From assembly GCA_947525975.1 (NCBI GenBank), contig CANNVE010000021.1:1-44912 (forward strand): a stretch of DNA of 44,912 nt, read 5' to 3'. The position numbers and the translations under genes are program-made. Of this stretch, positions 1-44,912 are shown in pieces. Position 1 is the stretch's first letter. Every line of letters begins with the position of its first letter. The notes beneath the pieces were generated by a model that made no database searches, was not told where the DNA came from, and worked only from the letters and a program-made list of their open reading frames with translations. This DNA is from an uncultured Muribaculaceae bacterium (GTDB lineage Bacteria; Bacteroidota; Bacteroidia; Bacteroidales; Muribaculaceae).

Positions 1-2398
1 GCACCGCTATCTTCGTGCCGCGCAGGCTCAGCGGGCCGGTCAGCGACACTGCAGAGATACGCTTGCGGGCCGACGCCGAATTTAGCTTGACTGGCCTTGT
101 GAGGATGAATCCCTTGGAGTCTCCCGAGACGACGCCCCACGATTTATCGGCGACACAGCAGGCGAAGGCTGCGTCGCCGTTGCGCAGGTACAGCATCGAC
201 GGATCCTCGCCATATTCCAGACTGCCGGTCGATACGACGTCGGCGAAAGCCGGCACTTCCAGGCCCTCTGCCTCAAGCAGCCCCCTCACCTCAGCGCTGC
301 CCGAGAGCCAGGGGTCGCCCGCGCCCAGCATCGCGTCTGAAACACATTCACTCTGATTTCCCTTAAGCAGATGCACAGCTCTATCAGTGGAATATGCAAC
401 TGAAGCGCCGGAAACGGCCACGGAGCGGGCCACATCGGCCGAGATGCGCACCGCACGACCCGAGCCGTCGGCCGGAAGCGCCCAGATGCCGCTTTCAGAA
501 AACACATAGAGCGGATACTGACCGAATTGCCCTGACGACATCGACCTGAAAGCCGGAGCGAAAAACCTGACTGCACCCTCACCCACCCTCGTTTGCCCAT
601 CGAAGCGGAACGGATTGCCTGACGTCGCCTCACACACCATGTTGGCAGCCTTTGCCGGGAGTGTGTCGGGTGTGAAAAGGTCGGGCAGAACTTCGGCTTC
701 GGGTGGACGCGAATGCTCAAGGTCGCCAAGCCAGAACGCTCCCGGCAGCGAGGGATGACGCCTCATGGGGAGAGCCCATGAATTGCCCCCTTGCCTCACT
801 TCAAGCCTGTAGACTCCGGAATCAGGCACATACAGGAAATGCGGGAATGTATCGGCCAGGCTATAGCGCGGAGAAATGGCAGATGATGTCACAGTGGTGG
901 ATACGCCGTCATCGGCAAGGCTTCGCGAATATGCCGTGACGGTAACAGGCAGATAGGCCGGATCAAGCCGGTTGCCGCAGAATGACACGCTGCTCGCCAT
1001 AGGCCAAGGCTTATGCAGAGCCAGCTCTCCGCCTCCGGCCACCAACCTCCCGCCGTCGCTCCATATCACATCGGGCCTGATGCGACGGGCCAGATCCGAC
1101 TCGTCAGCCTCAAGGCGCGGCAACGCGGCGATGGCTTCAGCCGAAGTGTCGCAGACATCGATCGAGCGGAATCCCGCGTCGGAGAGAGCTTCAGACACCG
1201 GAATGCTTCCGGCCAGATGGAAATCCTTGAGCGAAAGCAGCGAGGAAGTCATAGACAGATTGGGAGCCATGTTCCATACGCTTTTAGACAACTCGCTCTC
1301 TGATACGTATCTGTCTGAGTAATCGTCTCCTCCCTCCGACCATTGGCCGGCAAAAACGTGCCCTGACGTTGCGCGTCCGCGAAGGTCGGCGCCGTAAAGA
1401 TTCCTGTTCCTGACTATTGAGGCGTAAGACACTATCCCTCCGGGCGCAGCCGTGGCTGAATACGTAGGCACGCTTTCCGTCACGAAAATGTCTATTGCCG
1501 TGACATACGGACCGAGGGACTTGGGCAGATAGTCCGACACTCGGCAGCGAAGCGAGTAGAAGCACATCGAAGAGGCATCGATAGTCATCACAGCCTCGTC
1601 GCCGTCGGCCGATGCTATGGCGCTTGCCTTGAGCATGGGCGGCAGAAGGCTCGGAAGCATCAGCACCGGAGGGGAAGGCATCAGATGAGAGCCGTCATGC
1701 AGGCGCAGGGCGTAGCGCACGAAGAAAGGAGAGTGGAAGCATCCGGCGGCCTCTATCTGCGATGACACAGCCGCCTTGAAGTCGCCGTACACAAGGCGCG
1801 TGGCAGTCTCGGCCTCTGTGGCCCTCACGCTGGTGAGGGGATGTGTAGTCCACGCACCCTCGCCAAATCCGGGCGTAGGCGTCGAGACAGCCATCCATGA
1901 CGGCACGGTATAGCGCTTCTCCATTGACAGGGCGCCCGCCTTCTGCAAACCGAATTCCACTACAGGCAAGTTGCGGAGGTCGAGGATCGCATATCCTGCC
2001 GAAGTCCAATGCGCATAGGTCAGCCCATCATCGGCAGCGATGACAAGCAACTGACCGAAGGCGGCTACATCGCGCACCTCTCCAAACTCTTCGATACAGA
2101 ATAAATCTGCATCATGCACGGCTCCCGGCAGGTCTTCATTGCACCAATAGAGCAAATCCGCCCCATCAGCGGCACGCCTGCGCGCTATGACGCGCGAGCC
2201 AAGGGGAGTCACGTGGCGGCACACCATCTCATACCCGGTGGGGAGAAGGCCTGATGCCGGCGCAGACAAAGCCGGAGTCAGCTCTCCGCCTTTTGGCACG
2301 AACCCTACGCACATGGCCAGCTGCCCGTCGGCGGCAAGGTGGCCGGAAGGCACTGTGGCCAATCCGGCAAATGTGACTTCCTGGTCCATAGCCGTCAT
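1..2398 (-). CDS. Very large hypothetical protein, possibly phage-structural; runs off the left edge
   Basis: Reading the minus strand from the ATG at 2398 gives 799 codons without a stop, so this is the N-terminal part of a larger protein. The start is supported by an ATGA overlap with the stop of the upstream gene. No signal peptide, membrane segment or cysteine cluster is visible. The sequence is beta-rich and repetitive in feel, with pieces such as LYVFSESGIWALPADGSG and SVAYSTDRAVHLLKGNQ that resemble the 'sensor of displayed values' repeats of some phage tail or stabilisation proteins. I do not recognise a named family. The phage reading is inference from these motifs and from the small coupled partner. 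Codon use looks like the rest of the window. Confidence 0.75.
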   Translation of the reverse strand, partial: MTAMDQEVTFAGLATVPSGHLAADGQLAMCVGFVPKGGELTPALSAPASGLLPTGYEMVCRHVTPLGSRVIARRRAADGADLLYWCNEDLPGAVHDADLFCIEEFGEVRDVAAFGQLLVIAADDGLTYAHWTSAGYAILDLRNLPVVEFGLQKAGALSMEKRYTVPSWMAVSTPTPGFGEGAWTTHPLTSVRATEAETATRLVYGDFKAAVSSQIEAAGCFHSPFFVRYALRLHDGSHLMPSPPVLMLPSLLPPMLKASAIASADGDEAVMTIDASSMCFYSLRCRVSDYLPKSLGPYVTAIDIFVTESVPTYSATAAPGGIVSYASIVRNRNLYGADLRGRATSGHVFAGQWSEGGDDYSDRYVSESELSKSVWNMAPNLSMTSSLLSLKDFHLAGSIPVSEALSDAGFRSIDVCDTSAEAIAALPRLEADESDLARRIRPDVIWSDGGRLVAGGGELALHKPWPMASSVSFCGNRLDPAYLPVTVTAYSRSLADDGVSTTVTSSAISPRYSLADTFPHFLYVPDSGVYRLEVRQGGNSWALPMRRHPSLPGAFWLGDLEHSRPPEAEVLPDLFTPDTLPAKAANMVCEATSGNPFRFDGQTRVGEGAVRFFAPAFRSMSSGQFGQYPLYVFSESGIWALPADGSGRAVRISADVARSVAVSGASVAYSTDRAVHLLKGNQSECVSDAMLGAGDPWLSGSAEVRGLLEAEGLEVPAFADVVSTGSLEYGEDPSMLYLRNGDAAFACCVADKSWGVVSGDSKGFILTRPVKLNSASARKRISAVSLTGPLSLRGTKIAV

Positions 2399-2745
2399 GC
2401 CATTTTGTTGATCATCAGCATACGCCCGTATTCCTTCACGAATATCACTGATGCTGAGGCGTATGCGGCATCGTGCTCTCCCTCGGCGAGCATGGCGCAG
2501 GCAAGAGCCGCGTTGTATGCCCTGAGGGTCTTCCCCTTCGTGTGGCGGCATACACTGCGGAAACATCCGCGCATATTCTCAGCCTTGCAGGCGATGTAGA
2601 GATAGTGCTTGCCTTTGACGGAGGCTACGTTGATGGCATCGCCCTGACGGATGCCGATGCGCTGGGCCGCGAAAGCCGAAACATCGATGCGGCCTGTGCG
2701 GTGGAAGGTCACGTCTGCTCTGCGACATTTTGACAGAATTTTCAT
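2395..2745 (-). CDS. Small basic hypothetical protein coupled to the large left-edge ORF
   Basis: This encodes 116 residues starting MKILSKCRRADVTF. A longer in-frame start at 2790 exists, but it would lie inside the promoter region, so the Met at 2745 is preferred. The protein is small, basic and cysteine-containing, with a central beta-rich stretch (RIGIRQGDAINVASVKGKHY) that suggests a compact AbrB- or barrel-like fold; this is a guess. Its stop overlaps the start of the next gene by four bases, so the two are almost certainly co-translated. From memory, similar small proteins with the pattern 'IDVSA..RIGI..GDAI' occur in Bacteroidales beside large phage-like proteins. No function can be assigned from the sequence. 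Confidence 0.7.
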   Translation of the reverse strand: MKILSKCRRADVTFHRTGRIDVSAFAAQRIGIRQGDAINVASVKGKHYLYIACKAENMRGCFRSVCRHTKGKTLRAYNAALACAMLAEGEHDAAYASASVIFVKEYGRMLMINKMA

Positions 2746-2754
2746 AGTCGGTTG

Positions 2755-2801
2755 GATTAAGAATTGTTCGATGCCGCAAATATACAGCATTATTCTTAAT
2801 C
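2755..2801. repeat. 10-bp inverted repeat straddling the -7 box; operator candidate
   Basis: GATTAAGAAT at 2755-2764 is the exact reverse complement of 2792-2801. The -7 box at 2777-2784 sits close to the centre of symmetry, so a dimeric repressor bound here would cover the transcription start. The operator role is inferred. Confidence 0.4.
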
Positions 2802-2808
2802 AATCCAA
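2777..2808 (-). promoter_or_regulatory. Bacteroidetes-type promoter for the coupled pair
   Basis: On the minus strand a TATATTTG -7 box (2777-2784) is preceded by TTG (2806-2808) with a 21-bp spacer. This matches the TTG/TAnnTTTG pattern and lies 30-60 bp before the ATG at 2745. Confidence 0.6.
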
Positions 2809-2850
2809 ATTAATTCTGTATTTTAACATATTTTAACTTCTTCGCACTCT

Positions 2851-4200
2851 TCAACGCCTCATATGGCTCCATGCGTAGGCTGTCACGATGATCACCACTG
2901 TCAGCAATTCTGAAGCGGGAATGGCAAGCCAAAGACCCGCTGAACCTACCAGACGCGGCAGCAGCACAAAACCCGGTACCATCAGCACGATGCCCCTCAA
3001 CAGCATATATGTGATGGACCGCCCCGCGCGCTCGCAGCTCTGATAGTAGCCTATGAACGTGATGTTGAGGGCAAACGGCAGAGCGCACAATCCCAATAGC
3101 GGCAAGCCATCGACCGCAATGCCATATGCAGTCTCGCTCGCTTCAAGAAATACCGCCGTCAACAGCCCCAAGCCAACCCACATGACCAAGGAAATAAAGG
3201 CTCCGCAGGCGCATGCCGTCAGCAGCGCTAACCTCAACGCCTTCCTGACACGCTGCCACTGGCCTGCTCCATAATTGTAACTGATGATAGGCTGCGACGA
3301 CTGGGCCACAGCATTGCTGATGGAGAATATCAACGGGAACAGGTAGCAGCCGACGCTGAAGGCCGCCACGCCCGACTCCCCGAGCACCGACATGAACATA
3401 TAGTTGCCGGTCACCATCATCACACCTATCGCCAATTCCGCTATGAAAGTGGCCATGCCTATTTTTGCCATATAGCCGACATTTCTTATAGAGAGCCGCA
3501 ACGACTTGACCGTCAGGCGCAGCCTGTAGAACTTAAGTTTATCGGCAAAGAATACGAAATAAGCCACGACCATCAGCCCGGCCACGATGCACGACAGCGA
3601 TGTGGCCATCGACGCGCCCTTGATGCCAAGGCCGAGCGGAAACACCATCAGCCAGTCAAGAAATATATTGAGCACTGCCCCCACTATCTGCACGCTCATG
3701 GCATAGCGCGGAGATCCGTCGAGGCGTATGAGCATCATACCGGCGCACTGAAGATAGAAGAACACCAATCCCGGAAGAAGCCAAAGCAGATAATCGGCTG
3801 CCAAATCTTCAAGCGTGGGGCTGCACCCCAAGGCGTAAAGCAATTCTTTTGTGAAAAGCAACGACACTATCACCACCAGGCCGAAGATTACTGCGCCGGC
3901 TATGTAAGCCTGCGTCATTATGATGCGAGCGGCTTTTTCATTGCCCTCGGCAAGCCTGATGCCTCCGATCACCGACGCTCCGATGCCGAACATCAGCCCT
4001 ATGCCTATGCATATCATGAACAAAGGAGCCACGATGTTGATCGCCGCCAGTGCGTTGCTGCCCACTCCGTGGCCCACAAACATGCCGTCGCACAGATTAA
4101 GGGCTGAATTAAACAACATGCCTATCAAGGTTGGGAAAAAAATGGCGCGGAACAGATTGCCTATCTTCCCGTTCCGGAAGTCAAGTTTGTCTCTTTCCAT
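2851..4200 (-). CDS. MATE family multidrug/toxin exporter
   Basis: This 449-residue inner-membrane protein has about twelve hydrophobic segments in two homologous halves, the MATE architecture (drug/Na+ or drug/H+ antiport). The N-terminal part FFPTLIGMLFNSALNLCDGM and the following GVGSNALAAINIVAPL match the first MatE repeat, including the typical D in helix 1. Length agrees with the family (about 440-460). An ATG at 4245 is also in frame, but it overlaps the -7 promoter box at 4243-4250, so the Met at 4200 (MERDKLDF) is chosen. The gene is monocistronic and divergent from the EamA permease. The substrate cannot be read from the sequence. Confidence 0.9.
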   Translation of the reverse strand: MERDKLDFRNGKIGNLFRAIFFPTLIGMLFNSALNLCDGMFVGHGVGSNALAAINIVAPLFMICIGIGLMFGIGASVIGGIRLAEGNEKAARIIMTQAYIAGAVIFGLVVIVSLLFTKELLYALGCSPTLEDLAADYLLWLLPGLVFFYLQCAGMMLIRLDGSPRYAMSVQIVGAVLNIFLDWLMVFPLGLGIKGASMATSLSCIVAGLMVVAYFVFFADKLKFYRLRLTVKSLRLSIRNVGYMAKIGMATFIAELAIGVMMVTGNYMFMSVLGESGVAAFSVGCYLFPLIFSISNAVAQSSQPIISYNYGAGQWQRVRKALRLALLTACACGAFISLVMWVGLGLLTAVFLEASETAYGIAVDGLPLLGLCALPFALNITFIGYYQSCERAGRSITYMLLRGIVLMVPGFVLLPRLVGSAGLWLAIPASELLTVVIIVTAYAWSHMRR

Positions 4201-4242
4201 AAGTGTGGCTTTTATGTGTCTTACATTTTTAATTAAGGAGTG

Positions 4243-4272
4243 CAAAGTTAGTCATTTATTTCTTAACCACAA
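4243..4272 (-). promoter_or_regulatory. Promoter of the MATE gene
   Basis: On the minus strand TTG (4270-4272) is followed after 19 bp by TAACTTTG (4243-4250). It also decides the start codon at 4200 rather than 4245. Confidence 0.65.
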
Positions 4273-4285
4273 AATGCGTCCCCTT

Positions 4286-4316
4286 TTGTGCATGTTGCGG
4301 AAAATGACTAATTTTG
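4286..4316 (+). promoter_or_regulatory. Promoter of the EamA-DUF2752 pair
   Basis: TTG (4286-4288), a 20-bp spacer and TAATTTTG (4309-4316) lie about 35 bp upstream of the ATG at 4352. It is divergent from the MATE promoter. Confidence 0.65.
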
Positions 4317-4351
4317 CGGTAAGATTAAGAAAAAAAAAAGATTTTTAAGGT

Positions 4352-5230
4352 ATGTGGTTAGCGCTGTCTTTTCTCTCGGCCTTTTGCCTCGGATTCTATG
4401 ATATATTCAAGAAAATCTCGCTGAAAGCCAATAATGTGCTGCTGGTGCTCTTTCTCAACACGGTATTCGGGACATTGCTCATGTCGCCCGTGATCATAAA
4501 GTCAATTATCTCGCCCGAGGCCGGGCTCGGAGGCATAGAGGGCCACCTCCACGTGATGCTGAAAGCCGTGATAGTGCTCGGCTCATGGATATGCGGATAT
4601 TTCGCCATCAAGCATCTCCCGCTCACCATACAAGGCCCCATCAACGCCAGCCGCCCGGTACTTGTGCTCGTGGGCGCCCTCGCCATCTTCGGCGAGAGGC
4701 TCAACGCTGTGCAGTGGGCGGGCATACTGCTTGGCTTCGCGTCGCTCTTCTTCATATCGAGGCTCGGGAGCAAAGAGGGATTCTCGCTCCGCCACTCAAA
4801 GTGGCTCTACCTCGCCATCCTGGCCACGATGCTCGGCGCCGTCAGCGCACTATATGACAAATACCTGATGCGATTCTATGCCCCCACCGAGGTGCAGGCT
4901 TGGTATTCGCTCTATCAGTGCGCGCTCATGGGCATAATCGTCAGCCTGCTGCTGCCCCACAATAGCAAGGGCGATAAATTCGTATGGCGATGGAGCATAC
5001 CTTGCATCTCTCTCTTCCTGACCACCGCCGACCTCGCCTATTTCTACGCACTAAGCTACGCCGACTCCATGATAGCCATCGTGTCGATGGTGAGACGCGG
5101 CAGCGTGGTGATATCCTTTATCTACGGTGTGATTGCTCTTCACGAGAAGAACGTCAAGGCCAAAGCCATCGACTTGGGAGTATTGATCATAAGCCTGTTG
5201 CTTCTTGTGATAGGCGCAAATATGCGATGA
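4352..5230 (+). CDS. EamA/DMT family permease
   Basis: This 292-residue membrane protein has about ten hydrophobic helices. It shows the two-fold EamA repeat typical of the drug/metabolite transporter superfamily: the first repeat contains GPINASRPVLVLVGALAIFG and the second ends near FIYGVIALHEKNVKAKAID. Family members export amino acids, nucleotides or other small metabolites; the substrate is not predictable. Its stop overlaps the ATG of the DUF2752 gene by four bases, so the two are translated together from the promoter at 4286-4316. Length is normal for the family. Confidence 0.88.
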   Translation: MWLALSFLSAFCLGFYDIFKKISLKANNVLLVLFLNTVFGTLLMSPVIIKSIISPEAGLGGIEGHLHVMLKAVIVLGSWICGYFAIKHLPLTIQGPINASRPVLVLVGALAIFGERLNAVQWAGILLGFASLFFISRLGSKEGFSLRHSKWLYLAILATMLGAVSALYDKYLMRFYAPTEVQAWYSLYQCALMGIIVSLLLPHNSKGDKFVWRWSIPCISLFLTTADLAYFYALSYADSMIAIVSMVRRGSVVISFIYGVIALHEKNVKAKAIDLGVLIISLLLLVIGANMR

Positions 5231-5604
5231 TGAGACGGAAGCGGGCCATAATCGGGTGCGTGGTGATAGCTCTGGTTTGCGCTGTGGTGTTTGCCGTCGA
5301 CCCCACGCACGCAGCATGGATGCCAAAATGCGCATTCCATGCCTTCACAGGCTGGCAATGCCCCGGATGCGGATTCACGCGCGCACTCCACGCCTTGCTC
5401 CACGGCCATCCCCTGCAAGCGCTCAGCTACAACTACTTCTTCATCATCTCGATTCCCCTCGCCATCGGCGTGGCGTTCACCACATGGTCCGACAGCCAAC
5501 TCGCCAGCAAGCTTCGCCCCATAGTGCAAAGCCGCCCCGTGATCCTCGGCTACGTAGTCCTCTTCTTCGCCTGGTGGATCGCAAGAAACCTTCTCGAATG
5601 CTGA
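5227..5604 (+). CDS. DUF2752 small membrane protein
   Basis: This 125-residue protein starts MMRRKRAIIG at an ATGA overlap with the permease stop. An upstream start at 4984 would lie wholly inside the permease gene and is rejected. It has an N-terminal membrane segment (residues about 7-25) and the DUF2752 signature CPGCGFTRALHALLHGHP followed by ALSYN. Two further hydrophobic helices follow. The paired cysteines of CPxCG suggest metal or redox chemistry at the membrane, but the family's function is unknown to me. The coupling to an EamA permease may mean a shared role. Confidence 0.85.
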   Translation: MMRRKRAIIGCVVIALVCAVVFAVDPTHAAWMPKCAFHAFTGWQCPGCGFTRALHALLHGHPLQALSYNYFFIISIPLAIGVAFTTWSDSQLASKLRPIVQSRPVILGYVVLFFAWWIARNLLEC

Positions 5605-5761
5605 ACTGCATCAATGCTGAATGCTGAATGCAGAATGCAGAATGCTGAATTAACACAAAATTCACATTAATTAATTCTGCATTCTGAATTCTGCATTCTG
5701 CATTAAAGTAATTCTACATTAAAGTAATTCTGCATTCTGCATTAAAGCAATTCTGCATTAA
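5605..5761. repeat. Cluster of short AATGCAGAATT-type repeats in both orientations
   Basis: The gap between two convergent genes is filled by variants of one word: AATGCTG/AATGCAG units on the plus strand (5610-5650) and their reverse complement (5675-5761). On the minus strand a 16-bp unit AATGCAGAATTRCTTT recurs three times, once expanded by an extra AATGCAG. The opposed arms can fold into long hairpins, so the cluster may act as a bidirectional terminator. Its left part is AT-rich with nothing else visible. It extends across the recQ stop codon at 5742-5744 and into the last codons. Confidence 0.7.
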
Positions 5762-7547
5762 CTATGGCTTCGACAAAGGGGCGCCAGAAACGCTCGAGCT
5801 TTTTTTCGCCTACGCCGAGCACCTGTGCGAATTCTTGCTTTGAGCGCGGAGCCTTCTCTGCCATGTCGTTGAGCGTGGCGTCGCTGAACACCATGTAGGC
5901 CGGCATGCCTGCTGCCTTGGCCTGGGCCATGCGCACCCGCTTGAGCACATCGAGCAACGCATTCTCCGGCTTTTTGACGGATGCGGCTTTCTTTTTCTTG
6001 ACCGGACGCTCGCCCATCGTAAATTTGGAGAACGCCACTCTTTCGGCGCCTTTCAGCACACGCATGCCGTAGGGCGTGACGCTGAATCTCTTCCCACGGT
6101 CATAGTCGATGGCTATGAGGCCGAGATGCAGCATCTGCTGCAGATAATTGCCCCATTCGAGGCCTCCGAGATCGCGGCCCACGCCGTAAGTCTTCAGCAG
6201 GTGGTATCCCTTCTCCACAAGGTCGGCCTTACCCGAACCTCTCAATATGTCGATGGTCATCGACTGGCCTATGTTGCTGCCGGTGCGCAATATCGCGCTC
6301 ATGGCCATCTGCGACAGCACCGTGCCGTCGATGCGCTCGGGCGGATTGGCGCACACGTCGCAGTTGCCGCAATCATGATCCATCTCCTGTCCGAAATAGC
6401 TGAGCAGCATGCGTCGGAGGCAGTTGGTGGCCTCAGCGAATGCCTTCATACGCGCCAACTTGTCCATGGCCACCTGCTGCTGCCCCGATTCCTGCGCGAA
6501 GGTCTCAAGAGCCACCACATCGGCGTATGAATAAAACATTATGGCTTCAGCCGGCATTCCGTCACGCCCGGCGCGCCCCACCTCCTGATAGTAGCTCTCT
6601 ATGTTTGACGGCATATTGAAGTGGGCCACCCATCGTATGTTGCTCTTGTCGATGCCCATGCCAAAGGCCACAGTGGCGCAGACCACCTGCACATCGCCGT
6701 TGATGAAAGCCCTCTGCGATGCCTCGCGCGCCGCCACCGGCATGCCTGCGTGATAGCATACAGCCGAGAAGCCCTTGCGCTTAAGTTCCTCGCACACAGT
6801 CTCCGTATTCTTCCTCGAAAGGCAATACACTATGCCTGAGTCAGAGGAGTATTTCTTCACAAGGTCTACTATAGCCTTCATTTTTTCGGCGCGCGACGAC
6901 GCCGCCCTCACGGCAAGCGAGATATTAGGCCTGTCAAACGACCCGATGTATTGATAAGGGTCCTTAAGTCCGAGCTGCCTTGAGATGTCATCGCGGGTCA
7001 CCTTATCGGCTGTGGCCGTGAGCGCGATGACAGGCGTGGACGGATACAAGGCCTTTATGCGCCCGAGAGCCGTGTACACCGGACGGAAATCATGCCCCCA
7101 CTGCGATATGCAGTGGGCCTCGTCGATGGCGAAGAGCGACACTCGGATGTCAGACGAAAGCCGCTCGATGTCGGCGAGCAACCGCTCAGGCGACATATAC
7201 AGCAATTTGATGTGACCGGCGTAGAGATGCTCCAGAACAGCCCTCTCGCTCGCCTGGTCGAGGCCAGAATGGAGTGCGGCGGCAGGGATGCCGTTAGCCT
7301 GCAAGGCATGCACCTGATCTTGCATAAGGGCTATGAGAGGAGAGACCACGATGGCCACGCCCTCGAGCATGATGCCGGGTATCTGATAGCACAGCGACTT
7401 TCCGCCGCCGGTGGGCATAAGCACTGTAGTATCGCGGCCCGAGGCCACTGACGTGATGATATCGAGCTGACCCGGACGGAATGAGCGATAGCCATAGAAC
7501 TTCGCCAATAGGGCCAAGGCCCTCTGCTGTATTTCAGATTGCGTCAT
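5742..7547 (-). CDS. recQ: ATP-dependent DNA helicase RecQ
   Basis: This 601-residue 3'-to-5' DNA helicase acts in recombination and replication-fork repair. Walker [13 protein letters not shown] spans about residues 44-55, and the DEAH box ([10 protein letters not shown]) lies near 142-150 with TATAD after it. The second RecA-like domain carries [13 protein letters not shown] and [12 protein letters not shown]. The zinc site is formed by one Cys in [11 protein letters not shown] and the cysteines of CGNCDVC, then a winged-helix RQC region and a C-terminal HRDC domain ([11 protein letters not shown]). The last residues (NAELL) and the stop are encoded within the repeat cluster at 5605-5761. 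Length is normal for Bacteroidetes RecQ. Confidence 0.95.
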
Positions 7548-7596
7548 TTGATCTTAAAATAATAGATGCGGCATAGCGATGCGGCAAAATCATGAA

Positions 7597-7627
7597 CAAA
7601 GTTACACAAAATTTCCCTATCTGACAA
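7597..7627 (-). promoter_or_regulatory. Promoter of recQ
   Basis: On the minus strand TTG (7625-7627) and TAACTTTG (7597-7604) are separated by 20 bp, leaving a leader of about 45 nt before the ATG at 7547. Confidence 0.6.
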
Positions 7628-7709
7628 ATAGCCCCACTACGGGAAAACGAACCTTTGCCACCCCCATTCGTTATTATTTATATAAAGAAATGATTAAAAC
7701 CATACTATT

Positions 7710-8369
7710 ATGAAACGCACAACTGGCCTTTTGGCCGTAGTGGCGGCAATTGTGGCGATGCTGGGAGCTTGCAGCCCCTATACGCTGACCAACAGCGAGA
7801 TCTACAACAACGCCGACCTCGCCGACTACCATACGTTCAGGATCGTCACTCCGGCCGACGGCGACTTGCCGCCGGGGATGCAGATGGTGACGTACTACAA
7901 TGTGACAGCCGCCATACGCGAGCAATTGGTGGAGCGCGGCATGACCGAAGACCCCAACTCTCCGCTCCTTGTCAACATTGGCCTCACGGTCAAGGACGGA
8001 GTGACGCAGGTGCCCTATACCACCCAGGTGCCCGTATACAGCCCCGGGCCGCCTCCCCCACCGCTGCCAAGACCTCTACCCGGTCCGCGCCCTCATCCGG
8101 GTCCGGTGCATAACGGCCTCGTACCCTACTTCATCTATCCGAGAGCATATTACTGGCCCCACTACGCCACTGTCACACATTGGGTCACAGAGGTCTACAA
8201 AGAGGGCGTGCTGACAATGGACATGGTCAACATCAAAGAAATGAAGCCTCTGTATTCCGCCTCGGTTTCCACCATCCTCGACAACGGCGACAGCCAGCTG
8301 CGCAATCTGTCGGGCATAGACAAGGCCGTGCAGGTGCTCTTCTCCAAGTATCCCGTGCCCGTGAGATAA
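7710..8369 (+). CDS. DUF4136 lipoprotein with a proline-rich segment
   Basis: This 219-residue protein has a lipoprotein signal with lipobox LGAC (Cys21). The DUF4136 pattern is visible: an N-terminal YHTFRI-like strand, a central A-I-R-E-Q-L-x-x-R-G-M helix (AAIREQLVERGM) and a C-terminal segment ending FSKYPV. A proline/glycine-rich stretch at about residues 110-130 (GPPPPPLPRPLPGPRPHPG) splits the domain. Such proteins sit on the envelope and have no known enzymatic role. No canonical TAnnTTTG promoter is clear upstream. The gene ends at a strong bidirectional terminator shared with the convergent HAD gene. Confidence 0.8.
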   Translation: MKRTTGLLAVVAAIVAMLGACSPYTLTNSEIYNNADLADYHTFRIVTPADGDLPPGMQMVTYYNVTAAIREQLVERGMTEDPNSPLLVNIGLTVKDGVTQVPYTTQVPVYSPGPPPPPLPRPLPGPRPHPGPVHNGLVPYFIYPRAYYWPHYATVTHWVTEVYKEGVLTMDMVNIKEMKPLYSASVSTILDNGDSQLRNLSGIDKAVQVLFSKYPVPVR

Positions 8370-8388
8370 ATAGTGAGACATAAAAAAC

Positions 8389-8433
8389 AAATCCTCGTGA
8401 TGCGGTAGATTTCAATCCGCATCGCGAGGATTT
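8389..8433. terminator. Bidirectional rho-independent terminator
   Basis: A 17-bp stem (8389-8405 with 8417-8433, one G-T pair) with an 11-nt loop is followed by T-rich sequence on one side and A-rich on the other. It lies between two convergent genes. Confidence 0.85.
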
Positions 8434-8468
8434 TAATTTTTCAGGTCAGTGGTCGGCGATATCGGCGA

Positions 8469-9080
8469 TTAAAACAAGTCGATGTCGGCGATCGACGGGA
8501 ATACGCGGTCGGCTTTGTCGATTAGCGTATCGGCGGGATTGGTTGTGGCCAGGGCTATCACTTTTGCGCCCGAACGGCGTCCGGCGAGGAGGCCGTTGTA
8601 AGAGTCTTCCACCACATAGCAATCCTCCGGAGCGCATCCGAGCCTTTCCGCAGCCAGGATGTATCCTTGTGGATCGGGCTTCGAACGCTGCACGTCAGTG
8701 TCAGAGACGATCACATCAAACTTGTCTTTCAGCCAAGGATGCTGCATCCACAGACGGGCGAGCTTAAGTGGGCTGCTGCTCGTGACGATGGCAGTGCCAA
8801 ATCCCTTGGCCTTAAGCCGGTCAAGCAGCCTTTCGACACCGTCAAAGACTACGTAGCGCATATTGTCTTCAAAATCCTTGAGCTCGCGCCTGATCTCTTC
8901 ATGGTGTTCCTGAGGAAAATATCCGTCGAGTATCTGCACCAACGTGGTGCCCTTTATCCTCTGCGCGAAATCAGGGAAAGGCACGGAGTATTTCTTCCCC
9001 ATGCCTCCCCAAAAGCCAGAGTATATGCCCTCGGTGTCGATCAATACTCCATCGAGGTCAAACAATACGGCGGATTTCAT
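8469..9080 (-). CDS. HAD-superfamily phosphatase, beta-phosphoglucomutase-like
   Basis: This 203-residue cytoplasmic HAD protein has motif 1 DLDGVLIDTE (residues 8-17, nucleophile Asp8 with Asp10), motif 2 VTSSS, motif 3 RSKPDPQGY with its lysine, and motif 4 VVEDSYNG. The cap region between motifs 1 and 2 is small and helical, as in the phosphatase/phosphoglucomutase subgroup. The substrate is probably a phosphorylated sugar or similar small molecule, which is inference. It starts three bases after the stop of the SlyD-like gene, so they form an operon. Confidence 0.9.
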   Translation of the reverse strand: MKSAVLFDLDGVLIDTEGIYSGFWGGMGKKYSVPFPDFAQRIKGTTLVQILDGYFPQEHHEEIRRELKDFEDNMRYVVFDGVERLLDRLKAKGFGTAIVTSSSPLKLARLWMQHPWLKDKFDVIVSDTDVQRSKPDPQGYILAAERLGCAPEDCYVVEDSYNGLLAGRRSGAKVIALATTNPADTLIDKADRVFPSIADIDLF

Positions 9081-9083
9081 CGC

Positions 9084-9677
9084 TCAATTACATCCGCAAC
9101 TGCCGCAGCATCCGCCGCCTTCGCCTTCCTTCTCTCCGCAGCCGCCTTCGCCGCAGCCACCGCCGCAACCGCAGCCGCAGCCTGCGCCCGAAGCTATGTG
9201 CAGCTCCTCGTCAGTGGCGTCGCGCACTTCCTTGATGCTGCCGTCAAATCTGATAGTCTTGCCGGCGAGGGGATGGTTGAAATCAAGCGTCACCTTGTCC
9301 TTACCTATCTCAGTAACGAGGCCGCTCACACGGTATCCCTCTGCGGTGAGCATGGGCACATACTTGCCCACAGCCACTACGTCGGTGTCAAACTTGTCGT
9401 CAACCACAAACATGTCTTTGTCAAGGGTAACGATCATTTCGGGATTGTGAGGGCCGAAAGCCTCCTCAGCCTTTGCCACGACATTGAATTTGTCGCCCTT
9501 CACCAGGCCCTCAATGGCCTTTTCGAGCGGCACGATCACGCCCTGGGTCACGCCGAAGATGATTTGCTCAGGATCCTGGGAATCGCTCTGGTGCATCAGA
9601 GTCTCACTGCCGTCGGGATTGACGGCGTATAAGTCATAGACAAGCGTCACATGCTTGCCGGGAATAATCTTTTCCAT
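9084..9677 (-). CDS. slyD: SlyD-like FKBP peptidyl-prolyl isomerase with Cys-rich metal-binding tail
   Basis: This 197-residue cytoplasmic FKBP-type isomerase and chaperone has the SlyD order: a split FKBP domain (MEKIIPGKHVTLVYDL ... FGVTQGVIVPLEKAIEGL) interrupted by the insert-in-flap domain (about residues 70-130), returning at DFNHPLAGKTIRFD. E. coli SlyD ends in a His-rich nickel-binding tail. Here the tail (about 166-197) is instead Gly/Cys-rich, with nine cysteines and no histidines (GCGCGCGGGCGEGG...). That suggests binding of softer metals or a metallochaperone role, which is inference. It heads an operon with the HAD gene. Confidence 0.88.
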   Translation of the reverse strand: MEKIIPGKHVTLVYDLYAVNPDGSETLMHQSDSQDPEQIIFGVTQGVIVPLEKAIEGLVKGDKFNVVAKAEEAFGPHNPEMIVTLDKDMFVVDDKFDTDVVAVGKYVPMLTAEGYRVSGLVTEIGKDKVTLDFNHPLAGKTIRFDGSIKEVRDATDEELHIASGAGCGCGCGGGCGEGGCGEKEGEGGGCCGSCGCN

Positions 9678-9708
9678 AATCTTGATGTATTTAAATTTAT
9701 TCTATGCA

Positions 9709-9746
9709 GAATGTTGGATCCCGGATGATGCCGAAACCCAACATTC
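9709..9746 (-). terminator. Inverted repeat downstream of purT
   Basis: GAATGTTGG (9709-9717) pairs perfectly with CCAACATTC (9738-9746), with a 20-nt loop. It lies just past the purT stop. No long T tract follows, so termination is only probable. It also falls in the leader of the SlyD-like gene. Confidence 0.4.
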
Positions 9747-9790
9747 CAAACTTCGTCTTTATAAACAATGCCGCGCAGGCAAAAGTTCAA

Positions 9791-10975
9791 TCAAAGCACA
9801 TTCACTTTAAGCGCCTTGTATGCGCGGTCGGCCTTGGCGCGCGCATTCTCGAGAGTATCGGCTGTGGCCAGGATCACACCCATGCGGCGATGTCCCTTCA
9901 CTTCGGGCTTGCCGAAAATGCGTATCTGCACACCGGGCTCTTTGAGCACCTCATTGAGGTTGCCCATCTCCACCTTGTCTGTGTTTCCCTCTACCACGAT
10001 GGCGCGCGATGCGCTGGGACCGTAGAATCTGATCTCGGGCACAGGGAGGCCGAGAAGGGCGCGGGCATGAAGGGCGAATTCGCTCATGTCCTGCGAGATC
10101 ATGGTGACCATGCCGGTGTCATGCGGGCGCGGAGACACCTCGCTGAATATCGGCTCGTGATCCTTTACGAAGAGCTCCACGCCGAAAATGCCATATCCGC
10201 CGAGAGCGTCGGTCACCTTCTTGGCGTATTCCTTGGCTTTCTCAAGAGCGGCGGTGCTCATGGGCTGGGGCTGCCATGACTCGCGGTAGTCGCCGTCGAC
10301 CTGGATGTGGCCGATGGGCTCGCAATAGGTAGTGCCCGAAGCGCTGCGCACGGTGAGCAGGGTGATTTCGTAGTCAAAGTCTACGAATCCCTCCACAATC
10401 ACTTTTCCGGCGCCGGAGCGGCCTTCGTTCTGCGAAATATCCCATGAGCGGTCGATGTCAGCCTCTGTCTTGATCACTGACTGTCCGTGTCCCGATGAGC
10501 TCATCACAGGCTTCACAACGCAGGGTATGCCTATTTCTTCTACAGCCTTCTTGAAATCTTCATAGTTGTCGGCAAAGCGGTAGGGCGACGTAGGTATGCC
10601 AAGGGTCTCGGCGGCGAGACGGCGTATGCCCTCGCGGTTCATGGTCAGCACAGTGGCCTTGGCGGTGGGGGTCACGTGCCAGCCTTCCTGCTCGAGAGCC
10701 ATGAGCTCGGGGGTGGCGATGGCCTCAACCTCAGGGATGATGTGGTCGGGCTTTTCTTTCTCCACCACTTCGCGGAGAGCCTTGGCGTTAAGCATATTGA
10801 ACACGACAGCCTCATCGGCCACCTGCATGGCGGGAGCCATGGGATATTTGTCGCAGGCCACGACTTCGATGCCGTGCCTCTGCAGCTCGATGGTGACTTC
10901 CTTGCCGAGCTCGCCGCTGCCGAGAAGCAGGGCTTTGCGGCCAATTTCAGTGAATTTTGAACCGATCTTTGACAT
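9791..10975 (-). CDS. purT: Formate-dependent phosphoribosylglycinamide formyltransferase
   Basis: PurT makes formyl-GAR from GAR, formate and ATP in purine synthesis. The predicted protein has 394 residues, matching E. coli PurT (392). It opens with the N-terminal nucleotide-binding fold ([18 protein letters not shown]), followed by an ATP-grasp domain with [13 protein letters not shown] and [18 protein letters not shown], and [13 protein letters not shown] near the ligand site. An 18-bp tandem duplication places two in-frame ATGs at 10975 and 10993. A still longer frame to 11104 crosses the promoter and is rejected. PurT uses free formate, which fits the formyl-CoA/formate chemistry elsewhere in this window. 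Confidence 0.93.
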
Positions 10976-11003
10976 ATCTGAATTTTTTGACATATCTGAA
11001 TTT
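10968..11003. repeat. Perfect 18-bp tandem duplication carrying the purT start codon
   Basis: The unit at 10968-10985 is repeated exactly at 10986-11003. Each copy carries the reverse complement of one ATG. Because 18 is a multiple of three, both starts are in frame and the product differs by six residues. Confidence 0.9.
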
Positions 11004-11058
11004 AATGTATCTGGATAGTTGACTTGTGTCTTTGCCGTTGAAAGTGGATTAGTATTTG

Positions 11059-11066
11059 CAAAGTTA
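11059..11066 (-). promoter_or_regulatory. -7 box upstream of purT
   Basis: TAACTTTG on the minus strand lies about 85 bp before the ATG at 10975. Candidate TTG elements are spaced 16 or 23 bp away, neither ideal. It supports the shorter purT reading frame. Confidence 0.45.
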
Positions 11067-11120
11067 GCGTTTTTTTTTGATTCAAACTCCAAAATCATCG
11101 TCACAGACGTATTTTTTCGC

Positions 11121-11128
11121 TACCTTTG
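11121..11128 (+). promoter_or_regulatory. -7 box upstream of the HD-hydrolase operon
   Basis: TACCTTTG lies 19 bp before the ATG at 11148, so the leader would be very short. No convincing TTG is found at the expected distance. Confidence 0.45.
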
Positions 11129-11147
11129 CGTAACAAAACATTTGCTG

Positions 11148-11759
11148 ATGGAACGTGACCGATACAAGGCGGCGCTCGACGCCTCAAGAACACTCATCGA
11201 CAGCATGCGCATGCGCGCGCATGCTCTGCATGACAGTGTCAACCAGAAGTATGACCGCACTCACCCCTACGGCTACCATCTCGACATGGTGGCTTCCGGC
11301 GTAGCCGAATACGGGGCAAGCGTATGCGCAACCGAGGCAGACGCTGCGGCAATGATGTTTGCTGCCTATTTCCATGACTCTATCGAAGACGCCCGCCTGA
11401 CATACAACGACGTGCTGGCGATAGCCCGCGAATACCTCTCTGACGACAAAGCGGTAATTGCCGCCGAGATCGTTTATGCCCTCACAAATGAAAAAGGACG
11501 CACCCGGGCCGAGCGCGCCGACGAGCGTTATTACTCCGGCATACGCTCCACCCCCTACGCCCCCATGGTGAAGCTGGCCGACCGCCTGGCCAACATGGCC
11601 TATTCGGCATCGCACAGCGGATGCCCGAATTCATCGATGAGAGAGGTGTATCGGGCCGAACTCCCCCACTTCCTTCTGGCCATAACCTCAGACATGGCAT
11701 CGGCTGATCCCAGGCTCGCTCTGCCCGCAGACATGGTCAAATCTATTAAATCCCTTTAA
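11148..11759 (+). CDS. HD-domain hydrolase, RelA/SpoT-like
   Basis: This 203-residue cytoplasmic protein starts MERDRYKAAL. An HD metal site is visible: His39, His76-Asp77 in FHDSIED and Asp145 in KLADRLANM. The spacing and the second motif resemble the (p)ppGpp hydrolase half of SpoT and MESH1-like small hydrolases, but no synthetase or TGS domain follows. A predicted nucleotide (possibly ppGpp) phosphohydrolase role is inference; the HD motif is what is seen. It is the first gene of a plus-strand operon, with 17 bp before the GHL10 gene. Confidence 0.78.
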   Translation: MERDRYKAALDASRTLIDSMRMRAHALHDSVNQKYDRTHPYGYHLDMVASGVAEYGASVCATEADAAAMMFAAYFHDSIEDARLTYNDVLAIAREYLSDDKAVIAAEIVYALTNEKGRTRAERADERYYSGIRSTPYAPMVKLADRLANMAYSASHSGCPNSSMREVYRAELPHFLLAITSDMASADPRLALPADMVKSIKSL

Positions 11760-11776
11760 CCAACATTCAATAGACG

Positions 11777-13255
11777 ATGAAAAGAATTCTTGCTTTATTG
11801 CTCATAGCCATCTCTTGCGCCGCCATATCCCGGGCGCAGGGCAATCCCAAACGCGAATTCCGCGGAGCGTGGATGCACACTGTCTACCAAGCCCAATACG
11901 CCAAGCATTCCACCCAAGAGAACATGGATTACCTGCGCGATCAGCTCGATAAGCTCAAGGCAGCTGGCGTCAACGCCGTTCTTTTCCAGGTGAGGCCAAG
12001 CGCCGACGCTTTCTATGACAGCAACTATGAGCCATGGAGCCGGTTCCTGACCAAAGGCGGAGCTGCGCCCAAGCCTTATTGGGACCCGTTGCAATTCATG
12101 ATTGAGGAGACGCACGCCCGCGGCATGGAGCTGCACGCATGGCTCAATCCTTACCGAGTCACGACAGCCAAAAACGAAACGCTGCCAAAAACCCATCTCT
12201 ACCATAAGGAGCCTTGGAGATTTGTCAGATACGCCGGCGACGGGAAGATATATTTCGACCCCGGCTTGCCCGAAAACCGCGACTTCATCGTGAAAGTGGT
12301 GCTTGACATCGTAGACCGGTACGATGTCGACGGAATCCACTTCGACGACTATTTCTATCCCTACCCTGCCGGCGGAAAGGATTTCCCTGACTCAAAGTCA
12401 TACGCAAAATACGGAAAGAAAATGAATCGTGGCGATTGGAGACGCCAAAACGTGGATCTGCTAATCGAAAAGGTGCATGCCGCCATCAAAGCCAGCTCGC
12501 AGCCATGGGTCCGATTCGGCATCAGCCCTTTCGGCATCTGGCGCAATAAGAAAAATGATGAGCGCGGAAGCGACACCAATGGCCTTGGAAACTACGATGA
12601 CCTATACGCCGATGTGCTGCTTTGGGCCGAGAAAGGCTGGGTAGACTATCTCATACCTCAGCTTTATTGGGAACTCGAGCACTCCAAAGCATCATATCTG
12701 GTGCTCGTTGACTGGTGGGCGAAAGCTGTTGACCCCAAATGCCAGCTCTACATCGGGCAGGACGTGGAGCGCACCATGAAACTCCCCGACATAGCCCCCT
12801 CTGACGGTCCAAACCAACTCTACCACAAAGTCGACCTCACGCGCATGGCCTCTGAAATACAGGGCAACTGCTGGTGGCCGGCCTATTCGCTCACGGCTGA
12901 CTATCTCGGGGCTGCAGCCGAATTGAGCGACGACCTGCAGTCGACCATCGCCATCGTGCCGTCATACTCCTCCATCAGCAGCGCCCCTCCGAAGCCGGTG
13001 GAGAGAATAAAGCACCAGGGAGGCATACTCTCGTGGATTGCCGACGCACCTGCGGGGAAAGTCTCTGACCAGGTGAGATTCGTGGTCTACAGATTCGAAA
13101 GCGGCGACGAAAAAGACTATGAAAATCCGGAAAACATAGTGGCCATAACGTCAGAGCCTCAGTTCGTGGCAAAGCAGCCCGGAATATACAGCGTCACGGC
13201 TCTCGACCGTGTCAACAACGAATCGAAACCATCGAAAGAGATAAAAGTGAAGTGA
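11777..13255 (+). CDS. Secreted GHL10 (DUF187) glycosidase-like protein
   Basis: This 492-residue protein starts with a signal peptide (MKRILALLLIAISCAAISRA, cleavage near residue 20). The GHL10 TIM barrel follows: FRGAWMHTV, VNAVLFQVRPSADAFY, GMELHAWLNPYR, then DGIHFDDYFYPYP and VDYLIPQLYWELEH. A C-terminal fibronectin-like domain occupies about residues 410-492. Family members include E. coli DigH (YddW), which cuts denuded peptidoglycan glycans. A cell-wall substrate is therefore plausible but not proven here. Its stop overlaps the next start (TGATG), so it is coupled to the glycosyltransferase. Confidence 0.88.
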   Translation: MKRILALLLIAISCAAISRAQGNPKREFRGAWMHTVYQAQYAKHSTQENMDYLRDQLDKLKAAGVNAVLFQVRPSADAFYDSNYEPWSRFLTKGGAAPKPYWDPLQFMIEETHARGMELHAWLNPYRVTTAKNETLPKTHLYHKEPWRFVRYAGDGKIYFDPGLPENRDFIVKVVLDIVDRYDVDGIHFDDYFYPYPAGGKDFPDSKSYAKYGKKMNRGDWRRQNVDLLIEKVHAAIKASSQPWVRFGISPFGIWRNKKNDERGSDTNGLGNYDDLYADVLLWAEKGWVDYLIPQLYWELEHSKASYLVLVDWWAKAVDPKCQLYIGQDVERTMKLPDIAPSDGPNQLYHKVDLTRMASEIQGNCWWPAYSLTADYLGAAAELSDDLQSTIAIVPSYSSISSAPPKPVERIKHQGGILSWIADAPAGKVSDQVRFVVYRFESGDEKDYENPENIVAITSEPQFVAKQPGIYSVTALDRVNNESKPSKEIKVK

Positions 13256-14214
13256 TGGCCGATACGTCGCCTTTGGTTTCCATCATCATTCCGGCATTCA
13301 ACGCCGGGCAATACCTGCGCGAATGCGTGATGAGCGTGCTCGCGCAGACCCATCGCAACCTTGAGGCGATAATCGTAGACGATGGCAGCACCGACTCCAC
13401 TTCCGACATATCCGAAAGCCTTGCCGCGCTCGACAAGCGCGTAAAGGTCATCCGCAGACAAAACGGAGGCCTGTCGGCAGCGCGAAACACAGGCATCGAA
13501 AACGCCGTAGGCGAATACATCGGCTTTGTCGACGCCGACGACGCCATCCATCCCCGGTTTATCGAGACAGCATTGAGAGAGATGGGCCGCACCGGGGCTG
13601 ACATCTTTTCTTGCGGTATCCAAAGGGATGATTCTTCGCGTTGGGCAAACGCCATTCCGCCCGCAAAGGCCATCACTCCGATGAAAGCCATCGAGACTGT
13701 GCTCTATCAGCGCTCCGGCATGCTCTGCTCTGTATGCACTCACATCTACAAGGCATCCGCCATTGGTCCCGAGCGCTTCACCCCCGGATTGCTTTACGAA
13801 GACCTCGACTTTTTTTATCGGGCGTTTGAGCGCGCAACGCTGATAGCGCATTCAGAGGCGCGAATGTATTTCTACCGCATCACTCCCGCAAGCCTGCTGC
13901 ACACGTTCGACGCCCGCAGGCTTGATGTGCTCGACATCACTGACAGAATATCCCTCCGATACCGTTCGGTCCCGGATCTCGCCATGGCCGCTTCCGACCG
14001 GCGCTTCGCCGCGCATTTCAATATGTTTGTGCTGTGCACGCGTCATGGAATGCCGCACGATGCCATCCGCTGCTGGAAAGCCGTGGAAGAAAGCCGGCTC
14101 AAAATCTTGTTCAACCACCGATCGAGGCTGAAAAACCGCATCGGAGCGCTCGCATCGCTTTTAGGGCGACGCGCCACCCTTGCCATAGCCTCTTTAGCAT
14201 ACCATACGTCATGA
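13255..14214 (+). CDS. Family 2 glycosyltransferase
   Basis: This 319-residue GT-A fold enzyme transfers a sugar from a nucleotide donor. The N-terminal motif VSIIIPAFNAGQYLRECVMS and the VDDGSTDSTS segment bind the nucleotide. A DxD-like FVDADDAIHP (about residues 94-103) coordinates the metal. No membrane anchor is visible. The start overlaps the preceding stop by one base; a GTG three bases upstream is the only alternative. Its stop in turn overlaps the ATG of the methyltransferase. Acceptor and product are unknown; neighbours suggest a surface or cell-wall glycan. Confidence 0.85.
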   Translation: MADTSPLVSIIIPAFNAGQYLRECVMSVLAQTHRNLEAIIVDDGSTDSTSDISESLAALDKRVKVIRRQNGGLSAARNTGIENAVGEYIGFVDADDAIHPRFIETALREMGRTGADIFSCGIQRDDSSRWANAIPPAKAITPMKAIETVLYQRSGMLCSVCTHIYKASAIGPERFTPGLLYEDLDFFYRAFERATLIAHSEARMYFYRITPASLLHTFDARRLDVLDITDRISLRYRSVPDLAMAASDRRFAAHFNMFVLCTRHGMPHDAIRCWKAVEESRLKILFNHRSRLKNRIGALASLLGRRATLAIASLAYHTS

Positions 14215-15011
14215 ACCGAATCATAAAGATAACATCAGCAGACGCTCCCGAGCTCAAGCCATACTTCAGCCTCACCGACGCCCAAATGGCCAACAGGCTT
14301 CACCCTGACCAGGGCATTTTCATTGCCGAAAGCCCAAAAGTGATAAAACTCGCGCTCGACGCCGGCCACAAGCCCCTATCGATGCTATGCGAGGAAAAAC
14401 ACATCGGCGGAGACGCAGCAGACCTGATAGCGAGATGCCCGGATATGCCGGTATTCACTGGAGGTCGCGAGATGCTTGCCTCGCTCACAGGATACAAACT
14501 CACCCGAGGCGTGCTCTGCGCTTTCAGGCGTCCGGCGCAGCCCGATGCGTCTGCGGTGTGCGCCGGCGCAGCCCGCGTGGCTGTGATCGACGGCGTATGC
14601 GACACCACAAACATAGGCGCCATATTCCGCTCGGCTGCGGCTCTCGGCATTGATGCCGTGACACTCACCCCTACGAGTTGCGACCCGCTCAACCGCCGCG
14701 CCGTGAGAGTGTCGATGGGCACGATATTCCAGATTCCGTGGGCATGGATCGACTCCCCCGCCGACCTCAAGGCACATGGATTCAAGACCGTGGCCATGGC
14801 ACTCACCGACGACAGCGTGCCAATCGACTCCCCCGCCCTCTGCTCCGAGCCGCGCCTGGCCATCATCCTCGGCACCGAGGGCGACGGTCTATGCCATGAA
14901 GCCATAGCCAACGCCGACTATGTGGCCCGCATCCCAATGATGCACGGCGTGGACTCCCTCAACGTGGCAGCCGCAAGCGCCGTGGCCTTCTGGCAGCTCC
15001 GCAAGCGATAG
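14211..15011 (+). CDS. SpoU (TrmH) family RNA 2'-O-methyltransferase
   Basis: This 266-residue SPOUT-class enzyme methylates a ribose 2'-OH using S-adenosylmethionine. The three SpoU motifs are clear: RVAVIDGVCDTTNIGAIFRS, LAIILGTEGDGL and IPMMHGVDSLNVAAASAV. The N-terminal half resembles the RNA-binding SpoU_sub_bind segment. The start is chosen at the ATGA overlap with the glycosyltransferase stop. Upstream in-frame Met codons lie inside that gene. Which rRNA or tRNA position is modified cannot be told. Confidence 0.9.
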   Translation: MNRIIKITSADAPELKPYFSLTDAQMANRLHPDQGIFIAESPKVIKLALDAGHKPLSMLCEEKHIGGDAADLIARCPDMPVFTGGREMLASLTGYKLTRGVLCAFRRPAQPDASAVCAGAARVAVIDGVCDTTNIGAIFRSAAALGIDAVTLTPTSCDPLNRRAVRVSMGTIFQIPWAWIDSPADLKAHGFKTVAMALTDDSVPIDSPALCSEPRLAIILGTEGDGLCHEAIANADYVARIPMMHGVDSLNVAAASAVAFWQLRKR

Positions 15012-15083
15012 CCACCCCCTGCCTCAAACAAATCTCCGGCAACCACCATCAGCAACACTTTACCGAACCATTCTTAGGCGGAT

Positions 15084-15114
15084 TTGTTTAAAAGAAGAAT
15101 TGTTATTATCTTTG
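15084..15114 (+). promoter_or_regulatory. Promoter of the mscL-aroK operon
   Basis: TTG (15084-15086), a 20-bp spacer and TATCTTTG (15107-15114) lie about 30 bp before the mscL ATG. The 135-bp gap before it, after the methyltransferase, holds nothing else. Confidence 0.65.
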
Positions 15115-15146
15115 TAAAATCTTTTTAACGTTTTAACTCATCGCTT

Positions 15147-15584
15147 ATGGGAAAATTCCTTTCTGACTTCAAAGAGTTTGCCATGAAAGGCAACATAATC
15201 GACATGGCGGTCGGCGTAATCATCGGCGGCGCGTTCGGCAAAATCGTGTCTTCGCTGGTCAATGACATCATCATGCCATGCACCTCGCTTGTCACGGGCG
15301 GAGACGGATACAAGAATCTCAAATATGTTCTCACCCCTGCGCGCGAAGCCACTGCCGACGGCGTTGCAGCCGTAGAGGAAGTAGCCATCAACTACGGCAT
15401 ATTCATCCAGAACATCGTTGACTTCGTCATTGTCGCATTCAGCATCTTCGTGGCACTGCGCGTGATCATGAAATTCAAGAAAAAGGAAGAGAAGGAGGAA
15501 GCCGCACCCGCTCCGGCAGGTCCAACCCAGGAAGAGCTCCTCACGCAGATACGCGACCTGCTTAAAAAGGAAGTAAACAAATAA
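15147..15584 (+). CDS. mscL: Large-conductance mechanosensitive channel MscL
   Basis: This 145-residue inner-membrane pentameric channel releases solutes on hypo-osmotic shock. It begins with the amphipathic N-terminal helix MGKFLSDFKEFAMKGNIIDM and TM1 VGVIIGGAFGKIVSSLVNDI. A periplasmic loop with an NLKYVL segment follows, and TM2 ends in FKKKEEKEE with a charged C-terminal bundle (ELLTQIRDLL). Length is typical for the family. The stop overlaps the aroK ATG by one base (TAATG), so the genes form an operon. Confidence 0.95.
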   Translation: MGKFLSDFKEFAMKGNIIDMAVGVIIGGAFGKIVSSLVNDIIMPCTSLVTGGDGYKNLKYVLTPAREATADGVAAVEEVAINYGIFIQNIVDFVIVAFSIFVALRVIMKFKKKEEKEEAAPAPAGPTQEELLTQIRDLLKKEVNK

Positions 15585-16129
15585 TGCGCATATTTCTCAT
15601 CGGATTTATGTGCTCGGGCAAGTCTACGCTTGGCCATGCATTGGCCAAGCGGCTGTCTGTGCCCTTTTATGACCTTGACGCTCTTGTCGAGGCCAAGGCG
15701 GGAATGAGTGTCAGCCAGATCTTCTCGACTTTGGGCGAGGACGCATTCCGCGCCCTTGAGGCCGAGGCCATAGCCTCGCTCGCCACCTGCGGAGAGGACG
15801 CAGTGGTGGCCTGCGGCGGAGGCACGCCGTGCCGCCCCGAAGCCTGGCAGGCTATCGAGGCTGCGGGCGGATACACGGTTTGGCTCAAGCCCGAAGATGA
15901 CACCCGCCTCATCAGCCGCCTGCTCGAAGGCAGGGCTTCCCGCCCTCTCATAGCCGGCATTGAGTCAGCCGACGAGATGCGCCGACTGGCCCGGCGCATG
16001 CTCCGCGACAGAGAAGCGCACTATGCAAAAGCCGACGCCGTCTTCGACTCTTCTTACCTTGAAAACGAAGAGGAGATAGAGGCTTCAATCGATAAATTCA
16101 TCAACCTATTAAGGCAGAATGGGAAATAA
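15584..16129 (+). CDS. aroK: Shikimate kinase
   Basis: This 181-residue P-loop kinase phosphorylates shikimate in the chorismate pathway. Walker A is GFMCSGKS (residues 7-14). The shikimate-binding pattern of the family is visible as DLDALVEAKAG, CGGGTPCR and RASRPLI. A C-terminal helix with RDREAHYAKAD matches the family. Length is slightly above the 170-175 usual. It overlaps mscL by one base and the next gene by 11 bases. Confidence 0.93.
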   Translation: MRIFLIGFMCSGKSTLGHALAKRLSVPFYDLDALVEAKAGMSVSQIFSTLGEDAFRALEAEAIASLATCGEDAVVACGGGTPCRPEAWQAIEAAGGYTVWLKPEDDTRLISRLLEGRASRPLIAGIESADEMRRLARRMLRDREAHYAKADAVFDSSYLENEEEIEASIDKFINLLRQNGK

Positions 16130-17321
16130 TTCAGCACAATACACCCCCTCGCCGCTCGAGCGCATGCTCGGCATCTCGATACCGAGGCCTATGGTGACAA
16201 TAGGTCTGCCGGCTCCGTCGGCCGACGAACGCCGCTTTCCGCTGACACCGGAGGCCGCCGGCATGCTTGTGGAGCGCGGCTTCGCCGTCAAGATCGAAAA
16301 AGGAGCCTCTGAAAGCATACATTACAACGACCTGCGGTATCGCCAGCAAGGAGCGGAGATTTGCCGTCGCGACGAAGCCCTCAGAGCCGACATCGTGATA
16401 TGCCTGTCGCCGCTTTCCACGGCAGAGGCAAGGATGCTCAAGCGGGGAGGGATGCTGATGACGCTGATGCGATCGGTGGAGGAGGCTCCCGAAGTGGTGA
16501 AAGTGCTGCTGCGCGACAGGGTCATAGCAATTGCCCTTGACCGCGTAGTCGACTCTATGGGACACAAGCCCTTCGCCGACATCCTCGCCGAGATCTCAGG
16601 CCGGGCCGCCATAGCCATAGCCTCTTCGCTCCTGGCCGACGCCGAGCACGGCAAGGGCATACTCCTTGGCGGCGTGGCCGGCATCGTGCCCTGTGAAGTG
16701 TGCATCATAGGCTCTGGCATCGACGCCTGCGCCGCTGCCCGCTCATCGCTTGGGCTTGGAGCGATGGTGCGCATGTTTGACAACGACGTATACCGCCTGC
16801 GCTCGGCCATGCGCGAACTCGGCCCGGGAGTGATGGGCTCGGCCCTGCACCCGAGAGTGCTTCTCAACGCCCTGCGATCAGCCGATGTGGTTGTGGCCAC
16901 TCCTGTCATGCCGCTGCATGTGCTCACAGCCGACGCCGTGGCCGAAATGAAGTCGGGCGTGGTGATCTTTGACCTCAACGCCGATGGCGGAAAAGTTTTT
17001 CCCTCGCTCAGGCTTGTTGACCTCGGCAAGATCGACAATCCGGCCAACCGCGCATTCGCCCCGGAGGTTGAAAGCGCGCGGATATGCTATGTGTCGCCCG
17101 GCAACGCCGTGCCGCGCACGGCGGCCATGGCGCTGAGCAACACGCTGCTTACGATGCTGTCGGAGATGTTCACCTGCGAAGGCCTCACCAATGCCCTCAT
17201 GCTCAACAAGGGGCTGCAATGCGCCGTGCTCACATTCCTCGGGCGCCCCGTCAACCAGCGCATAGCCGCCATCGTGGGCATGCGCCATGTCGACATCAAC
17301 CTTCTGCTTCAATTTTCTTAA
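16119..17321 (+). CDS. Alanine dehydrogenase-like protein lacking catalytic Lys and His
   Basis: This 400-residue protein has the AlaDH/PNT N-terminal domain and the NAD-binding domain (VCIIGSGIDACAAARSSLGL, FDNDVYRLR). Its C-terminus (MRHVDINLLLQFS) resembles Bacteroidetes alanine dehydrogenases. The Arg of the substrate motif is kept (ERRFPLTP). The catalytic Lys, normally in KVKEP-like sequence, is replaced by VICLSPL. The catalytic His, normally in LH near LFTFLHLA, is replaced by LMTLMRSVE. It therefore may not deaminate alanine. It overlaps aroK by 11 bases. The altered residues are judged against remembered sequences, not an alignment. Confidence 0.8.
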   Translation: MGNNSAQYTPSPLERMLGISIPRPMVTIGLPAPSADERRFPLTPEAAGMLVERGFAVKIEKGASESIHYNDLRYRQQGAEICRRDEALRADIVICLSPLSTAEARMLKRGGMLMTLMRSVEEAPEVVKVLLRDRVIAIALDRVVDSMGHKPFADILAEISGRAAIAIASSLLADAEHGKGILLGGVAGIVPCEVCIIGSGIDACAAARSSLGLGAMVRMFDNDVYRLRSAMRELGPGVMGSALHPRVLLNALRSADVVVATPVMPLHVLTADAVAEMKSGVVIFDLNADGGKVFPSLRLVDLGKIDNPANRAFAPEVESARICYVSPGNAVPRTAAMALSNTLLTMLSEMFTCEGLTNALMLNKGLQCAVLTFLGRPVNQRIAAIVGMRHVDINLLLQFS

Positions 17322-17330
17322 CCATCAGTC

Positions 17331-17975
17331 ATGCCATCACGTAAATTCTACGTTGTATTCAAAGGCTATCAGCCCGGAATCTACGATACTTGGGAGGAAT
17401 GCAAGGCGCAAGTCGACGGATTTCACGGCGCCTCATATAAAGGATATCCTACCTGCGAGGACGCCACCGAGGCATTCCGCAAAGCCATGGACGTGGAGGA
17501 GACGCAATTCTACACTTTTTTGGCCAAAGCGCAGATAGCCACCACCAATTATGATGCATTCCCGCAGATACGGCAGGATGCGATAGCCGTGGACGGCGCC
17601 TGCGACATGAATCCTGGCGGCAACGTCGAGTACCAAGGAGTGAGAGTGGGCACCGGCGAGCGCATCTTCCATTTCGGCCCGGCGCCCCACGGATCAAACA
17701 ACATAGGCGAATACCTCGGCCTCATCCACGCCCTTGCACTTCTCGACAAGCAAGGTGACCACACCACCCCAATCTACACCGACTCGCGCACAGCCCTCGC
17801 ATGGCTGCGCCGCCGAGGCCATAAGTCAACGGTGCAGATGCCCGCTGACTGCAAACTGGCTCAGATGCTGGCTCGGGCAGACATGTGGATACAGACCCAC
17901 ACACCCCTCAACCCGGTGCTGAAATGGGACACCGAGCAGTGGGGAGAGATTCCCGCCGACTTCGGGCGCAAATGA
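17331..17975 (+). CDS. rnhA: Ribonuclease HI with N-terminal viroplasmin-like hybrid-binding domain
   Basis: This 214-residue enzyme cuts RNA in RNA:DNA hybrids. Residues 4-50 (KFYVVFKGYQPGIYDTWEEC) form the RNase H1 N-terminal hybrid-binding (viroplasmin) domain. The catalytic domain carries the four acidic residues Asp88 (AVDGACD), Glu127 (NNIGEYLG), Asp151 (YTDSRTAL) and Asp200 (KWDTEQWG). This layout is common in Bacteroidetes RNase HI. It follows the alanine-dehydrogenase-like gene by nine bases and probably shares its transcript. The next gene is convergent at 17985, with no terminator between. Confidence 0.92.
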   Translation: MPSRKFYVVFKGYQPGIYDTWEECKAQVDGFHGASYKGYPTCEDATEAFRKAMDVEETQFYTFLAKAQIATTNYDAFPQIRQDAIAVDGACDMNPGGNVEYQGVRVGTGERIFHFGPAPHGSNNIGEYLGLIHALALLDKQGDHTTPIYTDSRTALAWLRRRGHKSTVQMPADCKLAQMLARADMWIQTHTPLNPVLKWDTEQWGEIPADFGRK

Positions 17976-17984
17976 CGGCGCGCG

Positions 17985-18596
17985 TCAGTCGTATTTGAGA
18001 CTGAAGTTGAATATGCGGTAGAAGTTGCAGCCTATGAGATTTCCGATCACGGCCATCACGTAGTTGACCATCACCGACGGCGTGATCTCCGACAGCGGCG
18101 AAGCGCAGATGTAGAAGGCATCGGCGATGCTGTGGATGAATCCGCAGAGGATGAACACCGGCACGGCGAACAGCAGAGGCAGGAACAATTTTTCGCGGCC
18201 GAATTTCACCGCCGTTGTCATCATATATCCGCACAGAGCAGCAAGCACCACCACTTGCCACCAATCGAGCATGCCGCGCTTCGCGGTGATGGCGCCGGCT
18301 GCCTCCATTATGCCTTCATGACAGCCATTCATGGCTGCGGCCATGCCCAGGCATCCGGCTATGTTTCCGAGCAATATCAATCCCAGGCGTTTGAGGTCGG
18401 CCATGTTCATGACGAAACCCGCTGTGCCTGTATAGAGGGGCAGCCTGAAGTGCACGCAGGCGAGCAGACCGAAGGCGAACAGCACAGCCCCCGCCACGCC
18501 GCCTACCCTGAGGTAAACCACGCATCCTATCGAAATCGAAATGCCGGCAAGCACAGCTCCGCCAAGAAGCCTGGCCAAAGAGAAATCCCTTTTCAT
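17985..18596 (-). CDS. Formate/nitrite transporter (FNT) family channel, short form
   Basis: This 203-residue membrane protein starts MKRDFSLARLLGG; an ATG two codons upstream is possible. It has about six hydrophobic helices. Family-type segments are GTAGFVMNMADL, LCGYMMTTAVKF and GFIHSIADAFYI, the last matching the GFEHSVANM pattern of FNT. Characterised FNT proteins are 260-285 residues, so this one is short, mainly at the N-terminus and first loop. The substrate is probably a small monovalent anion such as formate, which fits the oxalate-to-formate genes nearby, but this is inference. Confidence 0.72.
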   Translation of the reverse strand: MKRDFSLARLLGGAVLAGISISIGCVVYLRVGGVAGAVLFAFGLLACVHFRLPLYTGTAGFVMNMADLKRLGLILLGNIAGCLGMAAAMNGCHEGIMEAAGAITAKRGMLDWWQVVVLAALCGYMMTTAVKFGREKLFLPLLFAVPVFILCGFIHSIADAFYICASPLSEITPSVMVNYVMAVIGNLIGCNFYRIFNFSLKYD

Positions 18597-18652
18597 AAGC
18601 ATAAACAGTGTTTTTAACGCAGAAAAACAAACTAACGTGAAATTACAGGTTG

Positions 18653-18660
18653 CAAAGTTA
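18653..18660 (-). promoter_or_regulatory. -7 box of the FNT gene
   Basis: TAACTTTG on the minus strand lies 57 bp before the ATG at 18596. A matching TTG at 19-21 bp is not found. Confidence 0.4.
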
Positions 18661-18680
18661 CAAAAAATCGCTCAAAAAAA

Positions 18681-18711
18681 TTGTCTGTCTCACAAAAAAG
18701 GCCTATCTTTG
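18681..18711 (+). promoter_or_regulatory. Promoter of tRNA-Ser
   Basis: TTG (18681-18683), a 20-bp spacer and TATCTTTG (18704-18711) lie directly before the tRNA at 18731. Confidence 0.7.
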
Positions 18712-18730
18712 CACCGTCAAAACAAATCAA

Positions 18731-18818
18731 GGAAAGATGCTCGAGTGGCTGAAGAGGCAGACCTGGAAAGTCTGTAACGGTCGAAAGCCGTTCGCGGGTT
18801 CGAATCCCGCTCTTTCCG
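18731..18818 (+). tRNA. tRNA-Ser(GGA)
   Basis: An 88-nt class II tRNA with acceptor arms GGAAAGA/TCTTTCC, a D arm, an anticodon stem CAGAC/GTCTG with loop CTGGAAA (anticodon GGA), a long variable arm (AACGGTCGAAAGCCGTT) and a T arm with GGGTTCGAATCCC. CCA is not encoded, as usual in Bacteroidetes. It reads UCC and UCU codons. Confidence 0.97.
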
Positions 18819-18823
18819 CAAAG

Positions 18824-18851
18824 AAAGCCGCTGAATTTCAGTGGCTTTTTT
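18824..18851 (+). terminator. Terminator after tRNA-Ser
   Basis: AAAGCCGCTG pairs with CAGTGGCTTT (one G-T pair) around a short AATTT loop and is followed by a T run. Confidence 0.75.
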
Positions 18852-18908
18852 GTTTAAAGACGGGATGAGAACCAAAGGGTTCGTCACCGCGAAGCGCTTG
18901 CGCGGCAA

Positions 18909-18929
18909 GAATCCCGCTCTTTCCGCAAA
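18909..18929 (+). repeat. 21-bp duplicate of the tRNA-Ser 3' end
   Basis: The 21 bases 18802-18822 (end of the T arm, acceptor 3' strand and two bases past the gene) recur exactly at 18909-18929. Upstream of the copy, GGGTTCG is present at 18878-18884 but separated from AATCCCGC by about 26 nt containing a near-palindrome centred on AAGCGCTT. The remaining gap to 19044 is AT-rich with long T runs and no gene. Confidence 0.8.
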
Positions 18930-19044
18930 TAGCCCGGCATTGCAGGGCACACAGACACCTAAACCGCATGCTATCAGCAAGCATTGTGGTTTTTTCTTTT
19001 TTTTCCACGGCTCCGATTATCATATCGATCCCCCAATTTTTTTT

Positions 19045-19074
19045 TTGAGATTTTGACTATTTTGACTAACTTTG
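19045..19074 (+). promoter_or_regulatory. Promoter of the efflux operon
   Basis: TTG (19045-19047), a 19-bp spacer and TAACTTTG (19067-19074) leave a leader of about 210 nt before the tolC-like ATG at 19290. Confidence 0.65.
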
Positions 19075-19098
19075 CACCCGGAAAAGCGCATAAAGCGC

Positions 19099-19203
19099 AT
19101 GCTACAACAAATGAAAAATTCAAGCAGCAGATATTCGGGCCGTCCTGTCCATTACCTAATCAGCCGCCTCAGGTACGCTGACGTCATCATTCTGCTCATT
19201 TAG
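19099..19203 (+). CDS. Candidate leader peptide upstream of the efflux operon
   Basis: A 34-codon ORF (or 30 codons from the second in-frame ATG at 19111) lies wholly within the long leader. The peptide reads MKNSSSRYSGRPVHYLISRL and ends RYADVIILLI, with a hydrophobic C-terminal stretch immediately before the TAG. Position, size and the overlap of its last codons with an RNA helix arm suggest a ribosome-sensing leader peptide. Nothing in the sequence proves translation. Confidence 0.45.
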   Translation: MLQQMKNSSSRYSGRPVHYLISRLRYADVIILLI

Positions 19204-19246
19204 GCCTTTAGGTCACATCGGACCGTACCTCCGGGAGGTTGGGCGG
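19164..19246 (+). promoter_or_regulatory. Attenuator-like RNA structure with two mutually exclusive helices
   Basis: AGGTACG at 19171-19177, inside the leader peptide codons, can pair with CGTACCT at 19224-19230, reinforced by CCGCC (19164-19168) with GGCGG (19242-19246). Alternatively ACCTC (19227-19231) forms a local hairpin with GAGGT (19235-19239). Both use 19227-19230, so only one can form. A ribosome on the end of the leader peptide would block the first helix. The regulatory effect is inferred. Confidence 0.4.
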
Positions 19247-19289
19247 TGCCTGAAATCCACACCTTAATCATCAACTTACATCCAATCTT

Positions 19290-20600
19290 ATGTCCAAGAA
19301 TCATTTTCTTGCGACGTTGATGCTGTGTGCTTGCGCATGCGGACTCAACGCCCGCGAGGCTGCGCTTGACGCTGACTCCGTGCTGCGGAGGGTGGCGTCT
19401 GTCAACGCTGACGTAAAAGCCGCACGCAGCGACTACGAAGCTGCAGTGCAGGGGATTGCGGTGGCGAAGAGCGCCAAATTACCCACACTCTCAGCCTCAC
19501 TCAACCTCAACTATTTAGGCGATGGCACTGTGCTCGACCGAGACTTTTCAGGAGCCATGCGCGACAAGCTGCCTCACTTCGGAAACACGCTCGAGGTCAA
19601 CCTCTACCAGCCCATCTACCACGGAGGCGCCATCACTGCCGGGATAGAAATGGCCCAAATCAAGGCCGACATGGCCAAAATAGGCATCGACAGGCAGGCT
19701 GAGGCATCTGGCATCGACGCCCTGGCCAGATATTTCAGCCTGATGAAGATGCACAACCTAAAGAAGGTGTACGCCGAGAACATCTCACTCACCCGCCGCC
19801 TCATCGAAAACATGGCCGAAAGGCACAGGCAGGGCACGGCGCTCAAAAACGATGTCACTCGCTACGAACTGCGCCTGTCGTCGCTGACGTATGACTCCCT
19901 GTCGATCGACAATTCCATCTCGGTGCTCAACCACGACCTTGCCTCGCTCTTGGGATACGAAGAGGGCACGGAAATCGTGACAGCCGACGAGGACTTCATC
20001 TTGCCCGAGAATATGCCCGAATCATGGTGGCAAGCCGCAGCGGCCGGCTCCTCGCCTGATCTCATGGCCATAGACAAGGCCCACACATTGGCCGGCGCGG
20101 CGCTAAAGCTTGAGAAAGCCGCCCGAAGGCCGTCGGTGGGCATAGTGATCGGCGACCAGCTGACGGGGCCCATCACCTTCGAGATTCCGGCGATCAACAA
20201 GAACTACAACGCTTGGTATGCGGGCGTGTCTGTGAAATACCAAATATCTTCGCTCTGGACGTCGGGCAAGAAAGAAAAGCAGAGGCGCCTCGAGATGGCC
20301 CACATACAGGATCAGCGCGATGCGTCGGCCCAGGCCATCAGCCGCGGAGTGCACCAGGCCTACACGGCGCTGACTCAGGCCAGGCAGATGCTTGAGACCG
20401 AGACAGCCAACGTCAGGCTCGCCAACGAAAACTACGACGTGGTGCAGACGCGATTTGACAACGACATGGCCCTGCTTACCGACATGCTCGACGCCTCCAC
20501 AGCCAAGCTCGACGCCGAGACACGCCTTGTCAACGCCCGAATCGACCTTATGCTCTCTTTCTACAAATTAAAATTCATATCCGGGACTCTCTACAGATAA
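19290..20600 (+). CDS. TolC-family outer-membrane efflux protein
   Basis: This 436-residue protein has a signal peptide (MSKNHFLATLMLCACACGLNA) and the TolC repeat of long helices: DADSVLRRVASVNADVKAARSDYEAAVQGI near the start and VRLANENYDVVQTRFDN near the end, with beta segments such as LEVNLYQPIYHGGAITAGI. It forms the outer-membrane exit duct of a tripartite pump. It is followed by the membrane-fusion gene after 30 bp. Length is normal for the family. Confidence 0.93.
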   Translation: MSKNHFLATLMLCACACGLNAREAALDADSVLRRVASVNADVKAARSDYEAAVQGIAVAKSAKLPTLSASLNLNYLGDGTVLDRDFSGAMRDKLPHFGNTLEVNLYQPIYHGGAITAGIEMAQIKADMAKIGIDRQAEASGIDALARYFSLMKMHNLKKVYAENISLTRRLIENMAERHRQGTALKNDVTRYELRLSSLTYDSLSIDNSISVLNHDLASLLGYEEGTEIVTADEDFILPENMPESWWQAAAAGSSPDLMAIDKAHTLAGAALKLEKAARRPSVGIVIGDQLTGPITFEIPAINKNYNAWYAGVSVKYQISSLWTSGKKEKQRRLEMAHIQDQRDASAQAISRGVHQAYTALTQARQMLETETANVRLANENYDVVQTRFDNDMALLTDMLDASTAKLDAETRLVNARIDLMLSFYKLKFISGTLYR

Positions 20601-20630
20601 CCTCCCTATCCAAACTGACACATCAAAAAC

Positions 20631-21665
20631 ATGAAACAGAAAACACGCCGCCGCCTGCAGAACGCAGGCGTCATCACCCTGATATGCCTGTGCCTGGCAT
20701 GGGTGGCCACCCGATTCTGGGGCTTCACATCATCAGCCTACACCGACAATGCCCACACAGAGCGCCTCATAGTTCCGGTCAACAGCCGGGTGCAGGGATT
20801 TGTAACAGAGGTGAGATTTGACGATTTCAGCCGCGTAAAGAAAGGCGACACGCTCGTGATCATCGACGACGCCGAATACGCACTGAGGCTTGCGCAGGCG
20901 AAGGCCGACCTGCAGAGCGCATCATCAGGCAAAGACGCCCTGACCACGTCGACCTCAACCTCCCGCAATGACGTAGCCGTGAGCGAAGCGGCCATCGACG
21001 AGGCCAAGGCTCTTCTTGACAACGCCGCTCTCGACCTCAAGCGCTACGAAGGCCTCTTGCTAAAGGGCGCGGTCACACGTCAGCAATACGACGCCGTAAA
21101 GGCCAATCACGCCGCCTTGAGCGCCAAATATCTGTCTCTGACCCGCAGGAAGCAGTCATCGTCGATGGTGGTGGCCGAAAAGACAGTGAGGCTCGGACAG
21201 AATGACGCAGCCATAGAGATGGCCAAGGCAGCCCTGCGCCTTGCCGAGCTCAACCTGTCATACACAGTGATAACGGCACCGTGCGACGGCTACTGCGCCG
21301 ACAAGGCCATCAAACCCGGCCAGCTCGTGCAGCCAGGCCAGACGCTCGTAGACATTGTCGATGCCGATGACGTATGGGTCATAGCCAACTACCGCGAGAA
21401 GCAAACAGCCGGCATGCAGCCGGGAGACTCGGTCGAGGTCCGCGTCGACGCAATCCCCGGCAAAACCTACGCAGCCGTCATCTCGGAGATTTCTCCGGCC
21501 ACAGGAGCCGCATACGCCGGGGTCACACGCCAGCAGGCCATGGGCAATTTCGTGAAGGTGGAGCAGCGCATTCCCGTCAAGATAAGGTTCACCGGAGCCA
21601 ACTCCCCGGCTGACCTGAGCCTGCTGCGCGCCGGCATGAACGTAGAATGCAAAGTGATCGACTGA
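20631..21665 (+). CDS. HlyD/EmrA-type membrane-fusion protein
   Basis: This 344-residue periplasmic adaptor has a single N-terminal membrane helix (about residues 13-33) after a basic start MKQKTRRRLQ. The biotinyl-lipoyl half motifs follow (VNSRVQGFVTEVRFDDFSRV and KPGQLVQPGQTLVDIV), separated by a long coiled-coil hairpin (about 90-190), then a beta-barrel region. It links the MFS pump to the TolC-like duct. Its stop overlaps the MFS ATG (TGATG). Confidence 0.93.
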   Translation: MKQKTRRRLQNAGVITLICLCLAWVATRFWGFTSSAYTDNAHTERLIVPVNSRVQGFVTEVRFDDFSRVKKGDTLVIIDDAEYALRLAQAKADLQSASSGKDALTTSTSTSRNDVAVSEAAIDEAKALLDNAALDLKRYEGLLLKGAVTRQQYDAVKANHAALSAKYLSLTRRKQSSSMVVAEKTVRLGQNDAAIEMAKAALRLAELNLSYTVITAPCDGYCADKAIKPGQLVQPGQTLVDIVDADDVWVIANYREKQTAGMQPGDSVEVRVDAIPGKTYAAVISEISPATGAAYAGVTRQQAMGNFVKVEQRIPVKIRFTGANSPADLSLLRAGMNVECKVID

Positions 21666-23170
21666 TGGCCCACGACATGCCCCCGGTGAGGCTTCTCACC
21701 CAATTGCTCATGTTCAAGACATGGGTGCCCCGCCCCGTGAGATTCTGGACTCTGATGGTCTTCATCGTGCTATTCCAGTTCACGGGAGGCATCTATGTGT
21801 CTTCAATCTCGCAGATACAAGGCGAGCTGGCCTTCATCTCCGAAGATGTCACCATGGCCAGCTATTGCTCCCTGATTGGCCTCAACATGATATTCCCGAT
21901 GCTCTTCCGCTGGAAATTCTACTTCTTTACGCGCCAGATGTGGTTCGTGGCCAGCATCGGCAGCCTCGTCTGCGCCGTGGCTGCCTTCTACTGCCAGGCG
22001 GCATGGCTTTTGGGCGGTATTTGCCTGCTGGCCGGATATTTCAAGCTGATGGGCATGTTCGCCACGGTGTCGAATGTGCAGCTGTGCTGGACACCGACGC
22101 GCAGCTTCGGTGTGTTCCTTCCTATAATATTCATGTGCGTGCTCGGCACCCTGCAGCTTGCCAACATCACAGCCACTTGGCTTGCCTACTACGCCAATTG
22201 GAAGCTTATCTACTGCGTGGTGGTGGTCATGATGCTCGCCATCGACGCCGCCACCTACTTCATGATGAAGCCCGATCATCGCTGCGGCCCTTTCGTGCCT
22301 CTGAAAGGCGTGGACTGGACGAGCCAACTCCTTTGGGCAGGCATGTGCGTGGCAGGCGCCTACGTCTTCAACTACGGCGAGCACTATGAGTGGTGGGACA
22401 GCCCACGCATACAGGCCGCATCGGCCATCGCCGTGGCGCTGCTCATTCTGGCCATAGCCCGCATGCTGCGGCTCGGCGACAGGGCCTTCATCGCTCCCTC
22501 GGCTTTCTCGCATCCGGTCACATACTACCTCATAGCCCTGCTCATGGGAGTCAACATAGTGCTTGGCGCAGCCCACTACGCCCAGCCCATCTATGTCAAC
22601 GCCATCCTCGGATATGACTCCATCAACGCCATCGACCTCAACTGGCCCCAATTAGCCGGCATCATCATGGGAGCAATCTTCTCATTCTGGGCCATAGTGA
22701 AACTGCAGTGGAGCCTGCGCCGCTATTTCTTCTGCTGCGTGCTAATATTCCTGGCCTATGCCCTGACCATGTATTTCATAGCGGTACCGCAGACGCCAAA
22801 GCACTTCCTGGCCGTGCCCATTTTCATGCTTGGCTTCGCCGATGTCATGATCGAGACCGGAGCCACTTACACCCTGTCGCAGAAACTGCCATGGCCTGCT
22901 TTCTTCCCCAACATCACCATCATCGGATTCGCACGCTGCGGCCTGGGCACAGCCGCCGGAGCAGCCATCGTAGAGCGGACCTTCGCATCCCTGTCAAGAC
23001 AGTACGGGGCCGCAGATGCCGTGCGCGAGACGTTCGGCTTGAGCGCATGGGTGCTCACGGCCCTGCTCCTGCTCATACTCGCCTCCAACCTCAGTCCGGC
23101 GCCGCGACGCCTCCTGCCCCGCTGGGCCACCGTAGTCGGGCTGCTGCGCCACCAACAAAAGGCCGGCTGA
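21665..23170 (+). CDS. MFS efflux transporter, EmrB-like
   Basis: This 501-residue membrane protein has roughly 12-14 hydrophobic helices and starts MAHDMPPVRLLTQLL at the overlap with the adaptor stop. An ATG six codons upstream lies inside that gene and is disfavoured. Position after HlyD and TolC components indicates a proton-driven tripartite drug pump of the EmrAB-TolC type. Motif A of classical DHA2 members is not obvious, so it belongs to the divergent Bacteroidetes branch. The substrate is unknown. Confidence 0.88.
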   Translation: MAHDMPPVRLLTQLLMFKTWVPRPVRFWTLMVFIVLFQFTGGIYVSSISQIQGELAFISEDVTMASYCSLIGLNMIFPMLFRWKFYFFTRQMWFVASIGSLVCAVAAFYCQAAWLLGGICLLAGYFKLMGMFATVSNVQLCWTPTRSFGVFLPIIFMCVLGTLQLANITATWLAYYANWKLIYCVVVVMMLAIDAATYFMMKPDHRCGPFVPLKGVDWTSQLLWAGMCVAGAYVFNYGEHYEWWDSPRIQAASAIAVALLILAIARMLRLGDRAFIAPSAFSHPVTYYLIALLMGVNIVLGAAHYAQPIYVNAILGYDSINAIDLNWPQLAGIIMGAIFSFWAIVKLQWSLRRYFFCCVLIFLAYALTMYFIAVPQTPKHFLAVPIFMLGFADVMIETGATYTLSQKLPWPAFFPNITIIGFARCGLGTAAGAAIVERTFASLSRQYGAADAVRETFGLSAWVLTALLLLILASNLSPAPRRLLPRWATVVGLLRHQQKAG

Positions 23171-23187
23171 CAGCAGGGACAACATGC

Positions 23188-23248
23188 CACAGGTCGCGGG
23201 TATTTCAAGGAAAAGCCTTTCGTGAAATACTTGCGACCTGTGTTTTTT
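23188..23248 (+). terminator. Rho-independent terminator of the efflux operon
   Basis: A compound hairpin has an outer 10-bp stem (23188-23197 with 23233-23242), a middle 7-bp stem (23201-23207 with 23223-23229) and a T6 tract at 23243-23248. Confidence 0.88.
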
Positions 23249-23256
23249 GTCTTGGC

Positions 23257-23276
23257 GGTCGCGATTTATCGCGACC
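23257..23276. repeat. Palindromic element, copy 1, overlapping the regulator stop
   Basis: GGTCGCGAT/ATCGCGACC forms a 9-bp stem with a TT loop. With its flanks it matches the element at 34230-34249. On the minus strand the element supplies the last codons (Gly-Ser-Arg) and the TAA stop of the regulator gene. Confidence 0.75.
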
Positions 23277-26178
23277 CCTCCTCGCCATCGGGGCCGGTGG
23301 GAGAATCCTGCGCAGGGCCTACGCCTTTTATCTGCTTCACCCACTGCGTGGGCGACATGCCATATTCGCGCTTGAAGCATTCCCTGAAATAAGACACCGA
23401 ACTCAATCCCACCATGCCGGCAATCTCCGAGACCGCATATCGCCCCGTCAGCATCAGTCTCTCGGCCTTATGCACTCTCACTCTCTTGATGAAATCCGAC
23501 ACCGTGCTTCCCGTCACACTCTTCACCCTGCGGTAGAGCGACGAGTAGCTCATGCCCATATGCTTGGATATCTCGCCTACGTCAAGCTTTTCATCCTCGA
23601 TGCGCTCCTCAACCACCTTGATGAGCGTCTCTACAAATTCGCGGTCTTTCTCCCCGAGCGAATCATCGATCAGCGCCTGGCGCAGAGTTTTAGACTTCGT
23701 GACCTCAGCCTCCATCTCATGATGCCTTTTGTGCAGAAACATGAGATGCCGCCTGAACATAGTGACCGCGCAGGCGGCAGCCACAGCGATCATGACATAG
23801 ACGCATATGGCCCACCCCGACAGCCATGCCGGCGGCCTGATTTTAACTTCCAGCGAGCTGAATCCGTCAGGCCACTCCTGGTTGGCGAGCTTTGACCTCA
23901 CCTGCAGACTATATCGTCCGGCAGGGAGGTTATGGAACGTCACTTTGCTTTCATGCCCGATGCTGATCCAATCATCTGACAGCCCTTTCATGCGATAGGC
24001 ATAAAGACACCGGTCGACAATCGACTTGTCCATCGGGCTGAACGTGACGCTGAACGTATTCTGCCCGCTCTCCAGCTCAACATTTCCATCGCCCACCGGC
24101 AGGCGCATGTCGGCCGCCCTGCGATCATGGCCAAGGACGGTGAATGACGTGAACGTAGGCTGCGGCACCCGCTCCGCCAATTTGAGGCCGCGCTCGTTGA
24201 TCAGGCAGACACCGTTCATGCCGCCCATCAATATCGTGCCATCGCTCTTGCGAGCGCACGAATGCCGCAGATACGGCCCCGGCAGCACGCCGTCGGCAGG
24301 TCCGAAATTGCGGAATTTCCCCTCCTCGCGCTCAAAGCAGGTTATGCCCACATTGGTGCTCATCCAGATATTGCCCGCCCCGTCCTCGATGACCGAGAAG
24401 ACCGACGAGCACTGCATGCCGTCACGCTCATCATAAAATTTAAGCGCACGGTCAGCCCCCGACACGCAGGCAAGCCCCACGTCAGTGGCTATCCACAAGT
24501 TTGAATCCCTGTCCTCAATGATGTGGTTCACGATGCAACGCCTGTCGAAAAAATCAGGCTTGTTGATCTCTCCCGTCACAGCATCCATCACATAAAGCCC
24601 GAATCCGAACGTCCCTATCCACATATTGCCGCCACTGTCAGAGAAGAGGGCATTGATACCCACCTTCGGAAGCCCTGAATTGCTCCCCGACAGCTCGCGC
24701 ACCCTGCGCCAGTCGCTGTCGACAACATCTATACAGCCGCCGTTGTATCCCACCCACACCATGCCGTCAGCATCCACGGCCATGCTCGACGGATAATCGA
24801 AGCGCAGAGACGCCATTCTCTCGGTCTTGCCCGACGCTATGTCAAGCATCTCGAGCCCCATTGCCGACGACAGCAGAAACCGACCGTCGGGCATCCTCAA
24901 GGCGCACTGATAGGAACTTGACTTCAGACCTGAATTTGAGGGCGTGAAAAAAAGGCAATTTAGTCCATCTACATTCACGTTGACGCCTCCGCCATCGGTG
25001 CCCATCACCACCGATCGCTCATCCTCCGACAGGCACAGCGCCAGCACCTCCTTGTCGTTGAGACCGTTGGTCACTCCCGCCACCTTGTCGATCCTCCAGG
25101 CCCCGAAGATCCCCCCTTCGCGGCAAAAGAGGCTGGCGCCGCCGCCATTCGACCCGGCCCACACATTTCCGTCCCTATCTTCAAGCAGGGAGTAGACCGA
25201 AGGGTTGGCGATGCCCCACTCATGGTCGCGGATGTATGTGACATCGACCTCTGCCCTACCGTCGGCTATTGACTCTATGTCTGACTCATGAAAAAAGCAG
25301 ACGTTTGACTGCGTGGCACACCATATCTGGCCGTCGGAAGCACGAAGGACATCTAAGATAAGCGAACCAAAGAGCCGGCGGGCCGTTTCCGAGGCTGCGA
25401 AATTGATGAACCGCTCGGCATCGACATCCATCACCGACAGCCCCGCCGCCGTGCCCACGAGCAGACGACCACCTCCGCCATCGCAAAGCGAATGCACCGC
25501 ATCCGAGCTCAATGACCGCGCATCTCCGTCTCTATGCCTGTAGTTAGTGACTGCTCCGGTCCTAAGATTCAGCCTGTAGAGACCCGAATGAAAGTGGCCA
25601 ATCCACAGATCGTCGCCAATAGATCTTACCCGGCTGATACCCGACGAAGGCAATCCTTTGCATGAATTGCCATTATAGTGCAGAAAGCATCCGCGGGAAG
25701 GGTCATACAAGTCTACACCCCTATCTGTGGCTATCCACACTCTGCCGGCATCATCGACATGCACATCATTGATCTTATCTCCAGACAACGAAGAGGCATC
25801 CTGATCAGAATGCCTGAATTTCCGGAATGTCTCCGTGGCGCAGTCAAACACACACAGCCCGGAATAATACGTGCCTATCCATACCTGGCCACTGACCTTG
25901 TCGGCATCAATCCTCTTTATAAGATTTGTGCTTATGCCGGAGGAATCGCCATCCTCGAAATAGCTCCATACCAATACTCCGTCATGACGATAGAGACCAT
26001 AGGGCGTAGCCATCCATATATATCCCCTCGAATCTTGCGCCAGATCATTGACAGTAGTTGTAAGCAGGCCTTCTCGGCTAAGGAGATTGCGGGTCTCCAA
26101 CTGGCGCAAGCGACCATAGGCGTCAGGCGACAGCCACGCCAGCGTCCCTAATAAAACAGTGATAACGATCAACTTCAT
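23266..26178 (-). CDS. Membrane-anchored Reg_prop/Y_Y_Y sensor with AraC-type HTH, no kinase or receiver
   Basis: This protein has about 970 residues. After an N-terminal signal or anchor come repeated Reg_prop beta-propeller blades (GYIWMATPYGLYRHDG, GQVWIGTYYSGLCVF, GRVWIATDRGVDLY and many more, to about residue 690). A Y_Y_Y domain follows (FSPMDKSIVDRCLYAYRMKG), then one membrane helix (about 790-812). The cytoplasmic end is an AraC-type HTH (DVGEISKHMGMSYSSLYRRV, about 850-955). Hybrid two-component systems of Bacteroidetes have kinase and receiver domains between; both are absent. It probably senses a glycan fragment and controls the divergent SusC operon. A Met at 26190 is the alternative start. 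Confidence 0.92.
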   Translation of the reverse strand: MKLIVITVLLGTLAWLSPDAYGRLRQLETRNLLSREGLLTTTVNDLAQDSRGYIWMATPYGLYRHDGVLVWSYFEDGDSSGISTNLIKRIDADKVSGQVWIGTYYSGLCVFDCATETFRKFRHSDQDASSLSGDKINDVHVDDAGRVWIATDRGVDLYDPSRGCFLHYNGNSCKGLPSSGISRVRSIGDDLWIGHFHSGLYRLNLRTGAVTNYRHRDGDARSLSSDAVHSLCDGGGGRLLVGTAAGLSVMDVDAERFINFAASETARRLFGSLILDVLRASDGQIWCATQSNVCFFHESDIESIADGRAEVDVTYIRDHEWGIANPSVYSLLEDRDGNVWAGSNGGGASLFCREGGIFGAWRIDKVAGVTNGLNDKEVLALCLSEDERSVVMGTDGGGVNVNVDGLNCLFFTPSNSGLKSSSYQCALRMPDGRFLLSSAMGLEMLDIASGKTERMASLRFDYPSSMAVDADGMVWVGYNGGCIDVVDSDWRRVRELSGSNSGLPKVGINALFSDSGGNMWIGTFGFGLYVMDAVTGEINKPDFFDRRCIVNHIIEDRDSNLWIATDVGLACVSGADRALKFYDERDGMQCSSVFSVIEDGAGNIWMSTNVGITCFEREEGKFRNFGPADGVLPGPYLRHSCARKSDGTILMGGMNGVCLINERGLKLAERVPQPTFTSFTVLGHDRRAADMRLPVGDGNVELESGQNTFSVTFSPMDKSIVDRCLYAYRMKGLSDDWISIGHESKVTFHNLPAGRYSLQVRSKLANQEWPDGFSSLEVKIRPPAWLSGWAICVYVMIAVAAACAVTMFRRHLMFLHKRHHEMEAEVTKSKTLRQALIDDSLGEKDREFVETLIKVVEERIEDEKLDVGEISKHMGMSYSSLYRRVKSVTGSTVSDFIKRVRVHKAERLMLTGRYAVSEIAGMVGLSSVSYFRECFKREYGMSPTQWVKQIKGVGPAQDSPTGPDGEEGSR

Positions 26179-26218
26179 GGTGCTTATCATATGGACTGAT
26201 ATATTGACAAATCTACCG

Positions 26219-26226
26219 CAAAATTA
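26219..26226 (-). promoter_or_regulatory. -7 box of the regulator gene
   Basis: TAATTTTG on the minus strand lies about 40 bp before the regulator start. No TTG lies at the proper spacing. Confidence 0.35.
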
Positions 26227-26258
26227 ACGATTTCAACGGTAAAAAAGACCTCTAATCA

Positions 26259-26306
26259 ACCAAAAACCGACCAAAAATCATTCAAAAATGGATTTTGGTC
26301 GGTTTT
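26259..26306. promoter_or_regulatory. Operator candidate: 11-bp periodic direct repeats within a 14-bp inverted repeat
   Basis: ACCAAAAACCG, ACCAAAAATCA and TTCAAAAATGG follow one another at 26259, 26270 and 26281, in phase with the DNA helix. AAAACCGACCAAAA (26263-26276) is also the exact reverse complement of TTTTGGTCGGTTTT (26293-26306). The array ends about 38 bp before the susC -7 box, a normal distance for an AraC-type activator. Binding by the divergent regulator is inferred. Confidence 0.55.
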
Positions 26307-26344
26307 ATGAGGGATAACGCACCGCCGCCCGACAACAAGCATCA

Positions 26345-26352
26345 TATATTTG
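26345..26352 (+). promoter_or_regulatory. -7 box of the SusC-SusD-GH115 operon
   Basis: TATATTTG lies 47 bp before the SusC ATG. No TTG is present at 19-21 bp, as expected for a promoter that needs an activator. Confidence 0.55.
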
Positions 26353-26399
26353 CACCACAAACATCAATCAACACTTTTATTTCATCAATCTATCAACCC

Positions 26400-29381
26400 A
26401 TGAAAAAAACTCTAATGCTGTTTGCAGCCCTATGCGCCGCACTGTTTGGCATGGCACAACAGAAAAAAGTCAGCGGCATGGTATCAGACACCGGAGGCGA
26501 CCCTCTGATAGGCGTCGCCGTCACCGTAAAAGACAAGGACATCTCGGCGGTGACTGACATCGACGGCCTCTATTCGATCATCGCCGACAGAAGCGACGTG
26601 CTCGTATTCACATACGTCGGATTCGTAGCCAAGGAAGAGACCGTAGGAAACCGGGAGACTATAAACGTAGTCTTGCGTGAAAACACCGAAAATCTTGACG
26701 AAGTGGTTGTGGTAGGCTACGGCACCATGAAAAAGTCAGATCTCACCGGGGCTGTGACAAGGGCAAACCTCAAAGACCTGGAGAAATCTCCCAACACCAA
26801 TATACTTCAATCGCTCCAGGGCACAGTGCCCGGCCTTAACATTGGCATGTCGACAGAGGCCGGCACCACGCCATCAATGTCAATACGCGGCACCAACACC
26901 ATATCCGGCAACTCAAGCGTGCTGATAATACTCGACGGTGTCATCTACAACAGTTCGCTCTCCTCAATCAATCCCGCCGACATCGAATCTATCGATGTGC
27001 TGAAGGATGCCTCGGCAACCGCTGTCTACGGCGCGCAGGCAGCCAACGGCGTGATCATGATCACTACCAAGAAAGGATCAGAAGGTAAGACTCGCATCAA
27101 CTTCTCATCATCCTACTCCATCTCCAATCCCACCAAGGACTACCGGCCCATGAACCGCAGCGAATACCTGCAATTCATGACTGACTTTTTCTATGACAAG
27201 GCATATCTCGCTCCCGAATACACCACTCCGAACCCCGACTTCGATCTCGCCTCCTACCTGCCTGACGCCACCATGCGCGACATAAACCAGCCCGACGGCA
27301 TCTCGGCATACGACTACGACTGGTGGGGAGAGGGCACGCAGAACGGCCACATCTTCGAGAACCGGCTGAGCATATCAGGCGGAAGCCAAGGCATGAAGTA
27401 CCTGATATCATACGAAAACGTCAATCAGCAAGGCACTATGCTCAACGACGACTTCAAGCGCAACAGCATACGCGTGAATCTTGACCTTGCCCCCTACAAA
27501 TGGCTCAGGCTCGGATTGCAGACCTTCGGTTCATTCGTGAATCAGGACGGCGTTGGCATAGATATGGGCGCACTGATACGCTCATGTCCTCTGGTGACTC
27601 CCTATGACGATGAGGGAAACTATGTGGTCAATCCGCTGCAGACGCTCGACGTCAACCCGTTCCTCGCCACAGGCGCAAGCGACAAAGACCGACACAATTA
27701 TTTCTTCGGAAACGCCACCGCCGAGATACTCCTCCCGCTCAAAGGCCTGACGTACCGCGTGAACTGGGGCAACAACTACCGCATCGACCAACGATTCTAC
27801 GCCAACCAATATGACGCAAGCCAGACCGGCGAAGCCTACAAGAACAACAGCACATACTACGACTGGACCGTAGACAATATCCTTAATTACAACAACACAT
27901 TCGGCCTCCACGGCGTATCCGCCACCCTGCTCTACGGAGCCAGCGAGCGAAAATACGACTTCACAGGCGCCGACGCGAAGAAATTCTCGCGAATGACCCT
28001 CGGCTTCAACTCCCTTGAGCTCGGTACAGACCAATACGTCACATCCGACGCATGGAAGGAATCGCTCAACTACCAGATGGCCCGCGTAAACTATAAGTAC
28101 GATGACCGCTACCTGGTGACAGCCACTGTGCGCCGCGACGGATTCTCAGGCTTCGCCGACAACAACAAGACTGCGGTCTTCCCCTCCGTGGCTCTTGGCT
28201 GGGTGATCTCAAACGAGAAATTCTTCCACGCTCCATGGGTCAACTTCCTCAAGCTACGCGCCGGCTGGGGCATCAGCGGCAATCTCACCAGCCGCTACAG
28301 CTCACTCGCCAAGGTGAAGTCGGAAGCAGGATACGTATTCGGCGACGGAGCCTCTACCGAGATTCACCAGCAGATCTCGTCGATGGGCAATGACAAACTG
28401 AAATGGGAAAAGACAAAGGGCTTCAACTTCGGCCTCGACTTTTCTCTGATACACGGACGCATCCATGGCTCGATCGAAGCATACACTACCAAAACGCATG
28501 ACCTGCTCTGGAGCATGTCGATCCCGGCGATGAGCGGATACAAGACCGTAGCGACCAACATAGGCCGTCTCTCCAACAAAGGCATCGAGCTCACTGTAAT
28601 CTCGCACAACATAGCCAACAAAGACTTTGAGTGGACCACTACATTCAATATCTCTCACAATTCCAACAAGATCGAATCCCTATTCGGCAAGGATGCCGAC
28701 GGCGACGGAAAGGAAGACGACCTCGTGGCCAGCGGCCTCTTCATAGGCGAGTCAGTAGGAGCCATCTACGGATACGTCATCGATGGCATCTATCAGCTCG
28801 ACGATGACATTCCGGCAGGATACCACCCCGGCAACTACAAGATACGCGATGTCAACGAAGATGGGAAAATCACCACCGATGACCGCACTATCATCGGCTC
28901 TTCAGACCCCAAAGTGAGATTCGGCATCATGAATAGCCTGCGCTATAAGAATTTCAACCTCAGCTTCTTCATCAACTCTGTGCAGGGCGGCAAAAACGGA
29001 TACCTCGGCAGCAATTCAAGCCAGATCAACCAAGGAGACGCCAACAACAAACGATGGAATTCGCTTTCCGCCCTCGGACTTGACTATTGGTCGCCATCAA
29101 ATCCCGGCGCCCACTATTCAAGAGCCACAGCAAAGGGAGCCATCAGCCCGGGCGCATACCAAAGCCGCAGCTTCGTTAGGCTTCAGGACGTCAACCTGAC
29201 GTATACTTTCCCGCAGGCGATGGTCAACAAGATCGGACTCGAATACCTTAACGTATACTTCAGCGCCAAGAATCTGCTGACCTTCACCGGTTGGCGCGGA
29301 TGGGATCCGGAAGCAAACAGCAACTTCTGGGGACGCCCCGTGATGCGCACATTCTCTTTCGGACTCAACCTATCAATCTAA
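26400..29381 (+). CDS. SusC-like TonB-dependent outer-membrane transporter
   Basis: This 993-residue protein has a signal peptide (MKKTLMLFAALCAALFGMAQ) and an N-terminal carboxypeptidase-like regulatory domain (KVSGMVSDTGGDPLIGVAVT, about 21-100). A TonB-box/SusC motif EVVVVGYGTMKKSDLTGAV is followed by the plug (SIRGTNTISGNS, VYGAQAANGVIMITTKKG) and a beta-barrel ending FSFGLNLSI. It imports oligosaccharides with the SusD partner using TonB energy. A longer in-frame start at 26295 would include the operator and promoter region and is rejected. No anti-sigma interaction domain is present. Confidence 0.95.
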   Translation: MKKTLMLFAALCAALFGMAQQKKVSGMVSDTGGDPLIGVAVTVKDKDISAVTDIDGLYSIIADRSDVLVFTYVGFVAKEETVGNRETINVVLRENTENLDEVVVVGYGTMKKSDLTGAVTRANLKDLEKSPNTNILQSLQGTVPGLNIGMSTEAGTTPSMSIRGTNTISGNSSVLIILDGVIYNSSLSSINPADIESIDVLKDASATAVYGAQAANGVIMITTKKGSEGKTRINFSSSYSISNPTKDYRPMNRSEYLQFMTDFFYDKAYLAPEYTTPNPDFDLASYLPDATMRDINQPDGISAYDYDWWGEGTQNGHIFENRLSISGGSQGMKYLISYENVNQQGTMLNDDFKRNSIRVNLDLAPYKWLRLGLQTFGSFVNQDGVGIDMGALIRSCPLVTPYDDEGNYVVNPLQTLDVNPFLATGASDKDRHNYFFGNATAEILLPLKGLTYRVNWGNNYRIDQRFYANQYDASQTGEAYKNNSTYYDWTVDNILNYNNTFGLHGVSATLLYGASERKYDFTGADAKKFSRMTLGFNSLELGTDQYVTSDAWKESLNYQMARVNYKYDDRYLVTATVRRDGFSGFADNNKTAVFPSVALGWVISNEKFFHAPWVNFLKLRAGWGISGNLTSRYSSLAKVKSEAGYVFGDGASTEIHQQISSMGNDKLKWEKTKGFNFGLDFSLIHGRIHGSIEAYTTKTHDLLWSMSIPAMSGYKTVATNIGRLSNKGIELTVISHNIANKDFEWTTTFNISHNSNKIESLFGKDADGDGKEDDLVASGLFIGESVGAIYGYVIDGIYQLDDDIPAGYHPGNYKIRDVNEDGKITTDDRTIIGSSDPKVRFGIMNSLRYKNFNLSFFINSVQGGKNGYLGSNSSQINQGDANNKRWNSLSALGLDYWSPSNPGAHYSRATAKGAISPGAYQSRSFVRLQDVNLTYTFPQAMVNKIGLEYLNVYFSAKNLLTFTGWRGWDPEANSNFWGRPVMRTFSFGLNLSI

Positions 29382-29392
29382 CAAATCGAATC

Positions 29393-31123
29393 ATGAACAA
29401 CAAGATATTTCTGACTCTGGCACTGTGCTCAATAGGTATGACGGCCTGCAATGAAGACTCATTCCTGAAAGAAAAGCCCATCGACTTCATGAGCACCGAC
29501 AACTCATTCCTGACACAAAGTGATTTCGACATGAGTGTCAACGACCTGTATTTCCAGACCCGCATAGAATTTTACGGCTATGACGAGAACCGCCCGTTTG
29601 ACTTCATCTACGGCACCGACCTCGTATTTGACGGCGAGCCCGGAGGCATCGAGCGTCATGGCGTCACCACATCAGCCTACGCCTCCGACGGCTCCATTGT
29701 GAGACACCACTGGGATGCGCTGTACAAAATGATATCAACCGCCAATGTGATAAAAGATCGCATAGCCGACAGGCCCTTCACGCAGGAAGTCATCGACGAA
29801 TACACAGCCAAGGCTCTTTTCTTCAGAGGCCTATCCTACCGCACCCTGGCCTACCTCTACGGAGGCGTGCCCATCGAACTCAATGAGGTCACATCCCCGA
29901 AAACCGACTACGTCAGATCCACACGCGAGGAAACCCTGAGGCAGGCCGCCGATGACCTTGCATTCGCGGCATCACACCTCAAAGACATCGACAAAGTGCG
30001 TGACGGCGAGATAAACAGGCAGGTGGCCAACCACTACCTCGCCGAGGTGTATCTGGCCTTGGGAGAAAACCAAAAAGCAGCCGACGCGGCGACAGCCACC
30101 ATCGAGTATCCGGCTGTGGCTCTCATGACGCAGAGATTCGGCTCAAGCGCCTCGCATGAACCCGGCGATGTATTCTACGATCTCTACAGGCCGAATAATC
30201 AAAACCGGAAATCAGGAAACACCGAGGGCCTTTGGGTGATACAATACGAAACTGACCTGCCCGGCGGCGGAAGCTCGTCAGTGACTGCCAAGACATACGG
30301 CAACTACTGCCTCGAGCGCCAGATAGCCCCCATGGTGAGAGACGTGAACATCTCGGGCGTGCGCCCCTTCAATCTATGGCCATGCAGCGACTTCACAGGA
30401 GGCCGAGGCATCGGATGGGGAATCACCACAAGGTATTACACCAATGAAATCTGGGAAGAGGATTTTTACGGAGACATACGCAACGCAAACCACAATTTCG
30501 TACGCAGATTCCCGGTGCAGAACAAGGCTTTCACCGACAAATACGGCATATCTGAGATTGACGTCGACAACCCGCCAGCCGGCCTGATAGTAGGCCCGGG
30601 CAACTCCACCTCAATCCCTGCGCGCTGGCTTTACGCCTATCCGACAAAAGTGACTACGCCCGGAGAGCACCCCGATCCGCTTTATACAAATAAGGCCACC
30701 GGTGCGCTCAATGCTTCGGCGGGAGCAACATACACCGATCAATACATGGCGAGGCTCGCGGAGACCTACCTGCTTCGTGCCGAAGCCCGGATAAAGCTCA
30801 ATCAGCCTGCATTGGCCGCCGACGACGTCAACGCGGTGCGCAGCAGAGCACAAGCCAAACCTGCCACCGCATCGCAGATGAATCTGGACTACATACTCGA
30901 TGAACGCGCCCGCGAACTCGGTGTCGAAGAGCGCCGAGGCCTCACCCTCCGCCGCACAGGCACCCTCTATGACCGCGTGGTCAAGCACAACAGTTTCTAT
31001 GCCCAGCCCACATCAAACGGCGATGGCATCGGATGGCAAAAGAAATATGATCTTTGGGCAATACCGCTGAGCGCGATCGAGGCAAACACCGATGCCGTCA
31101 TCGAGCAAAATCCAGGCTATTGA
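29393..31123 (+). CDS. SusD-like surface glycan-binding lipoprotein
   Basis: This 576-residue lipoprotein has lipobox MTAC (Cys19). The SusD/RagB pattern is seen: an N-terminal FMSTDNSFLTQSDFDM segment, tetratricopeptide-like helices (AKALFFRGLSYRTLAYLYGG, QVANHYLAEVYLALGENQKA) and a C-terminal YILDERARELGVEERRG motif with AIPLSAIEAN. It caps the SusC pore and captures the glycan at the cell surface. It starts 11 bp after SusC. The longer in-frame start at 29291 lies inside susC and is rejected. Confidence 0.95.
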   Translation: MNNKIFLTLALCSIGMTACNEDSFLKEKPIDFMSTDNSFLTQSDFDMSVNDLYFQTRIEFYGYDENRPFDFIYGTDLVFDGEPGGIERHGVTTSAYASDGSIVRHHWDALYKMISTANVIKDRIADRPFTQEVIDEYTAKALFFRGLSYRTLAYLYGGVPIELNEVTSPKTDYVRSTREETLRQAADDLAFAASHLKDIDKVRDGEINRQVANHYLAEVYLALGENQKAADAATATIEYPAVALMTQRFGSSASHEPGDVFYDLYRPNNQNRKSGNTEGLWVIQYETDLPGGGSSSVTAKTYGNYCLERQIAPMVRDVNISGVRPFNLWPCSDFTGGRGIGWGITTRYYTNEIWEEDFYGDIRNANHNFVRRFPVQNKAFTDKYGISEIDVDNPPAGLIVGPGNSTSIPARWLYAYPTKVTTPGEHPDPLYTNKATGALNASAGATYTDQYMARLAETYLLRAEARIKLNQPALAADDVNAVRSRAQAKPATASQMNLDYILDERARELGVEERRGLTLRRTGTLYDRVVKHNSFYAQPTSNGDGIGWQKKYDLWAIPLSAIEANTDAVIEQNPGY

Positions 31124-31183
31124 CCGGTGCCAGGCCTTGAATCAATTATGGTATTTTGGTAGTTATAGTTTTTGGTAACGGTC

Positions 31184-31231
31184 GGCGGCTATCGCGAAAT
31201 CCGGGCATCAACCGGCTTTACGATAGTCGCC
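31184..31231 (+). repeat. Stem-loop between susD and GH115
   Basis: GGCGGCTATCG (31184-31194) pairs with CGATAGTCGCC (31221-31231) with one G-T pair, and an inner CCGG/CCGG helix is possible. No T tract follows. It may set the level of downstream message or protect the upstream end. Confidence 0.5.
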
Positions 31232-31253
31232 TCCCTAAAAATTTGATTTTTAC

Positions 31254-34151
31254 ATGAGAAGACTTTTATTTCTATTGCTGGTAGCATGGTGCTCAACAGT
31301 GGCGTCTGCCGGCGGAATCAAAGTGTCTGACACGCGCACATCGCCATCTGATTTCGACCTTGGTGCTTCCACCATATATTTCTCCCCCTCGGAGGCGGAA
31401 CTCGTGGGGCTCGCCGCCGGGATGCTTAGCGATGATGTGGAGCGCGCAACCGGACACAAACCGGCGTGCCGCAAGAGCGACAAGGCCAAGGGCGAAAACG
31501 CGGTGATCGTGGCCACTCTGGGCACAAATCCCCTGGTGGAGCGGCTGGTCAGCGAAGGCCGCATCAACTGCGACTCGCTCCGTGGCGCTTGGGAAAGATT
31601 CCTGATCGTCACTGTCGACAATCCGGCCAAGGGCATCGGCCGCGCGCTTGTGGTGCTCGGCAGCGACCGTCGGGGAGCGGCTTTCGGCATCGCCACCCTG
31701 TCGGAGGCTATCGGCGTTTCGCCCTTCTGCTGGTGGGCCGACGTGCCGACGGCGAAACGCAAAGGCATATTCCTTCCCCGATGCGAATACGCCTCGAAAT
31801 CGCCGAGTGTTAAATACCGAGGCATATTCATCAACGACGAAGGTTGGGGATTCCAGCCCTGGGCTTCGAAGACTATCGAGCCGGAGATCGGCGCCCCGGG
31901 CCCGAAAACCTACGCCCGCGTGTGCGAACTTCTGATACGCCTAAAGGCCAACATGCTGGCCCCGGCCATGCACCCCGCCACCGTGGCATTCAACCGAGTG
32001 CCCGGCAACAGGGAGACCGCCGACCGATGGGGCATCATAGTCACCACATCGCACTGTGAGCCTCTGCACTACAACAACACCACCGAATGGGACAAGAAAA
32101 CGCAAGGCGAATGGAACTACCTGACCAACAAGCAGCGCATCAACGAAGCGCTTGACAAGCGAGTGGCCGAGGTGGCGCCTTACGAAAACGCATACGTGCT
32201 GGCCATGCGAGGCATCCACGACGCAGGCCTCGTGGGCGTGCCGGAAGATCAGAAAGTGGCAGTGACCGAAGCGGCTCTCGCCGACCAGCGCGAAATGCTC
32301 TCGCGCCACATAGGCAAGCCAGCCGAGGAGATCCCACAGGTATTCGTGCCCTACAAGGAAGTGCTCGATATCTACGAGCGCGGCCTACGCCTTCCCGACG
32401 ATGTGACTATAGTCTGGCCCGACGACAATTTCGGCTACATCAAGCGTCTGCCTGACGCCGACGAGCGCAAGCGCAAAGGCGGTTCGGGAGTGTACTACCA
32501 CATTTCATACCTCGGGGAGCCGCATGATTACCTATGGCTCAACACCACCCCCACCACCCTCATATATGAGGAGATGCACAAAGCATACCTGGCCGGCGCC
32601 GACCGCTATTGGCTGCTCAATGTCGGCGACATCAAGCCCGGCGAACTCGGAATTAAATTTTTCATGGAACTCGCCTGGGACATAGATGCCTTCGACTTCA
32701 AAAAGGCCCATGACTTCGTCCCCGGCTATCTTGCATCTGTTTTCGGAGAGGAGCACCGCGCGGCGCTGGCCGACATTATGGAGACATACTACCTGCAAGG
32801 CTTCCGCCGCAAGCCCGAGGCCATGGGCTGGGGCGTGGAGTGGAACAATGCTTTCGCGCAGGAAAGAATGACCGACACCGATTTCTCTTTCACCAACTAT
32901 GATGAAGCGGAAAACCGTTTGGCCGAATATGACCGCATTTCAAACTTGGCCGCCGAAATGATGGAGAGACTGCCGCGAGAGAAAAAGGATGCGTTCTTTC
33001 AGCTGGTCTATTACCCCGTTAAGGGCTCAGCGCTGATGAACCGCAAGATGCTCCTTGCGCAGAAGAGCCGCATCTACGCCCGCCAAGGCCGAGCTGCCAC
33101 AGCTGCCACAGCAGCCAAGGCAGTAGAAGCTTTTGACAGCCTTGCCGCACTCAATGACCGATACAACAACCAATGCGATGGAAAGTGGCGCCATTTCATG
33201 CAATTGGCTCCCGGCTGGACGGCCAAATATCAAGAAATGCCACCAACGGGTGAAACCACGCTCTCAAGGGGCCCGAAGATCAACATTTACGTGCCGGGTA
33301 TCTGCGCCGGGTATCTGCACGGCGACGGCGGCATGATGCCGTGCCAGGCTCCATATCAGAGTGAGACTCCATACTTCGAAATATACAACTCAGGCGACGA
33401 GCCATTCGACTGGGAAGCTGTATGCGACCATCCGGCTGTGAACCTCTCATCCGCCGAGGGCACTGTAAGCGACCAATGCCGCGTATACGCTGACATCGAT
33501 TGGGCCAAGGTGCCTGAAGGCGCGTCATCGGCAATCTGCGAGGTCAGGGGCTGCGGCAAAAGCCTTAAGGTGGTGATTCCGATGCACAAGCCATCGGCCG
33601 GGCAAATGCAGAGCGCAAAAGGATGCCGCATGGAGCATGGTGGCGTGGTGTCGATGCCGGCAGGCCGCCCCTCCCGCATCAGCCGTAGCGGCGCTATCGT
33701 ACCCGAGACCGTCAAGGGCCTCGGATATGAACCCGACTGCTTGCTTATGGGCATGCCGCTCACATCCATGCAGGGACGCGGACTCGATGCACACGCCAAA
33801 GCCGAGTATGACTTCTACTCATTCACCGGCGGAAACGCCGAGATCAACATCTACGCACTGCCCGTATTCGGCATAAATAAGGATTCGGGCACGCGCTACG
33901 GCGTGCGCGTGGACGATGGCATCGTGATCTGGACAGGCGCGCCGTCGGGCGAATACTCCACTCCATGGAAAATAAATGTGATAAAAAACAGCGCGCTGTC
34001 AAATGTGCGCCTGAATGTAGGCGACCCCGGCAAGCACAAACTCACCATCTATTGCAGCGACCCCGGGATAGTGCTTCAGAAGATAGTCATTGACTTCGGC
34101 GGACAGAAGCATTCATACCTCGGCGCCCCCATCAGCCCTATCATCGACTGA
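31254..34151 (+). CDS. GH115 glycosidase, predicted alpha-glucuronidase (variant active-site motifs)
   Basis: This 965-residue secreted enzyme has a signal peptide (MRRLLFLLLVAWCSTVASA). GH115 features are visible: GRALVVLGSDRRGAAFGIAT, CWWADVPTAKRKGI, KYRGIFINDEGWGFQPWAS, LANMLAP-like barrel helix and SGVYYHISYLGEPHDYLWL. GH115 enzymes release alpha-1,2-linked (methyl)glucuronic acid from xylan or related glycans. Compared with the second copy (38629-41199), it has VTTSHCEPL for MGTSHHEPM and AMRGIHDAGL for GMRGDGDAPM, so substrate or linkage may differ. It is the third gene of the SusCD operon, 130 bp after susD. Confidence 0.88.
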   Translation: MRRLLFLLLVAWCSTVASAGGIKVSDTRTSPSDFDLGASTIYFSPSEAELVGLAAGMLSDDVERATGHKPACRKSDKAKGENAVIVATLGTNPLVERLVSEGRINCDSLRGAWERFLIVTVDNPAKGIGRALVVLGSDRRGAAFGIATLSEAIGVSPFCWWADVPTAKRKGIFLPRCEYASKSPSVKYRGIFINDEGWGFQPWASKTIEPEIGAPGPKTYARVCELLIRLKANMLAPAMHPATVAFNRVPGNRETADRWGIIVTTSHCEPLHYNNTTEWDKKTQGEWNYLTNKQRINEALDKRVAEVAPYENAYVLAMRGIHDAGLVGVPEDQKVAVTEAALADQREMLSRHIGKPAEEIPQVFVPYKEVLDIYERGLRLPDDVTIVWPDDNFGYIKRLPDADERKRKGGSGVYYHISYLGEPHDYLWLNTTPTTLIYEEMHKAYLAGADRYWLLNVGDIKPGELGIKFFMELAWDIDAFDFKKAHDFVPGYLASVFGEEHRAALADIMETYYLQGFRRKPEAMGWGVEWNNAFAQERMTDTDFSFTNYDEAENRLAEYDRISNLAAEMMERLPREKKDAFFQLVYYPVKGSALMNRKMLLAQKSRIYARQGRAATAATAAKAVEAFDSLAALNDRYNNQCDGKWRHFMQLAPGWTAKYQEMPPTGETTLSRGPKINIYVPGICAGYLHGDGGMMPCQAPYQSETPYFEIYNSGDEPFDWEAVCDHPAVNLSSAEGTVSDQCRVYADIDWAKVPEGASSAICEVRGCGKSLKVVIPMHKPSAGQMQSAKGCRMEHGGVVSMPAGRPSRISRSGAIVPETVKGLGYEPDCLLMGMPLTSMQGRGLDAHAKAEYDFYSFTGGNAEINIYALPVFGINKDSGTRYGVRVDDGIVIWTGAPSGEYSTPWKINVIKNSALSNVRLNVGDPGKHKLTIYCSDPGIVLQKIVIDFGGQKHSYLGAPISPIID

Positions 34152-34169
34152 GATAAACGCCCGAATATA

Positions 34170-34224
34170 AAAAGGCCACTGATTTTACGGAAAAAGGCTT
34201 CCGTTCAATCCGTGGTCTTTTGTT
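34170..34224 (+). terminator. Terminator of the polysaccharide operon
   Basis: Outer arms 34170-34184 and 34207-34221 pair at 14 of 15 positions, with an inner ACGGAA/TTCCGT hairpin. The sequence runs into TTTTGTTTT. Confidence 0.75.
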
Positions 34225-34229
34225 TTGGC

Positions 34230-34249
34230 GGGCGCGATTTATCGCGCCC
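34230..34249. repeat. Palindromic element, copy 2
   Basis: GGGCGCGAT/ATCGCGCCC forms a 9-bp stem with a TT loop. It matches copy 1 (23257-23276) over about 37 bp including the T-rich flank. The one stem difference is compensated on the other arm (T-A becomes G-C). Confidence 0.75.
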
Positions 34250-34270
34250 CTACCCTGTCCGGCCTGGAAA

Positions 34271-35248
34271 TCAAATGTGGAGACCCGGGCATGGGCCGGC
34301 CACCATCTGGGTGATCCAAAGCCATAGCGGACAGGTGACGATGAAGAGGATCACGCTCAAGGTGAGCGATGATGTGCCGGTGGCCACGTATACGTTGTTT
34401 TCGTCGGCGATGATTATGCCGGAGAATGCCGGAGGCAGGGCGCATGAAACCACGAGCATGTAGAGATTCTCGATGTCCATCTTGCATAGCAGGCCGATGA
34501 ATAGCGCGGCGGCGGGCATGAGGAATAGCTTGAGCAGGGATCCGAGGATGGCCTGCCAATTGATGTCAACCTTGATGGCCGATAGGGTGATGCCTGCCGA
34601 AAAGACTGCCATGGAGGCGTTAGCCTTGGCGATGAGGTCAAACGACGGGCTAAGCCATGCGGGCCACTTGATGCCTACGAGCACCATCACCACTGCCAGA
34701 ATCGGGGCCCACGCCACAGGCTGCTTGAGAGCCTTGATCACAGGCTTCCAGGCGCTTTGCTTCTTCTGGCCCGGCTTATCGGCAAGAGAGGCGTTCATGA
34801 GCGACAGGCCCACGGGGATGCCGATAGCGTTGACTACAATGCCCACAATGGCCACTACGAGAGCCACGGCAGGGGTTGTGCCGAAGATTGGCTCGAGCAC
34901 GGCGAAGCCGAGAAAACCAATCGTAGGCGAACCGTTGATGAGAGCTGCCACTGCACCGTCGGCGCCGTTATTTCCCTTGAAGCAGAATGCGAAAATGAAA
35001 TACACCAGCATGAAGCATCCCATGATCACTCCGGTGGAGACGAGCGTGAGCTTGAGGTCGTCATAGAGCATCTCGCGGCTTGCGCTCACGATGCTGACGA
35101 ACAGGGCGGCCGGCAACGCGAAGTTAAGGACGACTTTGTTGAATTTCTTGGCGTCGTCGCCCGAGAATACGCCTTTCTTGCCGGAAATGTATCCCGCAAG
35201 CATCACCACCACTATCGGGACGATGGCATAGAGAATGATATGTTCCAT
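34271..35248 (-). CDS. AEC-family (auxin efflux carrier) transporter, YfdV-like
   Basis: This 325-residue inner-membrane protein has about ten helices in two halves. The N-terminus MEHIILYAIVPIVVVMLAGY and the NGSPTIGFLGFAVLEPIFG segment match the Mem_trans/AEC family. E. coli has the same order, yfdW (frc), yfdU (oxc), yfdV (AEC). By that synteny this gene is a candidate for oxalate or formate transport; the substrate is not shown by sequence. It lies downstream of oxc, separated by a 36-bp perfect palindrome, and has no clear promoter of its own. Confidence 0.85.
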   Translation of the reverse strand: MEHIILYAIVPIVVVMLAGYISGKKGVFSGDDAKKFNKVVLNFALPAALFVSIVSASREMLYDDLKLTLVSTGVIMGCFMLVYFIFAFCFKGNNGADGAVAALINGSPTIGFLGFAVLEPIFGTTPAVALVVAIVGIVVNAIGIPVGLSLMNASLADKPGQKKQSAWKPVIKALKQPVAWAPILAVVMVLVGIKWPAWLSPSFDLIAKANASMAVFSAGITLSAIKVDINWQAILGSLLKLFLMPAAALFIGLLCKMDIENLYMLVVSCALPPAFSGIIIADENNVYVATGTSSLTLSVILFIVTCPLWLWITQMVAGPCPGLHI

Positions 35249-35283
35249 ACAATAGTTGAATTAATGTGTTTGTCAATCTAATA

Positions 35284-35319
35284 ATCATGAATCGGAGGCG
35301 CGCGCCTCCGATTCATGAT
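35284..35319. repeat. 36-bp perfect palindrome between oxc and the AEC gene
   Basis: Every base of 35284-35301 pairs with 35302-35319, with no loop bases. The arm reads ATCATGAATCGGAGGCGC. No T tract follows on the minus strand. It may be a partial terminator or an RNA-processing site that lowers expression of the transporter. Confidence 0.85.
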
Positions 35320-35336
35320 CAGACGGGATGCCGGCC

Positions 35337-37079
35337 TCAGACGGTGATATTCTGCAAAGTGGCCGGATTGAGGTAGCCTATGTGTCCGCTCTCCTTTCCG
35401 GAGTCAGCCGCAAGCTGCACATCGATCAGGCAGGTCTTTTTAGAAGCGACAGCTTCACTGAAAGCCGCCTTTAGGTCTGATGGAGTTGTGACGTAGTAGG
35501 TCTGCGCGCCGAATGCCTCGCCGAGCTTGTCGTAGCGTGCATTGATGTCGAGAGTGGTGGGAGCCGGGTCGGTGGTGGCATCCATAGGCTTTCCTATGCC
35601 GTTATAGATGCCGCCGTTGTTGAAGATCACCACGGTCAATGGCAACTTGAAGCGGCAAGCCGTGGAGAAATCCATGCCCGAGAATCCGAATGCGGAGTCT
35701 CCCTCAATGGCCACCACGCTCTTGCCTGTGGCCACGGCGGCGCCGATGGCCGAACCCATGCCCATGCCCATGATGGCCCATGTGGCGCAGTCTACGCGAT
35801 GGCGCGGAAGCGACATGTTGACGGTGTCGCGGGTGTCATCGAGCGTGTTGGCGCCCTCGTTGATCAGGATCAGGTCAGGATTGCTCTCGATCAGAGGCTT
35901 GAGGGCGCTCAAGGCAGTCCAGTGGTTCATGGGGCTGGCCGATGCGTTGGATGCCAGACGGGCGGCGAATTTTGCGTTCTTTTCCTTGGCTTCGGCTTGA
36001 AGCGAGGTCACCCATGCCGGGTCAGCAGCCATCTTTTTAGAGGCGAGCCCTGCGAGGATGGCATCAAGCGAAAGGCCCATGTCGCCCACCACCGGAGCGG
36101 CTATCGGACGGTTCACGTCTATCTCCTGCGGCTCGACGTCGAGCTGTATGAATTTCAGGGCGGGATTCCACTTGCCTTTGCCGAATGACAGCATCCAGTT
36201 GAGCCTTGCGCCGATCACCATCACCACATCGGCCTGCTCCATGATGGTGGAGCGGCATGAGATGGCGCTCAGCGGGCCGTCGTCAGGCATAAGCCCCTTG
36301 GCCATCGACATCGGCAGATATGGAATCGAATATTTCTCTATCAATGTCTTGATCTTGTCATCGACCTGGGCGTAGGCTGCGCCTTTGCCCAGCAGGATGG
36401 CGGGACGCTTGGCCGAGGCAAGTAGGTCGACGGCTCTGTCGACCGAAGCCTGATTCGGCGCCACAGGCGAATACATGTCTACAGGCTCGTAGAAGAGCTT
36501 TTCAGCCTCGGCGGCATCCATCACCTCTCCGAGGGCGGGAGTGGTCATGTCGATGTATACGCCGCCCGGACGCCCGGTGACTGCGGCGCGATATGCGCGG
36601 TAGACGGCTGAGGGGATGTCCTTTGCGGTGTAGCATCTGAAGGCGGCCTTCACAAGGGACTTGGCCGTGTTAAACTGGTCAAGTTGCTCATATGTGCCCA
36701 TGTTCATGTCCACCATCCTCGGGTCGGAGGCTCCGGAAATCTGTATCATCGGGTAGCAGTTGACCGTGGCGTTGGCCGTGGCCGTGAGGCCATTCATGAA
36801 GCCAAGCGACGACACTGTCATCAGCACGCCGGGCTTCTTCGTGAGATAGCCTTCGGTGGCGGCGGCCATGCCGGCCTGCTGCTCATGGCGGAATCCCACG
36901 AATCGTATGCCCTGCCCTTGTATCAGGTATCCGGCCTCTGTGATGGGAATGCCCACAAGGCCGTAGACGTTTTCTATTCCTATTCTTTTCAGGGCGCGGG
37001 CCAGAATGTACATGCCCGTGACCTGATTTGGGAAACTCGGCGCGGAGGCCGCGGTTCCTGTCTGTTTTGTGTCAATCAT
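35337..37079 (-). CDS. oxc: Oxalyl-CoA decarboxylase
   Basis: This 580-residue thiamine-diphosphate enzyme converts oxalyl-CoA to formyl-CoA and CO2. The N-terminal ThDP motif carries its glutamate in FRHEQQAGMAAATEGYLT. The C-terminal ThDP-binding motif is EGDSAFGFSGMDFSTAC ending in FNNGGIY. The middle domain has KFIQLDVEPQEIDVNRPIA, close to E. coli YfdU. The start MIDTKQTG at 37079 is chosen; an upstream Met at 37106 would lie in the 28-bp spacer after frc. Full length and no lost motifs suggest an active enzyme. It works with Frc, which recycles CoA onto oxalate. Confidence 0.96.
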   Translation of the reverse strand: MIDTKQTGTAASAPSFPNQVTGMYILARALKRIGIENVYGLVGIPITEAGYLIQGQGIRFVGFRHEQQAGMAAATEGYLTKKPGVLMTVSSLGFMNGLTATANATVNCYPMIQISGASDPRMVDMNMGTYEQLDQFNTAKSLVKAAFRCYTAKDIPSAVYRAYRAAVTGRPGGVYIDMTTPALGEVMDAAEAEKLFYEPVDMYSPVAPNQASVDRAVDLLASAKRPAILLGKGAAYAQVDDKIKTLIEKYSIPYLPMSMAKGLMPDDGPLSAISCRSTIMEQADVVMVIGARLNWMLSFGKGKWNPALKFIQLDVEPQEIDVNRPIAAPVVGDMGLSLDAILAGLASKKMAADPAWVTSLQAEAKEKNAKFAARLASNASASPMNHWTALSALKPLIESNPDLILINEGANTLDDTRDTVNMSLPRHRVDCATWAIMGMGMGSAIGAAVATGKSVVAIEGDSAFGFSGMDFSTACRFKLPLTVVIFNNGGIYNGIGKPMDATTDPAPTTLDINARYDKLGEAFGAQTYYVTTPSDLKAAFSEAVASKKTCLIDVQLAADSGKESGHIGYLNPATLQNITV

Positions 37080-37107
37080 GATCTTTACATTTATTTGATT
37101 AAACACA

Positions 37108-38418
37108 TCATTTAGCCTGAGCTGCCACAGGGGCTGTGGTGCCGTTCTTGGCGAATTGGTCTATCTGCTCCTGTGTATAGCCGTATGCCTTGAGCACATC
37201 CTCGGTGTCGCCTCCGAGCGAGGGGCACGGGCCGTACTGCGGCTGGTAGTTGCTCATGGTGAAGGGGCATCCCACAGTCACAAACTCGCCAATGTTGCCG
37301 CCTTGGTTGATTTTGACAAGCGTATTGCCGTCGTAGAGCGACGCGTCAGACATAACTTCTTTAGTGGAGAGAACCGGACCGACAGGCACGCCGGCGGCGC
37401 TCAATATCTCGGTGACCTCGAATTTGGTCTTGTCGGCTGTCCATGCGCCGATGCGCTGATAGATCTCGTCTTTGTGGCGGTCGCGCGCGTCGGCGGTGTT
37501 GAAATCAGGATTGGTGAGCCAATCCTCAAAGCCGAATGCCTTGCAGGCGAGCTCGAAGTCCTTGGCGCCGCGCTGCAGGATGATGTAGACATAATTGTTG
37601 GCATCGATGGCCGAATCGAGATCTCCCGCAGGCTTGCACTTGTAGGTCCAGCCCAGCACGCCGCCGCCTTCGATATTGCCCGAGCGAGGCACGCAATCAC
37701 CGAATTTACCGTTGGGATACTGCGGGAATTGAGTCAGATACCCTATCTTTTCGAGGGTGAGTTGGTCGCGGGTCTTTATGCGGCAAAGGTTGAGGCAAGC
37801 GTTGTGCATAGACTGATACACATAGCACCCTTCGCCCGTGTGGTTCCTTTGCTGCAGGGCGGCAAGGAGGCCGATGAGCAGGTGCATGCCCGTATTGGAG
37901 TCACCGAGGGCCGCGCCTGACTGCGTGGGCACATTGTATTCGCCATCATACCATCCGGTGGTGGATGCGGCAGCGGCAGTCACCTGGGCTATAGGCTCGT
38001 AGGCCTTTAGATCCTTGTATCTTGAAGATAGAGGGAATCCCTTGATGGTGCCGTAGATGCACTTCGGGTTTAGCTTATGCACCACCTCCCAGCTGAATCC
38101 GAGCTTGTCCATGGCGCCCGGATGAAGGTTCTCGACAAAGATGTCGCAATCCTGAATCAATTTTGTCAGGATGGCCTTGCCGTCGGGAGTCTTTGCGTCG
38201 AGCGTGAGCGACTTCTTGTCGCTGTTGAGCTGAAGGTAGTAGTAACTCGGCTCGTTGGGGTCAAACTGCAGTTCCTTGCGTGTGGCGTCGCCCACGCCCG
38301 GGCGTTCGATTTTGATTACTTCCGCTCCAAGCCAAGCGAGCATTTGAGTACATGAGGGGCCGGACTGGACTTCGGTGAAGTCGATGACCTTTATGCCCTG
38401 CAACGGTGCTGTGTTCAT
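37108..38418 (-). CDS. frc: Formyl-CoA:oxalate CoA-transferase
   Basis: This 436-residue class III CoA-transferase moves CoA from formyl-CoA to oxalate. It matches YfdW along its length: VIDFTEVQSGPSCTQMLAWL, IKIERPGVGDATR, VENLHPGAMDKLGFSW and ALGDSNTGMHLLIGLLAALQ. The catalytic Asp is in GDSN (about residue 173). The glycine loop near RSGNIEGGGVLGW keeps three glycines but lacks the Gln that follows the loop in the remembered E. coli and Oxalobacter enzymes. A Met two codons upstream is possible. It is first in the operon. Confidence 0.96.
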   Translation of the reverse strand: MNTAPLQGIKVIDFTEVQSGPSCTQMLAWLGAEVIKIERPGVGDATRKELQFDPNEPSYYYLQLNSDKKSLTLDAKTPDGKAILTKLIQDCDIFVENLHPGAMDKLGFSWEVVHKLNPKCIYGTIKGFPLSSRYKDLKAYEPIAQVTAAAASTTGWYDGEYNVPTQSGAALGDSNTGMHLLIGLLAALQQRNHTGEGCYVYQSMHNACLNLCRIKTRDQLTLEKIGYLTQFPQYPNGKFGDCVPRSGNIEGGGVLGWTYKCKPAGDLDSAIDANNYVYIILQRGAKDFELACKAFGFEDWLTNPDFNTADARDRHKDEIYQRIGAWTADKTKFEVTEILSAAGVPVGPVLSTKEVMSDASLYDGNTLVKINQGGNIGEFVTVGCPFTMSNYQPQYGPCPSLGGDTEDVLKAYGYTQEQIDQFAKNGTTAPVAAQAK

Positions 38419-38553
38419 AGTCATTGTGTTTAGTTAAGATTTTATATGTGTCTATAATTTCTGATTTTAATTCACAAAATCTAACAATAACAACAATGGC
38501 GAGACTATAAAGTTAGAGCAAGACATACAAAAAATACTAAAAACGCTAAACGA

Positions 38554-38605
38554 ATGAGGGGCGCCAACGTCAAATCTCGGCGATCGACTCCGGGCGCGCC
38601 CTCAT
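38554..38605 (-). terminator. Probable terminator of the second GH115 gene
   Basis: ATGAGGGGCGCC (38554-38565) pairs with 38593-38605 with one bulged base. On the minus strand it is followed by TTTAGCGTTTTTAG. The frc upstream gap (38419-38553) otherwise holds only AT-rich sequence and a weak TAACTTTA box. Confidence 0.55.
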
Positions 38606-38628
38606 GCGACTGCTTCGGTCCGTGTTCC

Positions 38629-41199
38629 CTATTTGCGGCTCACTGGCGATTCGTCCATATAGAGATATGATGGCTCATAGCCGCCATAGTCCACCACTAT
38701 TTTCTCAAACACAACGCCCGGATCAAGAGGCTTGAGCCAAAGGTTAAATTCACTCTTGCGGCCATCAGGGAGCGGCAGCGCCACCCGCTTCTCGATTACG
38801 CGGCGCGACACGGTGGGGTAGAACACCGTGTAGGCGTTTTCAGGCTCTTCATTGAGGTTGGCGTTGAAGTTGACCACTTCCGACTCGCCTCCCTCGATGC
38901 CCACCTCATAGCGGTGGCCGTCCTTGTTGCTGAAAGCAAGGGTGGATTTGACCACCACGATGACATCCACCGAATCGCGAGCCTCGCCGAGACTCACCTT
39001 GTAGTCGAGACGGGCATCGCCTATAGGCAACGTGCGGGGCAGCAATGTCACGCCGCCCAGAGTGCGTCCAAGGTCTGGAATCACGGTCCACTGCGCATCG
39101 GCGGCATTGGTGGCGCTCCAGAAGTGAGGCGCCTCAATGCTGACAACTCCGTTTTTGCCGGTGTGCGCATATCCGCCGTTAGACTGCACGGCATCGATGC
39201 GATGCACCTCGGGCATTGCGTCGGCGGGGAAATTGTCATTCCACGATGTGTATCCGATGTGCTTCTGCGTCATCATGCCGTTCCATTTGCCTCCCGACAT
39301 CTTATGATTATAGTCATCCGACAGTGCCTTATCGCGGGCGAAAGCCTTCTCCACCCTGTCGGCCCACATATTGCAATCGGCATCGCCGAGCTTGTGGAGG
39401 CGATGGTTCATGGCCTGGGAGTAGTACATGTCGTAGAGGTTGGCCATGGCCTGCACAGGATAAAGTATGATCTGCTTGTAGGCGTCGCGGCGAGCGGGGT
39501 CAAGCGTCTGGTACTGGCGCATAGCCTCAACCTCGAGCACAAGGAAATCGGCGCGGACGTCGCGCCATTCGCCGCTCTCGAGATTGTAGGTGTTGCGGTC
39601 GAGCATCTCCGGGGTCACTCTTCCGGCATATTTGCTGTATAGATTGAGTATCCGCGCGGCCTCGTCCGCCTGATCGGCGCCAAACTGCTCGGCGCAGAAT
39701 TTGCGGGTGTGGTCCAGAATATTTGATGCGGAATACTTCTGCGGATTCCATGCCATGTCCATAAAGAGAGTGATGGGATATTCCATGGGCTTAAGGTCGC
39801 CCACATTGAGTATCCAAAGACGGTCCACCCCGTATTCCGAAGCGAGGTTAAGCTGCTCCCACATGCCTTGGATCGGAGTGACGTTGAGCCATTTAGAGTT
39901 GCGCGGCGCACCTACGTAGTCCACATGGTAGTAGAGGCCGAAACCGCCGGGGTGCTTCCGTTCCTGATCCGAAGGCACGCGGCGCACGTTGCCCCAGTTA
40001 TCGTCAGAAAGCAGGATTATAACATCGTCGGGCACCTTCAGCCCCATGTCATAGTATTTCTGCACTTCCTTGTATAGAGCCCAGAGCTGCGGGTGCTTCT
40101 CGGGCGCCTGCCCGGTCTCCTGCTTTATGATTTTGCGCTGGTTCTTTATGATTTTCTCAAGCAGCCGCAGGTTTTCCTGATCGCGCGACACATATTCATG
40201 GTCATGCCCTTCCTCGCCGCCCATCGGAGCGTCGCCATCGCCACGCATGCCAATGGTGATGATGTCTTCTTTGTCGGCCACCCGGCGTATGCCTTCACGG
40301 AAAAAGCCGTCGATTGTCTCCTGGTTGCGGGCATAGTCCCACACTCCGTATTCGCCTCGACGCCTCGCCCACTCCTGGTGGTTGCGGGCCATAGGCTCAT
40401 GGTGAGAGGTGCCCATGATCACGCCCATCTCATCGGCGAGGTCGCTGTTGGCGGGGTCATCGGCATAGAATGCCCAACCCCACATGGCAGGCCACATATA
40501 GTTGCCTCGCAGACGCAGCAACAGCTCAAACACCTTGGCGTAGAATTCACGTCCGCCATAATCAGTGCCAAACTGATTCTTCACCCACGATGTCAGGCAA
40601 GGAGCCTCATCGTTGAGGAAGATGCCTCGGTATCTGACCGCAGGCTCGCCATTGGTGTAAACGCCTCTCTTGAGGCTCACGCTCTCCTTTGGCTCTACCG
40701 GCACGTCGGCCCACCAATACCACGGCGAGACGCCTATCTGCTCTGAAAGCTCGTAAGTGCCGTAGATCGCGCCTCGGCGGTCGCTGCCGGCCACCACAAG
40801 GGCCTCCTCCACTCCGGGAGCCGGATTCTCTACAAACGCGATAAGATACTTCTCTGTCGCGCCCTTCAGCGGCGCGAGGTCAATCTTCTTGTCTTTGGCC
40901 AGCTGCCTGATGTGCTTGCTGCCCACGGTGCCCACGATGATGGCCCGCGGCCCCTTGATTTCTGACGAGACAGCCGGCTTGATGCCCGACACGGCCTCGA
41001 GATCGCGCATGAAATTGCCAACGGCTATGCCCACGCCTTTCTCATCGGCGCTGTCAGTGACTATCGCAGGCACCCCTGATGAGGATATCATGGCGAAACC
41101 GTCGCCCTGCGTCACCATGTCGTTGTCTTTGGCAAGCATCGCGCTCCCGCCCAGCATCAAAGCCGCGGCCGCCGAGACGCAGAATCTGTCAATCTTCAT
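38629..41199 (-). CDS. GH115 alpha-glucuronidase
   Basis: This 856-residue secreted enzyme has a signal peptide (MKIDRFCVSAAAALMLGGSA). It carries typical GH115 sequence: ALVVAGSDRRGAIYGTYEL, PWYWWADVPVEPKESV, VRYRGIFLNDEAPCL, MGTSHHEPMARNHQEW, TIGMRGDGDAPMGGEE, LSDDNWGNVRRVP and DRLWILNVGDLKPMEYPITL. It should remove (4-O-methyl-)glucuronic acid from xylan or related glycans. Lengths and motifs agree with characterised Bacteroides members. It is on the opposite strand from the first GH115 and separated from it by the oxalate operon. Confidence 0.93.
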   Translation of the reverse strand: MKIDRFCVSAAAALMLGGSAMLAKDNDMVTQGDGFAMISSSGVPAIVTDSADEKGVGIAVGNFMRDLEAVSGIKPAVSSEIKGPRAIIVGTVGSKHIRQLAKDKKIDLAPLKGATEKYLIAFVENPAPGVEEALVVAGSDRRGAIYGTYELSEQIGVSPWYWWADVPVEPKESVSLKRGVYTNGEPAVRYRGIFLNDEAPCLTSWVKNQFGTDYGGREFYAKVFELLLRLRGNYMWPAMWGWAFYADDPANSDLADEMGVIMGTSHHEPMARNHQEWARRRGEYGVWDYARNQETIDGFFREGIRRVADKEDIITIGMRGDGDAPMGGEEGHDHEYVSRDQENLRLLEKIIKNQRKIIKQETGQAPEKHPQLWALYKEVQKYYDMGLKVPDDVIILLSDDNWGNVRRVPSDQERKHPGGFGLYYHVDYVGAPRNSKWLNVTPIQGMWEQLNLASEYGVDRLWILNVGDLKPMEYPITLFMDMAWNPQKYSASNILDHTRKFCAEQFGADQADEAARILNLYSKYAGRVTPEMLDRNTYNLESGEWRDVRADFLVLEVEAMRQYQTLDPARRDAYKQIILYPVQAMANLYDMYYSQAMNHRLHKLGDADCNMWADRVEKAFARDKALSDDYNHKMSGGKWNGMMTQKHIGYTSWNDNFPADAMPEVHRIDAVQSNGGYAHTGKNGVVSIEAPHFWSATNAADAQWTVIPDLGRTLGGVTLLPRTLPIGDARLDYKVSLGEARDSVDVIVVVKSTLAFSNKDGHRYEVGIEGGESEVVNFNANLNEEPENAYTVFYPTVSRRVIEKRVALPLPDGRKSEFNLWLKPLDPGVVFEKIVVDYGGYEPSYLYMDESPVSRK

Positions 41200-41224
41200 T
41201 TCATTTGCTTGTTTGGTACTTATA

Positions 41225-41249
41225 GAGTGAAGTTAAGACCGCTTCACTC
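41225..41249. repeat. 8-bp inverted repeat over the nitroreductase stop
   Basis: GAGTGAAG (41225-41232) pairs with CTTCACTC (41242-41249), and the stop lies within the right arm. No T run follows on the minus strand. It sits in the 44-bp gap before GH115 and may be a weak attenuator. Confidence 0.4.
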
Positions 41250-41855
41250 ACATATGCTCACAAACTGCACCTTATCGGACTTGCGGGGCTTGGCGTCGGG
41301 CGTCTCTGCCGGATAGCCGAGGGCAAGGATCAGGCACAGGTCATACCCCTCGCTGAATCCAAGCCTCTTCAGCAACTCCGGATTTTCCTTGATAGAGCGC
41401 ACGGGCATGCCAAGGTTGACAGAGCCGATGCCGTAGGCCCAGGCGGCGAGGCCAATGTTGCCTGACAGCAGGCCTGTATCGATGAGCGACATGTCATAGC
41501 CGGTGTCATTGGCGATGAACATGTAGACCGGCGCGCGGTAAAGCCCCTTTACACTGTCGGCAAGATAGGCCGCCGAAGCGCTGTCGGCCACCACCTTCAC
41601 CTCGTAGGCCTGCTGATTGCGGCCATTAGGAGCATTTATGCCGCATTCTATTATTTTATCGAGCACATCGCGCGGTACCTGCCTGTCGGCGTACCGGCGT
41701 ATGCTGCGGCGCGACATGATGTTGTCAACCACCGCCTCGCTCCGGTCTTGACTCTGTTCTTTTGCAGCGGCATCAGGCCTATCAGCCGATTCGCCGCATG
41801 ATGCAAAACAGGCAGCGACGCACATGGCCATCGCCGTCTTCACTATATAATTCAT
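41244..41855 (-). CDS. Lipoprotein nitroreductase-family flavoprotein
   Basis: This 203-residue protein has a lipoprotein signal with lipobox FASC (Cys20) followed by an acidic linker. The nitroreductase fold then starts with IMSRRSIRRYADRQVPRDVL (FMN-phosphate-binding Arg/Ser region) and continues with INAPNGRNQQAYEVKVV, IDTGLLSGNIGLAAWAYGIG and a C-terminal LILALGYPAE. Most family members are cytoplasmic, so envelope attachment is unusual; the flavin would need to be loaded outside or during export. It lies just upstream of GH115 on the same strand. Confidence 0.85.
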   Translation of the reverse strand: MNYIVKTAMAMCVAACFASCGESADRPDAAAKEQSQDRSEAVVDNIMSRRSIRRYADRQVPRDVLDKIIECGINAPNGRNQQAYEVKVVADSASAAYLADSVKGLYRAPVYMFIANDTGYDMSLIDTGLLSGNIGLAAWAYGIGSVNLGMPVRSIKENPELLKRLGFSEGYDLCLILALGYPAETPDAKPRKSDKVQFVSICE

Positions 41856-41923
41856 AATCTTTATTTAATTTAGAAACGTAATTCGAGGAGAGCGCTGAAC
41901 GCGGCATGAGATAGCCTGACGGC

Positions 41924-42337
41924 TCATTCGCCGCAGATCGTGGCCACAATCTTGCGCGGGCCTCCGCAATCGCGGAATTCACACAGGTATATGCCCTGCC
42001 AGATGCCGAGATTGAGGCGTCCGCCCGTAATGGGTATGGTGACAGAGGGGCCTATGATCGACACCTTGGCATGAGCCGGCATATCGTCGAGTCCCTCCAT
42101 CGTATGCTCGTAGTATGGTTCCCCCTCCTTCACCAGCCGGTCAAAGATCGACCCCATGTCGATCCTCACATCAGGGTCGGCATTCTCATTGATCGTGAGT
42201 GCTGCGCTTGTATGCTTGACAAACAAGTGAAGCAACCCGGTCTGTGGCAGACCGGGAAGATGAGAGATGATGTCTCCGGTGACGAGATGGAAGCCCCGCC
42301 GGCGGGGCTTGAGAGCGAACTCAATCTGTCTCCACAT
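41924..42337 (-). CDS. YjbQ family (UPF0047) protein
   Basis: This 137-residue cytoplasmic protein matches the YjbQ family, for which a secondary thiamine-phosphate synthase activity has been described. Typical segments are LHLFVKHTSAALTINENADP (histidines and metal-site region), YYEHTMEGLDDMPAHAKVSI and LNLGIWQGIYLCEFRD. A GTG directly upstream is also in frame. Its ATG overlaps the stop of the META lipoprotein gene by one base (TGATG), so they are coupled. Confidence 0.92.
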   Translation of the reverse strand: MWRQIEFALKPRRRGFHLVTGDIISHLPGLPQTGLLHLFVKHTSAALTINENADPDVRIDMGSIFDRLVKEGEPYYEHTMEGLDDMPAHAKVSIIGPSVTIPITGGRLNLGIWQGIYLCEFRDCGGPRKIVATICGE

Positions 42338-42795
42338 CACTTAGCGCGCACAAAGACGGCTTTGCCCACGCTTGGAGCTGTGTAGACAAGCGTATCGCCC
42401 TCCCAAAGGCCGTAGGCATCGGGGTCGTTGACCAGCCTGAGCATATCGTTTTGTACAGTCTCCTCCTCACAGGCCATCTCGGTCATGAGCGCGTTGCTGA
42501 AGCGGATGGTGTCATTGGTCACGCCGAAAGCGCCGCCGATGGTGTTGCAATCGGTAGATATGCCGAATGCGTTTTCAGCCTCAATGAAAGTCAGGCCGTA
42601 GGGGCTTTCGGAGTCGAAGCATGTGGAAGCGCAATCCACGATGTAGTTGTCGAGCCTCCACTTGCCGTCAAGGCCGATAGAGTCTGCCTGCACTTCAGCG
42701 GCCGCTTCTGTCTGCGCCGCTTCTTCCTGGGCCTTATTGCCGCCGCATGATGCGAGCATGGCTAGCGCCGAAATCATAAAAAGAGTTTTCTTCAT
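42337..42795 (-). CDS. META-domain (HslJ-like) lipoprotein
   Basis: This 152-residue lipoprotein has lipobox LASC (Cys17), an Ala/Glu-rich linker and a META domain: LDGKWRLDNYIV, the FDSESPYGLTFIEAENAFGI strand region, CNTIGGAFGV (the N-x-GG-F pattern) and MTEMACEEETVQNDMLRLV. Proteins of this type sit on the envelope and relate to heat-shock or stress lipoprotein HslJ; function is not known. It heads the coupled pair with the YjbQ gene. Confidence 0.85.
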   Translation of the reverse strand: MKKTLFMISALAMLASCGGNKAQEEAAQTEAAAEVQADSIGLDGKWRLDNYIVDCASTCFDSESPYGLTFIEAENAFGISTDCNTIGGAFGVTNDTIRFSNALMTEMACEEETVQNDMLRLVNDPDAYGLWEGDTLVYTAPSVGKAVFVRAK

Positions 42796-42822
42796 GTCTT
42801 ATCAAAAAATTGTCATTTGGCA

Positions 42823-42830
42823 CAAAGATA
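42823..42830 (-). promoter_or_regulatory. -7 box of the META-YjbQ pair
   Basis: TATCTTTG on the minus strand lies about 28 bp before the ATG at 42795. No TTG is found at 19-21 bp. Confidence 0.45.
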
Positions 42831-42948
42831 CGAAAACATTTTCTAAATATCGCGCCCGACCCCAATTTAATCAATCACCATCTCCTAAAACCTATGGCGA
42901 CCTAAAGACAGGAGCACAAGAAAGACAGGAGACTTGACATAGGTGGAG

Positions 42949-42969
42949 GTGCGTTTCTCCGAAACGCAC
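42949..42969. repeat. Perfect 9-bp hairpin in the gap 42796-43090
   Basis: GTGCGTTTC (42949-42957) pairs with GAAACGCAC (42961-42969) around TCC, flanked by AGGTGGAG and CCGCC. The 295-bp gap has no other recognisable gene. Confidence 0.65.
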
Positions 42970-43077
42970 GGGCCAACATCCGCCTAAGTTGATAATATAC
43001 AAATGTTTTGATTTTCCAAACAAAATGATAAAATTATCGGCATTCCGCTTCTTTTTTGCTATCTTTATGGGGTGTCT

Positions 43078-43093
43078 TAAGCCGCAAGGCTTA
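43078..43093. repeat. 6-bp hairpin over the FKBP stop
   Basis: TAAGCC (43078-43083) pairs with GGCTTA (43088-43093); the stop codon TAA lies in the right arm. It may be a weak terminator of the minus-strand gene. Confidence 0.4.
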
Positions 43094-43489
43094 CATCACG
43101 CCCAAAAGCTCGATGTCAAACACAAGGGTTGATCCGCCGGGGATGCCGGGCTGATTGACCTTTCCGTATCCCTGCGAGGCAGGCACGCATACCTCCCACC
43201 GGTCGCCCACGCGCATCTGCTGCAGGGTGATCACCCAGCCGGGAATCAGGTCGCGCAGACGGAATGCCGGAGCCACGCCGCCCCGACTGCTGTCGAACGT
43301 CTTGCCATTGATGGTCTTCCCGGTATAGTGCACGCTCACTACGCTGCCTCGGTGTGGCGACGCTCCGCCCTTGCCCCCTTGCTTGATCACCTTGCAAAGG
43401 ATACCACCTCCGATATCCCTAACGCCCGGCTCCTTGGCCTTATCGGCGAGCCATGCCAAATTCTTCTCTACATATTCCTGCTTTGCCAT
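43091..43489 (-). CDS. FKBP-type peptidyl-prolyl isomerase
   Basis: This 132-residue protein has a short helical N-terminus (MAKQEYVEKNLAWLADKAKE) followed by a complete FKBP domain: VSVHYTGKTINGKTFDSS, LRDLIPGWVITLQQMRVGDR and a C-terminal GIPGGSTLVFDIELLGV. No signal peptide is seen, so it is probably cytoplasmic. It resembles the C-terminal half of FkpA-type proteins but has no export signal. Monocistronic, with its own -7 box (TATATTTG, 43517-43524). Confidence 0.93.
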   Translation of the reverse strand: MAKQEYVEKNLAWLADKAKEPGVRDIGGGILCKVIKQGGKGGASPHRGSVVSVHYTGKTINGKTFDSSRGGVAPAFRLRDLIPGWVITLQQMRVGDRWEVCVPASQGYGKVNQPGIPGGSTLVFDIELLGVM

Positions 43490-43516
43490 ATGTGTCTATT
43501 TAATTAATTATGCCCG

Positions 43517-43524
43517 CAAATATA
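43517..43524 (-). promoter_or_regulatory. -7 box of the FKBP gene
   Basis: TATATTTG on the minus strand is 27 bp from the ATG at 43489. The TTG partner is only 12 bp away, so support is partial. Confidence 0.45.
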
Positions 43525-43606
43525 CGAATAAATGACCAAACATCGCATAAACGTCAACGCATCCCTCCACCCGGCGACGAGATGCGGATGCGGCTCCCCC
43601 TGCCAA

Positions 43607-44218
<612 letters not shown>

Positions 44219-44265
44219 AGCGCTATGTATTGATAGTGATTAAATAGGCGTACTAACCTCTTGGA

Positions 44266-44296
44266 CAAAGATAAGCCAAACAACTCATATATACAA
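44266..44296 (-). promoter_or_regulatory. Promoter of the poly-Asp gene
   Basis: On the minus strand TTG (44294-44296) and TATCTTTG (44266-44273) are separated by 20 bp, about 48 bp before the ATG at 44218. Confidence 0.65.
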
Positions 44297-44370
44297 ATTT
44301 CAGAGCGCTTTTTTATAATACCACTTCAAAGGGGCAGGCGCCGCTGACATGCGACACATCCCCATGGCGG

Positions 44371-44415
44371 AAAATAAAAAAGGCTCCCGCCCGGGAAATA
44401 ACCCGCGAGGAAGCC
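44371..44415 (-). terminator. Terminator of the aminotransferase gene
   Basis: On the minus strand GGCTTCC (44409-44415) pairs with GGGAGCC (44382-44388) around an inner GGG/CCC helix. It is followed by TTTTTTATTTT. Confidence 0.8.
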
Positions 44416-44494
44416 AAAGCTCTATTCATAAAAGAGTCCCTGAAGGACTGATGTGCTAACTAATGGCAAGCATTATCAAACCCTAACGAAGAAA

Positions 44495-44912
44495 CTATTC
44501 GATGGCGGCTTTGATGGCGCCGGCTATGTAGAGGACGTCGTCATCGGTGACGTAGGGGCCTGCGGGAGGCAGATGCCCACGGCGAAGAGGGCTTCGCTGA
44601 CGCCGTTGATGTAGGCAGGGGCGTTGCGGTAGACCGGTTGCTTGTGCATCGGCTTCCACAGGGGGCGAGCCTCGATGTTGGCCTTGTCGAGGCAGACGCG
44701 CAGAGCCTCCACGTTGTCGTTGGGCTGGCAGTCAGTAGTGGCTGTCGAGGCCGCATGGATCACGCCTGCCGCACCGCCCACGGCGCCGGTCACGATCTGC
44801 TTGTAGGCGTTCTCCTGACCCTTGATTTTGAGGTCGGGGTCGAGCGTGGCAGTGCATAGCCAGAAGTTGGAGTCAGATTCGGGCCACGGGTTGCAGTGCA
44901 TCTCGATGCCCT
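44495..44912 (-). pseudogene. DegT/DnrJ/EryC1 sugar aminotransferase, 3' end with an apparent frameshift
   Basis: The fragment reads EMHCNPWPESDSNFWLCTAT, then IEARPLWKPMHKQPVYRNAP and SEALFAVGICLP, the conserved C-terminal part of PLP-dependent sugar aminotransferases (PglE/perosamine synthase type). The uninterrupted frame then becomes QAPTSPMTTSST and stops at 44524. Shifting by one base at the GGG at 44564-44566 (a lost C in CTCCCC on the coding strand) restores AGPYVTDDDVLYIAGAIKAA and a stop at 44495. The gene is therefore disrupted here, either truly or by a sequencing error. The N-terminal part lies beyond the right edge. Confidence 0.8.

Follow-up and report, generated by a model that had tools for sequence, protein, structure and literature searches.

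A putative leader peptide before a TolC/EmrA-like/MFS pump operon of an uncultured Muribaculaceae bacterium, and its counterparts across the family

Introduction

The Mef(E)L leader peptide (MTASMRLR) precedes an operon encoding an MFS efflux pump (PMC4335068). In the ErmDL leader, telithromycin is described as stalling the ribosome at R-L-R, when Leu occupies the P site and Arg the A site, and a refolding of the RNA has been proposed (PMC8298421). Closer to the bacteria studied here, the transcriptome of B. thetaiotaomicron contains sORFs in long 5' UTRs that resemble leader peptides, and no pump leader is named in the portion of that report available to us (PMC7366714). Bacteroides is already known to control one resistance gene, tetQ, by attenuation, and leaders on pump operons appear to be new for the group, judging from the titles and opening lines of abstracts in the open-licence literature, among which we found none that describes such a peptide.

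In the phylum to which the Muribaculaceae belong, translation initiates mostly without a Shine-Dalgarno sequence. Here we analyse a stretch of 44,912 nt (contig CANNVE010000021.1, hereafter the window) from the 2.9 Mb genome of an uncultured Muribaculaceae bacterium. A preliminary description of this DNA had proposed an efflux operon switched by a leader peptide and two mutually exclusive RNA helices. Our comparison of this locus with its relatives indicates that a cis-acting leader peptide probably makes expression of the TolC/EmrA-like/MFS operon depend on the state of the ribosome.

Results

The pump operon and its neighbours

The operon lies on the forward strand, in the order promoter, small hairpin, leader ORF, 86-nt gap, TolC-family gene, EmrA/EmrK-like gene and MFS-type gene. 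The promoter element TAnnTTTG (TAACTTTG, 19067..19074), which we take to be of the Bacteroidetes type, is closely followed by a predicted hairpin, GCGC-ATAAA-GCGC (19086..19098). The first pump gene (19290..20600, ATG at 19290) encodes a TolC-family outer membrane protein with a PF02321 match and a TIGR01844 score under the curated cut-off. The adaptor gene (20631..21665) matches the EmrA/EmrK subfamily model TIGR00998 (E 1.7e-66) with 224.4 bits, not reaching the curated cut-off of 390.8, and the top PDB match of its profile is EmrA (8zar). The third gene encodes an MFS-type exporter: PF07690 is found in three aligned relatives and not in the window protein itself, and a PDB sequence search gave no match. 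It probably starts at 21668 (21668..23170) rather than at 21647, because in a relative of the same genus, G036, a stop interrupts the longer frame at its codon 5.

The earlier statement that no regulator gene adjoins the operon holds for the upstream side, where the neighbours are a tRNA-Ser gene (18731-18819) and a formate/nitrite transporter gene on the opposite strand. Downstream, a gene for a 974-aa propeller/AraC-type regulator converges with the operon. Rfam 15, at gathering score, has no match in the leader, and its sole match in the whole window is the tRNA, placed at 18731-18818. An exact 21-nt copy of the 3' end of this tRNA gene (18802-18822 and 18909-18929, 107 nt apart) may be a relic of integration at tRNA-Ser.

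The leader ORF is conserved as a peptide

The preliminary description was also right in placing a 30-34 codon ORF ending RYADVIILLI before the pump. It spans 19111-19203 or, from an alternative in-frame start, 19099-19203 on the forward strand (stop 19201-19203), and the 86-nt gap runs from this stop to the TolC start. Its product is (MLQQ)MKNSSSRYSGRPVHYLISRLRYADVIILLI-stop, MLQQ being present only if translation starts at 19099. We prefer the 30-codon form starting at 19111, because the leaders of G036, G006 and G013, the last likewise from the window's genus, also have 30 codons. Residues 19-21 of this form are R-L-R (codons 19165..19173, forward strand), an [RK]x[RK] triplet, as in a leader of the mef(E) type.

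In G036 a leader ORF, MVQSFTSPSSRPQHYLISRLRYADAIILLI-stop, lies before the TolC gene of that genome, with a tRNA-Ser and a similar transporter gene upstream as in the window. Over the last 17 leader codons the two sequences differ at 12 nucleotides and at a single amino acid; when 12 differences were placed at random, 0 of 20000 simulations gave one amino-acid change or fewer. On this comparison of sequences, the leader is under strong selection as a peptide. A short ORF conserved as a peptide between the promoter and the first gene is the arrangement of a leader-peptide operon.

Searching the source genome and 60 relatives with the 34-aa leader gave matches in 11 of the 61 genomes at E <= 10; the clear ones were the window and G036 (E 4.1e-7), the rest having E 0.24 or worse. 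The 17-aa leader tail matched 4 of 397 family genomes, and two of these matches (G068 and G769) were set aside since they lie inside frames of 716 and 638 aa. The window-type leader was thus found in two members, the window and G036.

Related pump operons carry other leaders at the same place

Relatives of the operon were searched for with the window TolC alone, which found none, and with an MFS alignment, which gave 13 loci. MFS protein matches at E <= 1e-35 occur in at least 153 of the 397 family genomes. We fetched 80 regions and, after dropping six that had no TolC hit (L047, L050, L116, L132, L159 and L166) and adding the window, retained 75 operons with a TolC hit. By classes that were set by eye and with regular expressions after the sequences had been viewed, 61 of these 75 Muribaculaceae-type pump operons, window included, have a leader belonging to one of six C-terminal types: RLRYADxIILLI-stop (class A, the window and G036), RGRYFVQIIQPLA-stop (class B, two loci), ENWKST-like (class C, 45 loci), FWN[TV][LV]Q-stop (class D, five loci, with one further, FWNVLQ-stop, in L183), NK[IL]H...WG (class F, five loci) and CLWGVTQRHxA-stop (class G, two loci).

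Leader class mostly tracks pump lineage. On a quick adaptor tree the class labels require 12 changes versus 28.4 in shuffles, none of 200 shuffles being as low. Classes A, B, D and G form one clade each, A and B are neighbours (support 80), and all 45 class C rows belong to a single clade of 48, in which the remaining three rows are cut upstream. Class F requires four changes, at least two of them forced by starred branches; its leaders (L120, L124, L133, L135 and L174) are scattered over the tree, and this class may therefore be ancestral or have been exchanged between lineages. Genome G676 contains two pump operons (L146 and L152) with identical adaptor sequences and the same leader peptide, either a recent duplication or an assembly artefact.

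The order of promoter, hairpin, uORF and pump is common to the window and its relatives, and at one and the same operon position the C-terminal motif differs between sister lineages and is conserved within them. The presence of different short peptides at one place suggests that ribosomes reading the leader help to switch the pump on. Selection on the peptide and its hydrophobic IILLI end would also suit a small protein that is itself functional and whose 5' position would have no regulatory role, but the other lineages have different and mostly polar C-termini at the same place and in the same layout, and we find this reading very improbable. A further alternative is that the leader senses a metabolite or an amino acid (tryptophan or indole, as TnaC) and not an antibiotic: a W is conserved in classes C, D, F and G, yet there is none in classes A and B, and the window leader belongs to class A. 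We judge it unlikely.

The ENWKST class shows selection on amino acids

A class C profile matched 102 of 297 family genomes at E <= 0.001, with 103 matches in all. At least 84 of these are followed, on the same strand and at a distance of 2349-2625 nt, by an MFS homologue among those listed. TolC follows the leader in 28 of the 29 class C loci that were read; of the 19 matches with no listed MFS partner eight were read, seven of them being followed by TolC and the other (L205) lying at a contig end. In an order-wide search 82 of 393 genomes matched at E <= 0.5, including G018, which is one of the source genomes of the profile, and G283, which on reading is a leader. Another match, in G227 (0.0012), was rejected after its locus had been read.

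Of the 45 class C loci, 43 have a TAnnTTTG element 87-112 nt ahead of the W codon, at 102 or 103 nt in 26 of the 43, and 29 of the 45 leaders have 23 codons before the W. Within ENWKST, Thr is encoded by all four of its codons (16/11/10/8) and Lys by both (23/22); codons vary at fixed residues, and therefore it is the amino acids that are selected in this class.

The hairpin after the promoter was compared in 36 class C sequences. From the 45 rows, four were omitted for odd promoter calls (L145, L164) or an unmatched loop (L134, L156), and the remaining 41 were reduced to 36 by removing duplicates: L142, L152 and L163 are identical to other rows, and L158 and L165 nearly so. The hairpin covaries: five of six pairs changed on both sides, which 146 of 500 shuffles also reach; the covariation score was 0.605 versus 0.281, with 0 of 500 shuffles as high. 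In 24 of the 36 sequences the outermost pair does not form.

Leader loci show no nearby regulator gene of the tested types

We looked for regulator genes by tblastn, up to 1.1 kb upstream, using four regulators as queries. All four were taken from leaderless loci, and a regulator of another family beside a leader would therefore escape this search. Among the leader loci, 57 had 800 nt or more of upstream sequence, and none of them matched these queries, versus 4 of 11 leaderless loci (L126, L127, L128 and L131; Fisher p 0.0004, the loci being related to one another). Three further loci that are leaderless among the 75 (L051, L168 and L172) are cut upstream and were excluded from the 11. The regulators beside leaderless operons are of AraC type (L126, L127, L131 and L170) or MarR type (L128). 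That of L170, detected by Pfam alone, is not among the four matches, nor is L042, where the tblastn match, at -1026, only touches a regulator gene at its edge. Six of the 11 leaderless operons, including L042, have neither a leader nor a regulator immediately upstream. In these sequences, leaders and nearby regulator genes of the tested types do not co-occur.

RNA pairing between leader tail and gap

According to the preliminary description, AGGTACG in the last leader codons (19171..19177, forward strand) pairs with CGTACCT in the gap (19224..19230), which would otherwise form a local hairpin, ACCTC-CGG-GAGGT (19227..19239, arms 19227-19231 and 19235-19239). The first helix does form when the free leader is folded to its predicted energy minimum. 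However, a perfect tail/gap helix of at least 7 bp is no more frequent than by chance (20 of 300 shuffles), and G036, which keeps the peptide, does not keep this helix. A different 8-bp pairing, ACGCCATC/GATGGCGT, connects leader tail and gap in G036, where tail/gap pairing is weaker than in the window (z -1.23).

Beyond any single helix, pairing of the 57-nt leader tail with the 86-nt gap reaches -32.9 kcal/mol in the window (shuffle mean -21.8), and 6 of 1000 dinucleotide shuffles are as strong. Elsewhere in the window, 0 of 150 places have z <= -3 (40 shuffles each). The gap folded alone is no better than chance (z -0.12). In these energy models, tail/gap pairing is supported in the window. 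Over the 45 class C loci, which are related and hence not independent, the folding of the gaps exceeds that of shuffles (mean z -1.34), tail/gap pairing lies slightly above chance (mean z -0.54), and RNAalifold on seven class C subsets found no gap helix common to all. In some of these subsets the leader can fold on itself, AACTGGGG with CTCCGGTT (codons NWG and those after WKST), enclosing the ENWKST codons. In the five class F loci the gaps show barely more structure than shuffled sequences (mean z -0.48), and therefore one helix switch cannot serve all classes.

The claim that ribosome position selects the helix fared differently at the two positions modelled. With a ribosome at the leader stop the ACCTC/GAGGT hairpin, both arms of which are present, forms; with a ribosome at RLR it does not. 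In G036 the pairing starts 13 nt past the start of the RLR Leu codon, so that a ribosome stalled at RLR would cover only part of it. The proposed helix switch is a possibility, and in these models it works better with the ribosome at the leader end than at RLR.

The same models bear on how the TolC gene might be controlled. The chances that the A and U of its AUG are unpaired are 0.50/0.47 in the free leader, 0.59/0.55 with the ribosome at RLR and 0.72/0.68 at the stop, the G being paired in all three. This partial opening in the stop-codon model (0.5 to 0.7), together with the leader ORF, the strong tail/gap pairing and RLR, would suit Erm-type translational attenuation, in which the TolC start is hidden in the free leader RNA and becomes accessible once a ribosome stalls. 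In Bacteroides, tetQ is given in a review as an example of translational attenuation (PMC5418344). On the other hand, the roughly 14 nt before TolC are mostly open in all three window models, and the pairing just inside TolC is the same in each. Masking of the TolC start, which changes little between energy models, gained no clear support, and Erm-type control is in our opinion improbable.

Transcription attenuation through an intrinsic terminator, as in mef(E)/mel, would agree with the order of the locus (an RLR leader and then an MFS operon) and, by eye, with a G+C-rich inverted repeat in G006 that is followed by 5 nt and then seven T. Yet a simple pattern scan found 0 terminator-like sites both in the window (18950-19400) and in L039 (3800-4250), and many class C gap hairpins, seen by eye and uncounted, have no T run directly after the stem. 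The scan gives no support to an intrinsic terminator between leader and TolC, and a mef(E)-like switch has little likelihood.

Discussion

If the leader acts in cis as we propose, a ribosome would pause at or near the conserved C-terminal leader residues when translation is affected, most likely by a compound that binds the tunnel or the PTC. The paused ribosome would open the duplex that the leader tail forms with the intercistronic RNA, and pump production would rise. For the output step, Rho-dependent or RNA-stability control seems likelier than TolC-start masking or an intrinsic terminator; by analogy, our guess would be Rho-dependent control as in topAI.

As to the inducer, we put a macrolide-like compound first for the window lineage and its sister (RLRY and RGRY), because ErmDL stalls at R-L-R and the mef(E) leader is MTASMRLR. 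The suggestion is tentative and rather doubtful, and we lowered our confidence in it slightly because the RLR-stalled model lacks the predicted hairpin. The RLR motif is a lead to such an inducer and not proof of it, as the triplet can be due to chance: 11 of the 45 class C leaders likewise contain an [RK]x[RK] triplet.

At the scale of the family, it is plausible, although we lean slightly against it, that Muribaculaceae have equipped one three-part pump family with at least six nascent-peptide sensors (the six motifs given above), which would replace AraC/MarR regulators, each new arrest peptide being tuned to a different gut compound. If true, the leader set of this dominant gut family would provide several candidate arrest peptides and would reveal the means by which gut Bacteroidales detect ribosome-targeting compounds.

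Among described systems, mef(E)/mel resembles the window in having a short peptide with RLR before an MFS-pump operon; it differs in belonging to a Gram-positive mobile element and in having a Rho-independent terminator (PMC4335068), whereas none was found in the window, where the pump has three parts. ErmDL shares the R-L-R arrest motif with the window leader, for which arrest is a candidate property; its motif is at residues 6-8 and it controls an rRNA methylase, in contrast to residues 19-21 and a pump in the window (PMC8298421). The tetQ attenuator of Bacteroides CTnDOT, as described in a review, is an attenuated resistance gene from the same bacterial order, but tetQ is a ribosome protection gene on a conjugative transposon, and the drug concerned is tetracycline (PMC5418344). 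In E. coli, the toiL-topAI uORF is reported to sense ribosome-targeting antibiotics, with Rho-dependent termination downstream; it controls a toxin-antitoxin target and not, as in the window, a pump operon (PMC12121999). As for the pump itself, the window operon shares with EmrAB-TolC an EmrA/EmrK-like adaptor, a TolC-family protein and an MFS-type protein, and differs from it in that the outer membrane gene comes first and scores lie under the curated cut-offs.
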